Assembly (NCBI RefSeq): GCF_001761485.1
Contig: NC_090772.1
Location: 2,106,501-2,170,500 of the forward strand
Origin: Yarrowia lipolytica
Lineage: Eukaryota; Ascomycota; Dipodascomycetes; Dipodascales
Reading direction: 5' to 3'
DNA: 64,000 nt
The position numbers were made by a program, and so were the translations under genes. Below are positions 1 through 64,000 of the stretch, in pieces. Under the pieces are notes generated by a model, which worked only from the letters and a program-made list of their open reading frames with translations, had not been told where the DNA came from and searched no databases. How positions within the stretch are numbered: the first letter of the stretch is position 1; each line of letters opens with the position of its first letter.

Positions 1-2
1 CG

Positions 3-600
3 TGTGTCAATATCTACAGCGGTCTGTGCGGCAACGGCGCCAAGGGCCGGCGCAGTTTCAAGAACGTGATTGTTTTACAGCCTCTCAAGGCCGGTATCTT
101 AGGACTCAGGAACCTGAATCACCAGGCAGTGAGTCTCAAAGAGGCACAGTCTCCTCGGTTTATCCGAGAGGACACGCCCGCGAAACAGAATGTTTTCTAC
201 CATTTTGGTTCGGAGTTACTCCCTGTGTAATACGGCGAAGACGCCCATCCCGCCCTCCGTCTCTTGAAATCGAACTGGTTCGCCATCTATAACTGGCGGT
301 AGCACCGTTTCTGCTCCCACATTTTGGACATTGGTCTTCATATCCTTGCTCAGAAGGACACGAAGAGCTGAACCGCGCCCTGGAGCCGCGTCTGTCGTGG
401 AAAGGAGGCGTTTAGCCATCTGCTCGTCCTTCGCACACCCATGCTGGAAGATCCCCGCGGGCTCCATAACTGAGTCTCTGATTAAGTACCGTTTTGATCC
501 GATCCCTCTTAGGTCTGCACGGGCAATGGCTGACTGGCGCAATCACTTCACCGTCATGAAGAACAAGCACTGGTTGGCCCTTCTCCCTGAGGCGTGAGAC
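3..600 (+). pseudogene. Coding-like relic or 3' end of an unrecognised gene
   Basis: From base 3 one plus-strand frame is open for 75 codons to a stop at 228-230 and has amino-acid composition like a real protein (for example ..RRSFKNVIVLQPLKAG..). More coding-like stretches follow in other frames up to about 600, such as one containing MADWRNHFTVMKNK. Because the window cuts the left side, the first part may simply be the C-terminus of a gene lying mostly outside, while the rest may be decayed sequence. I do not recognise the family. The codons include CGG and CGC, which look less typical than in the confident genes of this window. Either a truncated real gene end or an old relic; low confidence. 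Confidence 0.3.
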
Positions 601-1303
601 CGTGGGCACGCACTATGGTCCAAAGCCACCAATTTTTTGAGCAAACATTACGGGGCTGCGACTAGATGTGCCGAAACGCTCCACATGCTTCGACTATGTT
701 GTCTGCCTGTCGTCAGACATCCTTCCCAGGCAACGGTTTTCAAGTACCGGGGCCTGGTTGCGTTTTACCAGTTGCAACGAACTCATGTCACACGGACACC
801 ATTGCCGGGATGACCACGTCTACCACATGCCACACGACTTTTTAAGTCATCTATTTTAACGACTACAGTTTCTTCGTTTCTCAGCAGCACAATATGGCAG
901 TGTCTGATACGACTACTTCTTATTTGCTTTGTTTGATTGTTGATATATTTATCCGGTCAAGAGATGGAACAGGAAGGATACGTGAGCTACCGAACAGCAT
1001 GTCATGCGTCTTCTGAACAACCGAATCCGAATCCGCATTGCGGGTATAACATTGCTAATATGATTCAAGTAGCTGAAATGTATCTCCCTAGAATAATAAT
1101 ATATATAGCTGTAATGGATCATTAGAATAAAAAAAACACGAGTATGTATGTACCACTGTTCCTTGTAAACACTCTGTTCCGTGCTTTACCACTTGAAGAA
1201 ATGTGGAGTTGGTGTTGTTTACTCTGAAAGATGTCTAATATTAACAACGACAAGCACAAAACCAGATATTAATTAGTAATTATATGTAAGGGGTATGTTT
1301 CGA
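601..1303. other. Intergenic, no gene seen
   Basis: No convincing reading frame on either strand. The last 200 bases before the secreted-protein gene are AT-rich with several A-runs and would contain its 3' untranslated region and terminator. Confidence 0.5.
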
Positions 1304-1849
1304 TCAGTTAGTGGGGGCGGCGCCGACGGTGACGGTGACGGTCTTGACGGGATCGGGGAGAACAATGTGGGCGTTCTTGGAGGTCTCGGCATTCTTAGCA
1401 ATGGTCTGGGCCATGTACATGTTGAAGACAGTTCGTCGGGCGAGCTTCAGGTCCTCAGCAGTGAAGGGCTTGTTAGAGGACTTGCCGACAACCCACTTGA
1501 TGGCAGCCATGGGCAGGGTAGGGTTAACGGCCTTGGACCAAGGTCGTCCGGACTCGGCGGAGTACTGGACGACGAGTCGGAGACCCTCAAGGAGCTCCTC
1601 GTGGGTGGGAGGACGAGAAAGATCCCTGCTGTTAACGAAGGGAATCTTCATGCCCATCTTCAGAGCCAGAGCTCCAGCATTGGTGACAATGTTGGCAGCA
1701 GCCAGGCTAGGAATGATCTTAGCGTAGGCAAGGAAGATGTGGTTAGTAGAGGGAGTCTCGAGGTACTCCAGCTGCTCGGGGTCGTCGGTGACGACGAGGC
1801 CGAGAGCCATAGAAGCGAGGGTAGCAAGAGCGAGGATAGAGAACTTCAT
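1304..1849 (-). CDS. Small secreted protein, cysteine-free, unknown function
   Basis: Encodes 181 residues. I take the start at the ATG giving MKFSILALATLASMALG, a textbook signal peptide (short basic n-region, hydrophobic core, small residues at the cleavage site). Non-ATG frame-open codons upstream would only spoil that leader. The mature part of about 164 residues has no cysteine, moderately hydrophobic helical stretches (..KIIPSLAAANIVTNAGALA..) and a valine/threonine-rich tail (TVTVTVGAAPTN). A clean TATA box lies 72 nt upstream of the ATG, followed by a pyrimidine-rich leader, so the gene looks actively transcribed. I do not recognise a domain; it resembles lineage-specific small secreted proteins of Yarrowia. 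Extracellular or cell-surface location is inferred from the leader only. Confidence 0.8.
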   Translation of the reverse strand: MKFSILALATLASMALGLVVTDDPEQLEYLETPSTNHIFLAYAKIIPSLAAANIVTNAGALALKMGMKIPFVNSRDLSRPPTHEELLEGLRLVVQYSAESGRPWSKAVNPTLPMAAIKWVVGKSSNKPFTAEDLKLARRTVFNMYMAQTIAKNAETSKNAHIVLPDPVKTVTVTVGAAPTN

Positions 1850-1920
1850 AATGAGAGACTTTGGTAAGAGAGAAGCTGAGGCTGTTGATTCTAAAGAAGT
1901 ATTCAGGGTCTTCCATGGGT

Positions 1921-1927
1921 TTATATA
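1921..1927 (-). promoter_or_regulatory. TATA box of the small secreted-protein gene
   Basis: TATATAA on the minus strand, 72 nt upstream of the ATG at 1849, followed by a C/T-rich leader. Confidence 0.6.
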
Positions 1928-4900
1928 GATTGGATAGGGGCAGACCGGGAGCAATTTTCATGCAGATATCCCGTTCATGTGCAACTTTTCCACTCCTGGA
2001 ATGTGCGCCAGTTGCGGAAACGTTCCTCACTCACACCGAAGCGGCTGAAGTTAACCTCCTGTACTGTAAGGTACGATGCCTTTGTTTGCAAAGACGCTTG
2101 AAAACCGTTGTCGCAATGAGTCTAAGATCGGCGCTACTGAGACTTTTCACGAGTTCTGTCATCGTTTTTTTTTTTTCTCACCGGTAAGGCCCTAGCAAAC
2201 GTGCTCACTACGGGTGCAGAGCAGTATCGAAGTTGGGAAAGCGTTTGGGCCCGAACAGCCATTGTCAACCTCTGCGTTCCGCACGTATTGTTGAGAAAAC
2301 CATGACTCTGCAGATATACTGAGCAAACGCACGGCATGCGGTCTCCGGGAATGAGTTGCAGTTTTCTTATCAGTGAATATAATGGTGGTTCTTCACGATG
2401 AAAAATGAGGGTGCAATGCCTTCCCCATCACAATGCCCCCACCTTCCATGTATGTCACATCCTAGGATATTCTCCTAGGGAGCTCGATCTGCATCATTCT
2501 TTCAATTCCATAAAGAAATACGACGACTATCGTTCAATTAGCACAATATTTTTTGTAAGGGACGGAATCTTCCGCAACGAGATTGAGTCTGCATTCCTGC
2601 TGCAGGTGTACGAAAAGCCCTGCAGGGTATATACGGAAATTTTACGATCTCTAAAAAATTCAAAAAAAAAATTCAAAAAGGCAGTTGCGTCACGATGCAG
2701 ATGTGGAAAGCAACTGTCTGGTTGGTGGAAGGTACTGGGACGCTCCCTGGTGATGTAATTGCTCTATCTCTACAGATTTATCGACCAGACGTCGTTCCGA
2801 TCCATGACGGTACTTGTCCTGTAATGTATGTACTGTACCGTATGTACTGTACCACACAAGTAGGGGGATTCTAGTAGACAGTATTACGGTTATATGCAGG
2901 TGGCTTTTGGTGCATATTTGAGTCCAGGGTCTAAGATCCAGGAACCCCCACATTGGCCGCTTTTGGGCAATGCATGAACTCTTAGGGTTCATCTGAATTT
3001 CTAACCGCCATCCAGTGGAAGGAAGATCCGGGGAAGCGGACGCGTCCGAGGACCGAGTTTATTCTTGCAAACCAAAAGTTGAGAAGTGTACCGATACGAG
3101 AAACTCGTAGTCCACATGATTGGACATGCAATGGTACGGTATGTACTTTTAGTTCCTTCCCTTACCTGGAACTCCGTATGAGCTGGGTACCGCTTCAATA
3201 CTTCTAGACCAGTCCACTCCGGTTATTGCTCTTTCTTGAAGCCGGGAAAGTGTCAACACAATACAAGTATCCAAACCCTAGCACCTCAATTTGGGTGCCA
3301 GCTTTCGGAAACGGGTTTGTATGCAGTGCTCGTACTGTAGGGTCAATGCATCCACCACGAAGTCCCTTATCCATTTTCTTTCTTCTTTTCACCCCTTGCT
3401 GCCATGCATACCGCATCTGGTTCTTGGTACCCCCAAAACGTCGGAGGAGGGAAGTATTGCACTGTAGTGTGTAAGTACTGAACTCACGCCCAACGAGCCT
3501 CCGGTCTGGACTTGACCGAAAGCTGTATTCGACCTAGGCTTTTCTCATTCCCTAACTTTGTGGCGTCTAATAACTTTCCAGCATTTATCCACCTTCGAAT
3601 CTGCCACCAGTGGACCAGTGACAGTCATGGTAGCCCAATGAATTCGGATCTTGCATGCATACTGTGCCACGGCACCAGCCACGGAGACAAAGTCGATCGC
3701 ACTTGCACCTCCAGCGCATGCATTACCTCGCAGCAGATCCGTTTTCAGATGTTGTGAACTCTCGTAAAAACCTGCATCGCATTTATCTGCTCAAGGGGTT
3801 TACAGGGATTCTTTACCACCGGGAGAACAAACGAATGCTGAAACCCTACCTTAGAAACAGGTACCTTGTTCTTGCTTTGAGGTTGAAGAGATACTGGTTG
3901 AAAAGATACTGTAAGTCGGCCTCTGTACCGTACAGTACATGTAACAGCCTTTTCGAAGCGTTGATCAAAAGATCTCGGAGTGCTCTTTGAGAAACATCTC
4001 ATAGATACATAGGTACTAGTGTACTCAATGTCGGATACTGTACTAGTGAAAATTTGTGCATTGTGTTTTATGGCACTCCAAACGGGTTCTAGTCTCCTCC
4101 AGGACTATCTCGGGTTCTTTCTGAATGCCGGCTTCATGCTGATGGGGGTCTAGGTCTCAGTGTAAATGTGCAGCAATCGAAATGCCGCCAAGAACGTGGC
4201 CGGATACTGGTCCGGAACCTCCAGATACTTTTGTAAGGGGTCTTTGAATTGATTGCAGCTTTTCAAGGCATGTGCCCCTGAACGATTGGACCTACCCAGA
4301 TATGCCTTCAACTTAGCGTGCGTATTTGCTCCATTCATACTTGATGCGAGAAATGCTCACCACGAGAACTTGTGCTTTATCGTGAGTATTACAAGTATAG
4401 TAGATCGGAACCATCAAGACCTTCGGTTTCCCATGTCCGTTAGCAGTGCTGGGTGATGGTGACCTTGCAGATGATTGGTTGACGAGAGGTTCAGCTTACA
4501 GTGCTGAATAGAGAACTCATTTCTCAGTTTTGGGTGGCAAGCCCGCTTGGTAAAGTGGCACTGTCCTGTCTTGCGCTCTATCCAACAACAACAGTTGTTA
4601 ACTCTGATTATCTCCCCGGCACTGTACATACGGAATCGCAACCACTCCTTTTACGAATACAGTACCTCCATAGTAAGAACAGTGAAAATCTCTTACCCCT
4701 GCATACTTCCTCGTGACATTTTTTATAGACTAAATCTCTCTGGTTTGAATCTCTTGGCGATCGTGTAGTGACAATGTTGGGGAGGTTCTGTCGTACCTGT
4801 ACAAAATGAAAAGAACACTGAGACTTCGGACTAGTGCTTCAACATTCTCGAGCTACAGTAGAGGAAGCTCTCCCGGTACTCCTGAGTTTTCAGATACACA

Positions 4901-6302
4901 ACTCGGAGGCTCAGTTTTCTATTGGGAGAAAAGAAAAGAGGTCCAAGACATACAACGACAGAGACTAAGGCTTCCCGTGTTCAAGCGATGTCATGAGGAC
5001 CAACGGACTTGGTATTGGGGACTGGTTTTGAACTTCCCGTCTCGTTACAGACATCGCGACAATGTACTCGTCTTTCGGACAGTCGATTCAAGTTCTTGTT
5101 ACCTCTAACCCCCACTAGCGGCAATTGTGAGTACAATCAAATGTTAAAGCGAGATATACGAGTTATTTTATAACCAATAGTGGGTTCAGGACTCTTAAGG
5201 AGCTTGCTTTACATTGTTGTCTTTTGTATAAGTCGAGAGAGTAGAGTTTCTGACAGAGACGGACTTTCCGTACTTTCGATTAGCATAGGGCTCGACAATG
5301 GCTTTGCCAGGCAATGTCAGCCTGATCTAGACACAAAAGCGATGGTTTACTACATGTACAGTACTGTATCTACTGTACCACACAACTTATCGTTTGTCAT
5401 CTGGAGTGTTATTGGAGCGGTGGTGCTAATCCCAATCTGGCACTATACACCGATTGGTGAAGGGTTCAAGTGTGCTATGGAATGGGTTGGACTTTTTCGT
5501 ATATTTCGAGAATAGAGCAAGTACGTTTCACCTTGAACTACTCCTCTGTAGTGCTGGTCCCTGCTGTAGATTCCATGAAGACGATGCAAAATTCACGTTA
5601 ATTCAAGTCAACTTCTTGACCATCAACAACCTGATACCCGCATTCAACATACTCAATTGATACCCCAACAATAGATAACATTGCTAAGAAGCAGTAGACC
5701 ACTTCCCTTGATGATATTAATATTACCTATGACCGTTCCCTTGTACCACTATCCGGGTATCGTACTTGTGATCAAATGTCTTCAGGTATCCAACCAGAAG
5801 AATTTAAAGCATTACGAACCACTCACCAGATCGATCCTTTCTATTGAGATCATATCAGGTTCAAATTGCTAATTATTGTTCAACTATTGGTGCCGCAAGG
5901 TATGTTTGTCTAAGTAGACGGTTTGGAACCTGAATCCCCTTTTTTTTGGAGAACCCAGCATCTGATCGGACTCAGATCAGAATCGAATTTGAAGCAGGTT
6001 TTAAGAGGCATGGAATCATTGTGAGAAGTTTTTACTGGTTACGCTACGGTAAACACTGAAGAAGTTTTAAAAAATTTGAATCCCTTTTCTCGAACAAATA
6101 TGGGGGAAAATACCAATGGCTCTCACGGCTTCAGAAAAAATCAGAACTTCCCAAAAAGAGGGAGCAGGTATATATTTGTGACACACGTAGTGGGTGATAT
6201 AGTCAGTCATGTTCTGGAATTCTTGTGTCTTTGATGTGATCAAAATCAGAGCTCAAAAATTGCCCAATCTTGATACGGCGATATTGATACCTTACAAGGA
6301 TC
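1928..6302. other. Long gene-poor intergenic stretch
   Basis: About 4.4 kb with only short, overlapping, compositionally random reading frames on both strands. Scattered GTAC words occur (for example 2825-2852, 3930-3942, 5350-5380). I found no tRNA, 5S rRNA or splice-consistent gene. A small frame beginning at ATG 4806 (100 codons) is the best single candidate but has no recognisable feature. Confidence 0.4.
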
Positions 6303-6330
6303 AAAAAAAAAAAAAAAAAAAAAAAAAAAC
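6303..6330 (+). repeat. Poly(A) tract, 28 A
   Basis: An uninterrupted run of 28 A follows unremarkable AT-rich sequence. It could be the 3' tail of a retroposed sequence (LINE/SINE-like, plus orientation) or a plain homopolymer. No flanking target-site duplication is visible by eye. Confidence 0.7.
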
Positions 6331-7262
6331 ATAAAAAATAATTTCTGGAGATACCAACTATGTTATAGCATGTTAAAATAGGATGTAAAAGTTAGTATAG
6401 CTATTATTGAAGCTATAACACTCCAATGACGAACATTCCTATAAAAATGTCGTTATTTCTAGTTTTGAACCATGCATTAAATAAGCACTGGGTAAAAACC
6501 ACCTTACACACACATCACCAATTTTCATCAACCAATCTACAAAAAAGCCACCCACATGGAAGGTCATAACAGTCAGGAATGACTTGCAAGTCTGGGAGAT
6601 GCAAAATAAATATTTTCTATATCCGGATCGTTTTGTAAGTCGCTCTAGCGTCATTTGAACTCGTCACGCTGATACAACAGATACTTTCAACTCTGATACC
6701 GCTGAACGATGCACAGGACCACTGCCTAAAGACACCAGGTGCCCAGATATACATCACTAAATGTGATAGCACATTGACGTGAGTGATTTGTCTTTTATGT
6801 TAGCTTCGACTTCACGGATTATTTTGTTTTGTCTAACTACAGCCACATCTCTGTCCTACTCAAAGATACCTATCGACGAAACATCGGGACAGGGAACAAA
6901 AGTTACCACCGTTATTACTGACCCAGAAAACCTGACAGCATTTTTTCCTATCGCTACATGTTTGTCTGATGGTTTTAACAGCAACCACTGACCAACCCAG
7001 CTACACAAAAGGGGCGCACCAGTGAAAATGAGTACCGTGGCTATTGAGAGCTCTAGCACAATATGTTCTGATCAACGAGTGGGCAAACGCTTGTGGTCAT
7101 TCACTGAATGTCTCCTAACTATGGGATGTTGATGCTAGTCACAAGAAATGTTGAGCCATCATTATTGCGGTTCTCACAACGATATACACCAAAATCGAGT
7201 GCCCGTGACACTATGTCACATATGATGAGCGTAGGGGGGTTCAAGGGTTCCAAAAGAAACTA
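6331..7262. other. Intergenic, no gene seen
   Basis: Only short frames on both strands without recognisable content. Confidence 0.4.
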
Positions 7263-7319
7263 AAGCGCAAAAACTGAACATACAAGCCTTCACTAGTTAC
7301 AGGCTTGAATTTTGCGCTT
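7263..7319. other. Imperfect hairpin (two-part stem)
   Basis: AAGCGCAAAA (7263-7272) and CAAGCCT (7283-7289) are matched in inverted order by AGGCTTG (7301-7307) and TTTTGCGCTT (7310-7319). This gives a 10+7 bp stem with an asymmetric internal loop and an 11-nt apical loop. It lies in otherwise featureless DNA. It may be a structured transcript or chance; no T-run terminator follows. Confidence 0.5.
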
Positions 7320-7828
7320 GTATCTACTGCTGGTTCCTTTATGACGACATCACCATGAATTTGACACAATACTACCTATTGTGTAGCACGGAAATTCATA
7401 GATTCCAAATGAAGAGCTAAGTATCAGGTCTTTATGTGGAAGTTTTATCGACTTTATTCAAATAACGGCGTAACCGAGACTGATGTTGGCGCTAACATTA
7501 GTTAACGCCATCTTCACGACATAGAATGCAATAGCAAAGACTCCAAGACATCCAAGAGGTCTTAGCATATGGTCTGAGTCTCTTCTAGGGTTTTCGTGAT
7601 TAGATACTTATGCAACGTTTCTTTGACATTGGCCTATGATCAATGGTCGACATGTTAGTGGGTTCTAGATTACTGCTGCCATGATGAACCGCTAAGTCCT
7701 GCTGTGTGGATGACAGTGGATGTATGGATGAAGGTGTGGGTGCAGGAGGTAAAGCTCTCATACGTTTTCCTGTTGATCATGTGGCTGTCGCACTGTTATG
7801 GGGAAAACCCGAATTCCGTCACTTATAG

Positions 7829-8335
7829 TCAGTAGCCGTCGTTGAAGTGTGGGAATGGCTCTCTGTGGGTGGAATGTGTGATTTTTGTTGTGTAGGTACA
7901 CTGTTTGAGCTGCTTGGGTGCTGATTCCAAGCCCTTTCGTCGATTCAGCAACCAACAATATCTGTTACAGTGATTATCGTGATAACAGCAGCTTGATGGA
8001 GAGTACAATAGGCTGACAGCCCCCATGGCAGTTATAAGAGATAATGCATAGACCCACCAAACTACTGGCTCTATCATTGAGGTAGATGATGATAAGGGCG
8101 CTCTATGTTTCTAATGCCATCTCTTTTGAGATACTGCTGGTGTCTACGTTATCCCCTGGGTGACAGAAGGACAAGCAATAGGGAAGGCGCTATTCGTTGC
8201 CGGCGGTTTCGGGCCAAGAGTCAGAGTTGACTTGGCCGGGAGAATAGAGGGGCTACTTGTACGAGTAACAGTGGCAGTGGCACTACAGTGCTTGTAGTGA
8301 CAAGGTTGACAGGCACGGCGTTTGGTGTTTAGCAC
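7829..8335 (-). pseudogene. Possible decayed membrane-protein gene
   Basis: On the minus strand a frame with a Cys pair and a Ser/Thr/Pro-rich stretch (..CQPCHYKHCSATATVTRTSS.., 8335 to 8144) is followed after a short gap by another frame. The second has a Ser-rich lead-in and a hydrophobic segment (VVWWVYALSLITAMGAV, below 8077) and then basic residues. A Cys-containing part, a Ser/Thr-rich stalk, one membrane segment and a basic tail is the order seen in fungal single-pass wall sensors. The frames do not connect and no splice signals fit, so at best it is a relic. Low confidence. Confidence 0.25.
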
Positions 8336-8970
8336 GAGTCTGAAAGCGGAGTCCGAATGGGGGCGCAGGTACCGTTGGTATGGGTTGGTGTTGGGGAGAG
8401 ATGGTCCAAAACAGACAACTTTCGCCGCTGTCCAAGCACGTGTGACCAGTTTGTTACCATAGTTAGCGGCTATAAAATCCCCACCTTTGGTTATTTACAC
8501 ACAAGCAAAGCCCCAGGATGTCCGATACCACGCTCAAGCATTCAAGCCCCAGCTAAAAAGCGTCCTCCCGTAGATGGGACAAGAAGGGCTAGCATATTTT
8601 TGACAGACACGTGTTCTGGTGTCCAAAATGTGGTACAGTACAGTACCGCAAGTGTCAGTCAGAGTGAGAATGGTGGTCATGCGCACAGCATATAGACCTT
8701 AGCAGATGCCTTGGAGGCGAAGTTCGAGGCGCATACGTGCTAAAAGTAAGGCGGTTAGAGACGCACAAGGCTGAGCAATCCACGCTTCGATTCACGATTG
8801 CTTTTGTATTATATGCCGCACATGTCTCTTATAGACCGGGTCATGATATTCACATGGAACTTCTGAGATTTTTTTCTTGGCCCAGCAATCTTTGGCGTTG
8901 AGGGGCAAAATAACGTTGGAGCTTAACAGAAGAGGTGAAATTAAAAAAGTAGACAGGAGGTCTCTTGGCC
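8336..8970. other. Intergenic, no gene seen
   Basis: Only short, unconvincing frames. A TACAGTACAGTAC word cluster lies at about 8634-8646. Nothing else is recognisable. Confidence 0.4.
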
Positions 8971-8998
8971 AAAAAAAAAAAAAAAAAAAAAAAAAAAA
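8971..8998 (+). repeat. Second poly(A) tract, 28 A
   Basis: A second uninterrupted run of exactly 28 A, 2.7 kb from the first and in the same orientation, preceded by an A/G-rich stretch. As with the first, a retroposon tail is possible but no target-site duplication is seen. Confidence 0.7.
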
Positions 8999-9302
8999 GG
9001 ACATGCCACAAAGCAAATCTAACACTCCTCAACCGTCGGACGAATATTTGAGATCAGAGAGGGGACATTGGGAAAAGCGGGTATGTAGGGGTAGTAAACT
9101 GCAGCAGGTCCGGCAGAGGGATATTCTCAAAGTTGCGCGCCGCCGTCCGGATCATCACCCTTCTAGAAAAACTCAGGGTCCAAAACTCCCAAGAACAACC
9201 TCCGAACCGATCCCAGAATAACATCCGACCCGGGAGTAGCAAGTGAAAATTGAGACATTTTATGGTGTAAAATGTCTGGAAAATTTGAAAATATAATATA
9301 TA

Positions 9303-9320
9303 GAACCGCTCTTCCGATCT
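9303..9320 (+). other. Embedded Illumina paired-end adapter sequence (artefact)
   Basis: GAACCGCTCTTCCGATCT matches, base for base, the 3' 18 nt of the Illumina paired-end adapter 2 that ends ..CTGAACCGCTCTTCCGATCT. A chance match of 18 bases in 64 kb is negligible. It is not yeast biology. It shows that this assembly used Illumina reads and that an untrimmed adapter or chimeric fragment was built in here, so continuity between 9302 and 9321 is doubtful. Confidence 0.93.
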
Positions 9321-10460
9321 CTGAGTCAGCTTATATTTAAGGTGTATTTTTTGTGTGTGTGGTTTGTTGTTGTTTTTTGGTTATTTCCCATCGGTTCATC
9401 AAGAGGCCCTATCATTTGGCTCTCTTTCCCAAGCGAATAATCCGCTAGATGTATGATACAGTATGTACATGCGGAGGGATCCAAAATTAGATGATCCAGA
9501 ATCAGTGGTCAGGAAGAGGTTCAATTGAATCGAAAATAATGCTTCTGGAATCTAAGAGTCAAGGCGAGCATAATGGTAATAATTTCGCCTTCATTCCATT
9601 AATATCCAGCCCGAAAGTCCAATCCAAGAATTAACGACAGCCGCACACGATGCACTGCCTTATCCTTATCGACCCCCTATTTGTAGTTGGTCAAGCCGTA
9701 TTACTTTATGTTTAATGCTGGTAGAGTCATGCAATGCACTGCAATGCATGCAGATTTATAGGTAGCATCACGTGGTTGCACAATATGTTGAATTAGCAGG
9801 GATAATTGGGAGAAGAATAACTTTTTCAATATTGATTATATAGACAAAATATGCATATTTGTGAAATCCTTGTGTACAGACGAACATTATGATACTAACA
9901 ATACCCTCATAATAACGATTTTCGAAAATTGATTTTAGAAAAAACTCTTGTGAGGAATTCCACCGCCGATAAATGTGGTTGGGAACTTTTAAATGCTATT
10001 TTGTTATAGGAAATTTGTGGCTATATGTTTTTGTTTCTTACCTCAGCGGTATTTTTACGTTGCCGTATGCCGAGCGATAGCCGTGTTTTGGATAATGACC
10101 CAGGACTCCACACAAGGATGAAATGGTTCTTCAGCACTATCTATCGAATGCTAGAGACTTGAATTTTGTAATGGTGCCTGTTTTTTTACTCCTCAGTCTC
10201 TGGATTTCCAGTTCGAGCCATTCTTCGTTCCAGTATTATGTCACGTGCATTCTTACATGATAACAAAGAACGGTCAAACCCCGAGTGTTACCCTACCTGT
10301 GAACTAAAATAGCTACAGCAGTACCCAAATTAACTTGTATGAATGTTAGTACAATGCATCACGTGTCTTATTTGGGAGAAGTAAGGAGGAAAATGGTACT
10401 CCTACTATTGTGATTCGGAGTTCAGACTTTTTCAGGTTTTTTACGCTCTTTTTTACCCCG
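9321..10460. other. Intergenic, no gene seen
   Basis: AT-rich in parts, with no reading frame of note. Immediately right of the adapter artefact, so its linkage to the left side needs caution. Confidence 0.4.
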
Positions 10461-10488
10461 CCTTGCACCTTGCACCTTGCACCGCACC
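10461..10488. repeat. Short tandem repeat CCTTGCA
   Basis: Three 7-bp copies of CCTTGCA followed by a degenerate CCGCACC, about 270 bp upstream of the methyltransferase start. Confidence 0.7.
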
Positions 10489-10668
10489 GTTACTCAAACA
10501 CCTTAAAAAAAAGAGGGACAGCACTAGGTTTCGATTTAAGCTTCCAAACAAACTTCGTGGTGGAACTGTGAGGTAACTTTATTACCGCCACTTTATCTCA
10601 TGCAGGCTGTGACACAAAACCACTAACCTCTTGTACTGTAGGTAGATGGAGAGGGAGAGAGCCCTGGA

Positions 10669-10680
10669 ATATATATATAT
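10669..10680 (+). promoter_or_regulatory. TATA-like (AT)6 upstream of methyltransferase gene
   Basis: An ATATATATATAT run ends 73 nt before the chosen ATG at 10754, a plausible TATA element for this gene. If so, the in-frame ATG at 10646 lies upstream of the promoter and is not the start. Confidence 0.45.
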
Positions 10681-10753
10681 CTCTGTGTCCCCACGTCGAA
10701 GTCAAAAAGTCACTGACACCAAACACTACAAACTACATCACACACACAATCAC

Positions 10754-11554
10754 ATGACACAGACATACACTATTACAGCACCTCTACACGGCTCCGAATA
10801 CCAGACTATCAAAGTACACCCCAAAGACCACAATGAAAAGCTCTCCACAAAGTACCACTTTGAGACCCCTTACCGAGCCGTTCTCGCCTGGGAGTCTGTT
10901 TTTCTGCATGCCAACTACCGTGGACGCCATGAGGTGTGGCGCACCATCCTAAACAACGACGACCTCTACTTTACTGGTCCCATTCTAGACGTGGGCAGTG
11001 GATCCGGTGTGTCGCTTATGAAGCTTTGCAAGAAGAAGCGAGAGGTACAGAAGGCTTCCAACTATCACATTGACGGAATCACGGCTGTGGACAACTATGA
11101 CAAGAAGAAGGGCCAGCTCAAAAAGATCATTAACAACATCAAGGCAAAGGAGTACACCGACCTCGTGACCCTCACTTCTGCTGAGCTCACCAACTTGCCC
11201 TACTCCACGGACACATTTTCGCTGGTTACATCTCCCTGGGCTCTACGGTCATACGATCGGGACACTCAGAAGGAAATTCTGCGAGAGATGGCTCGTGTTT
11301 GCAAGCCTGGAGGTTATATCATAATCACTGATCTGCGACCTTCCGGATCCGGGCCTTACGATGAGTGGATTAAGGAAATGGGATGGCACGACGTTCGAAA
11401 AATCTCTGCTGGCCCCAACGGCTGGTTCGGATGCTGGACTACCGACATTTACGAGTTCCAAAAGCCCGCTACAGACACCTACAGACACAGCTCAGAGTCT
11501 CTGACCGAGGAGGACTCGGTGGTCATTGAGCTTCACAAGGTGAACCTGGGGTAA
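10754..11554 (+). CDS. Class I SAM-dependent methyltransferase
   Basis: A 266-residue protein from the ATG of MTQTYTITAPLHG. The upstream in-frame ATG (10646) would precede a TATA-like tract and add a low-complexity His/Lys leader, so I reject it. Motif I of the Rossmann fold is clear at about residues 77-87 (ILDVGSGSGVS, glycine-rich SAM loop). An acidic strand follows (TAVDNYD), then LPYSTDTFSLVTS (motif IV region), and finally REMARVCKPGGYIIITDLRP, the post-IV helix and strand of the Methyltransf_11/25 families. This order is that of small-molecule methyltransferases of the UbiE/COQ5-like superfamily. The substrate cannot be told. The N-terminus is not a convincing mitochondrial or secretory leader, so it is probably cytosolic. 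Confidence 0.85.
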   Translation: MTQTYTITAPLHGSEYQTIKVHPKDHNEKLSTKYHFETPYRAVLAWESVFLHANYRGRHEVWRTILNNDDLYFTGPILDVGSGSGVSLMKLCKKKREVQKASNYHIDGITAVDNYDKKKGQLKKIINNIKAKEYTDLVTLTSAELTNLPYSTDTFSLVTSPWALRSYDRDTQKEILREMARVCKPGGYIIITDLRPSGSGPYDEWIKEMGWHDVRKISAGPNGWFGCWTTDIYEFQKPATDTYRHSSESLTEEDSVVIELHKVNLG

Positions 11555-12763
11555 AAAGACATACTAACATATAAAAATAACTAACACAACTGAATCAATG
11601 AGTCATTAATGCCAAACCGTTAATTGTAGCTGCCTTTTTGTGTAGATTTTGTCTCGTCCATTCTTCTCACATGCAAGGGACGTGCGCATATTGCAACACA
11701 ATACTTGTACTGTACATGTACCGGTACAGTACATTGGTCATGTATGCTTCCAAGTATCGTGCAGCAACCTCGTAATAGCTGAGCACATTGGTTCTATGAA
11801 TTACTCTGTACGTGGTTCACTCGTCAATGGCTGAAAAGTAGGAGATATTTCTCTTGCGTGTGTTGCCAAGTTGTTAGAGTTAGGCAAACAAAAAAAATAA
11901 AAAAGGTATACTGTACCCCGCGTTCTTGTAGCTCCATATTTTATAACAGGGGTTGCAGCGATATTGCCAATAGGGTGTGTGCTACAACATTGTAGTGTTG
12001 GCTACTTTTACAGTACAGTAACTCTGAGAAAATGTCACGTAGTTTCCCCATTTATTTTGCCACGTCACAGAATGCCAGCAATTCATTTTTCCTCGTCTTG
12101 GTACTACTACAAGTACAGTAGTACAAGTAGATTACATCCCGTCTCTTTGTAATATCTTTCAAGAACGCAGCTTCATTTTCTTTTTTGGGTATTTCCTATT
12201 ACGGCTGTTAAACGCGGATTTATTAGGTGCGGGTTTTCCTCAAGAACGGAATAAGTAATAAACCAAAATATGTACCGCGTTTTTTTGTCATAATTGGCGA
12301 CCTCCCAACCCCAACTGGATCTGGAGAGATTTGGGAAGATTGTCGAGACAATTGAGAAACACAAATTCCTCCATGTATTGCCAACCTCTCATCATTTATT
12401 CGCGTAATCTAGCCTCATACGTCAGGTACTGCACGTACAGTACAATACTCGCACTTGTGAAGTTGTATCTCGGTACAGTACATGTACCTCAACTTGCCCC
12501 ATACTTTTGACATCAACAGCAACACATCATTTCTAAAGGAGATTAGAGTCTACCAGGGGGAAGCTTGATTTGTCTTGTTCTTCTCCTCGTGAGAGCCGCC
12601 CCCGGCCCGTGTGAGTCACGTGACTATTCTCACCCGTATAGATCACGTGATTCCTGGGGCTTTGTTTTTCCCCGGTGGTAATTCTCGGTGTTTCTTCCAG
12701 ACTATCCCAGTGCACAGTCCAGTGTACGGTATGTACTGTACTTGTAGTGCAATGAGCCAAGAC
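11555..12763. other. Intergenic with GTAC words and twin TCACGTGA sites
   Basis: No gene recognised. Contains GTAC-word clusters (about 11705-11735, 12010-12020, 12110-12130, 12428-12486, 12724-12744) and the paired CACGTG motifs listed separately. Confidence 0.4.
12616..12650. promoter_or_regulatory. Two TCACGTGA palindromes, 27 bp apart
   Basis: Perfect 8-bp palindromes at 12616-12623 and 12643-12650. CACGTG is bound by bHLH factors of the Cbf1/Pho4/USF type in fungi. No intact gene starts nearby; the site lies beyond the 3' side of the broken minus-strand relic. Confidence 0.45.
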
Positions 12764-13600
12764 CTACAAGTGCAATAGGCTGCGAATGGTAGGGCTTCTT
12801 TTATCACCTATCAATGTGATTTTGTTCGTACGTACTGCACGTAACATTGTACGGAGTCCTTCATACAGATACGGCTGACTAATTCGGGGATCATTCCGGA
12901 ATTCAGAGAGCGTCTCCTTGATGGCTGTGTCTATGATAATATCCAAGGCATAAGAACTGGTAAATGGTGGACTCCTCTGTCTACCCTTGGAAGACTGAGC
13001 TAGTAGATGTGCATATTTTAGGTGATATAGGAGTTCATCATGTTTCACCAAAAGGTATCGGGCATACACCGGAGTGAGCGCTCTTGAGTCCGGCTACTTT
13101 CGAATGTGTAAGAAAATCCTGTATTTGATAGGCCAAATATCTTGAGGATGAGGTATAAGTGTGTCTGCTCTATCCAATATTACCGTGGATGCGAATCTTG
13201 GATAGTATTGCAGCGACAGCGCCGGTAAGGCTGCCAGTAGATCTAGGAACAATGATGCAATGTGTGACGAGTACCAGGAGTACTATTTCATCTACAGTAC
13301 GTCCGTACAACTTTTCATAGAGACAGAATGCCATGACCTGGTCAATGTCCTGCTGACCGTAACGTACAGTTGTTCCACGACCCCCGATGGACTGTTGATG
13401 GGGGGGAATGACTCAACGACAAGCCAAGTGTATGTGTGCGTGGGTCCAATATGGACCCACTTCTTTGTACGGTACATTGAGTCTCCCATGAACAGCCATA
13501 TTCTTTCATCATGGCATCCCAGATCCCTCGCTGTCTTCAAAAGTTCCGTCTCGAACTGTGCAAAAGGAAGGTTTCGTATCGTTAAATAATCTAGCAGCAT
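12764..13600 (-). pseudogene. Broken protein-coding relic, family not recognised
   Basis: Between 13600 and 12764 the minus strand carries three successive coding-like stretches in different frames. They include RTVDEIVLLVLVTHC in the middle, and LVKHDELLYHLKYAHLLA and a Ser/Arg-containing C-terminal part at the right. Composition is like that of real proteins, but about three breaks interrupt the reading. None of the break points carries Yarrowia-type splice signals that I can see, so I take it as a pseudogene, unless sequencing errors at a homopolymer explain part of it. I do not recognise the family and assign no function. Confidence 0.45.
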
Positions 13601-14110
13601 TGGAAAAGGGCCCGGGAGCTTAATAATAACGTCTTTCTCCGCAATAGGGCCACAACAGGAGCATTTTGATATGAAATATTGAATGAATCTGAATTTTTCC
13701 GTATGAAAAAGACTTCAACCCAGCGTCCCGGATCCAAAAACTCACATGTGAGAGAAGACACCCCAGGTTGTTCATATAGACACTACCGCACCGCATTATT
13801 GTGAGGCACTACTGTATGTTGGAGATGAGATGGAGATGGGCGCTCGGGCGCAACTGTCGGTGTCCTGACATCTTGTTTGCGCACTCACAGTGCGTGTCAA
13901 CATTGGTGGACATCGCGAGTTCTCTGCACGCAAGACAGTCTACATTTTCTCATTTTGTTCTTCAAACCCGCAGTAGGACTACTGTCATTATTTACCAAGA
14001 TACAGCAAGAGGAATACTGTGACTGCACCATTACTGTATGTACAGTAACCTGTTTCTATGAGTTCTAAATCGATTACTATATACATATCCAGACTATTTA
14101 CACGAGACAG
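13601..14110. other. Intergenic, 3' of DSS1
   Basis: No gene recognised. The part next to 14110 would be the 3' untranslated region of DSS1. Confidence 0.4.
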
Positions 14111-16897
14111 CTACTTTTCGGCCACCTCAACTTGTCTCTCCATCAGATCAATATCTACAATCTTGCCAATCTTAAGCATATCACCCAACTCGACATCTGG
14201 GTTGGTTAGATGGTAGTCGGCAATCATACCTAGCTCCATCACCATTACACGCACCATTTCCTGCCTTCTAGGCTCCAACACCAGTCCAGTCCAGTTGATT
14301 GGATAGAGCTCTCCAGATTTCAGTCGCTTGAGGAGCCACTCCTTCAATCGGTATGACTCCATGTCTTCCTGTCCCTTCTTCACTGTTCGCTGACGAGCAA
14401 ACACGTGAGGAATGATCTTCTGGACATCAGAGTGAGAGAAAGGAGGGTTTTGGCCCTGCAAGTGTGCATGCAGCTGGAAATGGTTGAGCAGATCACCATA
14501 ACGTCGAAGAGGACTGGTGGACTGTGCATACATCGGGATAGCCAGAGAAAAATGAGGCTTGGGGTCGGCTGAAATGTATGCCATCTCAATGGTAGACCAC
14601 ATGGAAACTCCCTCTCGGAAAGGAATCACACCTGTAACAGGGTCACGCGACTCAAGCGTGCCCTTGTTCTCCTCTTCCATATTCTGGTACCGGTACATTA
14701 GGGGGATCTTGTGTTTGGCACCGAACGAAGCAACCAGAGAATTAGCGAGGATCATGAGCTCCGAGACAAGAAGAGTTGCTTCGGGGTTGCGTTCCGACAC
14801 ATGATCAAGTTGTCCTGTCTCTGTATTAAGCCGAACCTTGGGCACATCTAGGTTGACAGCTCCAGATTCAATTCGATGCTTACGAAGTCTAGACGAAAGT
14901 GCATGCAAGTCCTTGATATCAGACTTGTGCTCAGACTCCTGTGAGCCGTTCAAGACACTCTCTACATGCTCATAAGTCAACCCCACTCCTCCATCGACCT
15001 TTGTAAGTCTGATCTCCACACTGTTCATGTCAATTGGATCCTTTGCAGCGGCTTTGTCGTTGAGCTTTGCAGAGATCACCAAGGATCTAACTGCTCCTTT
15101 CTGTAACAATCCAAACTCCTGCACGACCTGAGGTAACATTCCTACAACACCTGAAGGGTAGTAGGCGGTGGTAACTCGGCTTTGGGCAGCATGGGCCACA
15201 TCACTGGAGACTCCGAAATATGAGGCGGGGTCTGCCACAAGAACGTGTACGTACTTGGACCCGTCAGATCGGGACTCCAGAGCAACACCATCATCGATCT
15301 CGTGAGCATCTGGACCGTCAATACAATAAAAGTGTGAGAATGGTCGCTTCTTCTCCCCAACCCAGTCTTCACGAGCCTTTTCAGAAAGATCTTCGGTAAA
15401 GTCAGAGCTAGTGAGCCTGTCGTACATGGTCTGAATCTCGTCCTGTTGCTCAGAGGAGCCCTGGTAAGGGATCTGCAGCTTGAACGCTTTCTTCCAGGGG
15501 TTGATGTCATCAGGAATGTACCCGAGTCGACGCAGGAACTCCATGCATAATGTCTGGGTAATAATTACCTGACCATAATCCTCCAGCTTGCGCATAAATA
15601 CACCCACGTTGGCTTTTGCAGCCATATCGTTGTGTGAAACCTCGCTAAGGGCGAAACGCTTAACGAGCAACAATATTGCCCGCTCTTGAGGAGTGAGGAG
15701 CAACGAGTCAAGTGTTACAGTACCAGCAAGCACATCTTCAAACCGGCTGATAATCTTGTCTAGAGTTAATCCTCCTTCTCTGATAGTGTTGATGGCGGTT
15801 TCCGATGCTGCGACATCCAGGGCGTTGATGTAGAGTAACTGAATAGCAGAGTCCTGACCAGGACCAATTACCCACCGAGCAGGAATGCTTCGAACTGCGA
15901 GGTATGTGGCGTAATACATCATCGCTGGAGTCAGAGGCGAGTCGTGTAGAGCGACGTGTGGAGACATTCTTTCCACCAGGTCATTGAGAGTGATGACTCT
16001 TTGGGAAATGACTGTCTTCTGAAGAATATCCAACACTCTCGTCTTCGCAAGATTGGCTCTTCGCAAGAACTCTGTCATTTCTTGCACCAAAGCAGGTCTG
16101 ATGCCGACGTGGGTCATTTGTGTATCATCAACAGTGATTGAAAATTGCTCCATAATAGCCGGGTTGGTGAACGGCATCTTAAATGCCACGCCGCCTTCGA
16201 TGTGTCGACATTCTCCACTAATCATAATCACGTTGAATCCTCCAGATGATAAGACCTCGCCAATGATACCAATCTCGGAAAGATTCTTCTTGATAGACAC
16301 GTCAATAAGATCGCCAACTCTCGGAGGGCGGTTGATGTCTTCAATGGTGGGTGAGGACTTGACAAATGTGTGATCTCGAGAAACGAGATTCTTCTCTCGG
16401 GTCCATCCTTCAGGAACCCTCCGGTACGGCTTGATAGCCTCCTCAGCCTCGTAAGTGGTGATAGCCATGCCCACCCATTGAGCCTGGTATGACGGTAGTG
16501 CGAGTTCATCTCGGATTTTTCGAAAGTTTTCGCCAGGGTCCTGCTGATTTGCTAGGGCCATCAATCCTTCCTCCAGATCTCGTTCCTTCTGGCTGATACT
16601 AACCACTGAGCTGAGACTCGACGCCTTATGTTTTCGTTTGGGTAGAGGCACGTAATTTGTGTCAAACGCAAGTTTCCAGGCGTACTCTAGCCCGGCACGT
16701 TTTTCAGCAAGTAGAGGGTCTTCGATCCGCATTTCTAGGTACATCTTCAACCGATCAACGTAGCTGGCCTGTCTGAAGAGACCATCCTTGGTGGCAGGAT
16801 ATTGTTCTCTCAAAAGTGGTTCGGTTTTCCGGGGTTTAAAAGGCTTTGAGCGCTTCGACTTGCCCGCTTGTCGCAATATGGCTCTCGTGGAGCGCAT
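14111..16897 (-). CDS. DSS1: Mitochondrial 3'-5' exoribonuclease of the RNase II family (DSS1-like)
   Basis: A 928-residue protein, close to yeast Dss1 (969). The RNB catalytic core is unmistakable: CIDGPDAHEIDDGVALE at about residue 530 gives the Asp cluster that binds Mg2+, followed by VLVADPASYF, a proline/glycine loop (YYPSGVVGMLPQ) and, near the C-terminus, STSPLRRYGDLLNH, the conserved SPLRRY block. The C-terminal stretch ends in a short OB-like tail (..GDMLKIGKIVDID..). Dss1 with the helicase Suv3 forms the mitochondrial degradosome that turns over introns and aberrant RNA. I choose the second in-frame ATG (MRSTRAILRQAGKSKRS), which gives a basic presequence; a start at 16972 would add 25 residues. 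It is divergent from NST1 across 0.7 kb. Confidence 0.87.
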   Translation of the reverse strand: MRSTRAILRQAGKSKRSKPFKPRKTEPLLREQYPATKDGLFRQASYVDRLKMYLEMRIEDPLLAEKRAGLEYAWKLAFDTNYVPLPKRKHKASSLSSVVSISQKERDLEEGLMALANQQDPGENFRKIRDELALPSYQAQWVGMAITTYEAEEAIKPYRRVPEGWTREKNLVSRDHTFVKSSPTIEDINRPPRVGDLIDVSIKKNLSEIGIIGEVLSSGGFNVIMISGECRHIEGGVAFKMPFTNPAIMEQFSITVDDTQMTHVGIRPALVQEMTEFLRRANLAKTRVLDILQKTVISQRVITLNDLVERMSPHVALHDSPLTPAMMYYATYLAVRSIPARWVIGPGQDSAIQLLYINALDVAASETAINTIREGGLTLDKIISRFEDVLAGTVTLDSLLLTPQERAILLLVKRFALSEVSHNDMAAKANVGVFMRKLEDYGQVIITQTLCMEFLRRLGYIPDDINPWKKAFKLQIPYQGSSEQQDEIQTMYDRLTSSDFTEDLSEKAREDWVGEKKRPFSHFYCIDGPDAHEIDDGVALESRSDGSKYVHVLVADPASYFGVSSDVAHAAQSRVTTAYYPSGVVGMLPQVVQEFGLLQKGAVRSLVISAKLNDKAAAKDPIDMNSVEIRLTKVDGGVGLTYEHVESVLNGSQESEHKSDIKDLHALSSRLRKHRIESGAVNLDVPKVRLNTETGQLDHVSERNPEATLLVSELMILANSLVASFGAKHKIPLMYRYQNMEEENKGTLESRDPVTGVIPFREGVSMWSTIEMAYISADPKPHFSLAIPMYAQSTSPLRRYGDLLNHFQLHAHLQGQNPPFSHSDVQKIIPHVFARQRTVKKGQEDMESYRLKEWLLKRLKSGELYPINWTGLVLEPRRQEMVRVMVMELGMIADYHLTNPDVELGDMLKIGKIVDIDLMERQVEVAEK

Positions 16898-17612
16898 TTT
16901 ATTGTGTGTCTTTCGGTCGAGATCGGGTCTGATATGCCTGACCCAGATAAAAATATAATCAAGGTTTGTCATGCATGGATGGATGCATCGGGTTGATTAT
17001 GTAAGCTTTCCCGAGGGAATGAATAGTAGTTCAGAATGAGATAAAAGTAAGCGTAAATGCCCCCCAGACAAAGAAGATACATAATGTTTTGTAATAAAGA
17101 ATCTTTATATTCACTCACACTATTCCTGGGTTTTTCCAGAGTACTCATTTTTTTTTTCTCGATTTAAAAGCGACTTTTGAAGATTTGATTTGAATAAAAT
17201 TTAGAGTGGCAAATTCCAGGTTTTGCAGAAGCTGCAGGTGACGGTGCCACTGGATCCAATTTGACGCCAGCAAGACAAAACAAGGACTATGTGGCCGATT
17301 TTTGAACTTTTAGACCCAAAAGCGAGCACATATAACGCTGTTGTTGTTGCTTAACTTCGCTCTCTGGTCACATGAGGTACGAGACCTTGGTCAATATGTC
17401 AGGTAGGGAGCGGATTAGGGTTCTTTAGCTGCTTATTAACGAGTTAGAGGACCTGCAATGAGGGATTATGTACCTTGGTAGTTACTGGATAGGGGGTTTT
17501 TCCGACGCTCGCAGCTCGACAGATACGAATTGAGGTGGGCAGTCTAGCTCCATTGCCTCCGCTCATAATCTGTTTCGGGTGAACCTTCCCAAACCTAAGA
17601 TTCGTTTTCGCC
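16898..17612. other. Divergent intergenic region DSS1/NST1
   Basis: About 0.7 kb of non-coding DNA between two divergently transcribed genes. It contains T- and A-runs near 17140-17170 and a TTAGGGTTC at about 17415-17423 that resembles half of a Tbf1/Tay1-type site. No other gene seen. Confidence 0.5.
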
Positions 17613-20348
17613 ATGAAAGCTAAAGTAGTAGTCCATGTGCCTTGGACAACTGAAAAAGCACAGCTACACACCGGTACGATGGAAAAGGCCATTTATTCCA
17701 AGGATGGCAAGCGGGTGATCAACCTCAAGTCCCGCGAGACGTTCAAGACGGAAAACGTGAGTTTCGAGTGGGGTGCGGACGACTCCAAGCCCAAATCGAA
17801 AAAGAAGAAGAAGAGGAAGTCAAAGGGTCAGCAGGTGATTATCGACAGCATCGATCTGGATGAACGCAGCATTGTTCACGGAGTCATGGAAGCCAAGATG
17901 AAGGCTGAAAAGTTGGCGCGTCTGAAGAAGTCGGTCAATGATACCTTTCCACCGTCTCCGGCTTCAGGGCTTTCGCCTAGCATGGAACGACAGACTATCA
18001 AGTATTTCTGGCTCTCTCTGACGTCCGAGCAGCGACGGGAATTGGTTCAGGTGGAAAAAGAGGCGGTGTTGAACAAGATGAAACGCCAACAGAAGAACAC
18101 GTGTGAATGCGACATTTGTGGACGGAAGCGCGTGGCCATTGAACAGGAGCTGGAAACATTGTATGCCGACTACTACAAGGAGCTGGACGCTCTGGCCGAG
18201 TCCAAGGACCTACCATTGTTGCCACTACCTAGCATGGGTTTTTTCCAGGCTGACGATGTGTTGCGAGGAGGGCATCAGGACGGCAACACCACGGAGGAGC
18301 TTAGTGAGGCTACCAACCGACTCTCGATAGCACCAGCGACAACTGCAACAACTCGACCTTTGCCACAGAATCTGGGCAAGGAAATTGACGAGGAAGGCGA
18401 TACTGAGGAGGACGAACCCTATGGGTTTGAGGAGGGCGAAGATGTGCAGAGCCTTGATGTTTCATCTGTGGCTGACGATCTGCTGACCAATGACGGCAAG
18501 AAGTTCATTGAAATGATGGAGCGTTTGGCAGAGAAACGGGCGGGTCGCATTGAGGAAATTAGGGATGGAGAGGATGAGGAACCCGTGGTGGTGGAAGACG
18601 ACAATGACGATGAAGAGTACGAAAATGACTCGGACTACTCGGACTACTCCTCGGAGTATTCCCAGACTGGGGAGTCTCTTACTGCTGACCAGCGCATGGA
18701 GGAGGGACGTCGCATGTTCCAGATATTTGCCGCTCGTATGTTTGAGCAGCGGGTTTTGCATGCCTACAAGCAGAGCGTGGCTGCACAGGTCAAGGCTGAG
18801 CTGCAGCAGATGGAGGAGGAGAAGAAAACATTAGACCTTGAGAAGGAGGCCCGTGATCAGCAGCGACGAGAGCGTAAAAAGGAGAAAAAGCGCGCTCAGA
18901 AGGCTATCAAGGAGGAGGAAAAAAGAAAGGCTGCCGCTGAGCGAGAAGAGCGTGAGAAACGTGAAGCTGAAGAGGCTGAACGACTGCGTTTGGAGGCCGA
19001 GCGAAAGCAGCAGGAAAAGGAAAGGGAAAAGGCCGCTCGAAAGGCCGCTTCCGAGGCTAAGCAGAAGGCCCGTCAAGAAGAGCAGGCACGACTTGCCCGT
19101 GAAAAGGAGGAAAAACGACTCGCTCGAATCAGAGAGATGGAAGAACGCATGAGATTGGCCAAGGAAAAGGAGGAGAGGGAGAAGGAGGAACTTAGAGCGC
19201 GTCAGCAACAGGAGGAGGATGAGAGGAGGGAGAAGGAGAGGTTGGAGGAAGAGAGAATCGAAAACGAGAGATTAGAGGCCGAGAGAATCGAAAACGAGAG
19301 GCTTGAAAAGGAGCGAGAGCAGCAGAGATTGGAGGAGGAAAAAGAACGACAGAGAATCAAGGAGGAGCGAGAAAAGCAGAAATTGGAAGAAGAGCGTGAA
19401 AAGCGTGCATCCATGTCAATTCCTCTTTCCAAACCTCTTCCCGGAAAGACTCAAATCCCTGCAAGCCAGCCGGGTACTTCTCTTGGAGGTCTTCAACAGC
19501 CTGTGCCACAGGCGGCTCCTGTGGCCCCTGTAGCAATGATGCCGCAGTCTCCATCTCCTCAACTTCCTCCTGGTCTCACTCAACACGTGGCCCAATCACA
19601 GATTCTGCTGGACAGACTCACTCCTGACCCCACAAGCAGAATGACTCCCGAACGGCATACCCCTAGCCCCGGAAGTACCACTAGTAACGCTAAAACGCTG
19701 TTGGACTCGCTTTTGCGACCTGCACAAGGCCCAAGCACACCGCCTCCAGGCCCAGGTACCCCCAGATCATCCATCAGCCATGTTGCGCCTGTTGGTGCTA
19801 TCGGTACCATTGGAAGCCCCGGTCAGGTTAACCAGCAGCCCCTTCATGTTCATCCTGGACATATGAACCACCTATCCCAGGGTCCTGTGACTCCAGGTCA
19901 AGTGAACCTCCCAGTGGGTAACATTGGACACGTCGGAAACGTGGGCACTGTGGGAAGTATCGGTCTGGTGAATCCACCCGAACAACCCATTAGTCAGCCC
20001 ATTTCTCCACCCTCAACCACTCTTCCAATCTCTCAGCACCGATTTGATCCCTGGAATTCTTCTTACTCCGGTATCGCGTCGTCGAGCACCCCTGGAAACC
20101 GACTATGGGGTTCTTCTGGAGAGGTCCCTGGAAACGTGATTCGTCAAGCTGCGTTGGACGCCTATGAGGAGCTGCACAAAAACGGGTCCATTGATTGTAA
20201 CGGATTTGTAAACTCTCGAGCTCTTCAGAATACAGCCCAAAAATACTCGTCTACAGGTCAGGGATTCGGTGTCAGTGAGCTATTCAAGGCCTGTCAAGGG
20301 AGTTTCGATATTGTTGGAGGCTTGATGAAACCCAGAGGAGGATTGTAA
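17613..20348 (+). CDS. NST1: NST1-like stress-response protein with long charged coiled coil
   Basis: A 911-residue protein. A Lys-rich patch (KPKSKKKKKRKSKGQQ) near residue 60 precedes the conserved NST1 block with the aromatic/acidic motif IKYFWLSLTSEQRRELVQVE and a four-residue Cys pattern CECDICGRKR at about residue 165. An acidic stretch with Asp/Tyr/Ser repeats follows. About residues 390-605 are an extremely charged Glu/Lys/Arg helix, the rest is a Pro/Ser/Gly-rich tail, and a short globular block sits at the end (..GNVIRQAALDAYEELHK..). This order matches fungal NST1, implicated in salt tolerance and genetically tied to splicing factor Msl1 in yeast. An ATG at 17679 (MEKAIYSKDG) is an alternative start. 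A 5' intron cannot be excluded. Confidence 0.8.
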   Translation: MKAKVVVHVPWTTEKAQLHTGTMEKAIYSKDGKRVINLKSRETFKTENVSFEWGADDSKPKSKKKKKRKSKGQQVIIDSIDLDERSIVHGVMEAKMKAEKLARLKKSVNDTFPPSPASGLSPSMERQTIKYFWLSLTSEQRRELVQVEKEAVLNKMKRQQKNTCECDICGRKRVAIEQELETLYADYYKELDALAESKDLPLLPLPSMGFFQADDVLRGGHQDGNTTEELSEATNRLSIAPATTATTRPLPQNLGKEIDEEGDTEEDEPYGFEEGEDVQSLDVSSVADDLLTNDGKKFIEMMERLAEKRAGRIEEIRDGEDEEPVVVEDDNDDEEYENDSDYSDYSSEYSQTGESLTADQRMEEGRRMFQIFAARMFEQRVLHAYKQSVAAQVKAELQQMEEEKKTLDLEKEARDQQRRERKKEKKRAQKAIKEEEKRKAAAEREEREKREAEEAERLRLEAERKQQEKEREKAARKAASEAKQKARQEEQARLAREKEEKRLARIREMEERMRLAKEKEEREKEELRARQQQEEDERREKERLEEERIENERLEAERIENERLEKEREQQRLEEEKERQRIKEEREKQKLEEEREKRASMSIPLSKPLPGKTQIPASQPGTSLGGLQQPVPQAAPVAPVAMMPQSPSPQLPPGLTQHVAQSQILLDRLTPDPTSRMTPERHTPSPGSTTSNAKTLLDSLLRPAQGPSTPPPGPGTPRSSISHVAPVGAIGTIGSPGQVNQQPLHVHPGHMNHLSQGPVTPGQVNLPVGNIGHVGNVGTVGSIGLVNPPEQPISQPISPPSTTLPISQHRFDPWNSSYSGIASSSTPGNRLWGSSGEVPGNVIRQAALDAYEELHKNGSIDCNGFVNSRALQNTAQKYSSTGQGFGVSELFKACQGSFDIVGGLMKPRGGL

Positions 20349-22530
20349 GGCATGGATGGCATATTTGAGCTGTTCCTGTTCTTTCAGAAGTTTACTGTAA
20401 ATATTTAACGAATTATGTCACCAAAAGCCTGTGAAGTAGCTATCATACTTGTACAGTATGTAGTATAATGACCCTGTGTAGGCATGGATTACAGTGGAGG
20501 CGCAGCAACAGCGAGTTGCAGTCTTCCATCTGTATCTCATGAATTATATTATGGTATCACGTAGAGCTATTCACAGGGTACCGATCTTGTCTCTCCTCTG
20601 TCGTGTTTTCGTACTCATACTCGTACTCGCTACCTGATTATGTCTTGGTGTTGTGCATATTAAATGCAACTCGTGGTCCTGTGTGGTGTTGCGTATTTTG
20701 AAGTTTTGCTGGACGGAAATTGGTACAACTTGTTCATACCTTGACGAGCACTCGTATGGAGTACAACTTCGGTGAGTAACATCCGTTCATCGTCTCGACA
20801 GACGGCAGAATTGGGCAAGTGAGCTGTAAAGACCGGAATAGAGACACCATGTGACCGGTTCCCCCTCCCGTACGGTGACTCGACTACCGGGCCTCTGTCT
20901 TACGACGTACGTCCTTATCGCTTGTTGTTGCTCTAAACGGCATTGACATGAGACGATACAGGTCTTACTTGTACGACGTAAGGAAGATTTCCCGGCCAAG
21001 TGACCCGACATTTTCGAACGCACAATGCTCTTAGATTGTGCAGGCAGACATCCAGAGCAGATCTGGCCATACAGGCAGACAAAGAAACATTGGCAATTGG
21101 CAGCATTGCAGGGATTTCCATGCAGCGATGCATGGACTTCTCGGTCATGTTCGACTGTTACTTGTGGTCATATCTTGGGCCTAGAATGACAAGCCCCATC
21201 GGCGCGCTCTGGCATGTTGAGAAGCTGACGATGTTTCAAGTTATACGAGTGCGCCGTCGTACACACACTTGTCATGTCGCCTGATATACTTGCTCCCGAA
21301 TGCAAGGTGATGGCTTGGTGATTGCTACAAGTACAAGTAGCACGAGTAATCACAACTGGAATCAATAGGACATGTCTCTTCACCGCATCTCGTTGGGCAT
21401 ATGCAGTCCAACTAAGGCCCCTAAATCAGCCCAACTTGACCGGTGCTAGTGAAAGGGGATAATAGTGACAATGGGATCACAGAAAGCCACAAAAATGAAC
21501 CAACCCACTCGATATTCCAACTTGCAATAACCTCCTCATCCGATCCGTAATTTCATGCTCTGCACGAACTCCTCCTTCTCCTCCTTCTCCTCAGTGTCAC
21601 CTGTTTTTGTACACCGCCATAAACCTTAATACCAGGTTACCCGCTCACCTCGAGCTACAGTACTGTAGGAAAATAGACCCACAACCTTAATTCAGGGCGC
21701 ATGGTTGCCCATTTGGGACGAACGTGTGGAAGGCCAGCTCCGTTCTAGTTACGATACCCGTGGCGACCGGAACCTGTCACACAGGTCGCCAGCTCTTGGC
21801 TCGGGTCGCAATCGTGCTGATATTATCTGCTCTGACACTTATCGGCATATTTGGATGTGACAGGACGGACAGATATCGGCCTGGCGACGTAATTTTTGAC
21901 AGCTTCCACCAGCGGAAGTGTAGTTCTTAGTGCGACAAGAACGTCTTTTAATTGTATGGGACGACCATGTGTCCAAGAAACGGCACACACACAGCATCCG
22001 ACTACAAGTAGTATGATACACTAAATATGCACGGTAGCTGTGGTGGTCCATAGAACTGATGTCTGGAAAAGTCTTCTTCTGCAGATTTCTACGAAGTACT
22101 CGTACTCGCCCTCGTACTCGCCCTGGTACTGACACAGTATGTACTACTCGTAGTAGATTTCGTAATTGGTGGCGGAGCCTGTCTCCTGTCTTCTCATCTG
22201 AGACATTCTCGCACCGTCTGGAACTGTCACACCAGCATGCTTCATTGATAGCTGCTACCGGTGACGTCATTTATGTGCAGGAAAAAAATTTAGTCACATT
22301 CCATTCCATTAGGAGTGATGGCTGACAAGTGAGGATACAAAACAAAAGCGATAATGTCTTCGAACAGCACAAGTACGATACCCACAGATATAAATAGAAT
22401 ACATTGTTAATAAATAGTTTGGAATGTTTGTTAGTTGACTGTTGAGAGTCATCGTGCCAAGTCCCATACATCCAGTGCACAGAACCGCTCATGATTTTGT
22501 GAGATTGTGATTGCGGGTGTTCATCGTCCT
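20349..22530. other. Intergenic, 2.2 kb
   Basis: No recognisable gene. Holds a CTCCTT tandem run (21569-21592), a GTACTCGCCCT imperfect triplicate (22096-22130) and scattered GTAC words. An ATG followed by GTGAGT at 20756-20777 looks like a short first exon, but I see no CTAAC-type acceptor in range, so I do not call a gene. Confidence 0.4.
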
Positions 22531-23397
22531 CTATCTAACCCATTCCTCCAGGTCGCCTAGGCTCATCTCCTCGGGACATCCAACATCCTCTTCATCATTG
22601 ATCCAGCCAAGATGACCAATACCTGCATGATGGGGCTCTTTAAGGGTGTCGTAGTATGGGTTGAAGAGTTTGGTGATATCCAGAGAGAGATCGGGGGAAG
22701 GGGCAAGAGTCTGGTCGAGCCCACGCTGCTTGGGGGTCACGTGGGTCATGATGGGTGCCATTTTGATTTCTTCTTGTTCATCCTCGTCGTCCTGATTAAT
22801 AGGAGTGGTTGCCGCGGTGGAAGACACCTCCAGACGAGACTCCTCATCATCAGAGTCGTCCAGAGAAGAGAGATCATCGTCCGACGGCAGGTGGAATGAG
22901 TATCGCTGTGGGGAGGTCATGTACAGAGGAGACGAGGGGCTAGGGAAGGTAGACTGGATTGGTGAAACCTCCTCCTCTTCAGCCTCCTCGCTGTTTGTGT
23001 TGATCGATTCGTTAGAGGATCGTCGTCGTTTGTTGGAAGTCGCATCCGCAGTGTCCCGTCCTCCAGCTCGCTCCCTCTTTCGCTCCTTTTCCTTCTCCCT
23101 CTCTCGTCGCTCCCGCTCAATCTCCTCAGGCTCAGGACGGTCAATGATGGTGTAGATCATTCGCTTGGGGTGGTTGTCGGACAGCTTTTTTTGCACAAAC
23201 GTGGAGTCTGTGTCCAATTGGCCCAATTCCAGCCGTCGGATGTAAGAATTGATGCGAGCAGCCACCAGAATCGAAGGATTAGGCGACAAATCCACAGTTG
23301 GATAATTGCTTTCGATCGAGTGGATCATTTGCTTGACCGTGAGACCATTAGTGATGTTGAGAACATCGATACAGGCCTGGGAAATGTTGTCGAGCAT
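22531..23397 (-). CDS. GDS1-type winged-helix nuclear protein
   Basis: A 288-residue protein from the ATG of MLDNISQACIDVLNITNG. The upstream frame-open part contains no better start. Residues 1-60 form a small helical domain (..GLTVKQMIHSIESNYP.., ..ILVAARINSYIRRLELG..) of the kind found at the front of fungal GDS1-like regulators, a winged-helix fold. After it come PKRMIYTIIDRPEPEE, a Glu/Arg-rich basic helix, a KRRRSS nuclear-localisation-like cluster, and a long acidic Ser/Asp-rich tail with two conserved-looking short blocks near the end (DLSLDITKLFNPYYDTL; MSLGDLEEWV). Transcriptional or chromatin role is inferred from the family; yeast Gds1 was isolated as a suppressor of a mitochondrial-related NAM9 defect. 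Confidence 0.6.
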   Translation of the reverse strand: MLDNISQACIDVLNITNGLTVKQMIHSIESNYPTVDLSPNPSILVAARINSYIRRLELGQLDTDSTFVQKKLSDNHPKRMIYTIIDRPEPEEIERERREREKEKERKRERAGGRDTADATSNKRRRSSNESINTNSEEAEEEEVSPIQSTFPSPSSPLYMTSPQRYSFHLPSDDDLSSLDDSDDEESRLEVSSTAATTPINQDDEDEQEEIKMAPIMTHVTPKQRGLDQTLAPSPDLSLDITKLFNPYYDTLKEPHHAGIGHLGWINDEEDVGCPEEMSLGDLEEWVR

Positions 23398-26300
23398 GGT
23401 TGTGTGATGTGTCGGAAATGGCTGGTCTGATGCTGAAATCCAAGACCAGATCGTTCTGCTTAGATATCGCTTCAAATGCCATCAGCCATTTTTTATAAAG
23501 GCGCCCTTGAGACATTTCACTTTCTTTGTCTCATGCAAATGTGGACGTTTTAGGCAACTGCACGACGCATGAATTATACAAACATTTGGTCGCTTACAAC
23601 AAGGTTCAAGCTTGTTGTACTGTGTGCTGTGTGTGCAAAAAAAAGGCTAGGCCAGATTCAAAAGGTTCCATGAAGCCATAGAGAACCAGAGACAGTCAAA
23701 AGTATTCTCGCCATGCCACAGATAAGGATTCAGCTTTCACAATTGAGCAATATCTCTCAGAACAGCTACAATAACAGAATCAATTTCCACGTGCTCAAAG
23801 TACAATTATCATTCCCCTCAGACGTCCTAAACTTACACAAGTGTATATCATGGGCTCTTTCAGAGTTTGGGTGAGAGGAGGGATTCATGTTTTTTTAAGT
23901 CTTCATAGAATGGCCGATTTTCCAGATACAACAAATAAAAGTTGATATTAATGTGTAGTACCTCTCGAATATATATAACTATTTATATCTATACTCTACC
24001 TTATCTATTGCATGTAAAATCTCTTACCTCCAATGAACCCCTCTCACTGGATAATCTGTCTATCCGATAACAGAACCCAACCTAAAAGCCTATTAATAGA
24101 CAATATGGTGGTTCCTCCAGAACTTTGTTGTATGTAACTTAGTGTGGTGTGCCAGCCAGTACACACACTATGATACCGTAGACCGACTCAGGTGCGCATG
24201 TACGCACAGTAGGATAATCCCATCTTTTAGTGCAACGTTGGGCAAGCAGGATCTTTGGCCACATAAGGGTCTTCAGGTAGCATTGCGCAATGCTTGGCCT
24301 GAAGGCCAAATAATAAATTCTTGCTAAGCTCGCTCTTTTTTGCCACCTCGGGCTCCGACCTGTTGTGTGTGTTTCGATACTCACAGGACCCATGCTCTCT
24401 CGCAATGCCCACCCAACTCAAAGATGCGCATGCACACAATTGCATCAATAGGATTGTCAGAAATTAAGCCACACGTGGGGGGGGTTCGATCGAACCGCGC
24501 ACTACAGTATGTTCTGTATTGCAACAGGGGAGGGAAGAAAAGACGAAAATTGTAACAGTGCCATCAATGTTAAACTAAATAGCAACCAAACCACAGTTAT
24601 GGGATATAATCTGTCATCACAAATTTATTGATACCACATGTTCAGCTATTGGGTCTAACCCAGACATTGAATCCGACCGTGCTGGCAATAGCCGGTGGGA
24701 AATATCTGCGACGAAAGAGTCGTATTCGCAGGCTTTATTTGTCGTGTCGTATTCGAAATAAAGTGACAACTTAAGCGGGGTATCATATATAATCCAGAAC
24801 CGGAGTATTATTCCTCTATGTGACCAGTGGGGTCATCTAAGAGCATCAGCTGATTCCCATGACACCACTGGTTATCTAGCTGTAGCTGTAGCACGAATAG
24901 CTCTCCAGCTATCTGCTCTTTCTTCAAAGTTGCGTGTTCTAGACTAAGGCCCACTTAGACCAGGTCATAAACCAAGAAATACAGATACCCTGGCTGTTTT
25001 GTAAAAGCCTCACGATGGTAATACTCTAAATATTGACCTATTCTTCAGCCAATATGTGCAGTAGCCACTGTTCCTCGTTTCTCGACCTCCAACCACAAGT
25101 AGAGCCACCCATAATTCCTCAGAACCAAAAACCATGAGGACCGCATACGTCGCAGAGACCCGTAAGGCCAGGCCGAGAGCCAGACCCCCTATTGATAAGT
25201 ACCCCTCAGTCTTCCACATGATTGCTACGCAATTAGTCCCCTCCTGGAGTCCTTCTATCGCCCTCCCCATAGAGTCATCCTGCGGGTTGAAGATGCCTTC
25301 TCTTACCCCCCACAGGTCCCATCACACTTGCAGACGACTGTGCTTCATACCTGCCAGTTAGTTGCTCCCGCCATTGGCTCGAATCCTGTTTGGTTTAGTC
25401 TACCAGCAGTAACGGGATCTTTTGCTGCGCCTCTCATCTGAAACCGTAGCTGCAAACCTGATAAACCGATCGAGTCAAGTGCGTGCACCCCGACACATAT
25501 ACGGTTGACTTGAGACATGCTGAAGGGAAAAACCCGTTTTCAACTTATACATACAAGGGCTATACTATACATTGAACAGGTTGCATTGAGACTGTATATA
25601 AAAAACGATCTATGGAATCCGTACAAGTCCGTCTGTCTCCTTATAAAAATCTGGAACTTGAATTGGCTTCTCACTGAGACTAACCCAAAGGGTGAGTTGA
25701 ACCTTAAATAGCATTCTCTACAATGAGATTAACGACATGTCTATTTGCGTTGGGGCCGGGTAACCACCATAGGCTATTTTTATGACGCAGGAAAAGAAAA
25801 TTAGGGGGAAGGCGACTGTACAGATTGAGCTCCACATCGGCTGGAGCACACAACGCTTTGAGACTAACACTGGGACTTGCGCATTCCTAAATATTATTTT
25901 CTGTCACATATACACCTTAGAACTTTCAGAACAAAAAATGTCTTTGTGGTATTTCCTACAGCTCCAGCAAATATCCACTATCTACCGTATTATACTGGTG
26001 GTAAGACCCCCAGATTTCAGAACTATCCACCGAAGGTTCCAATGAGACAAAACGCTGAGCCAAACTGGGGAGACAAGGTTGTTCAATTTTAGCACACAAT
26101 TTTTTCAGTCTAAGGTCGCTATTGAAAAGGGAAAAAGAAGTCACTTCCCAAAGTAGATATCTAGTGCGCCATACTAAAATGGAAACCGAAAAATACACGA
26201 CTCTGACAACGAGTACGGGTTCTCCATTGACATGAGTTTCTGCAGCACAAGTGGCATTTCTCAGGGACAATTCTTCAAGTGCACAGTGTACATACATCGT

Positions 26301-27021
26301 ACAAGTACATACTGTACGTACATACTTGTACTTATTCTGGTACAGTACTTGGGTCCTTAATCGATGGCCTTCTGGTGGTAAAAAACCAGTTATTGTGATC
26401 TAACACAAAACCAACAAGCCGGAGTTGTAACTTGAGTAGATAATACGGGAATACAGCCAATTGCTACTCTTGTTTCTGCCCGGACAGCTCCACGGGTCTT
26501 GAGAGTCGCTCTCTCAGTGTTGCACAACCACTCGCCTGCTTCCGTCAGGTCACGTGCTTTGGATTATCTGTAAACATCATCGTTTCAGCATGTGTCCAGC
26601 AATTATCAACTCTAAAGAGTGCCGAGAGACCTTGAGTGTCTCCAAGTCATTCATCTCGCTACAGAGTAAGTACAAGTACGAGTACTGTACATACTGTACC
26701 GGCACTATAAGTAGTAGACTCATACAAGTGATTTAGACAGCCTTCAAAAAAGACTAAACTACAAGTAGTCAACTTGCAAACCAGAGGTCGAGACAAGGCA
26801 AATCTCCGTGACACGACCACCCAGCACTCCATCGCCAGTCACTTCTGTAATATAAAATCGCACAAGATCGCTACAGTATGTACCAGTCCAGTACAATTAG
26901 AGTTAATTGCGCAAGATAACAACGAGAGTCAGACCTGACTCTATTTTGCAGTGTCCAAAATGTACTTGCAAGTGAAACTCATAGAATCAATGTTTCGATA
27001 CGACCGAGCCGTTAAATATCC
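23398..27021. other. Intergenic, 3.6 kb
   Basis: No gene recognised on either strand, only short random frames. A perfect palindrome GGTTCGATCGAACC lies at about 24484-24497. A GTAC-word cluster lies at 26295-26345. Part next to 23397 is the promoter of the GDS1-like gene. Confidence 0.4.
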
Positions 27022-27071
27022 TCCCCCAATCATCCCACAATCATCCCCCAATCATCCCCCAATTATCCCCC
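27022..27071. repeat. Tandem repeat, 11-bp unit CAATCATCCCC
   Basis: About four and a half imperfect copies of the C-rich 11-bp unit. Non-coding. Confidence 0.75.
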
Positions 27072-27300
27072 GTTCATCCGGAGTGATCCGTGATTTTTGC
27101 GCGGCAACCCGGCATTCTCTCTCACGGCTCAGCAGTGTGCACATTTATCTGCTCATCTGCAACATCATCCCATCTGGTGAGTTTTCTATGCACGGCTTCG
27201 ATGTCCAATGCTTATCTAGTTTCAGCCCGCATGATTGGCTGAAAATGGCTTACCCTACCATTACAAATTGAACCTTATTATTTAAGCATCCTGTGGGAAA

Positions 27301-27342
27301 TGACTCCAGTCATGCACCTGAGTCATATTGTGCATGACGTCA
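27301..27342. promoter_or_regulatory. Cluster of bZIP-type sites
   Basis: Within 42 bp: TGACTCCAGTCA (27301-27312), TGAGTCA (27319-27325, Gcn4/AP-1 consensus) and TGACGTCA (27335-27342, CRE consensus). A TATTTAAG sits just upstream. No gene starts downstream on the plus strand that I can support; the cyclin gene converges from the right. Confidence 0.45.
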
Positions 27343-27709
27343 TGGCTGGTAAGAGTGACCTCCAACAGTAACAGCACCATGCAGAGAAACAAAATATCCT
27401 ACCACTGTAAGCAGTAGTCTATCCACAGAGCGTAGTTCGTCTCAGGAGAAGAACGACCCATCATTTTCTGCACTCACTGAAGATTTTTCTCCCACCCCTC
27501 GCCCACCAGCATCTTTCCCCGTCGATAGAGTATTTTTATACGAGCTTGGCACTCCAACATTTTTGATATCGACGTATATTGTGTGATCTGGCCCAGAGTC
27601 TCGAGGTTCTGAGGCAAAAAGAACACAAATTACAAATACGAAGCAGTGGATGGATGCAATAAATATATTATGCTAAATAAGTATCTCCGATGGACTTTTT
27701 TGAAACTTT

Positions 27710-28795
27710 TTAGGAATGATAGTACCCCTGGTTGTAGCCATAGTCGTATGGTTGCTTGGGGATGGCCTGGGTTTGGGGTTGGGTTTGGGGTTGGTTCTGG
27801 GCACCAACAAAGCCATATCGCTTACTTCGCTCAGGAGTAACGGGAGGAGTCATCATGACATCCTCAGGGTCGGGGGTTTCACCACCTCGTAGCCCAATTG
27901 CATTTCGCATGAACTCGAATTTGGTAGAGGCGTATTTTGACTGAATACATGCGGGGACAGCTTGGGTCTCAAGCTGGTTAATAATGAAGTTGACGTCTGG
28001 ACGAGGAGACACGGGATAGTCTGGGATACCATGAGTGTAGTACATGGCGAGCAGCTGAGCTGCCATGGCCACGGACGACTTTCGAGCATCAATGAGCTGC
28101 TCATTGAAAAGAGCACACTCACACAGGTACAGGCCAAACAGACGAAGTGTTCGGAACTTGTCGTCGAAAATGGGATCCGTGGTACCAATGAACATGTCCA
28201 GGAACGCGTCTGCAGTGGGTGCGGAGACAGACCACTCCAAGACGTTGAGCATGTAGCCCTCCATCTGGAGGTACTCACGCTTGGAGTAAGCGGGCTGCAA
28301 ACGGTGCAGCTGGTCGAGAGTAGGGACTGCGACCTTTCTCTCAACATACTTGGCTGCGATCCATAGGGCAGCCAGGGCCACAAGGGGGTAGTAGCCATCC
28401 ACAATAATGCATTTACTGGTGTACCGATCCAAGAGAGCCACCGCAGTGAAAAGGGTATCCGAAGAGAGGTCAAAGTATCTGTGTGAATTGACCACATCTT
28501 CCAGAGCTTCTCGTCTGTTTGCAAAGGTCACGTGGGGTTGCTGACGCATCATGTCTGTGTCGCAGCTGTACGCCTTCTCCAGCATGTGCATGTGTGCGAT
28601 CATGTCGTCGGCGTACTCGTGTTCATTGTCAGCAGACAAGGCCCGTTCACGAAGCTTCAGTGTGGCCTGGGCAGGGCGCTGGTGTTGGGGGATAGAGTGG
28701 TAGAGAGCCACAGAGTCGGAGGCGGAGTGGAATGCGTGTCGATCAGCAAACTCCGAAAGAGTTTGCATAGTAGTTTGGGAAGGTGTCATGAACAT
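27710..28795 (-). CDS. G1/S cyclin (Cln family)
   Basis: A 361-residue protein from the first ATG (MFMTPSQTTMQTLSEF). The cyclin box starts with the Cln-type entry EYADDMIAHMHMLEKAYS, goes through QQPHVTFANRREALEDVVN (the Arg and acidic residue of this helix contact the CDK), and on to LFTAVALLDRYTSKCIIV, ALAALWIAAKYVER and LQMEGYMLNVLEWSVSAPT. This is the helix order of an N-terminal cyclin fold and resembles yeast Cln1-3 and S. pombe Puc1. A second helical repeat follows. The C-terminus is Gln/Pro/Tyr-rich (TQPQTQ.., YDYGYNQGYY), where G1 cyclins usually carry degradation signals, though no obvious PEST is seen. Its partner would be the Cdc28/Cdk1 kinase. The upstream region holds a probable leader intron and a CRE site. 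Confidence 0.85.
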   Translation of the reverse strand: MFMTPSQTTMQTLSEFADRHAFHSASDSVALYHSIPQHQRPAQATLKLRERALSADNEHEYADDMIAHMHMLEKAYSCDTDMMRQQPHVTFANRREALEDVVNSHRYFDLSSDTLFTAVALLDRYTSKCIIVDGYYPLVALAALWIAAKYVERKVAVPTLDQLHRLQPAYSKREYLQMEGYMLNVLEWSVSAPTADAFLDMFIGTTDPIFDDKFRTLRLFGLYLCECALFNEQLIDARKSSVAMAAQLLAMYYTHGIPDYPVSPRPDVNFIINQLETQAVPACIQSKYASTKFEFMRNAIGLRGGETPDPEDVMMTPPVTPERSKRYGFVGAQNQPQTQPQTQAIPKQPYDYGYNQGYYHS

Positions 28796-28808
28796 GTCGT
28801 TTAGCAAT

Positions 28809-28923
28809 CTGGGTTAGTGTGTGTTCACGAGGATGTTACTTGAGCAGTGTGATGAAGGCGATGTTGAGGCAGTGACAAACGCATATGGGGTTAGGTGGCG
28901 GCAACTAGGGGTGGGTTACTCAC
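28809..28923 (-). other. Probable 5'-UTR intron of the cyclin gene
   Basis: On the minus strand a GTGAGT donor (starting at 28923) is followed 106 nt later by CTAACCCAG, the Yarrowia-type fused branch/acceptor, ending at 28809. That is 13 nt before the first ATG of the cyclin frame. Length 115 nt. No ATG with an open frame precedes the donor, so it would lie in the leader. Confidence 0.5.
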
Positions 28924-29021
28924 AGCCAGCGTCAGTGACAGGGACACCAACGTGTCTGACAGTGCGACAGGAACGAGTCCAAGAGATCACGACGACGATG
29001 ATGGTGCTAGTATGATGATTG

Positions 29022-29029
29022 TGACGTCA
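29022..29029. promoter_or_regulatory. CRE-type palindrome TGACGTCA upstream of the cyclin gene
   Basis: A perfect TGACGTCA, 227 bp upstream of the cyclin ATG and 99 bp beyond the donor of its leader intron. Bound by ATF/CREB-type bZIP factors in fungi. Confidence 0.4.
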
Positions 29030-32000
29030 ATGCTGCGATTGTGTCGGGTTGAATCAGATCCAGGCCAACGCAATGCAAGGGTGTATGCAGTATGTAGACA
29101 CTGTATAGTGCACTGTAGAAAGTCATGTCAACACTGCAACCTGAGATCCTTTTATCGTCATGGTCCCACCACACAGTTTTTGTAGTCGATGTCGCTTTTT
29201 CATCTCTAGGAGTAGTCTGCTGAGCATCCCCTTTTCCCCCCCTCTTATTACCACCAAAACCCTAAATAAACTTTTCACGCATGCATACCCTTGCATGATT
29301 CCATGTCTCGTCATGTTTCTCACCATCCGGTGAGACATATAGACAAACATATCGTCTTCAGAGGGTAGGTCACGCTGTGCAAGTTTTTTTTCCCACCCGA
29401 AAGCAGACCCGCATAAAGTCATTGACATTTTCTGCTGCATCAGAAATACGGCTCCCTGTATTTTCCAGCTGCAGAATTTAGTGTCACACAGCCTGTCCTG
29501 CCCAAGTTACCTTGCATCCACGATTTAGCCAGCTCGACTAGACAAGTGAGGGAACAAAATAGGTCTCGCTTTAGGAGAGGAACCCACGAAGAGTCCAACG
29601 ATACTATTTCTCACCGGCTTGGGCTGGAAACCTGCCAAACGTGTGAATCATCCTGTTCCTCCCTCAAAACCAAAATACTTACAGCTCCAGGCCATTGATG
29701 CAAATGCAATTTTATGAATGAAAAAGGTGGATTGTCAAGATCGCGGTCAACACGAAGTGGGAGTGTTTTTGTGTGGTGTGCTTGTGGTCTTGTAGGAAAT
29801 GAATGATGTGATGCCGTTGAGGGTCGTGAATGAATGTTGAATGTTCCTTCCTAGATGAGTGTCACAGTGAGTTGGTTGATTCGGTGTGCAAGAAGAAATA
29901 AATAATGCTGAAAAATGAAATGAAGAGAAGGTAGTGCAAGAAGAAGAGGTGGGTGTAAGTTTTTGTGTCAAGAGATGTTTGACAATCTCGTACGCAGCAC
30001 TCAAAAGTAGGAGCTGGGAGGATGCAGGACGGTATAAAAAGAAGGGGCCAGCAAAGAACACAAGCACAATCACTTAAACCAAGACTGCACCAAAGGGCGG
30101 ACTGCATCAAGAGTTTAAATCCGAGGGCGAGGGTTAGCAGTGTGGGTTTTGTGTGAAGGGGCAGGTAGATTCGGTCTCTCAAAAGAGAACTGTTACTGAT
30201 GCGATTAAGCCGAAAATCACAGGAAACCAAGTCGAGGCCCAAAATATAATAAGACCGTTTTGACCGAGCGAATATCTCCTCTCAAAGCCGAGATACAGGT
30301 ACAACCATTTTTCACAGATCTCTGCCCACCCCGAACTCTATTTGTTGGACGTTGAAACGAAGATATTTTGGCCAGTCCGTAATAGGACCATTGAGCCACC
30401 AATGGGAGAGATAATTAGATAGGATTGCTCAAGAGCGCCCCTAGATTATAATGCCACTTTTTCCGGTAACAGAATGTTGGTATCTCAGGATTTCGTCTTG
30501 ATCCGTCACCTTGACAACAGATTGGTTTTGCCATGCGGACCGAAAATTACACTCTGAGGATGGGCTGGCTGTGGGGAACCAATGGTTTTGGGGTTAGGGT
30601 TTCCAAGTTGGATGGGCGTTTTGCTGGCAAGGGGTTATCCCTTGGTTGTGATGTACATTGGGAGGGATGTGACGGGTCGGGTATATTCGTGTTTAGAACC
30701 ATGTGATAATTTTAGCCCTGTACTAGCCCACAGCACTTGAGATCTCCGGTCAGGAAATGATGGAAGAGATTCTTCTCGCAGATGACACAGATTCTGCCAC
30801 CTGCCTGTATTTTTTCCTAGCGTTCCTTGACCACCTCGTTATCGCATACCATCATTCTGCATCACACATGTCAGGCCGATACTCTGGCAACATATTGGAA
30901 CTTTATTTTTACAGTGTTCGCAAAGCTCAATATCTCGTCGAGGAAGGGGAGGTTCATGGAAGCTGTAGAGGAGTAAACGAAAAGCTGTTTTGACAGCTTT
31001 GGTGGGCAAAGTGCGTGGAAGAAGATGGTATAACTATTACCCCAATCAACAGCTGCTCTTGTTTTATATCGCCGCAGTGAAAATTTTCCGTCAAGACCAT
31101 GGGTCTAATTTTGAGACCAGCCGGAACCGAATATTTCCATCCGACGTTTTCACACACACTAGAAACGGGCCTACGCACACAACTAAGTGCATCCCACATA
31201 TAATACTTGCTGAGTTGACCACAGACAGCTATTAATTACCCTCAAAAACGGACCAATAGGAAAAAAATAGATAAATGCCGTTAAACTAGCCCTGGTGTTT
31301 CGGCACCAACAACTGCCTTTTTCTCTCCTCTTGGATACCATGCCGTATCAACCCTTCCTTTGTCAATTATCCCTTTCGTGTTAGCCCACCTCGGCATGTT
31401 ATTGGCAAACTGACATGTTGTGTGTGTGTGCTTTTTACACAAAGTAAATGCGCGTGTAGATGCGCGTGGCGCGTGTATTTTTCACTTTTTGTGGTGGTGC
31501 GAGAAGCTGCAGCAGATTTAGCGACCGAAGGCTCACAGGTGGCAATCAAAAGTGTGCGACACAGCTACGATATTGCGGGCTGTAGAGAGGTCAAAAGAAC
31601 GTAAGATGCGAAATAAAAGCCGGTACAAGTAAAAGACATGACAAGACATGACACAAAAGCATATAAATCTCCCGCAGGTTCGTTTTCTCTATGGTTTGTT
31701 GTCGCTGCTTCCAGGAAAATGTCGATGCCCTATGTACGAGAATAGTATGTACCAGTACGTACATGCAATGGTACACACAACCGCTGCTGCCAGCATGATT
31801 GCTACGACAGACTAAGGTTGTTGAAATATATGTGGTGGTGGGTTCTGCTGACGTATGTTGACCCACCGAAACCCTCTGTTCTCCGAGTATTGGACCCATC
31901 CACACCTAATTGAGGCCTAGGTTACGACGTGGAGGTGGATATAACACCATTTGTCCCCAATTCGTACAATATTATCATGTTATATTATGATTATTCTCAT

Positions 32001-33120
32001 TATTGTCCAACCCTGATGGACGCGTGGGTGTGGGATTAAGCTATTGACTTTCTTTGCGCCCCAACTCATTGCCATGGGACACCACAGAGGGCCGCACTAG
32101 GAAAAAAGTAGTCTGACGCAAGGGGGAAACGCCTCCATGTTGAAAGAAGACGTGATACGAGGACACACGTGACGAAATGTCATTAAATAGCTCACCTCAT
32201 ATACGACCAATGCCAAGACGTAGTAGAAATATTAAATCTATCGTACTCACTACGATACCTGTACTTCAGACTAGGAGCGTTTCACACAAGGCTATGTGCC
32301 CAGATGTCTTAACGTGGTTGTGGTGTGGGGCAGACAGTCCACCCAATTTGTGTATTTTATTTTTACCCCTGATTGACAGTTCCCATGGTCGGATGGGCTG
32401 AATTGGAGTGAGCTATTTCCAGTGGCTGTTTTATTATAATATTTGCTTCTTTCAGCGGCGTTTCAGATATTATTTGGGTTGTAAAAGGGATATTATTTGC
32501 CCAAATGGGATGGCTGCAAGGGGAACTGCGAACTCTGCTTACCTAACGGTTGCCCAACCTGTTGTTTCGCAAGATACGGTCATGGTTGTTTTTGGCAACC
32601 ACAGAGATCATCACTACGAAAAGGGCGTCCAAATGACTAAAGTGGACTGTGCGTAGCGCATATACGGCTCACAAGCATAAAGCACCACAGGGATTGAGTT
32701 AGTCTGGTAACTTCAATTTGGGTCGGTTCCAGAGCAGGCTCCAAGAGTGGAGTGGGTTGACTCCGGATGCGAAAGGGTGACAAAAACGGCGGAGTGGAGG
32801 GGATCAGTATGGACCAACCACAATTGCGTTCGGTCCATTGACAAGTTTGTAACGACAACCGTCAGATATTACTGTAGCCTGGAGTGAGCGTCCATCCTTA
32901 GTTTCGACCTGTGACTAAGCATTCCTCCCAAAGATGCGTGGTAATACATTATGCTGTACCTGGTACATACTGCATAATACTTGAGTAATAATCAAAACAA
33001 CGAGCATGGCAACTATGGATCGAAATGATGATGGACGGGTTAATTGAGTGTTCTCCGCACTTACAACATGGACTCTGGGACTCTCTCCTGCCGTGTATAG
33101 TGTCACATCACTATGTGATT

Positions 33121-33140
33121 AAATAAATAAATAAATAAAA
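33121..33140. repeat. Microsatellite (AAAT)5
   Basis: Five copies of AAAT in an AT-rich intergenic stretch. Confidence 0.8.
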
Positions 33141-33673
33141 TCTCTAGAATAACGAGAATATAAAAACAAAAACAATAAGGCGTAGGGGCAAGAGCAACAA
33201 ATCAATACAGCAACATATACCTCTAAGATAGTGAATGAGTTGAAGTGAATTGTAGAGAACAGGATAATCTCAACTTGTAGAATGTACATATTACAAGTAG
33301 TAGCATTACGGGCTAAAAATCCTGGGTTTCCGTGATACTCAGACCTTTCACCAACATTCTTGGTGAGAGTCAGCATAAGACTTCTAGATATCATGCTGTA
33401 ATCCATGCTGTAATATCGAATGTATTTTCAAAGTGACGTAACCTGTAAGCTTTTCTTCAAGATGATTGACATGAACTTGTCCAGTTGTGTCGAGAATCAT
33501 CACTCATAACCTGTACAAAGTTCACCGCAGTCTTAAAACTCTAATTAGCAAGTACACACAAACATTCTCAGTAACCATTAATTAGTGGCATATTCACCAA
33601 ACAAGATCACCTTGTTTTGATACTCAAGGAGCCAACGAAAGCCTGTGCTGCTAACGACCATATATACAGCCAG

Positions 33674-33704
33674 TCACGTGAAATGGAGAAATGACTTCAC
33701 GTGA
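33674..33704 (+). promoter_or_regulatory. Twin TCACGTGA palindromes in front of the NMD4-like gene
   Basis: Perfect copies at 33674-33681 and 33697-33704, 23 bp apart (about two helical turns), ending 5 nt before the ATG at 33710. A TATATA lies at 33661-33666. The sites could be bound by a Cbf1/USF-type bHLH factor and must sit in the core promoter or leader. Confidence 0.5.
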
Positions 33705-33709
33705 TCTAA

Positions 33710-35840
33710 ATGGTTTTGAAGAGCATAATGCGCACAGCCGCAGAAAAGTGAGTATTGGAGTGATGAAGCGATTTATTCTTGGCAACAAGTGTGTCATAGA
33801 TGGAAGTGTCTTCAGAACCTGGAGTTTGGTACACACTAAACATATTTGTCGTGTTACGTCTGATGTCCTGAGCTCAGCTACCTACAGTTGAAGTTCCGTG
33901 ACGTTTGCCGTATAGTTGACTTCTCACATGGAACTGATGACAGATCTGCTGCAATCCTATAGCTGAACTGGTGTTTGACAAACCACGCTGTGGCTTAGAT
34001 AATGTGGTAAATCAGATCGCCTTACGTTCCATCGCTGATCTCCCGTTACTCGAGACTAATCTAGAACCTAGCATCCCAACTCAGGTCGCACGACCTCCAA
34101 TCTCGCATTACTCAGCTCGAGTCCAAGACTCGTTCTGCTGTTTCTACACGGTTCTCCCTTGTCATTGATGCGTCCGTATTGTGTTCCTCGAGCCTTCCTA
34201 ATGTCAAGACTTGGCTGGAGGAACGTGCTGCAACCATTCTGATCCCAAAAAAGACCCTCGAGGTACTGGATCAGCGCAAGAATGGATTTCTACCGCTCAA
34301 CATGAACGCCCGTGGAGCGATCAGCTACATTGAATGGGTTCGCTCCAATAACACCCGGGCAGATCACCCCAACCCTGGGAAACTCATTATCCAGCATAAT
34401 GACGAGTTCATGCCGTGGAAGATGTGCCAGTCTCATCTTGTGGAGCAGCCTTCACCGGAAGAGCTCAACCTGATCAACAACGCTACTATGAAGGAGACAG
34501 AGATGGGAAGCAAGAATTCTAACACCGAATGTCCGGGTAGTGTAAAGCCTTTCATACGATGCGCCATTTGGCGCAAATCCACGGAAGAGTCTCGCAACTG
34601 GTGGGTTGTTACAGAAGATCCTCTTGTCAGCATATGGTGCAGGGCTTATGGAATCAGATCTCTTTCGCCTGCGGAGGTTGAACAAGAGTACAGACAGAGG
34701 GTGCGAGAACGCAGAGTTAGAGCAGCAGGGGCAGAGACAATTACCCAGCCAGTCAACCAAAGAGGCACTAGCACAAACATTCCTGTTTCCGCTAAGGTCT
34801 CGTCAACATCTGCGGGGGGAAATGGACACGATGGTCCCTCAAAGGCTGTTCTCCCCACTAACTCGCCTCAACAACCTCCACCCACTGCACACACTGCCGT
34901 TGCACCTCCTCTAGCTGGTGGAAATAACATCTGGAGCGACTCTAATTCAGGCTGGAATGATATGGCACTACAGTCAGGGTTTCTTCAACAAGAACCTGCT
35001 GGCGGAGTAGGACTTGGATTTCCTCCTGTGCCACCAAGCCATATGATGAACCACAACTATTCCGCCTACGGCCAGTTTGGACCGCCTCAAAATTTTCCTG
35101 TCTATCCTAATATGCCAGGGGTGGACCCTTTCACTGGCATGGACTACTCCATCGGACCATGGGACCCGTATGACCCTTACTACAATAGCAACTACAACTA
35201 CGGGAATCACGCCTATCCTAGCCAAGGATACACGCACCAGACAGGCTTTGGTCAGTCCAAAAACGCCCCTGACACTGGTCCCACCTTAAGTCAAGGCACA
35301 AATTCCTTGACAGGCACACCGGCACAGAACTCTACACCTGAGTTTGGAGAAGACATACGTACAGTGACATCGAACTGTGGTCAGGCAGACACGAATGACT
35401 TTTCTCATTTCAATTCGTTCGATTTCCTAGATGAAGGTGATGTTGCAGAAACAGACGACATAAAGAGTGTGGAGAGACAACTAAAAGAGGTACTGCGAGT
35501 GGAGGGCTATGACGGTATCAATGAAACAGCTGGTGGAGCTACAAGTAGTGGAGCAGCCGAGCCGACGACTGCGAGCATCTCAACGACTACTCCCAATAAA
35601 CCTCCCAAGCAGAGACGAGCCAACACTGCACCATCCAAGACCACCAAGAATAGCAATTCTACCAGTGGTACCCCGACGCGCAAGTCACGTGGAGAGCCCC
35701 GGTCCGCAAATAGATCACGTGCAAATATGGACCGTGGTACCCCATCCTCACACGGCACCCCAGGCAAAAAGCGTAATGCGCAGAGACCATCAGATCCTGA
35801 CTTCGTCAAGAGAGGTGAAGGAGTCCTGTGGACTCCTTAG
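33710..35840 (+). CDS. NMD4: NMD4-like PIN-domain protein (nonsense-mediated mRNA decay), two exons
   Basis: The long frame in 34065-35840 has no ATG near its front. Exon 1 is ATG 33710-33747 (38 nt, MVLKSIMRTAAE), ending at GTGAGT. The only acceptor in phase is CCAACTCAG ending at 34084, giving 597 residues. The N-terminal PIN domain has FSLVIDASVL (Asp about 41), the Asp of TLEVLDQRK (about 75) and WWVVTEDPLVSIWCRAYGI (Asp about 191). These match yeast Nmd4 (IIDASAF, TLNELDFL, LISEDPQIREMAMQCNI). The protein also ends GEGVLWTP, like the GTGELWSP end of Nmd4. Yeast Nmd4 has 218 residues; here about 350 Pro/Gly/Asn/Ser-rich residues separate the PIN domain from the end motif. Nmd4 binds the helicase Upf1 in the cytoplasm, and this is inferred for this protein. 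Confidence 0.75.
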
Positions 35841-38141
35841 GACATACGCCTATGTAACATAATCAATTTCACTTTCAACTGGTAATGTATGGATTTTCCG
35901 AGCATCCCAGATACGAGAACATTGCATTTCTTGGTACATGCGTTGTATGACACCCGTTATGGTGTCATATCATACTACTTGTAGGATACAATAGAAGTAC
36001 AAGTAGAAGCACACACATGCAATATACGGCCATAGTTGTGGATGGCTTCTTCAGAACCACACGCAGTTGGAATTTCTACAAGCACCACACATTAAATACA
36101 TGTAGTAACATACCCGCATCGTACTTGAATTGCAGCCTTGTCGGGAATAGTTTGATGACCTGGGCCCAGTCTCACGAAATGAAATTTCGTCGGTCTCTTT
36201 CGTCCACTCGTCCGACTCTCCCTTGTCTTCTAGCAAATAATGTGGTGAAAAGTGTTTACTTCCTGAAAAAATGACTCACCCCTGATTATTTTGCTTGTAC
36301 GAATATATTTTGTTGGGCAGGCTTTTAGAGAATTGTGCTCAATATGCCGGCTAGAAGTGTCCCGAGATGTGTGCGACAAGCTTCGGAGAATTCTCGGAGG
36401 GAGGAAGGGTTTGGGTCAGAACGCGGATAACGCGGATCAGCGGTTATCGAAAATAAATTATTTACTGATTAAATTGAAAACATGGGTATAAAAACACATG
36501 TATGTACGATAGTTGGGGTAAAAAGGAGATGTGGAACATTTTTACAACAACGAAAATCGTTAAATAATCGACTAAGTCAAGGAATCTAAAAACAGTGACA
36601 CACAGCTAGACAAGGCGTTCACATCATCGAGTGGCATGTATGGCATTACCCCACCCAGTCATAAAGTTTTCACGTGATCTTCAAATATTGCTGTAAGTTC
36701 GAACCCGTCATGACGAAAAATGAGTAAATTCCTGAATCATAGGGCCATTTGTCAGCTTATTTATTCCGGAGATAATAAATATAGAAGATTAGATTGGTCC
36801 CCTGGGTCAAATATATAGCCACAAGCATCAAAACGCAATAGGTCTTCCATAGCCTTCCTCTGTGGTCAGCACACATCTGTGGCTCTTCATTCATTCCTAC
36901 AACAATGTCCATTGTGCGACAAACGTCATTAGTGTTCAACCAGCCATAAACGGCATTTGTCTGAGATGACAACGCACCCACCTATGCCATCACGTGACCT
37001 TAGACAAAGAACGGCCCCACTCTGCGCCCCATGTCAAACCCCGTGGGGACTTGGCTACCACTTAGCACCACGCATCATCCCGGAGTTTAATACTTGTACA
37101 AGGTCTCTATGGCTCGATAAGAATCTGAAAAACATAACACGCAGCACACCAATCCCATACGAGTGCCAGGTACTTGTATAGGGCGACACGACCGTATCTC
37201 TTCCCAGCATTGTCATTAACACATTGATATGATTGAATAAAAAGTGGAATGGGGAGTGTGGGTACTTTTTTTCGACCTGCCCCAATCACAAAAATGGAGA
37301 TGGCCTTGTATGATTTTCAGGTATGCATGGAGCCAAGCCAGAATCGTGGGGTAAATGTACATTGCAGAATTGAGGCAGCAACGTGCACATGTGCATATTG
37401 GGGAAAGACGAAAATGATGTTATAATTTCCGGTGTGTCACGAATTTGCCCTTGATGTCTGGAAGCCATTTTCACAATATAACTGACCAACCAATTCGCAC
37501 TATTGGGTCCTTTTCGTATGCTAAGGGTAGTTGCAACACTAGTGATCCAACTAGGGGTTAGGGGTGCGGGGTGGATTTATGTTTTATGGCTCATCTTGGG
37601 GGACAAAATGTTGAGTTACTTTTCTCGAAGTGGTTGAATGAGGATGAAAATCTACTCATACGAGAGATGCGGTTCATTCAGGTCCCATGACGTCTTTTTT
37701 CCGTTCTCCAGTGTTCGACTTTGTTTTTTTTTTGGTATCCAAATTTTTTGTCACACAACGGGCGTGACATGACTCCTGCTGTAGTCTTACTACAAGTAGT
37801 GAGAGGTAAATTTGAGACTAGAAATGAACCATATCCGAGATTTCGCGATAACGAAAGAATAAATCCTACCAGGTGGGTCGCAATTTCGTCCAATGTTCTC
37901 CTAACAAATCTATCCCCACCTCTCTCTCTCATTGCATTAACCTCTCTGCAGTGCAATGCAACCTGTGTGTCAGACTATTGGTTTTACCCCGTGCTTCCAG
38001 GCAGACATAAGGTTCACCCGAGTTTGCAATATAACTACGGTGAGGGAAGGTGGTACGGGTGGGTACGAAAAAGGATCAAGTTGAGTGCTTTTTGGAGACT
38101 ACGACAGCTCAGCTCAGCTACACTGTCAATCAAACAGACCT
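35841..38141. other. Intergenic, 2.3 kb
   Basis: No supported gene. A 159-codon frame at 37721-38200 begins at a TTG, has no domain and overlaps the leader of the transcription-factor gene. CACGTG palindromes occur at about 36671 and 36993, and GTAC words at 35935-36005. Confidence 0.4.
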
Positions 38142-38170
38142 ACACGACAAGACACGACAAGACACGACAG
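38142..38170. repeat. Tandem repeat GACACGACAA x3
   Basis: Three 10-bp copies in the A/C-rich leader of the zinc-cluster gene, about 150-180 nt before its ATG. Confidence 0.75.
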
Positions 38171-38320
38171 GCCGTGCACAATATCGCGAGTGCCACTTGA
38201 CCACTCGATTGCCGAGATTCGCGACAAAGGATTAGGACGAGGAACGACAGACACGACTGAGAGACCAGGTTACAGAATCAGTGACAGTACTGCCACAAAC
38301 CCGAAACCGAACCATACACA

Positions 38321-40867
38321 ATGAGTGTCAAGAAACCGCCACAAACCAGGAAGCTGTCGGACACCCCATCATCCCTCGCCGCGTCCGTGGACAAGAAGGG
38401 CGGCAAGGATGACAAGAAGAAAAAATTGGTGGTTGCCTGCATGGCTTGCCGGGCTAAAAAGGTGAAATGCTCTTCGGACAAACCGGCATGCAAGAACTGC
38501 CTCAGGTTGGGTGTTCCATGCGAGTACCCGCTGATCCGCAACCGCGGATCGCGTTTTGGATACTCTGGATACCTGGAGAAACGACTTGGAAGCTTGGAGA
38601 ATTGTTTGCTCAGTCAGGACGCTAAAAATGGCCTGAGCGGCGTCATCAAGCTTGTCCCAGTATATCCTTGTCAGGCACAGTCACAACCGCCACCTCAGCA
38701 ACCGCCACCACAACACGCGACACCACAGCCACCCTCGTCTGTGCCCCCGGGTCATTCGCCCGAAACCCCCCGGTATGCGGAATCCAATGCTTCAGACGAG
38801 AGTACACTCACAATTAAGTTGCCATCTCCAGAGTTGACGGACCACTTTGTGTCGCTCTACTTCAAGCATATTCACAATCACACATACTCTTATCTTTACA
38901 GGCCACATTTTGAGGAGAGAATACGCAATGGAACAGTCAACAAAGCCCTTGTCTATGCCGTTTGTGGTCTCTGCTGTAGATTTTCAAACCACCCGTTGAT
39001 CGAACCTGGAGCCAAAGACTATTTGGGTGCCCAGTACATCACACAAGCGAGGAAGCTGATCCGATCACAGCTGGAAGAGCCCGATATCGAGACGGTACAG
39101 GCATCAATTTGTGTCGTCCAATACGAGTTTTTTCTGGCCAATGGATCCAAGTCTATGATCTACATTGGCTTGGCTATCCGCATGGCTTCCCACTTGTCAT
39201 TATTCAAGGAGCTGGAGGGTCCGGAACTTGAGACAAGCACTTGGCAGGAGAGAGAATTGCGTCGACGAACCTGGTGGAGCATAGTAGTTCTTGATAGACT
39301 CGCGCACGGCACTAACTGGACACTGCTAATCCCTCCAGAACATTTCGAAGTACAGCTCCCTTGCTCCCGCGAAGACTTTGAGAACAACCGACAGACCCGA
39401 ACTGTTTTTTTGGATGGTCGTGAGTCCGATATTGCTCTGGATGAGGATAAGGAATCAAAAGTGGCGTCGCCAAAAGAGTACGAGTACAACATTTTCTCGC
39501 TGCACATCTTGATTGTGGAGGCTTGGTCGCGGGTTACTAAGTATGCAAACGACGGCGCCTTGAGAAAGGGTGCAAAGAGTGGCAAAAATGATGTTACAGC
39601 GATCAAGGAGGACTCCAAGTCCACCGATAGTATCATCAAGGAAAAAAGCGCCACGCCCACAAAAGACGACCTCCTACCCTGGCAAAATGGCTCTGATTTC
39701 CAGACCCTTGCATCTTTGATTGCAAAGATCCAAGAAAAGATCCCGCCTCATCTGCAGCTGAGTGCTGAGAACCTGCAGGCTGCCACAGTTCAGGGGATTC
39801 ATGGCATGTTTGTGCATGTCCATTGCGTATTGCAACAGACCATTTGTACCCTATACCAGACCGTGTATCCTCTCAATACCTCTCTGTACACAACTAAACA
39901 AGTGGAGGCTATCCCTCGATGCTTCATTGAGACGGCAGCTATCAATATTGTCAACTCAGCTGGCGTTATTTCATCTGTAGCCCAGCAGTTGCTGCACCAC
40001 AACATGGTCCCTGCCCCGTTCGTCGGCTTCTGCATTTTCTCGACATCCCCCGTTCACATCGCCAACACTTTCAGTCAGGATACGCAGACAGCAGCTGCCG
40101 CCCAGCATAATCTCGCACTCAACCTCAGGTTACTCATCAATCTCAAGGACTACTGGCAGGTGGTATCAATGTGGTGTTCGACTATCAGAGAGCGATATTC
40201 TGAGAAGTTGCAACAGGTGGAGGGCGGTCGTCGTTCTGGAAAGACCGAGGAGCCCCTGATTTACAACCACCATTACACCCCCACCAACGCAAAATTCAAG
40301 TCTGGGGAGATAGACAAGCGCAAAGTGGCCGCGGCTGCTATGCGTCAAAAGACACAAACCCAAGAGAATTCGGGGATACCTAAGGAGGCAAACACTTGGT
40401 CCCAGGCTACAGCATCCATGGCAGAGACCAAGCCACCCAGTGTCAAAACCCCATCCATTCCGTCCACGCCTGTTTTGATGAGCGTTTTCACTGAGATGGG
40501 CTCCGCAGCCAACAACATGTCGTTTGCTCTGCCTCAAGCTCTGCAATCTGTGTCAAAGACCAACACCCCCGCGGCCTCCCCAAGGACTCATGCCGAAGAC
40601 ACTGATCTGAACATGTTGAAAAATGTTCTATATCCTAGCTTCTCAAACCCTCCCATTTATGGTGTCGAGGCTCCTGCTTCTTTGCCTCCACAGGTCAATA
40701 TCACCAACCCCTCGTCTCCCAAGAACTGGGACCTGTTCCCAGAGTTGACTAATGCTCCCACCGAGTATGGCTTCCATGACCTCGGAGAGCAGTGGCTACG
40801 GCATTTTGAAATTGGAGTGGATGATATTCAGCGCGTCTTCCCAAGAGGGGAAGAAGGCTACATGTAA
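38321..40867 (+). CDS. Zn2Cys6 transcription factor with fungal-specific domain
   Basis: An 848-residue protein. The zinc cluster is perfect: Cys40, 43, 50, 57, 60 and 67 (CMACRAKKVKC, then CKNC, then C), with the basic loop RAKKVK that contacts CGG half-sites. A Lys-rich stretch precedes it and a short linker follows (FGYSGYLEKRLGSLENCLL), which could form the dimer coiled coil. After a Pro/Gln-rich spacer comes the fungal-specific regulatory domain from about residue 165 (TDHFVSLYFKHIHNHTYSYL.., then IGLAIRMASHLSLFKE and the RRRTWW block). The C-terminal third is Ser/Thr/Pro-rich, as in activation regions. Nuclear regulator; the target pathway cannot be told. The leader is A/C-rich and carries a short repeat. 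Confidence 0.92.
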   Translation: MSVKKPPQTRKLSDTPSSLAASVDKKGGKDDKKKKLVVACMACRAKKVKCSSDKPACKNCLRLGVPCEYPLIRNRGSRFGYSGYLEKRLGSLENCLLSQDAKNGLSGVIKLVPVYPCQAQSQPPPQQPPPQHATPQPPSSVPPGHSPETPRYAESNASDESTLTIKLPSPELTDHFVSLYFKHIHNHTYSYLYRPHFEERIRNGTVNKALVYAVCGLCCRFSNHPLIEPGAKDYLGAQYITQARKLIRSQLEEPDIETVQASICVVQYEFFLANGSKSMIYIGLAIRMASHLSLFKELEGPELETSTWQERELRRRTWWSIVVLDRLAHGTNWTLLIPPEHFEVQLPCSREDFENNRQTRTVFLDGRESDIALDEDKESKVASPKEYEYNIFSLHILIVEAWSRVTKYANDGALRKGAKSGKNDVTAIKEDSKSTDSIIKEKSATPTKDDLLPWQNGSDFQTLASLIAKIQEKIPPHLQLSAENLQAATVQGIHGMFVHVHCVLQQTICTLYQTVYPLNTSLYTTKQVEAIPRCFIETAAINIVNSAGVISSVAQQLLHHNMVPAPFVGFCIFSTSPVHIANTFSQDTQTAAAAQHNLALNLRLLINLKDYWQVVSMWCSTIRERYSEKLQQVEGGRRSGKTEEPLIYNHHYTPTNAKFKSGEIDKRKVAAAAMRQKTQTQENSGIPKEANTWSQATASMAETKPPSVKTPSIPSTPVLMSVFTEMGSAANNMSFALPQALQSVSKTNTPAASPRTHAEDTDLNMLKNVLYPSFSNPPIYGVEAPASLPPQVNITNPSSPKNWDLFPELTNAPTEYGFHDLGEQWLRHFEIGVDDIQRVFPRGEEGYM

Positions 40868-41026
40868 TTTGTATGTAAAATGTATTACTATTTATTATTG
40901 ATTGGCTTCTAGTTAGAAGATTACTTGTCTCGTAGTAGTAGTTTCAGTGCAGTGTACAGTATCACCGTCATACTGCGTGTGGTTAATGATTTTTAATTAT
41001 ATTGTTTATGTGCTAGGGCAGAATGC

Positions 41027-42208
41027 TTACTCGAGCTTGGTCTCCTCCAGCTTCTGTGCAACAGACTCAGCGGCATCACCCTCGGCAGGCTTTGCGCCAC
41101 CAGGGTATCGAGAACCCTTGTTTTTGACCTTCTTCTCCTTCTTGGGGGCAGCAACAGGAGGAGGGTAAGCCAGCTTCTCAATCTTCTGGAACTCCTCGTT
41201 GTTAACAAACTCATCACGGATGGGCTTAAGCAGGCCGTCGATGGCAGCGGCCACACCGGTCTTAAGGTCAACAGGAGACAGCTTCTCAGCAGCGAAAGCC
41301 TCCTTGAGCTCGGCGACAGAGTTGAAAGAGACATTTCCTCCGTACTGCTCAGGTCGCTCGATGTTAAAAGTGGCCTTGCCCTTGTTCTTAAGCTCGGCAA
41401 TAGGGAAAACGACATACTCAACGAAAGAAAGCAAGCCGTTACCCTCAACTTCGCCAGCAGCACAGTAGGCAGCGTTGATCTTCTTCTTGATAGTCTTGGT
41501 GTCCTCAAGCAGATCAATCTTGGAGTTAGGGTCAGAGGCAGACATCTTACCACCCTGAGTAAGTCCGGGAACCATGGGGTTCATCATGTGTGCTCGCTTC
41601 TTGTAACCAATGGAAGTTAGGTTCTCCTCAGCAAGAACAAAAATCTTTCGCTGGTCAACACCGCCGAACTGCGCATCAACACCCAGGTACTCCTCATCGA
41701 GAGCCTGCATCAGGGGGTAGATGAGACCAGAGAGCAGAGGGTTATCAACCTGCTTGACAACATCAGCACCAGCTCGCTTGGCGTCATTGACGGAGACACG
41801 GTTGGACAGCTTGAAAAGGTCCATGGTGTACTCAGCGCTGAGCTCGAAAGATCGACCAATAACGAAAGTCAACTTGTCAAGGGGAACACCAATAGATCGA
41901 AGGATGGCCTTGATCATGTACTCGTAGTACTGCACTCGGTGCTGAACCAACTCAAGAGGGGCCTTCATGTTGTCGAGAAAAGCATGCAAGTCAGCGAGCA
42001 GAATCTTGACTTCACAGCCAGCCGCCAGAAAGTCGGCAATTTTAGTCATGGGTACAAAGTAACCACAATGAGGTTTTCCAGTTGGTGCAGTACCCCAGTA
42101 GATCTTGAGCTCTCGCTCCTTGAGAGTGTCAAGAATGATCTGCTTGTTGAGAACCTCCTGGAGGTTACGCGAGATCAAGTCGTACTTCTGCTCCACAGTC
42201 TGGGACAT
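41027..42208 (-). CDS. TYS1: Cytosolic tyrosyl-tRNA synthetase
   Basis: A 393-residue protein (yeast Tys1 has 394), starting at the ATG of [15 protein letters not shown]. It charges tRNA-Tyr with tyrosine. The class I signatures are present: [12 protein letters not shown] carries the HIGH-like motif (HCGY), and [12 protein letters not shown] is the KMSKS loop. Between them lie the tyrosine-pocket residues (..[17 protein letters not shown].., ..[25 protein letters not shown]..). The Lys-rich C-terminal extension ([17 protein letters not shown]) is typical of fungal enzymes. No mitochondrial leader is seen. The tail-to-tail spacing to the zinc-cluster gene is 159 bp. A telomere-like TTAGGG repeat 70 bp upstream may be a Tbf1/Tay1-type promoter site. 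Confidence 0.95.
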
Positions 42209-42277
42209 TTTTCGTGCGATCGTGGGTGTATATGTTGTCTGGTCTCGTGTGAGTAATATCCATTTTTCACAATGCAA

Positions 42278-42291
42278 GGTTAGGGTTAGGG
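42278..42291. promoter_or_regulatory. Tbf1/Tay1-type site GGTTAGGGTTAGGG in the TYS1 promoter
   Basis: Two and a third TTAGGG units, 70-83 bp upstream of the TYS1 ATG. Myb-domain proteins (Tbf1 of yeasts, Tay1 of Y. lipolytica) bind TTAGGG repeats and, in many fungi, sit in promoters of translation genes. Binding here is inferred. Confidence 0.5.
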
Positions 42292-43273
42292 CATTTTAGG
42301 AGGTTTCGGAGTCAGCCTAGAACTTGTAATGATAGCATTTGTGAGTGACTGTTGTGAAAAACTCAAAATTATCCATACTGGCACTAATTACAAGTATTGT
42401 CTACCCTTTCTGAAAGGTAGACAACATACTGTAGGCTCTCTTCGTCTCAACCTAACCAGCACTTCAGTCCCACCTTACCCTTACAGTACAGTACGAGTAC
42501 GAGTACTATACTTACTGTATTGTAAGTCGAACTCCCCTCTAAGTGCATTGGGTTACTGCTTCCCGCCCTGATCATAGAATGGTTAATCCTCAAAAATGAA
42601 CAGGGAAGCCATTGTACCGAAGCGACCACCAGATGATTATAACTACTTATGAAACAATGGGATAATCGGCTGTGGATGGAATGCCAAAGCGACTCATGTA
42701 TGGTCTATTCGTAGCTACTTGTAGCCACGTCAAGTTGAAAGATCCAAATAGAGCATCGCACGACAGGCTTCAAAAAATCTACAGGAGGTTTGCTGGTTCG
42801 ACAGTCATGACCATTAGTCTGCACAAGTACATGTACAGTACTACAGTATACCGGTATTTGTACAAGTACTTGTACTTTTATATTTTAAAGTCATACATGA
42901 TTACACGTACGAGTAGATTCTCGGCGACTCTTCGGCATGTTGAGGGGTGAACTTTCCTACAAGTAGATCCACGCGACACTCTGCTACAAGTACTGTTTAT
43001 TCTATAACAAACTGCTTTCAAGGAGTGTAGCAGGACATCCAGTAGGAGATACGGCCATGTGCGTCTTGTGATTAATACAGTACTGTACAGTATTTAAACA
43101 GTTGTGGTTGTTTCTCCAGCTTATGTGTGCATCAAAGTTTCTCCCCGCCCCACAGAAGACACCCCCGTTGGTTCCACGGCGTGGGTAAGCTAGATTGACC
43201 GCACTTAAATTGTTAATACATAAGCAAGCATCCGGATATATCATCGAGCTGCCGTTGATACACCCATTCTAAC
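42292..43273. other. Divergent intergenic region TYS1/thioesterase
   Basis: Non-coding. GTAC-word clusters at about 42483-42520, 42825-42880, 42900-42915 and 43078-43092. No other gene seen. Confidence 0.5.
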
Positions 43274-43924
43274 ATGATCGGTCGCGGAGTGAAGCGTTGC
43301 AATGGTGGAAGGGTATTGAGAAACAGGGTTCGACATTTCAACGATACGTTTAAACGCTCAGCATTGCGATGTACTACGTCTCCGATTCAACCACACAACT
43401 CTCCGGAAACGGTACCACCTGAATGGCTACAGCCTCTGCTGGATGTGTCAGAGGGTACAGGGTACGATGTGAACGATGCTGGATTGCTAGGACAGCCCGT
43501 TGCCTGGGGCGACCAAGACTCTAATGACCACGTCAATAGCGTGACCTACATCAAGTATTTTGAAACAGGCCGGTTTCATTTCCTTATGGAAATGTTTAAA
43601 TCAAGGGGGCTTGCCTTCAATGATCTTATGAGTCCTAAGGGAATCGTTTCAGTATTTCGCAGCGCTGAGATCCAATGGAGAAGGCCCATTCAATACCCAG
43701 ACAGGATCTCTGTTATTCACAAGATTGAGCCGTTAACTGCACCTGACAGATACGTTCTCAAAGGTGTCATTGTTTCTCATCAATCTAGAAGCGTGGCATG
43801 CCGGATCAAAGAAACACTTGTGACCGTTGATAGTGCTAATGGAAGCCAAAAGTGCGATATCCCTCCAAAATTCAAGGCTGTATTTGAAGAATGGGCCAGA
43901 AAATCAAATCCTGATCATTCTTGA
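43274..43924 (+). CDS. Hotdog-fold acyl-CoA thioesterase-like protein, probably mitochondrial
   Basis: A 216-residue protein. The first 35 residues are rich in Arg/Lys and free of acidic residues until about residue 24 (MIGRGVKRCNGGRVLRNRVR), a plausible mitochondrial presequence. The 4HBT hotdog domain is marked by VAWGDQDSNDHVNSVTYIKYFETGRF, with the D..DxNxHxNN-like active-site loop of YbgC-type thioesterases and the following long helix. VSVFRSAEIQWRRPIQYPDRISVIHKIE then forms the central beta strands. The substrate acyl-CoA cannot be told. Fungal relatives are mostly uncharacterised; some mitochondrial ribosome-associated proteins share the fold, so enzymatic activity is inferred only. 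Confidence 0.8.
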   Translation: MIGRGVKRCNGGRVLRNRVRHFNDTFKRSALRCTTSPIQPHNSPETVPPEWLQPLLDVSEGTGYDVNDAGLLGQPVAWGDQDSNDHVNSVTYIKYFETGRFHFLMEMFKSRGLAFNDLMSPKGIVSVFRSAEIQWRRPIQYPDRISVIHKIEPLTAPDRYVLKGVIVSHQSRSVACRIKETLVTVDSANGSQKCDIPPKFKAVFEEWARKSNPDHS

Positions 43925-44605
43925 ATAATGTTTCCCAGGGGGCTTGACACTTGGACTTGGGTAGTCCGTTGATGGCATCTGTTGCCATATAAAAGTACTA
44001 CAGTACAGTACTTGTACTACAAGTAACCATCTTTTTGGGCTCTGAATGTAACGACATTGTTCAAGCTCCTGATATACAGCAGCTACAAGAGTTGCACATT
44101 CAAATACCAAACATATTCATAACTCGCCGTGGAAAATGGTTTTGCAAGTACAAGTACAGAGCTACACACACAAATATGCTCAGCTGAATAACTAGAAGGA
44201 GGCAATTCCGATGAACAGTACGTACATTATTTGTATTATCGAGATATACCATCTACTTGTAGGTTTCTACGACGATCAGAAGTCCTTTCATATAGATGAA
44301 CAAATGAAGCTCTCCACCTGTCTCCCTCTCTTGCCCTCAGCTGTTACTAACAGTACATACTGTACATGTACGGTATGTAATTGTACTGGTACAGTATGTC
44401 CCGGCCATATGATTACAAACACATGATGTCGAATAGAAATACACTGTAGAGTAAAACGCACTCAGTTCATGTACACTTGATAATCCATTTTTTGTTATTA
44501 ATTAAGTGACTGAGAGTCGCGATTTTGTACCATGACTTCCTATCTCGTCATGTACAAAATCTGACCTCATTTCGACCCGAATCATGTTATCTTGACTGAG
44601 TCGAT
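43925..44605. other. Convergent intergenic region with GTAC-word cluster
   Basis: Non-coding, between the thioesterase and the metallothionein (tail to tail). Dense GTAC words at 43996-44024 and 44350-44400. Confidence 0.5.
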
Positions 44606-44785
44606 CTAGCACTTGCAGGAGCCCTCGCACTTGCAAGACTCACACTTGCAAGTGGTGGACTTCTCACACTCGCAGGCCTTAGCGCACTTACAAGACTCAC
44701 AGGAGCAAGGAGAGCAAGTGCAAGCCTTCTCGCAGGCGCAGTTAGTGCAGGGCTTAGGGCAGGAACAGTTGGTAGAGCAGGCCAT
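44606..44785 (-). CDS. Metallothionein, 59 residues, 20 cysteines
   Basis: A short gene read directly from the minus strand: starts MACSTNCSCPKPCTNC and ends ..CESCKCEGSCKC. Of 59 residues 20 are Cys, nearly all in CxC or CxxC pairs, with Lys, Ser and Glu between and no aromatic residue or His. This is the composition of a metallothionein that binds Cu(I), Zn or Cd in thiolate clusters in the cytosol. Y. lipolytica is known to carry a small family of such MTP genes; I cannot say which member this is. A TATAAAA lies 59 nt upstream of the ATG and the leader is A/C-rich, so strong regulated expression is likely. No clear copper-fist (Ace1-type) site was recognised by eye. Confidence 0.93.
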   Translation of the reverse strand: MACSTNCSCPKPCTNCACEKACTCSPCSCESCKCAKACECEKSTTCKCESCKCEGSCKC

Positions 44786-44843
44786 TTCGTAGTAGTTGGT
44801 GTTGGTGTTGGTTAAGATACTGTCAAGTGCAGACTCGTGTCCC

Positions 44844-44850
44844 TTTTATA
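44844..44850 (-). promoter_or_regulatory. TATA box of the metallothionein gene
   Basis: TATAAAA on the minus strand, 59 nt upstream of the metallothionein ATG. Confidence 0.65.
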
Positions 44851-46973
44851 GTGATTCGCATTATCGCTAAGTTCGTGTGTATCTCACAAACTAAGTCACC
44901 ACCCCGAACCGTAATCGAGTTAGAATTTCCACTTTCTCCCCCACCGTGCGTGTCAGCCAATGGCACAAAGTACGCAACGTCAGAGTGCAGTTTGGTGTAT
45001 GATCACTGGTATGGGCATCCATACTTCGCAATATTCCTTGGCTCAGCTAACTATAGACAAAACCAGGCAGCAGAAGGCAAAATTACCGCGATCACACCGA
45101 CACCATCAAACACACCAAAGGTTGGTTTCGCTTTTAGTATCCCAGTATTCCATTGGGCGGAAGCTCGGCATCATAAATAGCCTTTATGCCAAGTGGGACA
45201 CTATGTATTGGTCTTCATTGAATGGCGAAAGAACAGACAGGAAGGACACTAAAAATAACCAAGGGTTGTCCCAGCCGGAGAGTCTCTGAGTGGTTCATCT
45301 TCGTCACGTTATGAGTCCTTAAAATCCCGGCCTCTCTATTGCAACTGCTAGGAGTCATATTTCCTGTTTCCTTACCCTTCTGCAACATGCATACCGAGTT
45401 TAGAAAAACATGCCTCTTGGCAGCGTTGGTAACAGCATGATGGTTTCAAAATGAGATGTTGTTATGGAAACACGAAGAGAAACTCCACAAATTGCCGTCT
45501 CCCTGCCAAGCAACTACACCAATCCTGCAGATCCCAGGGCAGTCTTGCATCCATGCATGGTCCAATAGCATTGATCTTAATGGTCATGGATCTATGCGGG
45601 TATCGCTGGGTATTATGGTTGTATCTGGAATCATTCGTTTATCGGACATATCTTACTCGTTTTTCCGCTCGATTTTCATTGAGTTACCATGGAGGGTTTA
45701 CCATACACCTCAACTCTTGCTATGACGTCATTGAGGCGCTGCACCCCCATGCGTGTGTCGGTGATGTGTTCTCCGATTCCTCTTCTTAATTGGCGCCCAA
45801 CCTGTTTCATTTGTATCATTATCTCGTCAACGCCACTGGGAGCCAGGACTGTTTGTCATAGTTTCTTGCGAAGATGGGGATTTTGGTGATACTTGCTCAT
45901 AGCAGCCCTTAGGTCCACTTGTTCTTGTAAATATCAATAAAGTTGGCGACAGAGATATAATCACGTGATCATATTCCATACCCACACTGTCATAGCCTGT
46001 ATACTCACAGCATCGCTGGACTTCGTTCCAAACACATTGGCACCTGTCGCGACATGGGAAAACTAAGAAAGCCTTGATGCTTGAGGGTGCTTGAGGAAAT
46101 TGTGGTGAGACCTGGTGTTCGTAAACCCATACGGTGTGTTGGTGATCGATGCTGCTGAGATGCTGAGACCTCTATAAGTCACCTTTAGCAGCTTGTCGTA
46201 GAGCGAGTCGGCGCAGAAGTAAAAGCGTCATCAGGGGAGTATCCAAAATTGGCGCGATGTTGTGGAAGCTGTCTTATATATATGGCTTCTGCGATATGTA
46301 CACGATTCCTTGAAGAGTGGCTTTTTTAGGGTTTCGGAGGACCTTTGTGGTTAAGGTTGTTCACCCCTCCGCTTGTAGTGAGGCGCGAGAATGGCGAGCT
46401 TTCTGCAACGATGAGCAAATAACTCGATAGACATATATCTTAGATCGACGACGATGCTTTACATTCTTAATAGAAAACGCTGCTGATGGGTCCCTAAAGT
46501 CATCGAGACGTCAACTACCCACATCGTATCCTACCGAAATACAAGTTTACACCATGAGACGTCCGTCTGTACATTATCTCCTGCATGCTGTAGAAGGCAA
46601 ACTTTTACGCGACGTTCAAGCCATAACTCATATGAAGTCATCAATATGCGAATTTGAGAAACAAAATCACACTGTTCTCTATATCATGAAACAGGGCTGG
46701 AGATGCTCATTGCACACAAGGATGCCTACAATGTAGACAGCATGTGAGCAAAAACTTCATGGTCATATGGGCTTTATGGATACAGAGTTAAATAAAAGCC
46801 TGTGGCGATTTTCGCTCTAACGGTGATAATTACAGTATGTATGTACTGTACTTGTACTTGTAACATTATCTCACCGTCGTTCCATTATTATTACATTTCA
46901 TCACTTTTACTTGTACTTGTACGTCAGTAGCGAATCAATCTAAGTAGTCTATGGTTTATACAGGATTATAAGT
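44851..46973. other. Intergenic, 2.1 kb
   Basis: Upstream of the metallothionein and downstream of APD1. Several 60-117 codon frames are present (such as 44827-45180 and 45451-45789) but none has a recognisable motif or a supportable start. GTAC words at 46830-46925. Confidence 0.4.
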
Positions 46974-47942
46974 TTACCAATCAAGTTGGCACTTAGCCAC
47001 GCTCCTGACGAGTTCTGGAAAAACTTTACCCTTTTCGATGACTTCGTCTATGATCGCACAGACGTGCTCTGGGCCGACACGAGCCAACCAAATGGATTCG
47101 CCTGTGGATAGATAGATAAGGGCATTCGCAGCAAACTTGTGGCCGCCGACATGAGAAACGAATGCCACCTCCACATCGTGAATCTGCTTATCACGTAGTT
47201 GCGCATCAAATTCTTTCTTCAGAATCTTAGAGGTAATGGCACATCGTTTATCCACAGTTTTGTGGGAACACAATAGAACGTAGGCACGCTTGGTATTCTT
47301 TGTCAGCTTTTTAGGCTGCTCATGGAGATTTCCCAGAGCCTCTACCAATTCGCTCCTAGCATTTTCTGGAGTGAGCGTGATCTCAAGGAACAGAGGAAGG
47401 AGAAGGACCTTTGTGGGTCGTGTCATCAGATCGTTAGAAGAATCTTTTGGCTTGCCGTAGCTATCTTCGATCACCCCCTTCCCACGTTCCATAGCAGAAA
47501 CAGACTCTGAGGATGAAGGGCGTTTGTCGTCATACATGTAATACTCGTCTGGTGGTGGTAAACTGGAGTTCGAGATCTTGGTGCCCAAGTCTGATAGAGG
47601 CTTTGTAGGATAAAACTTTTTCATCGTTGTCGCAACCGCCTCTGCCACGTCCGGATCATCCAAAGCTCCTGCTACTGATGACTTGTCGTCCAAGTACTTC
47701 TTCTTCCAGTCACTTAAGCCTGTAGCTACAACCAGATGTAGCCCAAAAGGCTTAGCGGTGTTGTAGAGAGGCGACTGATCAATGTCCATGGGAGGGTAAC
47801 GTGTGTCTAATACACATGAGTCACAATCTGTAGGAGAGCAGTCTGCGATGGGAACGATTTTGGAAATTTCAGCTTCTGCGCTGAATTTTTCCGAGGCTGT
47901 GTTGGCCAAACTCAGAGTTTTGAACTTGTCGAGGAGACCCAT
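46974..47942 (-). CDS. APD1: APD1-like [2Fe-2S] thioredoxin-fold protein
   Basis: A 322-residue protein from the ATG of MGLLDKFKTLSLAN. The C-terminal thioredoxin-like ferredoxin domain carries the family's ligand set: Cys225-x8-Cys234 (CSHKTVDKRC) and His264/His268 in SHVGGHKFAANALIYL. Yeast Apd1 has CSHTTRDKRC and NHVGGHKFAANVQIYL, and similar flanks (IWLARVGPEHV). Family members bind a [2Fe-2S] cluster through two Cys and two His. Apd1 is cytosolic and affects actin patches and sensitivity to redox-active drugs; its paralogue Aim32 is mitochondrial. The N-terminal half has a Cys-rich loop (CSPTDCDSC), also present in Apd1 as CSGDC. Absence of a basic presequence favours the cytosolic branch. 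Confidence 0.85.
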   Translation of the reverse strand: MGLLDKFKTLSLANTASEKFSAEAEISKIVPIADCSPTDCDSCVLDTRYPPMDIDQSPLYNTAKPFGLHLVVATGLSDWKKKYLDDKSSVAGALDDPDVAEAVATTMKKFYPTKPLSDLGTKISNSSLPPPDEYYMYDDKRPSSSESVSAMERGKGVIEDSYGKPKDSSNDLMTRPTKVLLLPLFLEITLTPENARSELVEALGNLHEQPKKLTKNTKRAYVLLCSHKTVDKRCAITSKILKKEFDAQLRDKQIHDVEVAFVSHVGGHKFAANALIYLSTGESIWLARVGPEHVCAIIDEVIEKGKVFPELVRSVAKCQLDW

Positions 47943-49700
47943 TTTATTGTGAAGTCGGTGTAGGTTGAGCCAAGCTGGCAGTGATGGACGCACCAGATTA
48001 ATGGCAAGATGGTTATCCTCAGAGTAGATAGCACGGCTCTGAGTTGCTGTTTATTTCGAGTTCAAGCTGGCTGTATCGATCTCAAGTCTTGACGGTGTTG
48101 TGTAGGCAAAATGTAAAAGTAGCAGGCAAAATGAGACGAAGTTGGCGTGCTTATAAGGTGCGATGTGTTTCACTCTTGTAATGTGGCGAAATCTTTGCTT
48201 CGAAGTTGTTGTTTATAGCTCTTTCCGAATGTCAGTTTTTATGTTCTAAAGTAAAGTTATATGCGCGGTTACGAGTCCTTGCGCACCCTGAAGTGCCACT
48301 CAGGAACTACTGTACTTGCACACCATCTCGGAAACGATACAAGACGGACAACTGCACACAATGTTGCATCTTCCAGGGTCCAGTTTCACACCAAGAGTGT
48401 TTCCGCTGCTGTATAGATAGATAGCCACAATGTTTCATCTCCAAGCTATACTTCGGAAACGGCTACAACTTAGAGTTTATAATGTTACAGTTGTAATGAA
48501 CGGCCCCAGCGCTTTGTGTTCCGCAAACGTGTTTTACGTGTTGCTTCTTTGTAATCGCTGAGTAATAAATTTTGCAACAATGAAATTGAGTGACCCGTCC
48601 GCACCATGCTACGTGTATATTACTTCTAATTTGATCTCCTGAAAAATATACACCTCACTTGTAATAATATCTGCAGCCTTAGCGCGGCAAATAATATGGA
48701 GTCCATAATCCTTACAAATACGGACTGCACGTTCCAAATTGGGTTACACACGATACACTGATGACCAACTCCAGGCGGCCATCTACTTGTAGTCTGGAGA
48801 TATAGGAGAGTAGTAAATACTCAGTAGCTCATACCTATCGCTTCTACTTGAGTTATCCAAATTAAGAATTTATCATTGGATAAAACACGATTACAACTGT
48901 GTCGCTGTGTTCCAATCATCAGTTGAGACACAAGCTCCCTTTCAATGTGGGTTCCGTGAAGTTCTCGGTATGCACTCTCAGTAAGTTCAGCAGATAAGAA
49001 TCTGATAAAGCACTTCCCCGGAGCATGACACGCTTCCGGCGTTAATGCGGAAGCAACGGGACTTCCACAGCCACTGAAATGATACCTCACCGTCGTACGA
49101 TACCGCAGTGAGTGGTGGTAAGATATAATGCACAAATGACACGTTTGGCATCCTCGAAGTATCGACATTCATCTGTATCGTGTTCTAACCCAAATCATCC
49201 ACCATGACTAATTAATGTTAGTCACTTTTGAAATATCGTCCAGGATGTTGCAGTAGCGGTAAATGATACGGCTTCCTGATGTGCACCACGATCAGTGAAG
49301 TATTTAAAATCTGACATTGTATCGTGCTCGCGCCTGAATGGGTCCGAACTATGTCAGGCATGATAATCACGATCAACTCCTCTGTCTCGTGGCAGCACCA
49401 AGCACATACGTGTGGTAGAGTATACATATCCCTCCCTGGGGCTCAGATATATCCTCAGCTCATCTAGTTGTGCATAGATGTAGGTTAGACAAAGTCACAC
49501 GTCAGTATCGAGAGCGCGAAACGTTCACGATGTAGGTGGCATTCCTGGGAACAGATGGGGTTTGTAATTAATTAGTAGACTGTATTTGGCTGCCCACGAT
49601 GATCATTCTTGGATATAATCCTCTGAATTTATGTATTTATTTATTTTTTTTAAAAAAAACATCTTAACACGGTTTCTACAGGAGGTACAGAGTACATACT
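47943..49700. other. Intergenic, 1.8 kb
   Basis: The first 150 bp are the APD1 promoter. Short frames only; no RNA gene recognised. Confidence 0.4.
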
Positions 49701-49896
49701 ATTGAAGATCATAAGTATTATTGATGTGATATAGTTAATTAACAACTTACAACCCACTTCTAGGGACACGGCGTTCAATCTCTTTCTAGTAAATGAGCAA
49801 GCACACACCCTTCTGTCAGAACGTGATGTCCCTAGAAGTGAGTTGTAAGTCGTTACATTGACTATATCTAATCAAATAATACTTATGAACCTCAAT
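49701..49896. repeat. Long imperfect inverted repeat (arms about 75 bp, 44-bp spacer)
   Basis: Left arm 49701-49775 is the reverse complement of the right arm 49820-49896 at roughly 85% by eye, with small indels. Both arms share ATAAGTATTATT, GATATAGT, ACTTACAAC and CACTTCTAGGGACA in the same order. The spacer (49776-49819) shows no similarity. It has the size and form of a MITE or a palindromic transposon remnant, or of a transcribed hairpin. No clear target-site duplication and no gene inside. Confidence 0.85.
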
Positions 49897-51289
49897 ACCT
49901 GGTGGTATCAGCACTTCCAGTGTTTATATATTGTACTTGTACCAGTTTTCATTATCCCTGAGTTTGCGTCCATAAACACCAGAAGTACACTGCACCGTAT
50001 TCTGTACAGTATGCATGTACTGCAAAACGTATAGCAGTATTTGAGGTCGTGGCTCTTCACTCCGACAGTACTTGTATCATTATTTACAATACAGAACGAG
50101 TACACTCGTACTTCTATCGTAAGAGTACCACTTGGGGAGGCCATTCAGGCTCGCTCGTATACATTTTGTCCCGGGGCGACACAAGGAGATGGCTTATACG
50201 TGGCATCACCCATTTATAAGTTCTTTATTTTCAACTTACAGTACAGTACTCATAAAAGTAAAAGTACAGTATGTACAATAATTATGTACTTGAATCGTGA
50301 AAAGATACTCGCTAAAAAAGACGATCCAAGGAAAAACGTGCAGCATACGAACATCACTCACAGATAGGTTGAACCTGCCTTCCACAAGTCCATCGCGTCT
50401 TAGGCACGCGTGAAACATTCAGCCCTTTCCCGTTCGTTCACAATGTATCGGTAATACTACAACATCATATAGATGTTGAAAAGACCTTTGTATGTCGACA
50501 TTGTCAGGATGGCGCACGTTGATTTGTATGTCGCCAAGTCCTTTCACCTGAGTCATGCTTTAGCGTACAATAGATACGGTCCTTATACCCGGTACTGTAG
50601 GTACTCGTACCGTTCTTGTACAGTAGTTGTACTGAGACATTGTTTCCTCCAACCCTTGTTAACCCAGTTTATGACACAGAGATATACCACTACAGGAACA
50701 GAACTCCTTGTACTCACCACTCTCCAAGCCTCCCTGAAGTTGGAAATACTTGACTGTGCGAGTACATACAATACTCACGCTTCCCACTTGAACAAATCAG
50801 TGCTCCTCAGGGACTTGTAAAAAACGCCCCTATCCACTTTTCCTTGCTGCCAAGATGCTATGTGTGAAGATCATTCCCCTACTAAGAGCACTCAGAGTCG
50901 GTTCATCAGCATTTCGTGTGATGATCACTATTTAAGCTCTTTGACAACTGCATACATATACATACCCCTATAAGTAATAACCCCACGACGCACGTTGTAC
51001 ACGGTGCCGTGTAGAGAGAGTGACTTATCCCTCGAAAAATAATCAGCCTTCTAGACTTAATGGGAAAAACTGATCGTCACGGCTCTGTCTTGTCGTGGCT
51101 TAATTTTTTTCAATGGAGCAAAGTAAGATCTCCCTGACACTTAGCTACGACGAGTACTTGTACGGCAATTCCCCCTGCTAAGATCGACAACAACGATCGA
51201 CACCAAGATGTACACAACCTGTTCAAGCATCAGCGCAAATTTTAAACAGGAGAAAGACGGTCATTATTATTTTTTTCCCTTGCCATACA
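49897..51289. other. Intergenic, 1.4 kb
   Basis: GTAC words at 49930-50035, 50240-50275 and 50590-50635. No gene recognised. Its right end is the promoter of the secreted-protein gene. Confidence 0.4.
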
Positions 51290-51295
51290 TATAAG
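51290..51295 (+). promoter_or_regulatory. TATA-like element of the secreted-protein gene
   Basis: TATAAG, 53 nt before the ATG at 51349. Confidence 0.45.
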
Positions 51296-51348
51296 TGACT
51301 TTTTCCAGTCGATCATTATTTCGGAAGCATCAACTACACCAAACCAAC

Positions 51349-52176
51349 ATGATCTCCAGAAACTTGATTCTGACCGTTTTGGTGTCCACAGCACTGGCAT
51401 CACTTTGTGTGGACCACCAGAAGAGTGGAGACCAAGTACTCTTGGCTGTCCAACCTTGTGAAAATGCTACCTCGATAACTCCTTCTGACACTGAGTCTGC
51501 TCTGTCTATTTTCATTCGAAGTGCCTCCGGAGAGCCCGAAGCCGATCTTGCTGAGACTCTCAAAGCTAAGCTAGACTCTGGAGATTTGGCCGGTTACTTG
51601 TCCCTTAAGCGTGATTTTGAGCGTGACCAAGCTGATGAGTCCGCGGAGTCAGCCCAGTCCTTCCAGAACATAGCCATCGATACTCATGTGACTATCCACA
51701 CCACCCAGAACTACACTCTACAGAGCCCTGCTCATCTTCAGAAGCGTGGAGGTTGCAGCATGTACTGGCCTGGGGACGTTGGCCTCGAACCCATGGATAT
51801 TCACTACTACAATGACTTCTTCTATCCCCAAACATCAAGTGTTAACTGGGTCTGCCTTGGCGAATGCACTGATTACATTGATCACATGTGGGCTGATGGA
51901 ACCCTCTCCGGCTCCTTCTATTACACATACAACGACTGTAAGTTCAGAAGTCAGAATGGATGGAACGGGAGAACTCAGAACAAATGTCGAGCTGGTGCCT
52001 TCTACCGCCTTACGCAGGATGCATCGCATGTCGTCCAGGGCACCAACCCTGGAAACACTATTTACCAGGTATCTGGTTCCATCCCCGGAAAAGACCACTG
52101 GTCTCCTCGAATTTGTATGTCGTCTTCCAACTCGTGCTCATCTGGAACCGGTTCTGATGGTCGAAGCTACTGTTAA
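51349..52176 (+). CDS. Secreted preproprotein with dibasic processing site
   Basis: A 275-residue protein. The ATG at 51349 gives MISRNLILTVLVSTALASLC, a signal peptide; the frame-open codons before it are excluded. Residues 20-131 look like a propeptide with N-glycosylation sequons (NAT, NYT) and an Asp/Glu/Ser-rich middle. A Kex2-type Lys-Arg at 132-133 follows, and an earlier Lys-Arg sits near residue 88. The mature part (about 142 residues) has eight Cys, is Trp/Tyr/Gly-rich (CSMYWPGDVG.., WVCLGECTDYIDHMW, NGWNGRTQNKCRAG) and ends in Cys, so disulfide bonding is likely. I do not recognise the fold. A secreted, proteolytically matured extracellular protein is inferred from the leader and the dibasic site only. 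Confidence 0.82.
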   Translation: MISRNLILTVLVSTALASLCVDHQKSGDQVLLAVQPCENATSITPSDTESALSIFIRSASGEPEADLAETLKAKLDSGDLAGYLSLKRDFERDQADESAESAQSFQNIAIDTHVTIHTTQNYTLQSPAHLQKRGGCSMYWPGDVGLEPMDIHYYNDFFYPQTSSVNWVCLGECTDYIDHMWADGTLSGSFYYTYNDCKFRSQNGWNGRTQNKCRAGAFYRLTQDASHVVQGTNPGNTIYQVSGSIPGKDHWSPRICMSSSNSCSSGTGSDGRSYC

Positions 52177-52478
52177 GGCGGGCTGTTCATGGAAGCCTTA
52201 CGATACATAGCAATATTTATTATCTTTTCTCAGTGTCGTGATTAGTGCCTATTTCCTGTAAAACTGTGCCCTTGCGATTATATATACTGCATTCTACACC
52301 AGGTATTATTCTTGGGAGCGATTACGACCAGTATATACTGTGCTCGTACAAATTGCAAGTATAAGCACACCATGTAGCTCCCCACTTTCTTATCCGTTTT
52401 GTAAACAAGATGGAACTTGCCTTAACAAAGAAAATGTGATAGAATTATTTATGTACATGATATAGCATGAAGAGGATA
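52177..52478. other. Convergent intergenic region
   Basis: 300 bp between two tail-to-tail genes, AT-rich, holding both 3' ends. Nothing else seen. Confidence 0.6.
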
Positions 52479-53813
52479 TTACTTCTTGCCGTTGGCGGCC
52501 TTGAAAATAACGCAGTCTGCGTCTTCCATTTCGTAGTCTTTGCCCTTGTTCGCAATTTTACCTCCAGACTTGAGGGACGCTTCGTCACCCTTGTGGGAGA
52601 TTACATCATCAAATTTTGTAACTTGAGCAACAATGAACGTCTTTTCAAGATCCCCATGGATGACACCAGCTGCTTCAGGTGCTGTGGAGCCTTGTCGAAT
52701 TGTCCATTCTCGAACTTCCCGGGGCGAGCCAGTGAAAAATGAGATGAGGTTCAGAGCTTTTCTAAGAGAAGAAATTGCGGGTCCGATGGCACTTGGAACA
52801 GTTGAAGCAGTGTCAAGCTCCTCGCCTGCTTCAGAGCTCTCGAAAAGTCTCACTTCATATTCGACACACACAGGCACTAATAGGTCGCCAGGAGAGTTTT
52901 CATCGATCCACCTCCGAATGCTTGACAGATACTTGATGTTATCTAGTTTTTTGCCTCCCGTGATAAAAGCTTTGTAGTCTGCGAAAGAAACATTAGCAAT
53001 ATATGCCGTTGGCTTCGCAGTTAGTAGTGTCAGAGTGTTGATGAACCGGATTTCGTCGTTTGTCCAGTCCCCGTGGTACACTTTCTTCCCAGATTCAAGG
53101 TGCTCAAGTATTTTACCGCAAACAGATTGTTCAAATTTCCTTTCGGTCAACACCATGGAGTTCTTTTGAGATGCAGCAGCCTTTACAGATCTCTCTGCTG
53201 TTTCCAGAGCACGAAGAACGAATTCAATATCCTTCTCTAACAGCTCATGCGTCACAATTTCCAGGTCACGTGTAGGGTCGATGGAGCCTTCAATGTGCGT
53301 AATCTCAGGATCATCAAATGCTCTCACTACTTGAAATAGGCCATCGACCGCCCGAATGTTCGCCAAGAATGCATTCCCCAGACCTTCTCCTTTGCTAGCA
53401 CCCTTCACAAGTCCTGCGATGTCGAAAAGAGTCAAAGTCGCTGGCACGGCATTTTCTGGTTTGTAAACGTCACATAGTTTGTCAAAACGGTCAGAAGGAA
53501 CGATCACTCGAGCCTCTTCGGGATCGATGGTAGCAAAGGGATAGTTCGCTGGATTCCCTAGATGGGATTTCGAAATTGCTTGGAAAATTGAGGATTTTCC
53601 GACGTTCGCAAGACCGACAATACCCCCTTTGAGATTGTTGGACGGACGACCAAGGAGGAGTTTCTTCTCAGTATTTTTCCCTTTCTTCCCTTTACCACCT
53701 GTTGATTTGCCTGCCTTAGCCGGCTTCTTCGCGAGCAATGTTGAGCTGCTGTGGAAAGGACGTAAACGCACTTTGGATCCCAGGGCAGTCCTGATAAATT
53801 GACGACACAGCAT
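52479..53813 (-). CDS. YLF2: Mitochondrial YchF/OLA1-type GTPase (YLF2-like)
   Basis: A 444-residue protein. The first 60 residues are basic with Ser/Thr and almost no acid (MLCRQFIRTALGSKVRLRPF), a mitochondrial presequence. The Obg-related G domain follows: P-loop GLANVGKSS at residues 67-75, then the YchF hallmarks ANYPFATIDPEEARV (switch I) and LFDIAGLVKGASKGEGLGNAFLANIR (G3 and switch II), and FQVVRAF. A helical insert and a C-terminal TGS domain complete it (..GVIHGDLEKTFIVAQVTKFDDVI..). The cytosolic paralogue OLA1 lacks the leader and has the P-loop as GLPNVGKS; here Ala replaces Pro. Yeast Ylf2 is the mitochondrial member. Its biochemical job is poorly known; ATP or GTP hydrolysis and ribosome association are inferred from the family. 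Confidence 0.87.
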   Translation of the reverse strand: MLCRQFIRTALGSKVRLRPFHSSSTLLAKKPAKAGKSTGGKGKKGKNTEKKLLLGRPSNNLKGGIVGLANVGKSSIFQAISKSHLGNPANYPFATIDPEEARVIVPSDRFDKLCDVYKPENAVPATLTLFDIAGLVKGASKGEGLGNAFLANIRAVDGLFQVVRAFDDPEITHIEGSIDPTRDLEIVTHELLEKDIEFVLRALETAERSVKAAASQKNSMVLTERKFEQSVCGKILEHLESGKKVYHGDWTNDEIRFINTLTLLTAKPTAYIANVSFADYKAFITGGKKLDNIKYLSSIRRWIDENSPGDLLVPVCVEYEVRLFESSEAGEELDTASTVPSAIGPAISSLRKALNLISFFTGSPREVREWTIRQGSTAPEAAGVIHGDLEKTFIVAQVTKFDDVISHKGDEASLKSGGKIANKGKDYEMEDADCVIFKAANGKK

Positions 53814-54028
53814 TCTTCAATGTTGTTCACGAATGCACTCAAGATCTGGTAAGAGTAGACAAGACAAATCAAATGCTTGCATGCACAAGTGCACTCGTAC
53901 TTATATTTATGTACGTTAAACCTAAAAAAATGCCAATGTCGTTTGTACAATTGGTGGAAAAAAAAAAAAAAGATCGGCGAAAAACTAACTGTACCACAAA
54001 ATCAAAATCAAAATCAAATCAACATTAA

Positions 54029-54099
54029 ATCAATACAACAAAAAAAATCAATACAACAAAAAATATCAATACAACAAAAAATATCAATACAACAAAAAC
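54029..54099. repeat. Tandem repeat, 18-bp unit ATCAATACAACAAAAAAT, about 4 copies
   Basis: Four near-identical copies at the left edge of the AT-rich island, preceded by shorter AATCAA repeats. Confidence 0.85.
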
Positions 54100-54450
54100 A
54101 CAACACTATAACTACTGGTATGAGCAGAATACAATATTTCAATTTGTAGTACTCGTAGTCGTACAGGCAAATTTTATTCACACAAGTATCTTGAAAATTA
54201 AAATTTAAAAAAAAAATATAAAAAACATAAAAAAAAGCAGTAGCAAACCGCGGAGTAGTATAAACGACTACAGTAGTTTGATAAGAATACATAATAACAA
54301 AGCTCAAATAATAAGTTGTAAGATAGACGGAAAAACCACCAGAAAAAATATTTCGATTTGTTTTTAAACAAAAATTAGAACACAGAGTAGTTTTAGGGTT
54401 AATATGACTAAAAGTAAAGAAACATAAAAGGCATAACTAGAAAACAAAAT

Positions 54451-54499
54451 ACCTAAATGGGCTAACATAACCTAAATTGGCTAACATTACCTAAATTGG
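54451..54499. repeat. Tandem repeat, about 19-bp unit ACCTAAATTGGCTAACATA
   Basis: Two and a half imperfect copies inside the AT-rich island. Confidence 0.7.
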
Positions 54500-54982
54500 G
54501 GCCAACTTCATTACGGGTGCGGCATGTGGGGTCCAATGATCTTCCGAGAAGTTTATGACATAAAAATATTGGGTGCTTATTTAGCAGTAGTATAACTATT
54601 TATTATATCTACTGTACTAATATAAAAAATATCAAATATTTATTAAAATAAACATAGTGGAAATATTCTTACATAAATCTCTAATTTTTACAATCAATTT
54701 TTTTGGAGATGACTCAAAATGGAAATTTTGCAACCAGTATATACCATACCACATACTTCCGTAACACATTAGATTATATTTCTAACACAATATTGTAAGG
54801 TGATCCAGTCTACACTGATTAATTTTCGGGCCAATAATTTAAAAAAATCGTGTTATATAATATTGTTTAATAATAAACAGACTCCATCTACCGCCTCCAA
54901 ATGATGTTCTCAAAATATATTGTATGAACTTATTTTTATTACTTAGTATTATTAGACAACTTACTTGCTTTATGAAAAACAC

Positions 54983-54996
54983 TTCCTATTTAGGAA
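54983..54996. promoter_or_regulatory. Mcm1-type palindrome TTCCTATTTAGGAA
   Basis: Very close to the yeast P-box (TTTCCTAATTAGGAAA) bound by the MADS protein Mcm1. It lies more than 1 kb from either flanking start codon. Confidence 0.4.
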
Positions 54997-56109
54997 ACAA
55001 TTTATAATGGCAGTTCGTTCATTTAACAATTTATGTAGAATAAATGTTATAAATGCGTATGGGAAATCTTAAATATGGATAGCATAAATGATATCTGCAT
55101 TGCCTAATTCGAAATCAACAGCAACGAAAAAAATCCCTTGTACAACATAAATAGTCATCGAGAAATATCAACTATCAAAGAACAGCTATTCACACGTTAC
55201 TATTGAGATTATTATTGGACGAGAATCACACACTCAACTGTCTTTCTCTCTTCTAGAAATACAGGTACAAGTATGTACTATTCTCATTGTTCATACTTCT
55301 AGTCATTTCATCCCACATATTCCTTGGATTTCTCTCCAATGAATGGCACATTCTATCTTGCAAATTCAACAATTATAATAAGAATATACCAAAGTAGCGG
55401 TATAGTGGCAATCAAAAAGCTTCTCTGGTGTGCTTCTCGTATTTATTATTTTTATTCTAATGATCCATTAAAGGTATATATTTATTTCTTGTTATATAAT
55501 CCTTTTGTTTATTACATGGGCTGGATACATAAAGGTATTTTGATTTAATTTTTTGCTTAAATTCAATCCCCCCTCGTTCAGTGTCAACTGTAATGGTAGG
55601 AAATTACCATACTTTTGAAGAAGCAAAAAAAATGAAAGAAAAAAAAAATCGTATTTCCAGGTTAGACGTTCCGCAGAATCCAGAATGCGGTACGCGGTAC
55701 ATTGTTCTTCGAACGTAAAAGTTGCGCTCCCTGAGATATTGTACATTTTTGCTTTTACAAGTACAAGTACATCGTACAACTATGTACTACTGTTGATGCA
55801 TCCACAACAGTTTGTTTTGTTTTTTTTTGTTTTTTTTTTTTCTAATGATTCATTACCGCTATGTATACCTACTTGTACTTGTAGTAAGCCGGGTTATTGG
55901 CGTTCAATTAATCATAGACTTATGAATCTGCACGGTGTGCGCTGCGAGTTACTTTTAGCTTATGCATGCTACTTGGGTGTAATATTGGGATCCAGCATGA
56001 AGCTATAGGGTTCATTTACTGTAGTGTATATTACAATGTACTTGTACTTGTACTCGTACCAATAACCTTACAAATACGAGAACCGGCACCAGTACGAAAC
56101 TCATCAGAC

Positions 56110-56721
56110 ATGTCCGTAACTCTTCATACGGATGCCGGTGATATCAAGGTCGAAGTATTTTGCGAGGCTGTACCGAAGGCTGCAAAAGTGAGTGGCACTG
56201 TGACAGTGTGGTCGTGCAATTATTAACACAGAATTTCCTGGCCCTGTGCGCGTCGGGCACATATGATGAAACAAAGATACACAGGAACATCAAGAGTGAG
56301 TAAAACCACACCATACAGCCTGAAGCGACGTTCTATTATGTTAGGTGCCATTAAACCTCTGAGAGAGTGACTAACGCAAGCATTCATGGTACAGATGGGT
56401 GATCCCACAGGTACAGGCAAAGGCGGGGAGTCGATTTGGGGCGGCAAATTTGAAGACGAAATCAAGCCGACGCTGCGACACAACTCCAGAGGCATACTCT
56501 CCATGGTCAACTCCGGCCCCAACACAAATGGAAGCCAGTTCTTTATAACTTACGACAAGCACTTGAGTCTGGATGGCAATTACACTGTGTTTGGGAAAAT
56601 GATCGATGGTGAGGACGCTCTAGTGAAACTCGAAGGAGTTGAGGTAGACAAAAAGAATCGACCAGTCGCCCCTGTATTCATCAGGAGTGTGAGCATTCAC
56701 GCGAACCCATTTGCACAATAG
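56110..56721 (+). CDS. PPIL3-type cyclophilin (peptidyl-prolyl isomerase), three exons
   Basis: Exons 56110-56187, 56232-56295 and 56381-56721 encode 160 residues. Introns of 44 and 85 nt begin GTGAGT and end TTAACACAG and CTAACGCAAG. The product MSVTLHTDAGDIKVEVFCE..NFLALCAS..IHRNIKTFMVQMGDPTGTGKGG..SIHANPFAQ follows human PPIL3 (161 residues) almost end to end, including the identical C-terminal HANPFAQ. The catalytic Arg (HRNIK), Phe and Gln (FMVQMGD) and NGSQFFITY are all present. PPIL3 is a spliceosome-associated cyclophilin; S. cerevisiae has no clear orthologue. Where human PPIL3 has Gly after HRNIK, splicing here predicts Thr. It converges on MRPL39 with 152 bp between. Confidence 0.9.
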
Positions 56722-56873
56722 CACATGGAATGGAGAGCAAACACCGTACAGCCACACATCCCTAACCTATCACGCAGAGGGCATGGTCACCAAACTACGA
56801 CCCAGTCACAGTACAACGAAATACAAGCATCCTACCTCTTCACATCTATAATTAACTATGTACAAATCATGGC

Positions 56874-57317
56874 TTAGTCATCGGACTTCTTAGGCTCCTT
56901 GCCTCGAGGCTCAACGGCTCCTCGTCGGGTCTTCGTCTCCTCGAAAAGAACCATTCGTTTAACTGAGTTAGTAAACTGGCGTGGTCAGCTCTCTGGGACC
57001 ACGATCTCATGGAGACGATCACGAGAAATCGAGCGTCCAGTGCCACACCCACTAGCCGATGCTGCATCGCGACACCACTGCGATCACCTCATCCACTGCA
57101 ACGGGTCTCAGCCCTCGACAGCCTCATCTTTCCAGTAACTCACCTATAGGGTCATACTTCACTTGAGTGATGGGACGAGCCACACGAGGTCGGAAAACGG
57201 TTCGCATGACACCGGTTTTCGCCGAAGAAAAGAGTTTGATGACAGTGTTCTTGCTTCGTACTGTGTTAGTAAAGCAGGGGGAGGTTTCTGTGGGCGCCAA
57301 CAATACCTACCAGCCAT
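56874..57317 (-). CDS. MRPL39: Mitochondrial ribosomal protein bL33m, three exons
   Basis: Read by splicing on the minus strand: exon 1 57317-57311 (7 nt), exon 2 57260-57144, exon 3 56962-56874; introns 50 and 181 nt. Donors are GTAGGT and GTGAGT, and acceptors CTAACACAG and CTAACTCAG, all in phase. The 70-residue product begins MAVRSKNTVIKLFSSAKTG and includes TQVKYDPIVKRMVLFEE. Yeast Mrpl39 has VKSKNSVIKLLSTAASG and TQVRYDPVVKRHVLFKE at the same places. It is a small zinc-ribbon-derived protein of the large mitochondrial subunit, and like the yeast one it lacks the four Cys. The tail is longer and charged (..RRGAVEPRGKEPKKSDD). It shares a 139-bp divergent promoter with TIP20. Confidence 0.9.
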
Positions 57318-57456
57318 GTTGTGTTCTCTTCTGATCTGATGTCAAATTCAAGTGGTGGTTCAAGATGCGTGTGATAATTTTAAGCGGGATTAAGGTTACA
57401 TACCAGATTGGCCTGTTTGTCATCACGGACACAACTCAAAACCACCAACACAGAAC
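57318..57456. promoter_or_regulatory. Bidirectional promoter MRPL39/TIP20
   Basis: Only 139 bp separate the two start codons, so both promoters must lie here. No TATA is obvious. Confidence 0.6.
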
Positions 57457-59586
57457 ATGAGCGGTCATATTGGGAAGATATCTGGGAAGTTGTTTCTTGA
57501 TGGGCAATTTGCTACGTTGGCCGATCTAGAGTCTTTGGACCAGCTTGAATCCGAGCTTCTGGAGAAGGAGGAGCGGTTGAACATTGACATCACTGAAGCA
57601 CACAATGAAGCCTCCAGTTTGCTTGTACAACATGCACAGGCAGTCCACGACTCGGTTGAAGAGGGTGACAAGAAATCAATCATTGCGGCACTGGAAGACC
57701 TCAGCAAGCATGAGCTGGTCGACACCAACAAGGATGTACAGACTGCAATCAAGAAAGCCGAGAACCTGGCATCCTCTGAACACCACATCGGCAACCTCCT
57801 GTCTTTGCAACAAAACTACAACACTTCAACGGAAACCGATTCAAGTGCCAGGATCAAAAGCGCAATTCAAGAATATCTGGAATTGAACCGCAGAGATGTT
57901 CCTACTGCGGTGGAAGCTTTACATAAGCAATGGAGGAAAAAGCTTCAGAGGTCCGCGCACACTGAGCTTCAAAGACTTTCGCAGGAGGCAGAAGAGGAGC
58001 TGGTGAACTGCCAGTACCCTTCAAAGGAGTTTCAGCCATCAGAACGGCTGCTATCGACTCTAGAAGAAATGATATTCCTTGACAGCTCTCTTAGAACCCA
58101 GTCGACAGCTGACCCCCAAGGGGTGCCGCTGCAGGCTTTCTTGGTTTTGACTGCGCCTTATGATATCAGATTACGGTTCCATTTCGAAGGAAACAAAGAT
58201 ACGAACCAACCTGACAAGCCTGAATGGTTTTATTCTTACTTTCTAGACATTGTTGAGGAGCAGGAAAACTTCTTGCAGGAACACATGCAACCTCTGTTGG
58301 GTGACAGCGACAAAGTAGCTCTCAATGAGTTCATCTGTGCATTGATTCCATCGGCAATCCGCAAAGCCTCGGTGTTGTTCGATGCTCTCCGTGATACATC
58401 TACAGAGCTATCCCATCTCCTCTACGAAACAGTAGTGTTTGAGACCGCTCTTAAAGAGCGTTATTTCTACAGCCCCAACAGAGGAAACTGGGTGGGAATT
58501 TCAGGGTCTATTCTCACGCCTTCGAGGTTTGATATTTGGCTCAATGTTGAACGAAATTTTGCGGTTTCGCGGTTTCACGCTATTATTCAGCTTCCCGACG
58601 CTTGGGAAATTGACTTTGATGGCGTGGAAAGAGGTGCGACCAAACCAACGAAGAGTGCGCTAATGGTCAAAGATCTGCTGGAGGGTGTCACTGACCACTA
58701 CAGAAGTCTGGCTAGTGTCACATACAGACTCAAGTTCTTGATAGGTATTCAGACGACAATTTTGGATCTTTATCACGAGCAACTGCATGAACAAAATCTG
58801 CTTCTGGAATCGAACATATCTCTATTGTCGAGGGCTCTTGTGGGAGCCGCTGATAAACAGAAAACGGGGGGATCAGAGGGTATCTGGAGGGTGTGCAGAA
58901 TTTTTGGAAGTGCGAAGTTCATGATAGAGACCCTCCAAGTTTGGGGTGAGGACGTCTTTTTTCTGGAACTTTGGCGCGATATAACCTCTCTCAACAACTC
59001 CTCGCGAAAAGAAGGTGGTATCGACAATGATGCCATGCAGACCTCCGCTACGCTACCCACGGATGAAAGCGACGAGGGAACCCTGTTCGATGACACCATC
59101 AAAGGATATACGTCTTTACAGGACCGTGTGTACCAGACTGCAAAGGCATTTTTGGAGAAGCGAATGCAGGATGGAATGAAGGAATACTTCAAGCTGAACG
59201 ACTGGTCCAAGAACGTTGATTATCCTGACCCCGAAAATGTGCCGCCCAGCTCCCAGCTGTCTCTTCCTATTCAGACGATGGACAAATATCTTGGAATTAT
59301 GAGGAAGTGTCTATCTGCAGAAGACATGTATCAGATCCTCAAGGACTTCTCAAAGGTTTTGTCTGAGTATTTCTCTCGACAAGTTATCATGGTGAATACA
59401 TTTTCTGCAGCTGGTGGCCAACAACTCATAAGTGATGTCCGAGAAATGTGGACTCGCCTGGGGTTGCCGCAAGACCAGGAGTATCATAGAATCTATGAGA
59501 GTGCTGGACTGCTTTCTAGTAGGGATTTCAAGCCATCACACCTTGATGGTGCCACAGTGAAATCAGTCGTCAGGCGAAGGGCATGA
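57457..59586 (+). CDS. TIP20: TIP20/RINT1-family subunit of the Dsl1 ER tethering complex
   Basis: A 709-residue protein (yeast Tip20 has 701). The N-terminal 60 residues form an acidic coiled coil (..LDQLESELLEKEERLNIDI..), which in the family binds the partner Dsl1. The rest is helical, with the RINT1/TIP20 signature region in the middle: FHFEGNKDTNQPDKPEWFYSY, where a His-Phe pair precedes the conserved RPEWxF-like block, then DFLLDIVEEQE-like helices, WGISGSILTPSRFDIWLNVER and the terminal helical bundle. The Dsl1 complex (Dsl1, Tip20, Sec39) captures COPI vesicles returning from the Golgi and works with ER SNAREs. Cytosolic face of the ER is inferred. It is in divergent orientation to MRPL39 and converges on ERS1. 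Confidence 0.8.
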   Translation: MSGHIGKISGKLFLDGQFATLADLESLDQLESELLEKEERLNIDITEAHNEASSLLVQHAQAVHDSVEEGDKKSIIAALEDLSKHELVDTNKDVQTAIKKAENLASSEHHIGNLLSLQQNYNTSTETDSSARIKSAIQEYLELNRRDVPTAVEALHKQWRKKLQRSAHTELQRLSQEAEEELVNCQYPSKEFQPSERLLSTLEEMIFLDSSLRTQSTADPQGVPLQAFLVLTAPYDIRLRFHFEGNKDTNQPDKPEWFYSYFLDIVEEQENFLQEHMQPLLGDSDKVALNEFICALIPSAIRKASVLFDALRDTSTELSHLLYETVVFETALKERYFYSPNRGNWVGISGSILTPSRFDIWLNVERNFAVSRFHAIIQLPDAWEIDFDGVERGATKPTKSALMVKDLLEGVTDHYRSLASVTYRLKFLIGIQTTILDLYHEQLHEQNLLLESNISLLSRALVGAADKQKTGGSEGIWRVCRIFGSAKFMIETLQVWGEDVFFLELWRDITSLNNSSRKEGGIDNDAMQTSATLPTDESDEGTLFDDTIKGYTSLQDRVYQTAKAFLEKRMQDGMKEYFKLNDWSKNVDYPDPENVPPSSQLSLPIQTMDKYLGIMRKCLSAEDMYQILKDFSKVLSEYFSRQVIMVNTFSAAGGQQLISDVREMWTRLGLPQDQEYHRIYESAGLLSSRDFKPSHLDGATVKSVVRRRA

Positions 59587-59710
59587 CAACATAGCTTAAT
59601 ATACACGAACACCATTTACACCACGCAAGTTCAACTTGAGAAGCGCATTGTCTTTCTAATCTATGGAGGTACCTACTCCACCTTTGGTAGCTAAGTTAGT
59701 TTCCCCCGAT

Positions 59711-60720
59711 TCAGGCCAGCATCAGTCGGCTGGGCTCTTCTTCGCTGTCTTCGCTCACAGAACCGTAGCCCAATCTCTGCGAGGATGGGCGGTGGTGATT
59801 GCTGTGCTCGCGATGATGATGATGATGATGATGATGACGATGATGCTGATTGTGGTAGTGGTGGTTTTGGCTTTCTATGCCTCCTGGACTTACTTGGAAA
59901 TTACTGTCGTTGTACCAGACGTAATGCTGTAGCATGAACATGATGTCGAAAATTAACGTGATCTGTGTTAGTTGAGAGAGCTCTGCAGGTCTCGGTAGAA
60001 ATCAATACTTACCAATGATAATAGAAGCTTTGGCACATTCTTGAAGATACCCTCATAATCGTGATTGATATAACCATCCAAGATTAGCTGTGCCAACGAT
60101 AAAATGCCTCCTCCGAAATCACACAAAATGGAAACAATTGACCATCCCTTCGTGGACTTACGTCGGAAGTTCCATAGAAGTTGCGGGAAGTATTTACTGG
60201 TGCTCATGAGAACCTTGACGGATCCTGTGACATATGTAACATCCAACCATTGTAGTCCAATGCTGGGGTCCGAATTGCCGAACAGATACACAAGAAGCGC
60301 CGTTCCGAGTGATATTCCGATACCGAAGATTAGCAATGATAGGCCCCATTTGGACAACCGCTGTAGTGGTGATCGACTAAAGCCCCAAAAGTACACTTGA
60401 CTGAGTGTCAGGAGGGTGAGGAAGCAACCGTGAATGCCAAACCACACGTCGTTGAGACGGACGAGTGGGTAATGTTTAACACCCGAAGGATCAGAATGAC
60501 GTGCAGCATATTGCTCCCGAATTGTGTGATTGTAATAGAGGAGCACTGTTGATATCGTGTAGCAAATGTACCCAAGTGTGTTGAGGTAGAGAAAATCGAG
60601 TGAGATACCTTCCACAGACTTCAATTTGATGTTCAGCAAGATCGGAGGATAGAAGGAGAAGCTCCATAGTGCAAAATACGTCCACCCAAGAACGGATGAC
60701 ACTATGACCAGAAATTGCAT
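59711..60720 (-). CDS. ERS1: Cystinosin-family lysosomal/vacuolar cystine transporter, two exons
   Basis: Exon 1 60720-60013 and exon 2 59962-59711, joined across a 50-nt intron with GTAAGT and CTAACACAG, encode 319 residues. Seven membrane segments are visible, with two PQ-loop repeats: SFYPPILLNIKLKSVEGISLDF (the first has Pro-Pro) and SKYFPQLLWNFRRKSTKGWSI (the second with intact Pro-Gln). The last membrane segment, ITLIFDIMFMLQHYVWY, comes only from exon 2 and matches the cystinosin end. After it lies a long tail with a run of eight His inside a His/Asn/Arg-rich stretch, then RLGYGSVSEDSEEEPSRLMLA, which has a tyrosine sorting motif (YGSV) and an acidic Leu-type motif. Cystinosins export cystine from lysosomes with protons. 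Yeast Ers1 (260 residues) lacks so long a tail. Confidence 0.9.
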
Positions 60721-60795
60721 CACGTTGTGTGCCTTTCAGTCGCTGTTGCCTGTGGGTGCGGGATAGTGTTTCTAATTGTGGATTTGTGGATTAGA

Positions 60796-61390
60796 CTATG
60801 TGTACTGTACTCGTACTTACTGTACATCATGAACGTACCGTTTACTATCTTACTGTAGTACAAGTAGTTACTGTATGTACAGTACATACAGGTACAATAG
60901 CTACTTACTTGTACTCGTACCGGTACTTCTAATTATATTCTATATTGTGTAATATGATAACAGCTCACACATCAGTTGAAAGGGACACCTTCCGACAACG
61001 AGATTCTCAGATTCTATTAGTGAAAACTCAGAATGGGGTCCTCCCCCAACCCCTACATGCCTACAAGTATTTCCAGACAAGTACAGTATGTACAGTACAG
61101 TACAGTACATACATACAGTATTGCATGCCTGGGATCATAAATCAGTAGAACATGCTACAAGTACAGAGTACATACTGTACAGTACAGTACTGTACCGGTA
61201 TTGTACTGGTATTCGCCGTCTGTACAGGTGTACTCATAGGCCACGCATGCATCATGTATCGTAGACAGGTTATGATAATACTTTTCGGGAGACCCATAGC
61301 ACCTGACAATATGGTCTTGAATCTGCATTCGTATGTACAGCACAGTAAGAGTACTGTACGGACAGTAGCTACTTGTACCAGTAATTACTT
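60796..61390. repeat. Dense GTAC-word cluster in the ERS1/PEX1 divergent region
   Basis: Runs of TACAGTAC, GTACTTGTAC, GTACTGTAC and TACATACAG recur, for example at 60796-60930, 61078-61122 and 61160-61205. The words are palindromic or nearly so. The whole 1-kb divergent region (60721-61757) is otherwise non-coding. Confidence 0.8.
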
Positions 61391-61757
61391 GTAGCTTACC
61401 GATACATGATCATGAGTAATTGCCAACGCAAAATAGATGACCCCAAGTATTCCCGAAAGTTTAACTCCACTGTCCATTGTGAAAGCGTCGTCCCGGTCTT
61501 TTCCATATTGCCCCATGATCTTCAATGGAATGTTACGCTATAGGAAGGCGCTCTGAATTACGCGTATCTGGTAAGAAACAATCTCATTGAGATTGTACTT
61601 GTTATCACTTCATCAGAATATCCACCCTCTATAGTCGGTAATTTACCTCGGCATTTCTTTCTGAAAATTAAGGTTCTTTTCACGTTTCCCCCACATCTGT
61701 CCCAAGTGGGGTGCCACTTCTCATCACAAGCCTAGCATCTCGCGCACCTCCAGAACC

Positions 61758-64000
61758 ATGGCACATTCAGCTCTAGTAGGGTACGCGCCTTTAAGGTCGG
61801 GGCTTGTTAACATTCCGACATCGCTTTCCTCGCTAATTTTCAACAGTGGAGTGGTGAGTATCAACTATGAAGGACAGATCATGAGACCGTTGGGCCAGAG
61901 CCAGAGCGATCCTAGATCCTATGGTCTCTTTTGGCAAGACCATTTAGTGGTGATCAGAAGAGTTGCTGTTACGACCTGAGATATCCCATAATTGTTGGGT
62001 GACTACCTATCACATTAGTGATACACTCTTGAGGAAGCCCTCAGCGGATGGTCCTGTACACGAGTCGCTGATCTGAGAACCAAAATGGTCTCCAACGAAT
62101 GAACGCCTCGTGGAAAAACTAACGCAGTCAATTCAAGATGTCATTTTATCACTGTCATGGCAGTCTAAACCGTCGGTATCCGGAACCAGAACCACACAGA
62201 CTGCCTATGTCGGATGGACTGGTATGACATCCAAGTCTGATTATTCTGGAAAAGACAAGATTGAACTCGACCCGGTTTTTGCCAAATCCATCGATCTACT
62301 GCCCAATACTCAGGTGGTCATTGACATTCAGCTGAATCCCAAGATCGCACACACCATTCACTTGGAACCTGTCACCGTGGCTGACTGGGAAATTGTCGAA
62401 CTACATGCTGCATACCTTGAGTCTCGGATGATTAATCAGGTTCGAGCTGTATCCCCCAACCAGCCAGTCACGGTATACCCGTCCTCCACCACGTCTGCTA
62501 CGCTGAAGGTTATTCGAATCGAGCCAGATTTAGGAGCAGCAGGATTCGCCAAGCTATCGCCAGACTCTGAAGTTGTGGTAGCTCCCAAGCAGCGAAAGAA
62601 GGAGGAGAAACAAGTGAAGAAACGGTCCGGAAGTGCGAGATCTACTGGATCTCAGAAGAGAAAAGGTGGCCGAGGCCCCCACGCTCTGAGGCGAGCTATT
62701 AGTGAAGACTTCGATGGCCATCTACGTTTGGAGGTGTCCCTGGATGTCTCCCAGCTGCCCCCTGAGTTTCACCAGCTGAAAAATGTTTCCATCAAGGTCA
62801 TTACACCGCCCAATTTAGCGTCCCCTCAGCAAGCAGCCTCTATCGCAGTAGAGGAAAAGTCAGAGGAGAGTTTGTCTCAAAACAAGCCACCCTCTTCTGA
62901 GCCTAAGGTTGAGGTTCCTCCGGATATCATCAATCCTGCTTCCGAGATCGTTGCGACTCTCGTTAACGATACTACTTCTCCCACTGGTCATGCTAAGCTA
63001 AGTTATGCACTTGCCGACGCACTGGGGATCCCTAGCTCTGTGGGCCACGTAATTAGATTTGAATCTGCATCTAAGCCTCTTTCTCAAAAGCCTGGAGCGC
63101 TGGTGATTCATCGTTTCATCACTAAGACAGTGGGGGCTGCAGAGCAAAAATCACTCCGATTGAAGGGAGAGAAGAACGCCGACGATGGTGTTTCAGCCGA
63201 CGACCAGTTCTCTTTGCTGGAAGAGCTCAAAAAGCTGCAGATGCTTGAAGGGCCTATTACGAATTTTCAGCGCCTACCTCCTATTCCCGAGCTGCTTCCT
63301 TTGGGTGGTGTCATCGGTTTGCAAAACTCAGAGGGCTGGATCCAAGGAGGCTACCTCGGCGAGGAGCCCATACCGTTTGTTTCTGGTTCTGAAATTCTAA
63401 GATCAGAATCGTCCCTGTCCCCTTCAAATATCGAATCTGAGGACAAGCGTGTTGTTGGCTTGGACAATATGCTGAACAAAATTAACGAGGTTCTGTCTCG
63501 TGACTCTATTGGGTGCCTGGTTTACGGATCCAGGGGCTCTGGTAAAAGTGCTGTTCTGAACCACATCAAGAAGGAATGTAAAGTGTCACACACTCACACG
63601 GTCTCCATTGCCTGCGGTCTCATTGCCCAAGACAGGGTCCAGGCTGTGAGAGAGATTCTCACCAAGGCATTTCTTGAGGCATCCTGGTTTTCCCCCTCAG
63701 TCTTGTTCTTGGATGATATTGATGCATTGATGCCTGCCGAAGTCGAACACGCTGATTCTTCGCGAACAAGACAGTTGACGCAGCTATTTTTGGAGTTGGC
63801 ATTGCCCATCATGAAGTCTCGCCATGTTTCCGTTGTGGCTTCTGCACAGGCCAAAGAGTCCCTTCATATGAATCTTGTGACTGGCCATGTGTTTGAAGAG
63901 CTTTTCCATCTCAAATCTCCCGATAAGGAGGCTCGTCTGGCCATCTTGTCAGAGGCGGTTAAGCTGATGGACCAGAATGTTTCCTTTTCACAGAATGATG
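61758..64000 (+). CDS. PEX1: Peroxin PEX1, AAA-ATPase of peroxisome import, 5' part (window ends inside)
   Basis: Exon 1 61758-61853 (MAHSALVGYAPLRS..) ends at GTGAGT. A 274-nt intron ends CTAACGCAG at 62127, and exon 2 stays open to the window end (656 residues seen of about 1,000 expected). Residues 1-180 form the Pex1 N-domain (..VILSLSW.., YVGWTGMTS, IELDPVFAKSIDLLPNTQV, HLEPVTVADWEIVELHAAYLE). A charged linker and a second conserved block follow. The first AAA domain starts near residue 475 with Walker A GSRGSGKS (499-506) and Walker B LFLDDID, which has Asp-Asp in place of Asp-Glu, as usual for the weak D1 site of Pex1. Pex1 with Pex6 extracts the ubiquitinated receptor Pex5 from the peroxisome membrane. 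The catalytic D2 lies beyond the window. Confidence 0.93.

Follow-up and report, generated by a model that had tools for sequence, protein, structure and literature searches.

An Illumina adapter remnant on chromosome C of the Yarrowia lipolytica W29/CLIB89 reference assembly, and its sister sites across the genome

Adapter contamination of microbial databases was recently described by Moeller et al. (2024), who, in the portions of their article available to us, reported it to be concentrated at contig extremities and to break contiguity (PMC11536531). The sequence analyzed here belongs to the assembly of Y. lipolytica W29/CLIB89 (Magnan et al. 2016). According to the available parts of its description (PMC5014426), the input comprised two datasets, YL97B (97-cycle single-read) and YL110 (110-cycle paired), from which Velvet contigs were built; these contigs were then scaffolded with PacBio reads, and the junctions consist of ClustalW consensus sequences of such reads. 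The error of these junctions was estimated at 8%, after which they were corrected further with unused Illumina reads, and the authors reported overall agreement between the assembly and an Irys map. The same text names NEXTflex as the library kit, which we regard as a caveat on any explanation based on paired-end (PE) adapter 2, and the spelling "adapter" is absent from its main text. We found no published account of adapter scars in W29/CLIB89 in the literature covered; most subscription papers and supplements, including the S1 Text of the assembly, lie outside this literature.

The window, i.e., the whole stretch of 64,000 nucleotides under analysis, corresponds to C3:2106501-2170500 on chromosome C. 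Direct reading of positions 9303-9320 on its forward strand gave GAACCGCTCTTCCGATCT, which is identical at 18 of 18 positions to the 3'-terminal 18 bases of the PE adapter 2 (P2) oligo, as printed in the accessible parts of two articles (PMC3076424; PMC3276176). The match stops at 18 because the next base on the 5' side is A in the window and T in the adapter. Based on base composition, such an 18-base match is expected 0.0006 times per genome (both strands) and 1.8e-6 times per window. The 13-base core of the adapter has a single exact match in the 64-kb window; at two mismatches it has two more places, and 17 of 100 shuffled sequences match as often. As the 18 bases equal the ligated 3' end of the adapter, they are classed as PE adapter 2 contamination. 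Judged by its sequence, 9303-9320 is an Illumina adapter remnant, that is, an assembly or laboratory artefact without biological meaning. Two features of the site and its surroundings are as follows.

9303..9320, forward strand: 3' end of Illumina PE adapter 2, 18 bases, in adapter-then-insert orientation; an exact match; the genome has 38 such places, this one included.
8971..8998, forward strand: poly(A) tract of 28 bases, probably unrelated to the adapter; the window has another such run, 27 A in length, at 6303.

The first-pass annotation, which was made from the window alone, had already assigned these 18 bases to the 3' end of paired-end adapter 2, and the exact match to the printed oligo bears this out. 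It had also placed a 28-base poly(A) tract 305 bp before position 9303, which is where we find it, and had described the surroundings as gene-free, which holds as far as open reading frames show: none of at least 150 amino acids lies between 1954 and 10646. A poly(A) tract of this length is not unusual in the window, given the 27-A run at 6303, and for this reason we rejected it as a pointer to the adapter site. ARAGORN found no tRNA genes in the 64-kb window. Positions 54001-56000 are strongly AT-rich, with GC contents of 0.27 and 0.33 compared with 0.37-0.54 elsewhere in the window.

To place this site in its genomic context, we searched all 20,500,066 bases of the six contigs. The 13-base end of the adapter occurs at 40 places (19 and 21 on the two strands), compared with none for the reversed control and 0.6 expected by chance. 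Inspection of the surroundings of all 40 revealed that 38 extend leftward into adapter 2, with 15-24 bases matched in total; at these 38 sites, split 19:19 between the strands, the adapter always stops at the same 3' end, its 5' end is ragged, and the flanking sequences are unrelated. Among the matches of 15 and 16 bases, some show a single-base difference from the adapter or a single missing base. The tail of any other adapter was found at none of the 40 places, and a search for PE adapter 1 contamination gave no pattern matches in the genome and one in the reversed control. The earlier view that the adapter letters are an assembly artefact is thus borne out by 38 places of the same kind with unrelated flanks.

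Wider patterns gave similar counts. Allowing up to three mismatches, a 20-base adapter pattern matched 40 genome places against two in the control, recovering 37 of the 38 sites (26 exactly) and missing the one that lacks a base. Two further matches, C1:267829 (one mismatch in 20) and C6:1167137 (two mismatches in 20), are probably imperfect adapter copies, and positions 20012-20031 of the window, with three mismatches, were counted as chance. The 12-base adapter end was detected at 43 places versus four for the reversed control; only three of the 43 lie beyond the 40 described above, and one of these three is C6:1167137. Chromosome C carries 12 of the 38 sites, compared with 6.2 expected from its length.

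We then compared the two sides of the adapter, taking 60 bases on each side of every site oriented adapter-forward, with 4000 random 60-mers from 20 of the loci as control. Mean 3-mer entropy was 4.39 on the 5' side, 4.85 on the 3' side, and 4.91 in the control (5' side versus control, P = 2.9e-12; 3' side versus control, P = 0.027; paired comparison of the two sides, P = 1.5e-5), and the mean longest homopolymer was 6.0, 4.3, and 3.9 bases, respectively. Runs of G or C, AT repeats, and C-rich stretches are frequent in the 5' flanks. Over the 38 sites, the 5' side of the adapter is unusually simple and the 3' side is close to ordinary sequence. At the window site itself this contrast is absent, because its 3' flank (entropy 4.11) is as simple as its 5' flank (4.37).

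Three of the 38 sites, picked because reading frames reach the adapter, were compared with relatives by protein search. At C3:124177 (L017:3986-4006), the Illumina-side piece matches P0121, a 612-aa kinase whose Yarrowia sp. relative is named hal4, with full identity over 473 amino acids; the beginning of the gene, across the adapter, matches P0121 as well, and the non-Illumina side shows several frame changes within about 120 bases. At C1:1131854 (L010:3994-4013), the sequences to either side of the adapter both match a hypothetical protein from Yarrowia sp. C11. The third site, C5:256373 (L049:4074-4094), interrupts a class-I myosin; the adapter separates its head and TH1 domains from the tail end, and P0001 and P0002 each match both halves, which lie in different frames. 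At least five further adapter sites (in L022, L026, L029, L030, and L037) also look coding, with frames that shift at or near the adapter.

In all three genes, both halves match one relative and are in the correct order. The spacing between the nearest conserved anchors differs from that of the relative (assembly minus relative) by +1, −1, and +5 nt, where the adapter measures 21, 20, and 21 nt; small native length differences are possible in this test because two of the three relatives are not identical to W29. Over a wider stretch at C3:124177, the assembly is 11 nt longer than the relative, which further bridge errors would explain. Since the differences are +1, −1, and +5 rather than about +20 nt, the adapter is shown, at the level of these alignments, to have replaced native bases at the three sites rather than to have been inserted between them, with the halves of each gene remaining neighbours and gene order kept.

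Taken as a whole, these observations are best explained by untrimmed PE adapter 2 at the end of a Velvet contig, which was kept when the contig was bridged with PacBio reads and left a local scar (probability about 0.95). Reads from short inserts may have run through into the adapter; good reads were probably in short supply near low-complexity sequence, and Velvet contigs there would then have ended in 15-24 adapter bases. Such ends would have been kept as trusted sequence at PacBio joining, with the bridge attached outside them. The combination of simple 5' flanks and ordinary 3' flanks fits the published Velvet/PacBio joining with untrimmed adapter at contig ends, and so do the reading frames beside the adapter. 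The source of the adapter may be YL97B rather than the paired dataset YL110, because adapter 2 alone was found, a pattern consistent with read-through in single-read sequencing. The adapter replaces roughly as many native bases as it has, as seen at the three gene sites, and the same would apply to 9303-9320, where about 18 native bases would be hidden between an Illumina contig on the right (from 9321 on) and a PacBio bridge on the left. The two sides of the window site can be outlined as follows.

9321..9800, no strand: 3' (insert) side, probably where an Illumina (Velvet) contig ends; present once in the genome, with the orientation suggested by the sister sites and by viral contigs (9800 is the limit of the stretch tested and marks no feature boundary).
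8860..9302, no strand: 5' side, probable PacBio-consensus bridge of lower accuracy, as suggested by the sister sites and the published method; present once in the genome (8860 is likewise the limit of the stretch tested and marks no feature boundary).

No repeated or duplicated copies of the flanks of 9303-9320 were found in the genome. We also considered whether a facing pair of sites, C3:1318806(-) and C3:1323432(+), could represent the two ends of one bridge. The 3.6 kb tested between them is single-copy DNA with open reading frames, apart from one weak match of 61 bases, and this idea was rejected; the two sites are probably separate junctions.

Several other explanations of the 18 bases deserve consideration. 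That they are natural, either a chance match or a short dispersed yeast repeat, gains something from the two remaining 13-mer places, which are ordinary codons of an aspartyl protease (Pfam Asp, E-value 6e-27) and a PreP/M16 peptidase (PreP_C, E-value 2e-20), a number close to the 0.6 expected. However, this reading has to contend with the expectation of 0.0006 for an 18-mer, with the fact that the part common to the 38 sites is exactly the adapter between unrelated flanks, with the interruption of three genes, and with the presence of the adapter 20-mer at the ends of stretches of unrelated viral contigs. The genome-wide count, the reversed control, and the flanks rule it out, and its probability is negligible. 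A simpler form of contamination, which the first-pass annotation assumed, would be a clean insertion of 18 bp between native bases, whose removal would rejoin the true flanks; the spacing at all three gene sites, which departs from about +20 nt, makes it unlikely.

The same annotation had also warned that the left and right flanks might lie apart in the real chromosome and that gene order here is suspect. An adapter at a contig end does mark a join that spans a gap in the Illumina assembly, so that left and right flanks that are not neighbours could have been joined falsely. On the other hand, the three gene sites compared, out of 38, all keep their halves in the correct order, and the available text of the assembly paper reports overall agreement with the Irys map (PMC5014426). 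A false join therefore appears very improbable and the warning was probably too strong, although for the window site this is reasoned from its sister sites. If 9303-9320 was left by an untrimmed contig end, as we favor, its flanks are probably true neighbours, and by analogy with the three genes a clean assembly should show different bases at these positions rather than a plain 18-bp deletion.

It is very likely that the W29/CLIB89 reference contains about 40 adapter scars, and no fewer than 38, that each has taken the place of native bases at the edge of a PacBio bridge whose correction was imperfect, and that they interrupt at least three genes: one for a HAL4-like kinase, one for a class-I myosin, and one for a hypothetical protein that has a relative in Yarrowia sp. 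C11. In no fewer than three genes, adapter letters are present and the frame changes next to them, on the bridge side. Our observations also suggest that, for each scar, the direction of the adapter tells the Illumina-contig side from the error-prone bridge side. The list of sites is a correction list for this reference and holds no biology. In the parts of the respective articles that were available, W29/CLIB89 is named as the RefSeq assembly now in use for the species (PMC12888388), and genome-wide CRISPR guide libraries are described that were designed from its annotated coding genes (PMC8854577).

Comparable contamination was found in IMG/VR, where the adapter 20-mer occurs in 12 stretches (L050-L061) from 10 contigs. 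In all 12, the 20-mer lies at the end of the stretch examined with the insert inward; three of the stretches are whole contigs and nine are shorter than their contig. These copies match 24-35 adapter bases, with 0-16 bases beyond the match. They resemble the Yarrowia sites in the identical 20-mer and the inward insert, but differ in that the adapter is at the end of the stretch, whereas the Yarrowia copies are internal. The contamination described by Moeller et al. (2024), as far as the available text goes, is similar in that Illumina adapter ends were left in assemblies; it differs in affecting prokaryote draft contigs and in involving a 12-base universal core with other tails. In Yarrowia, by contrast, the adapter is PE adapter 2 and it is internal to chromosome-length contigs, an internal position that would arise because contig ends were later bridged with long reads.
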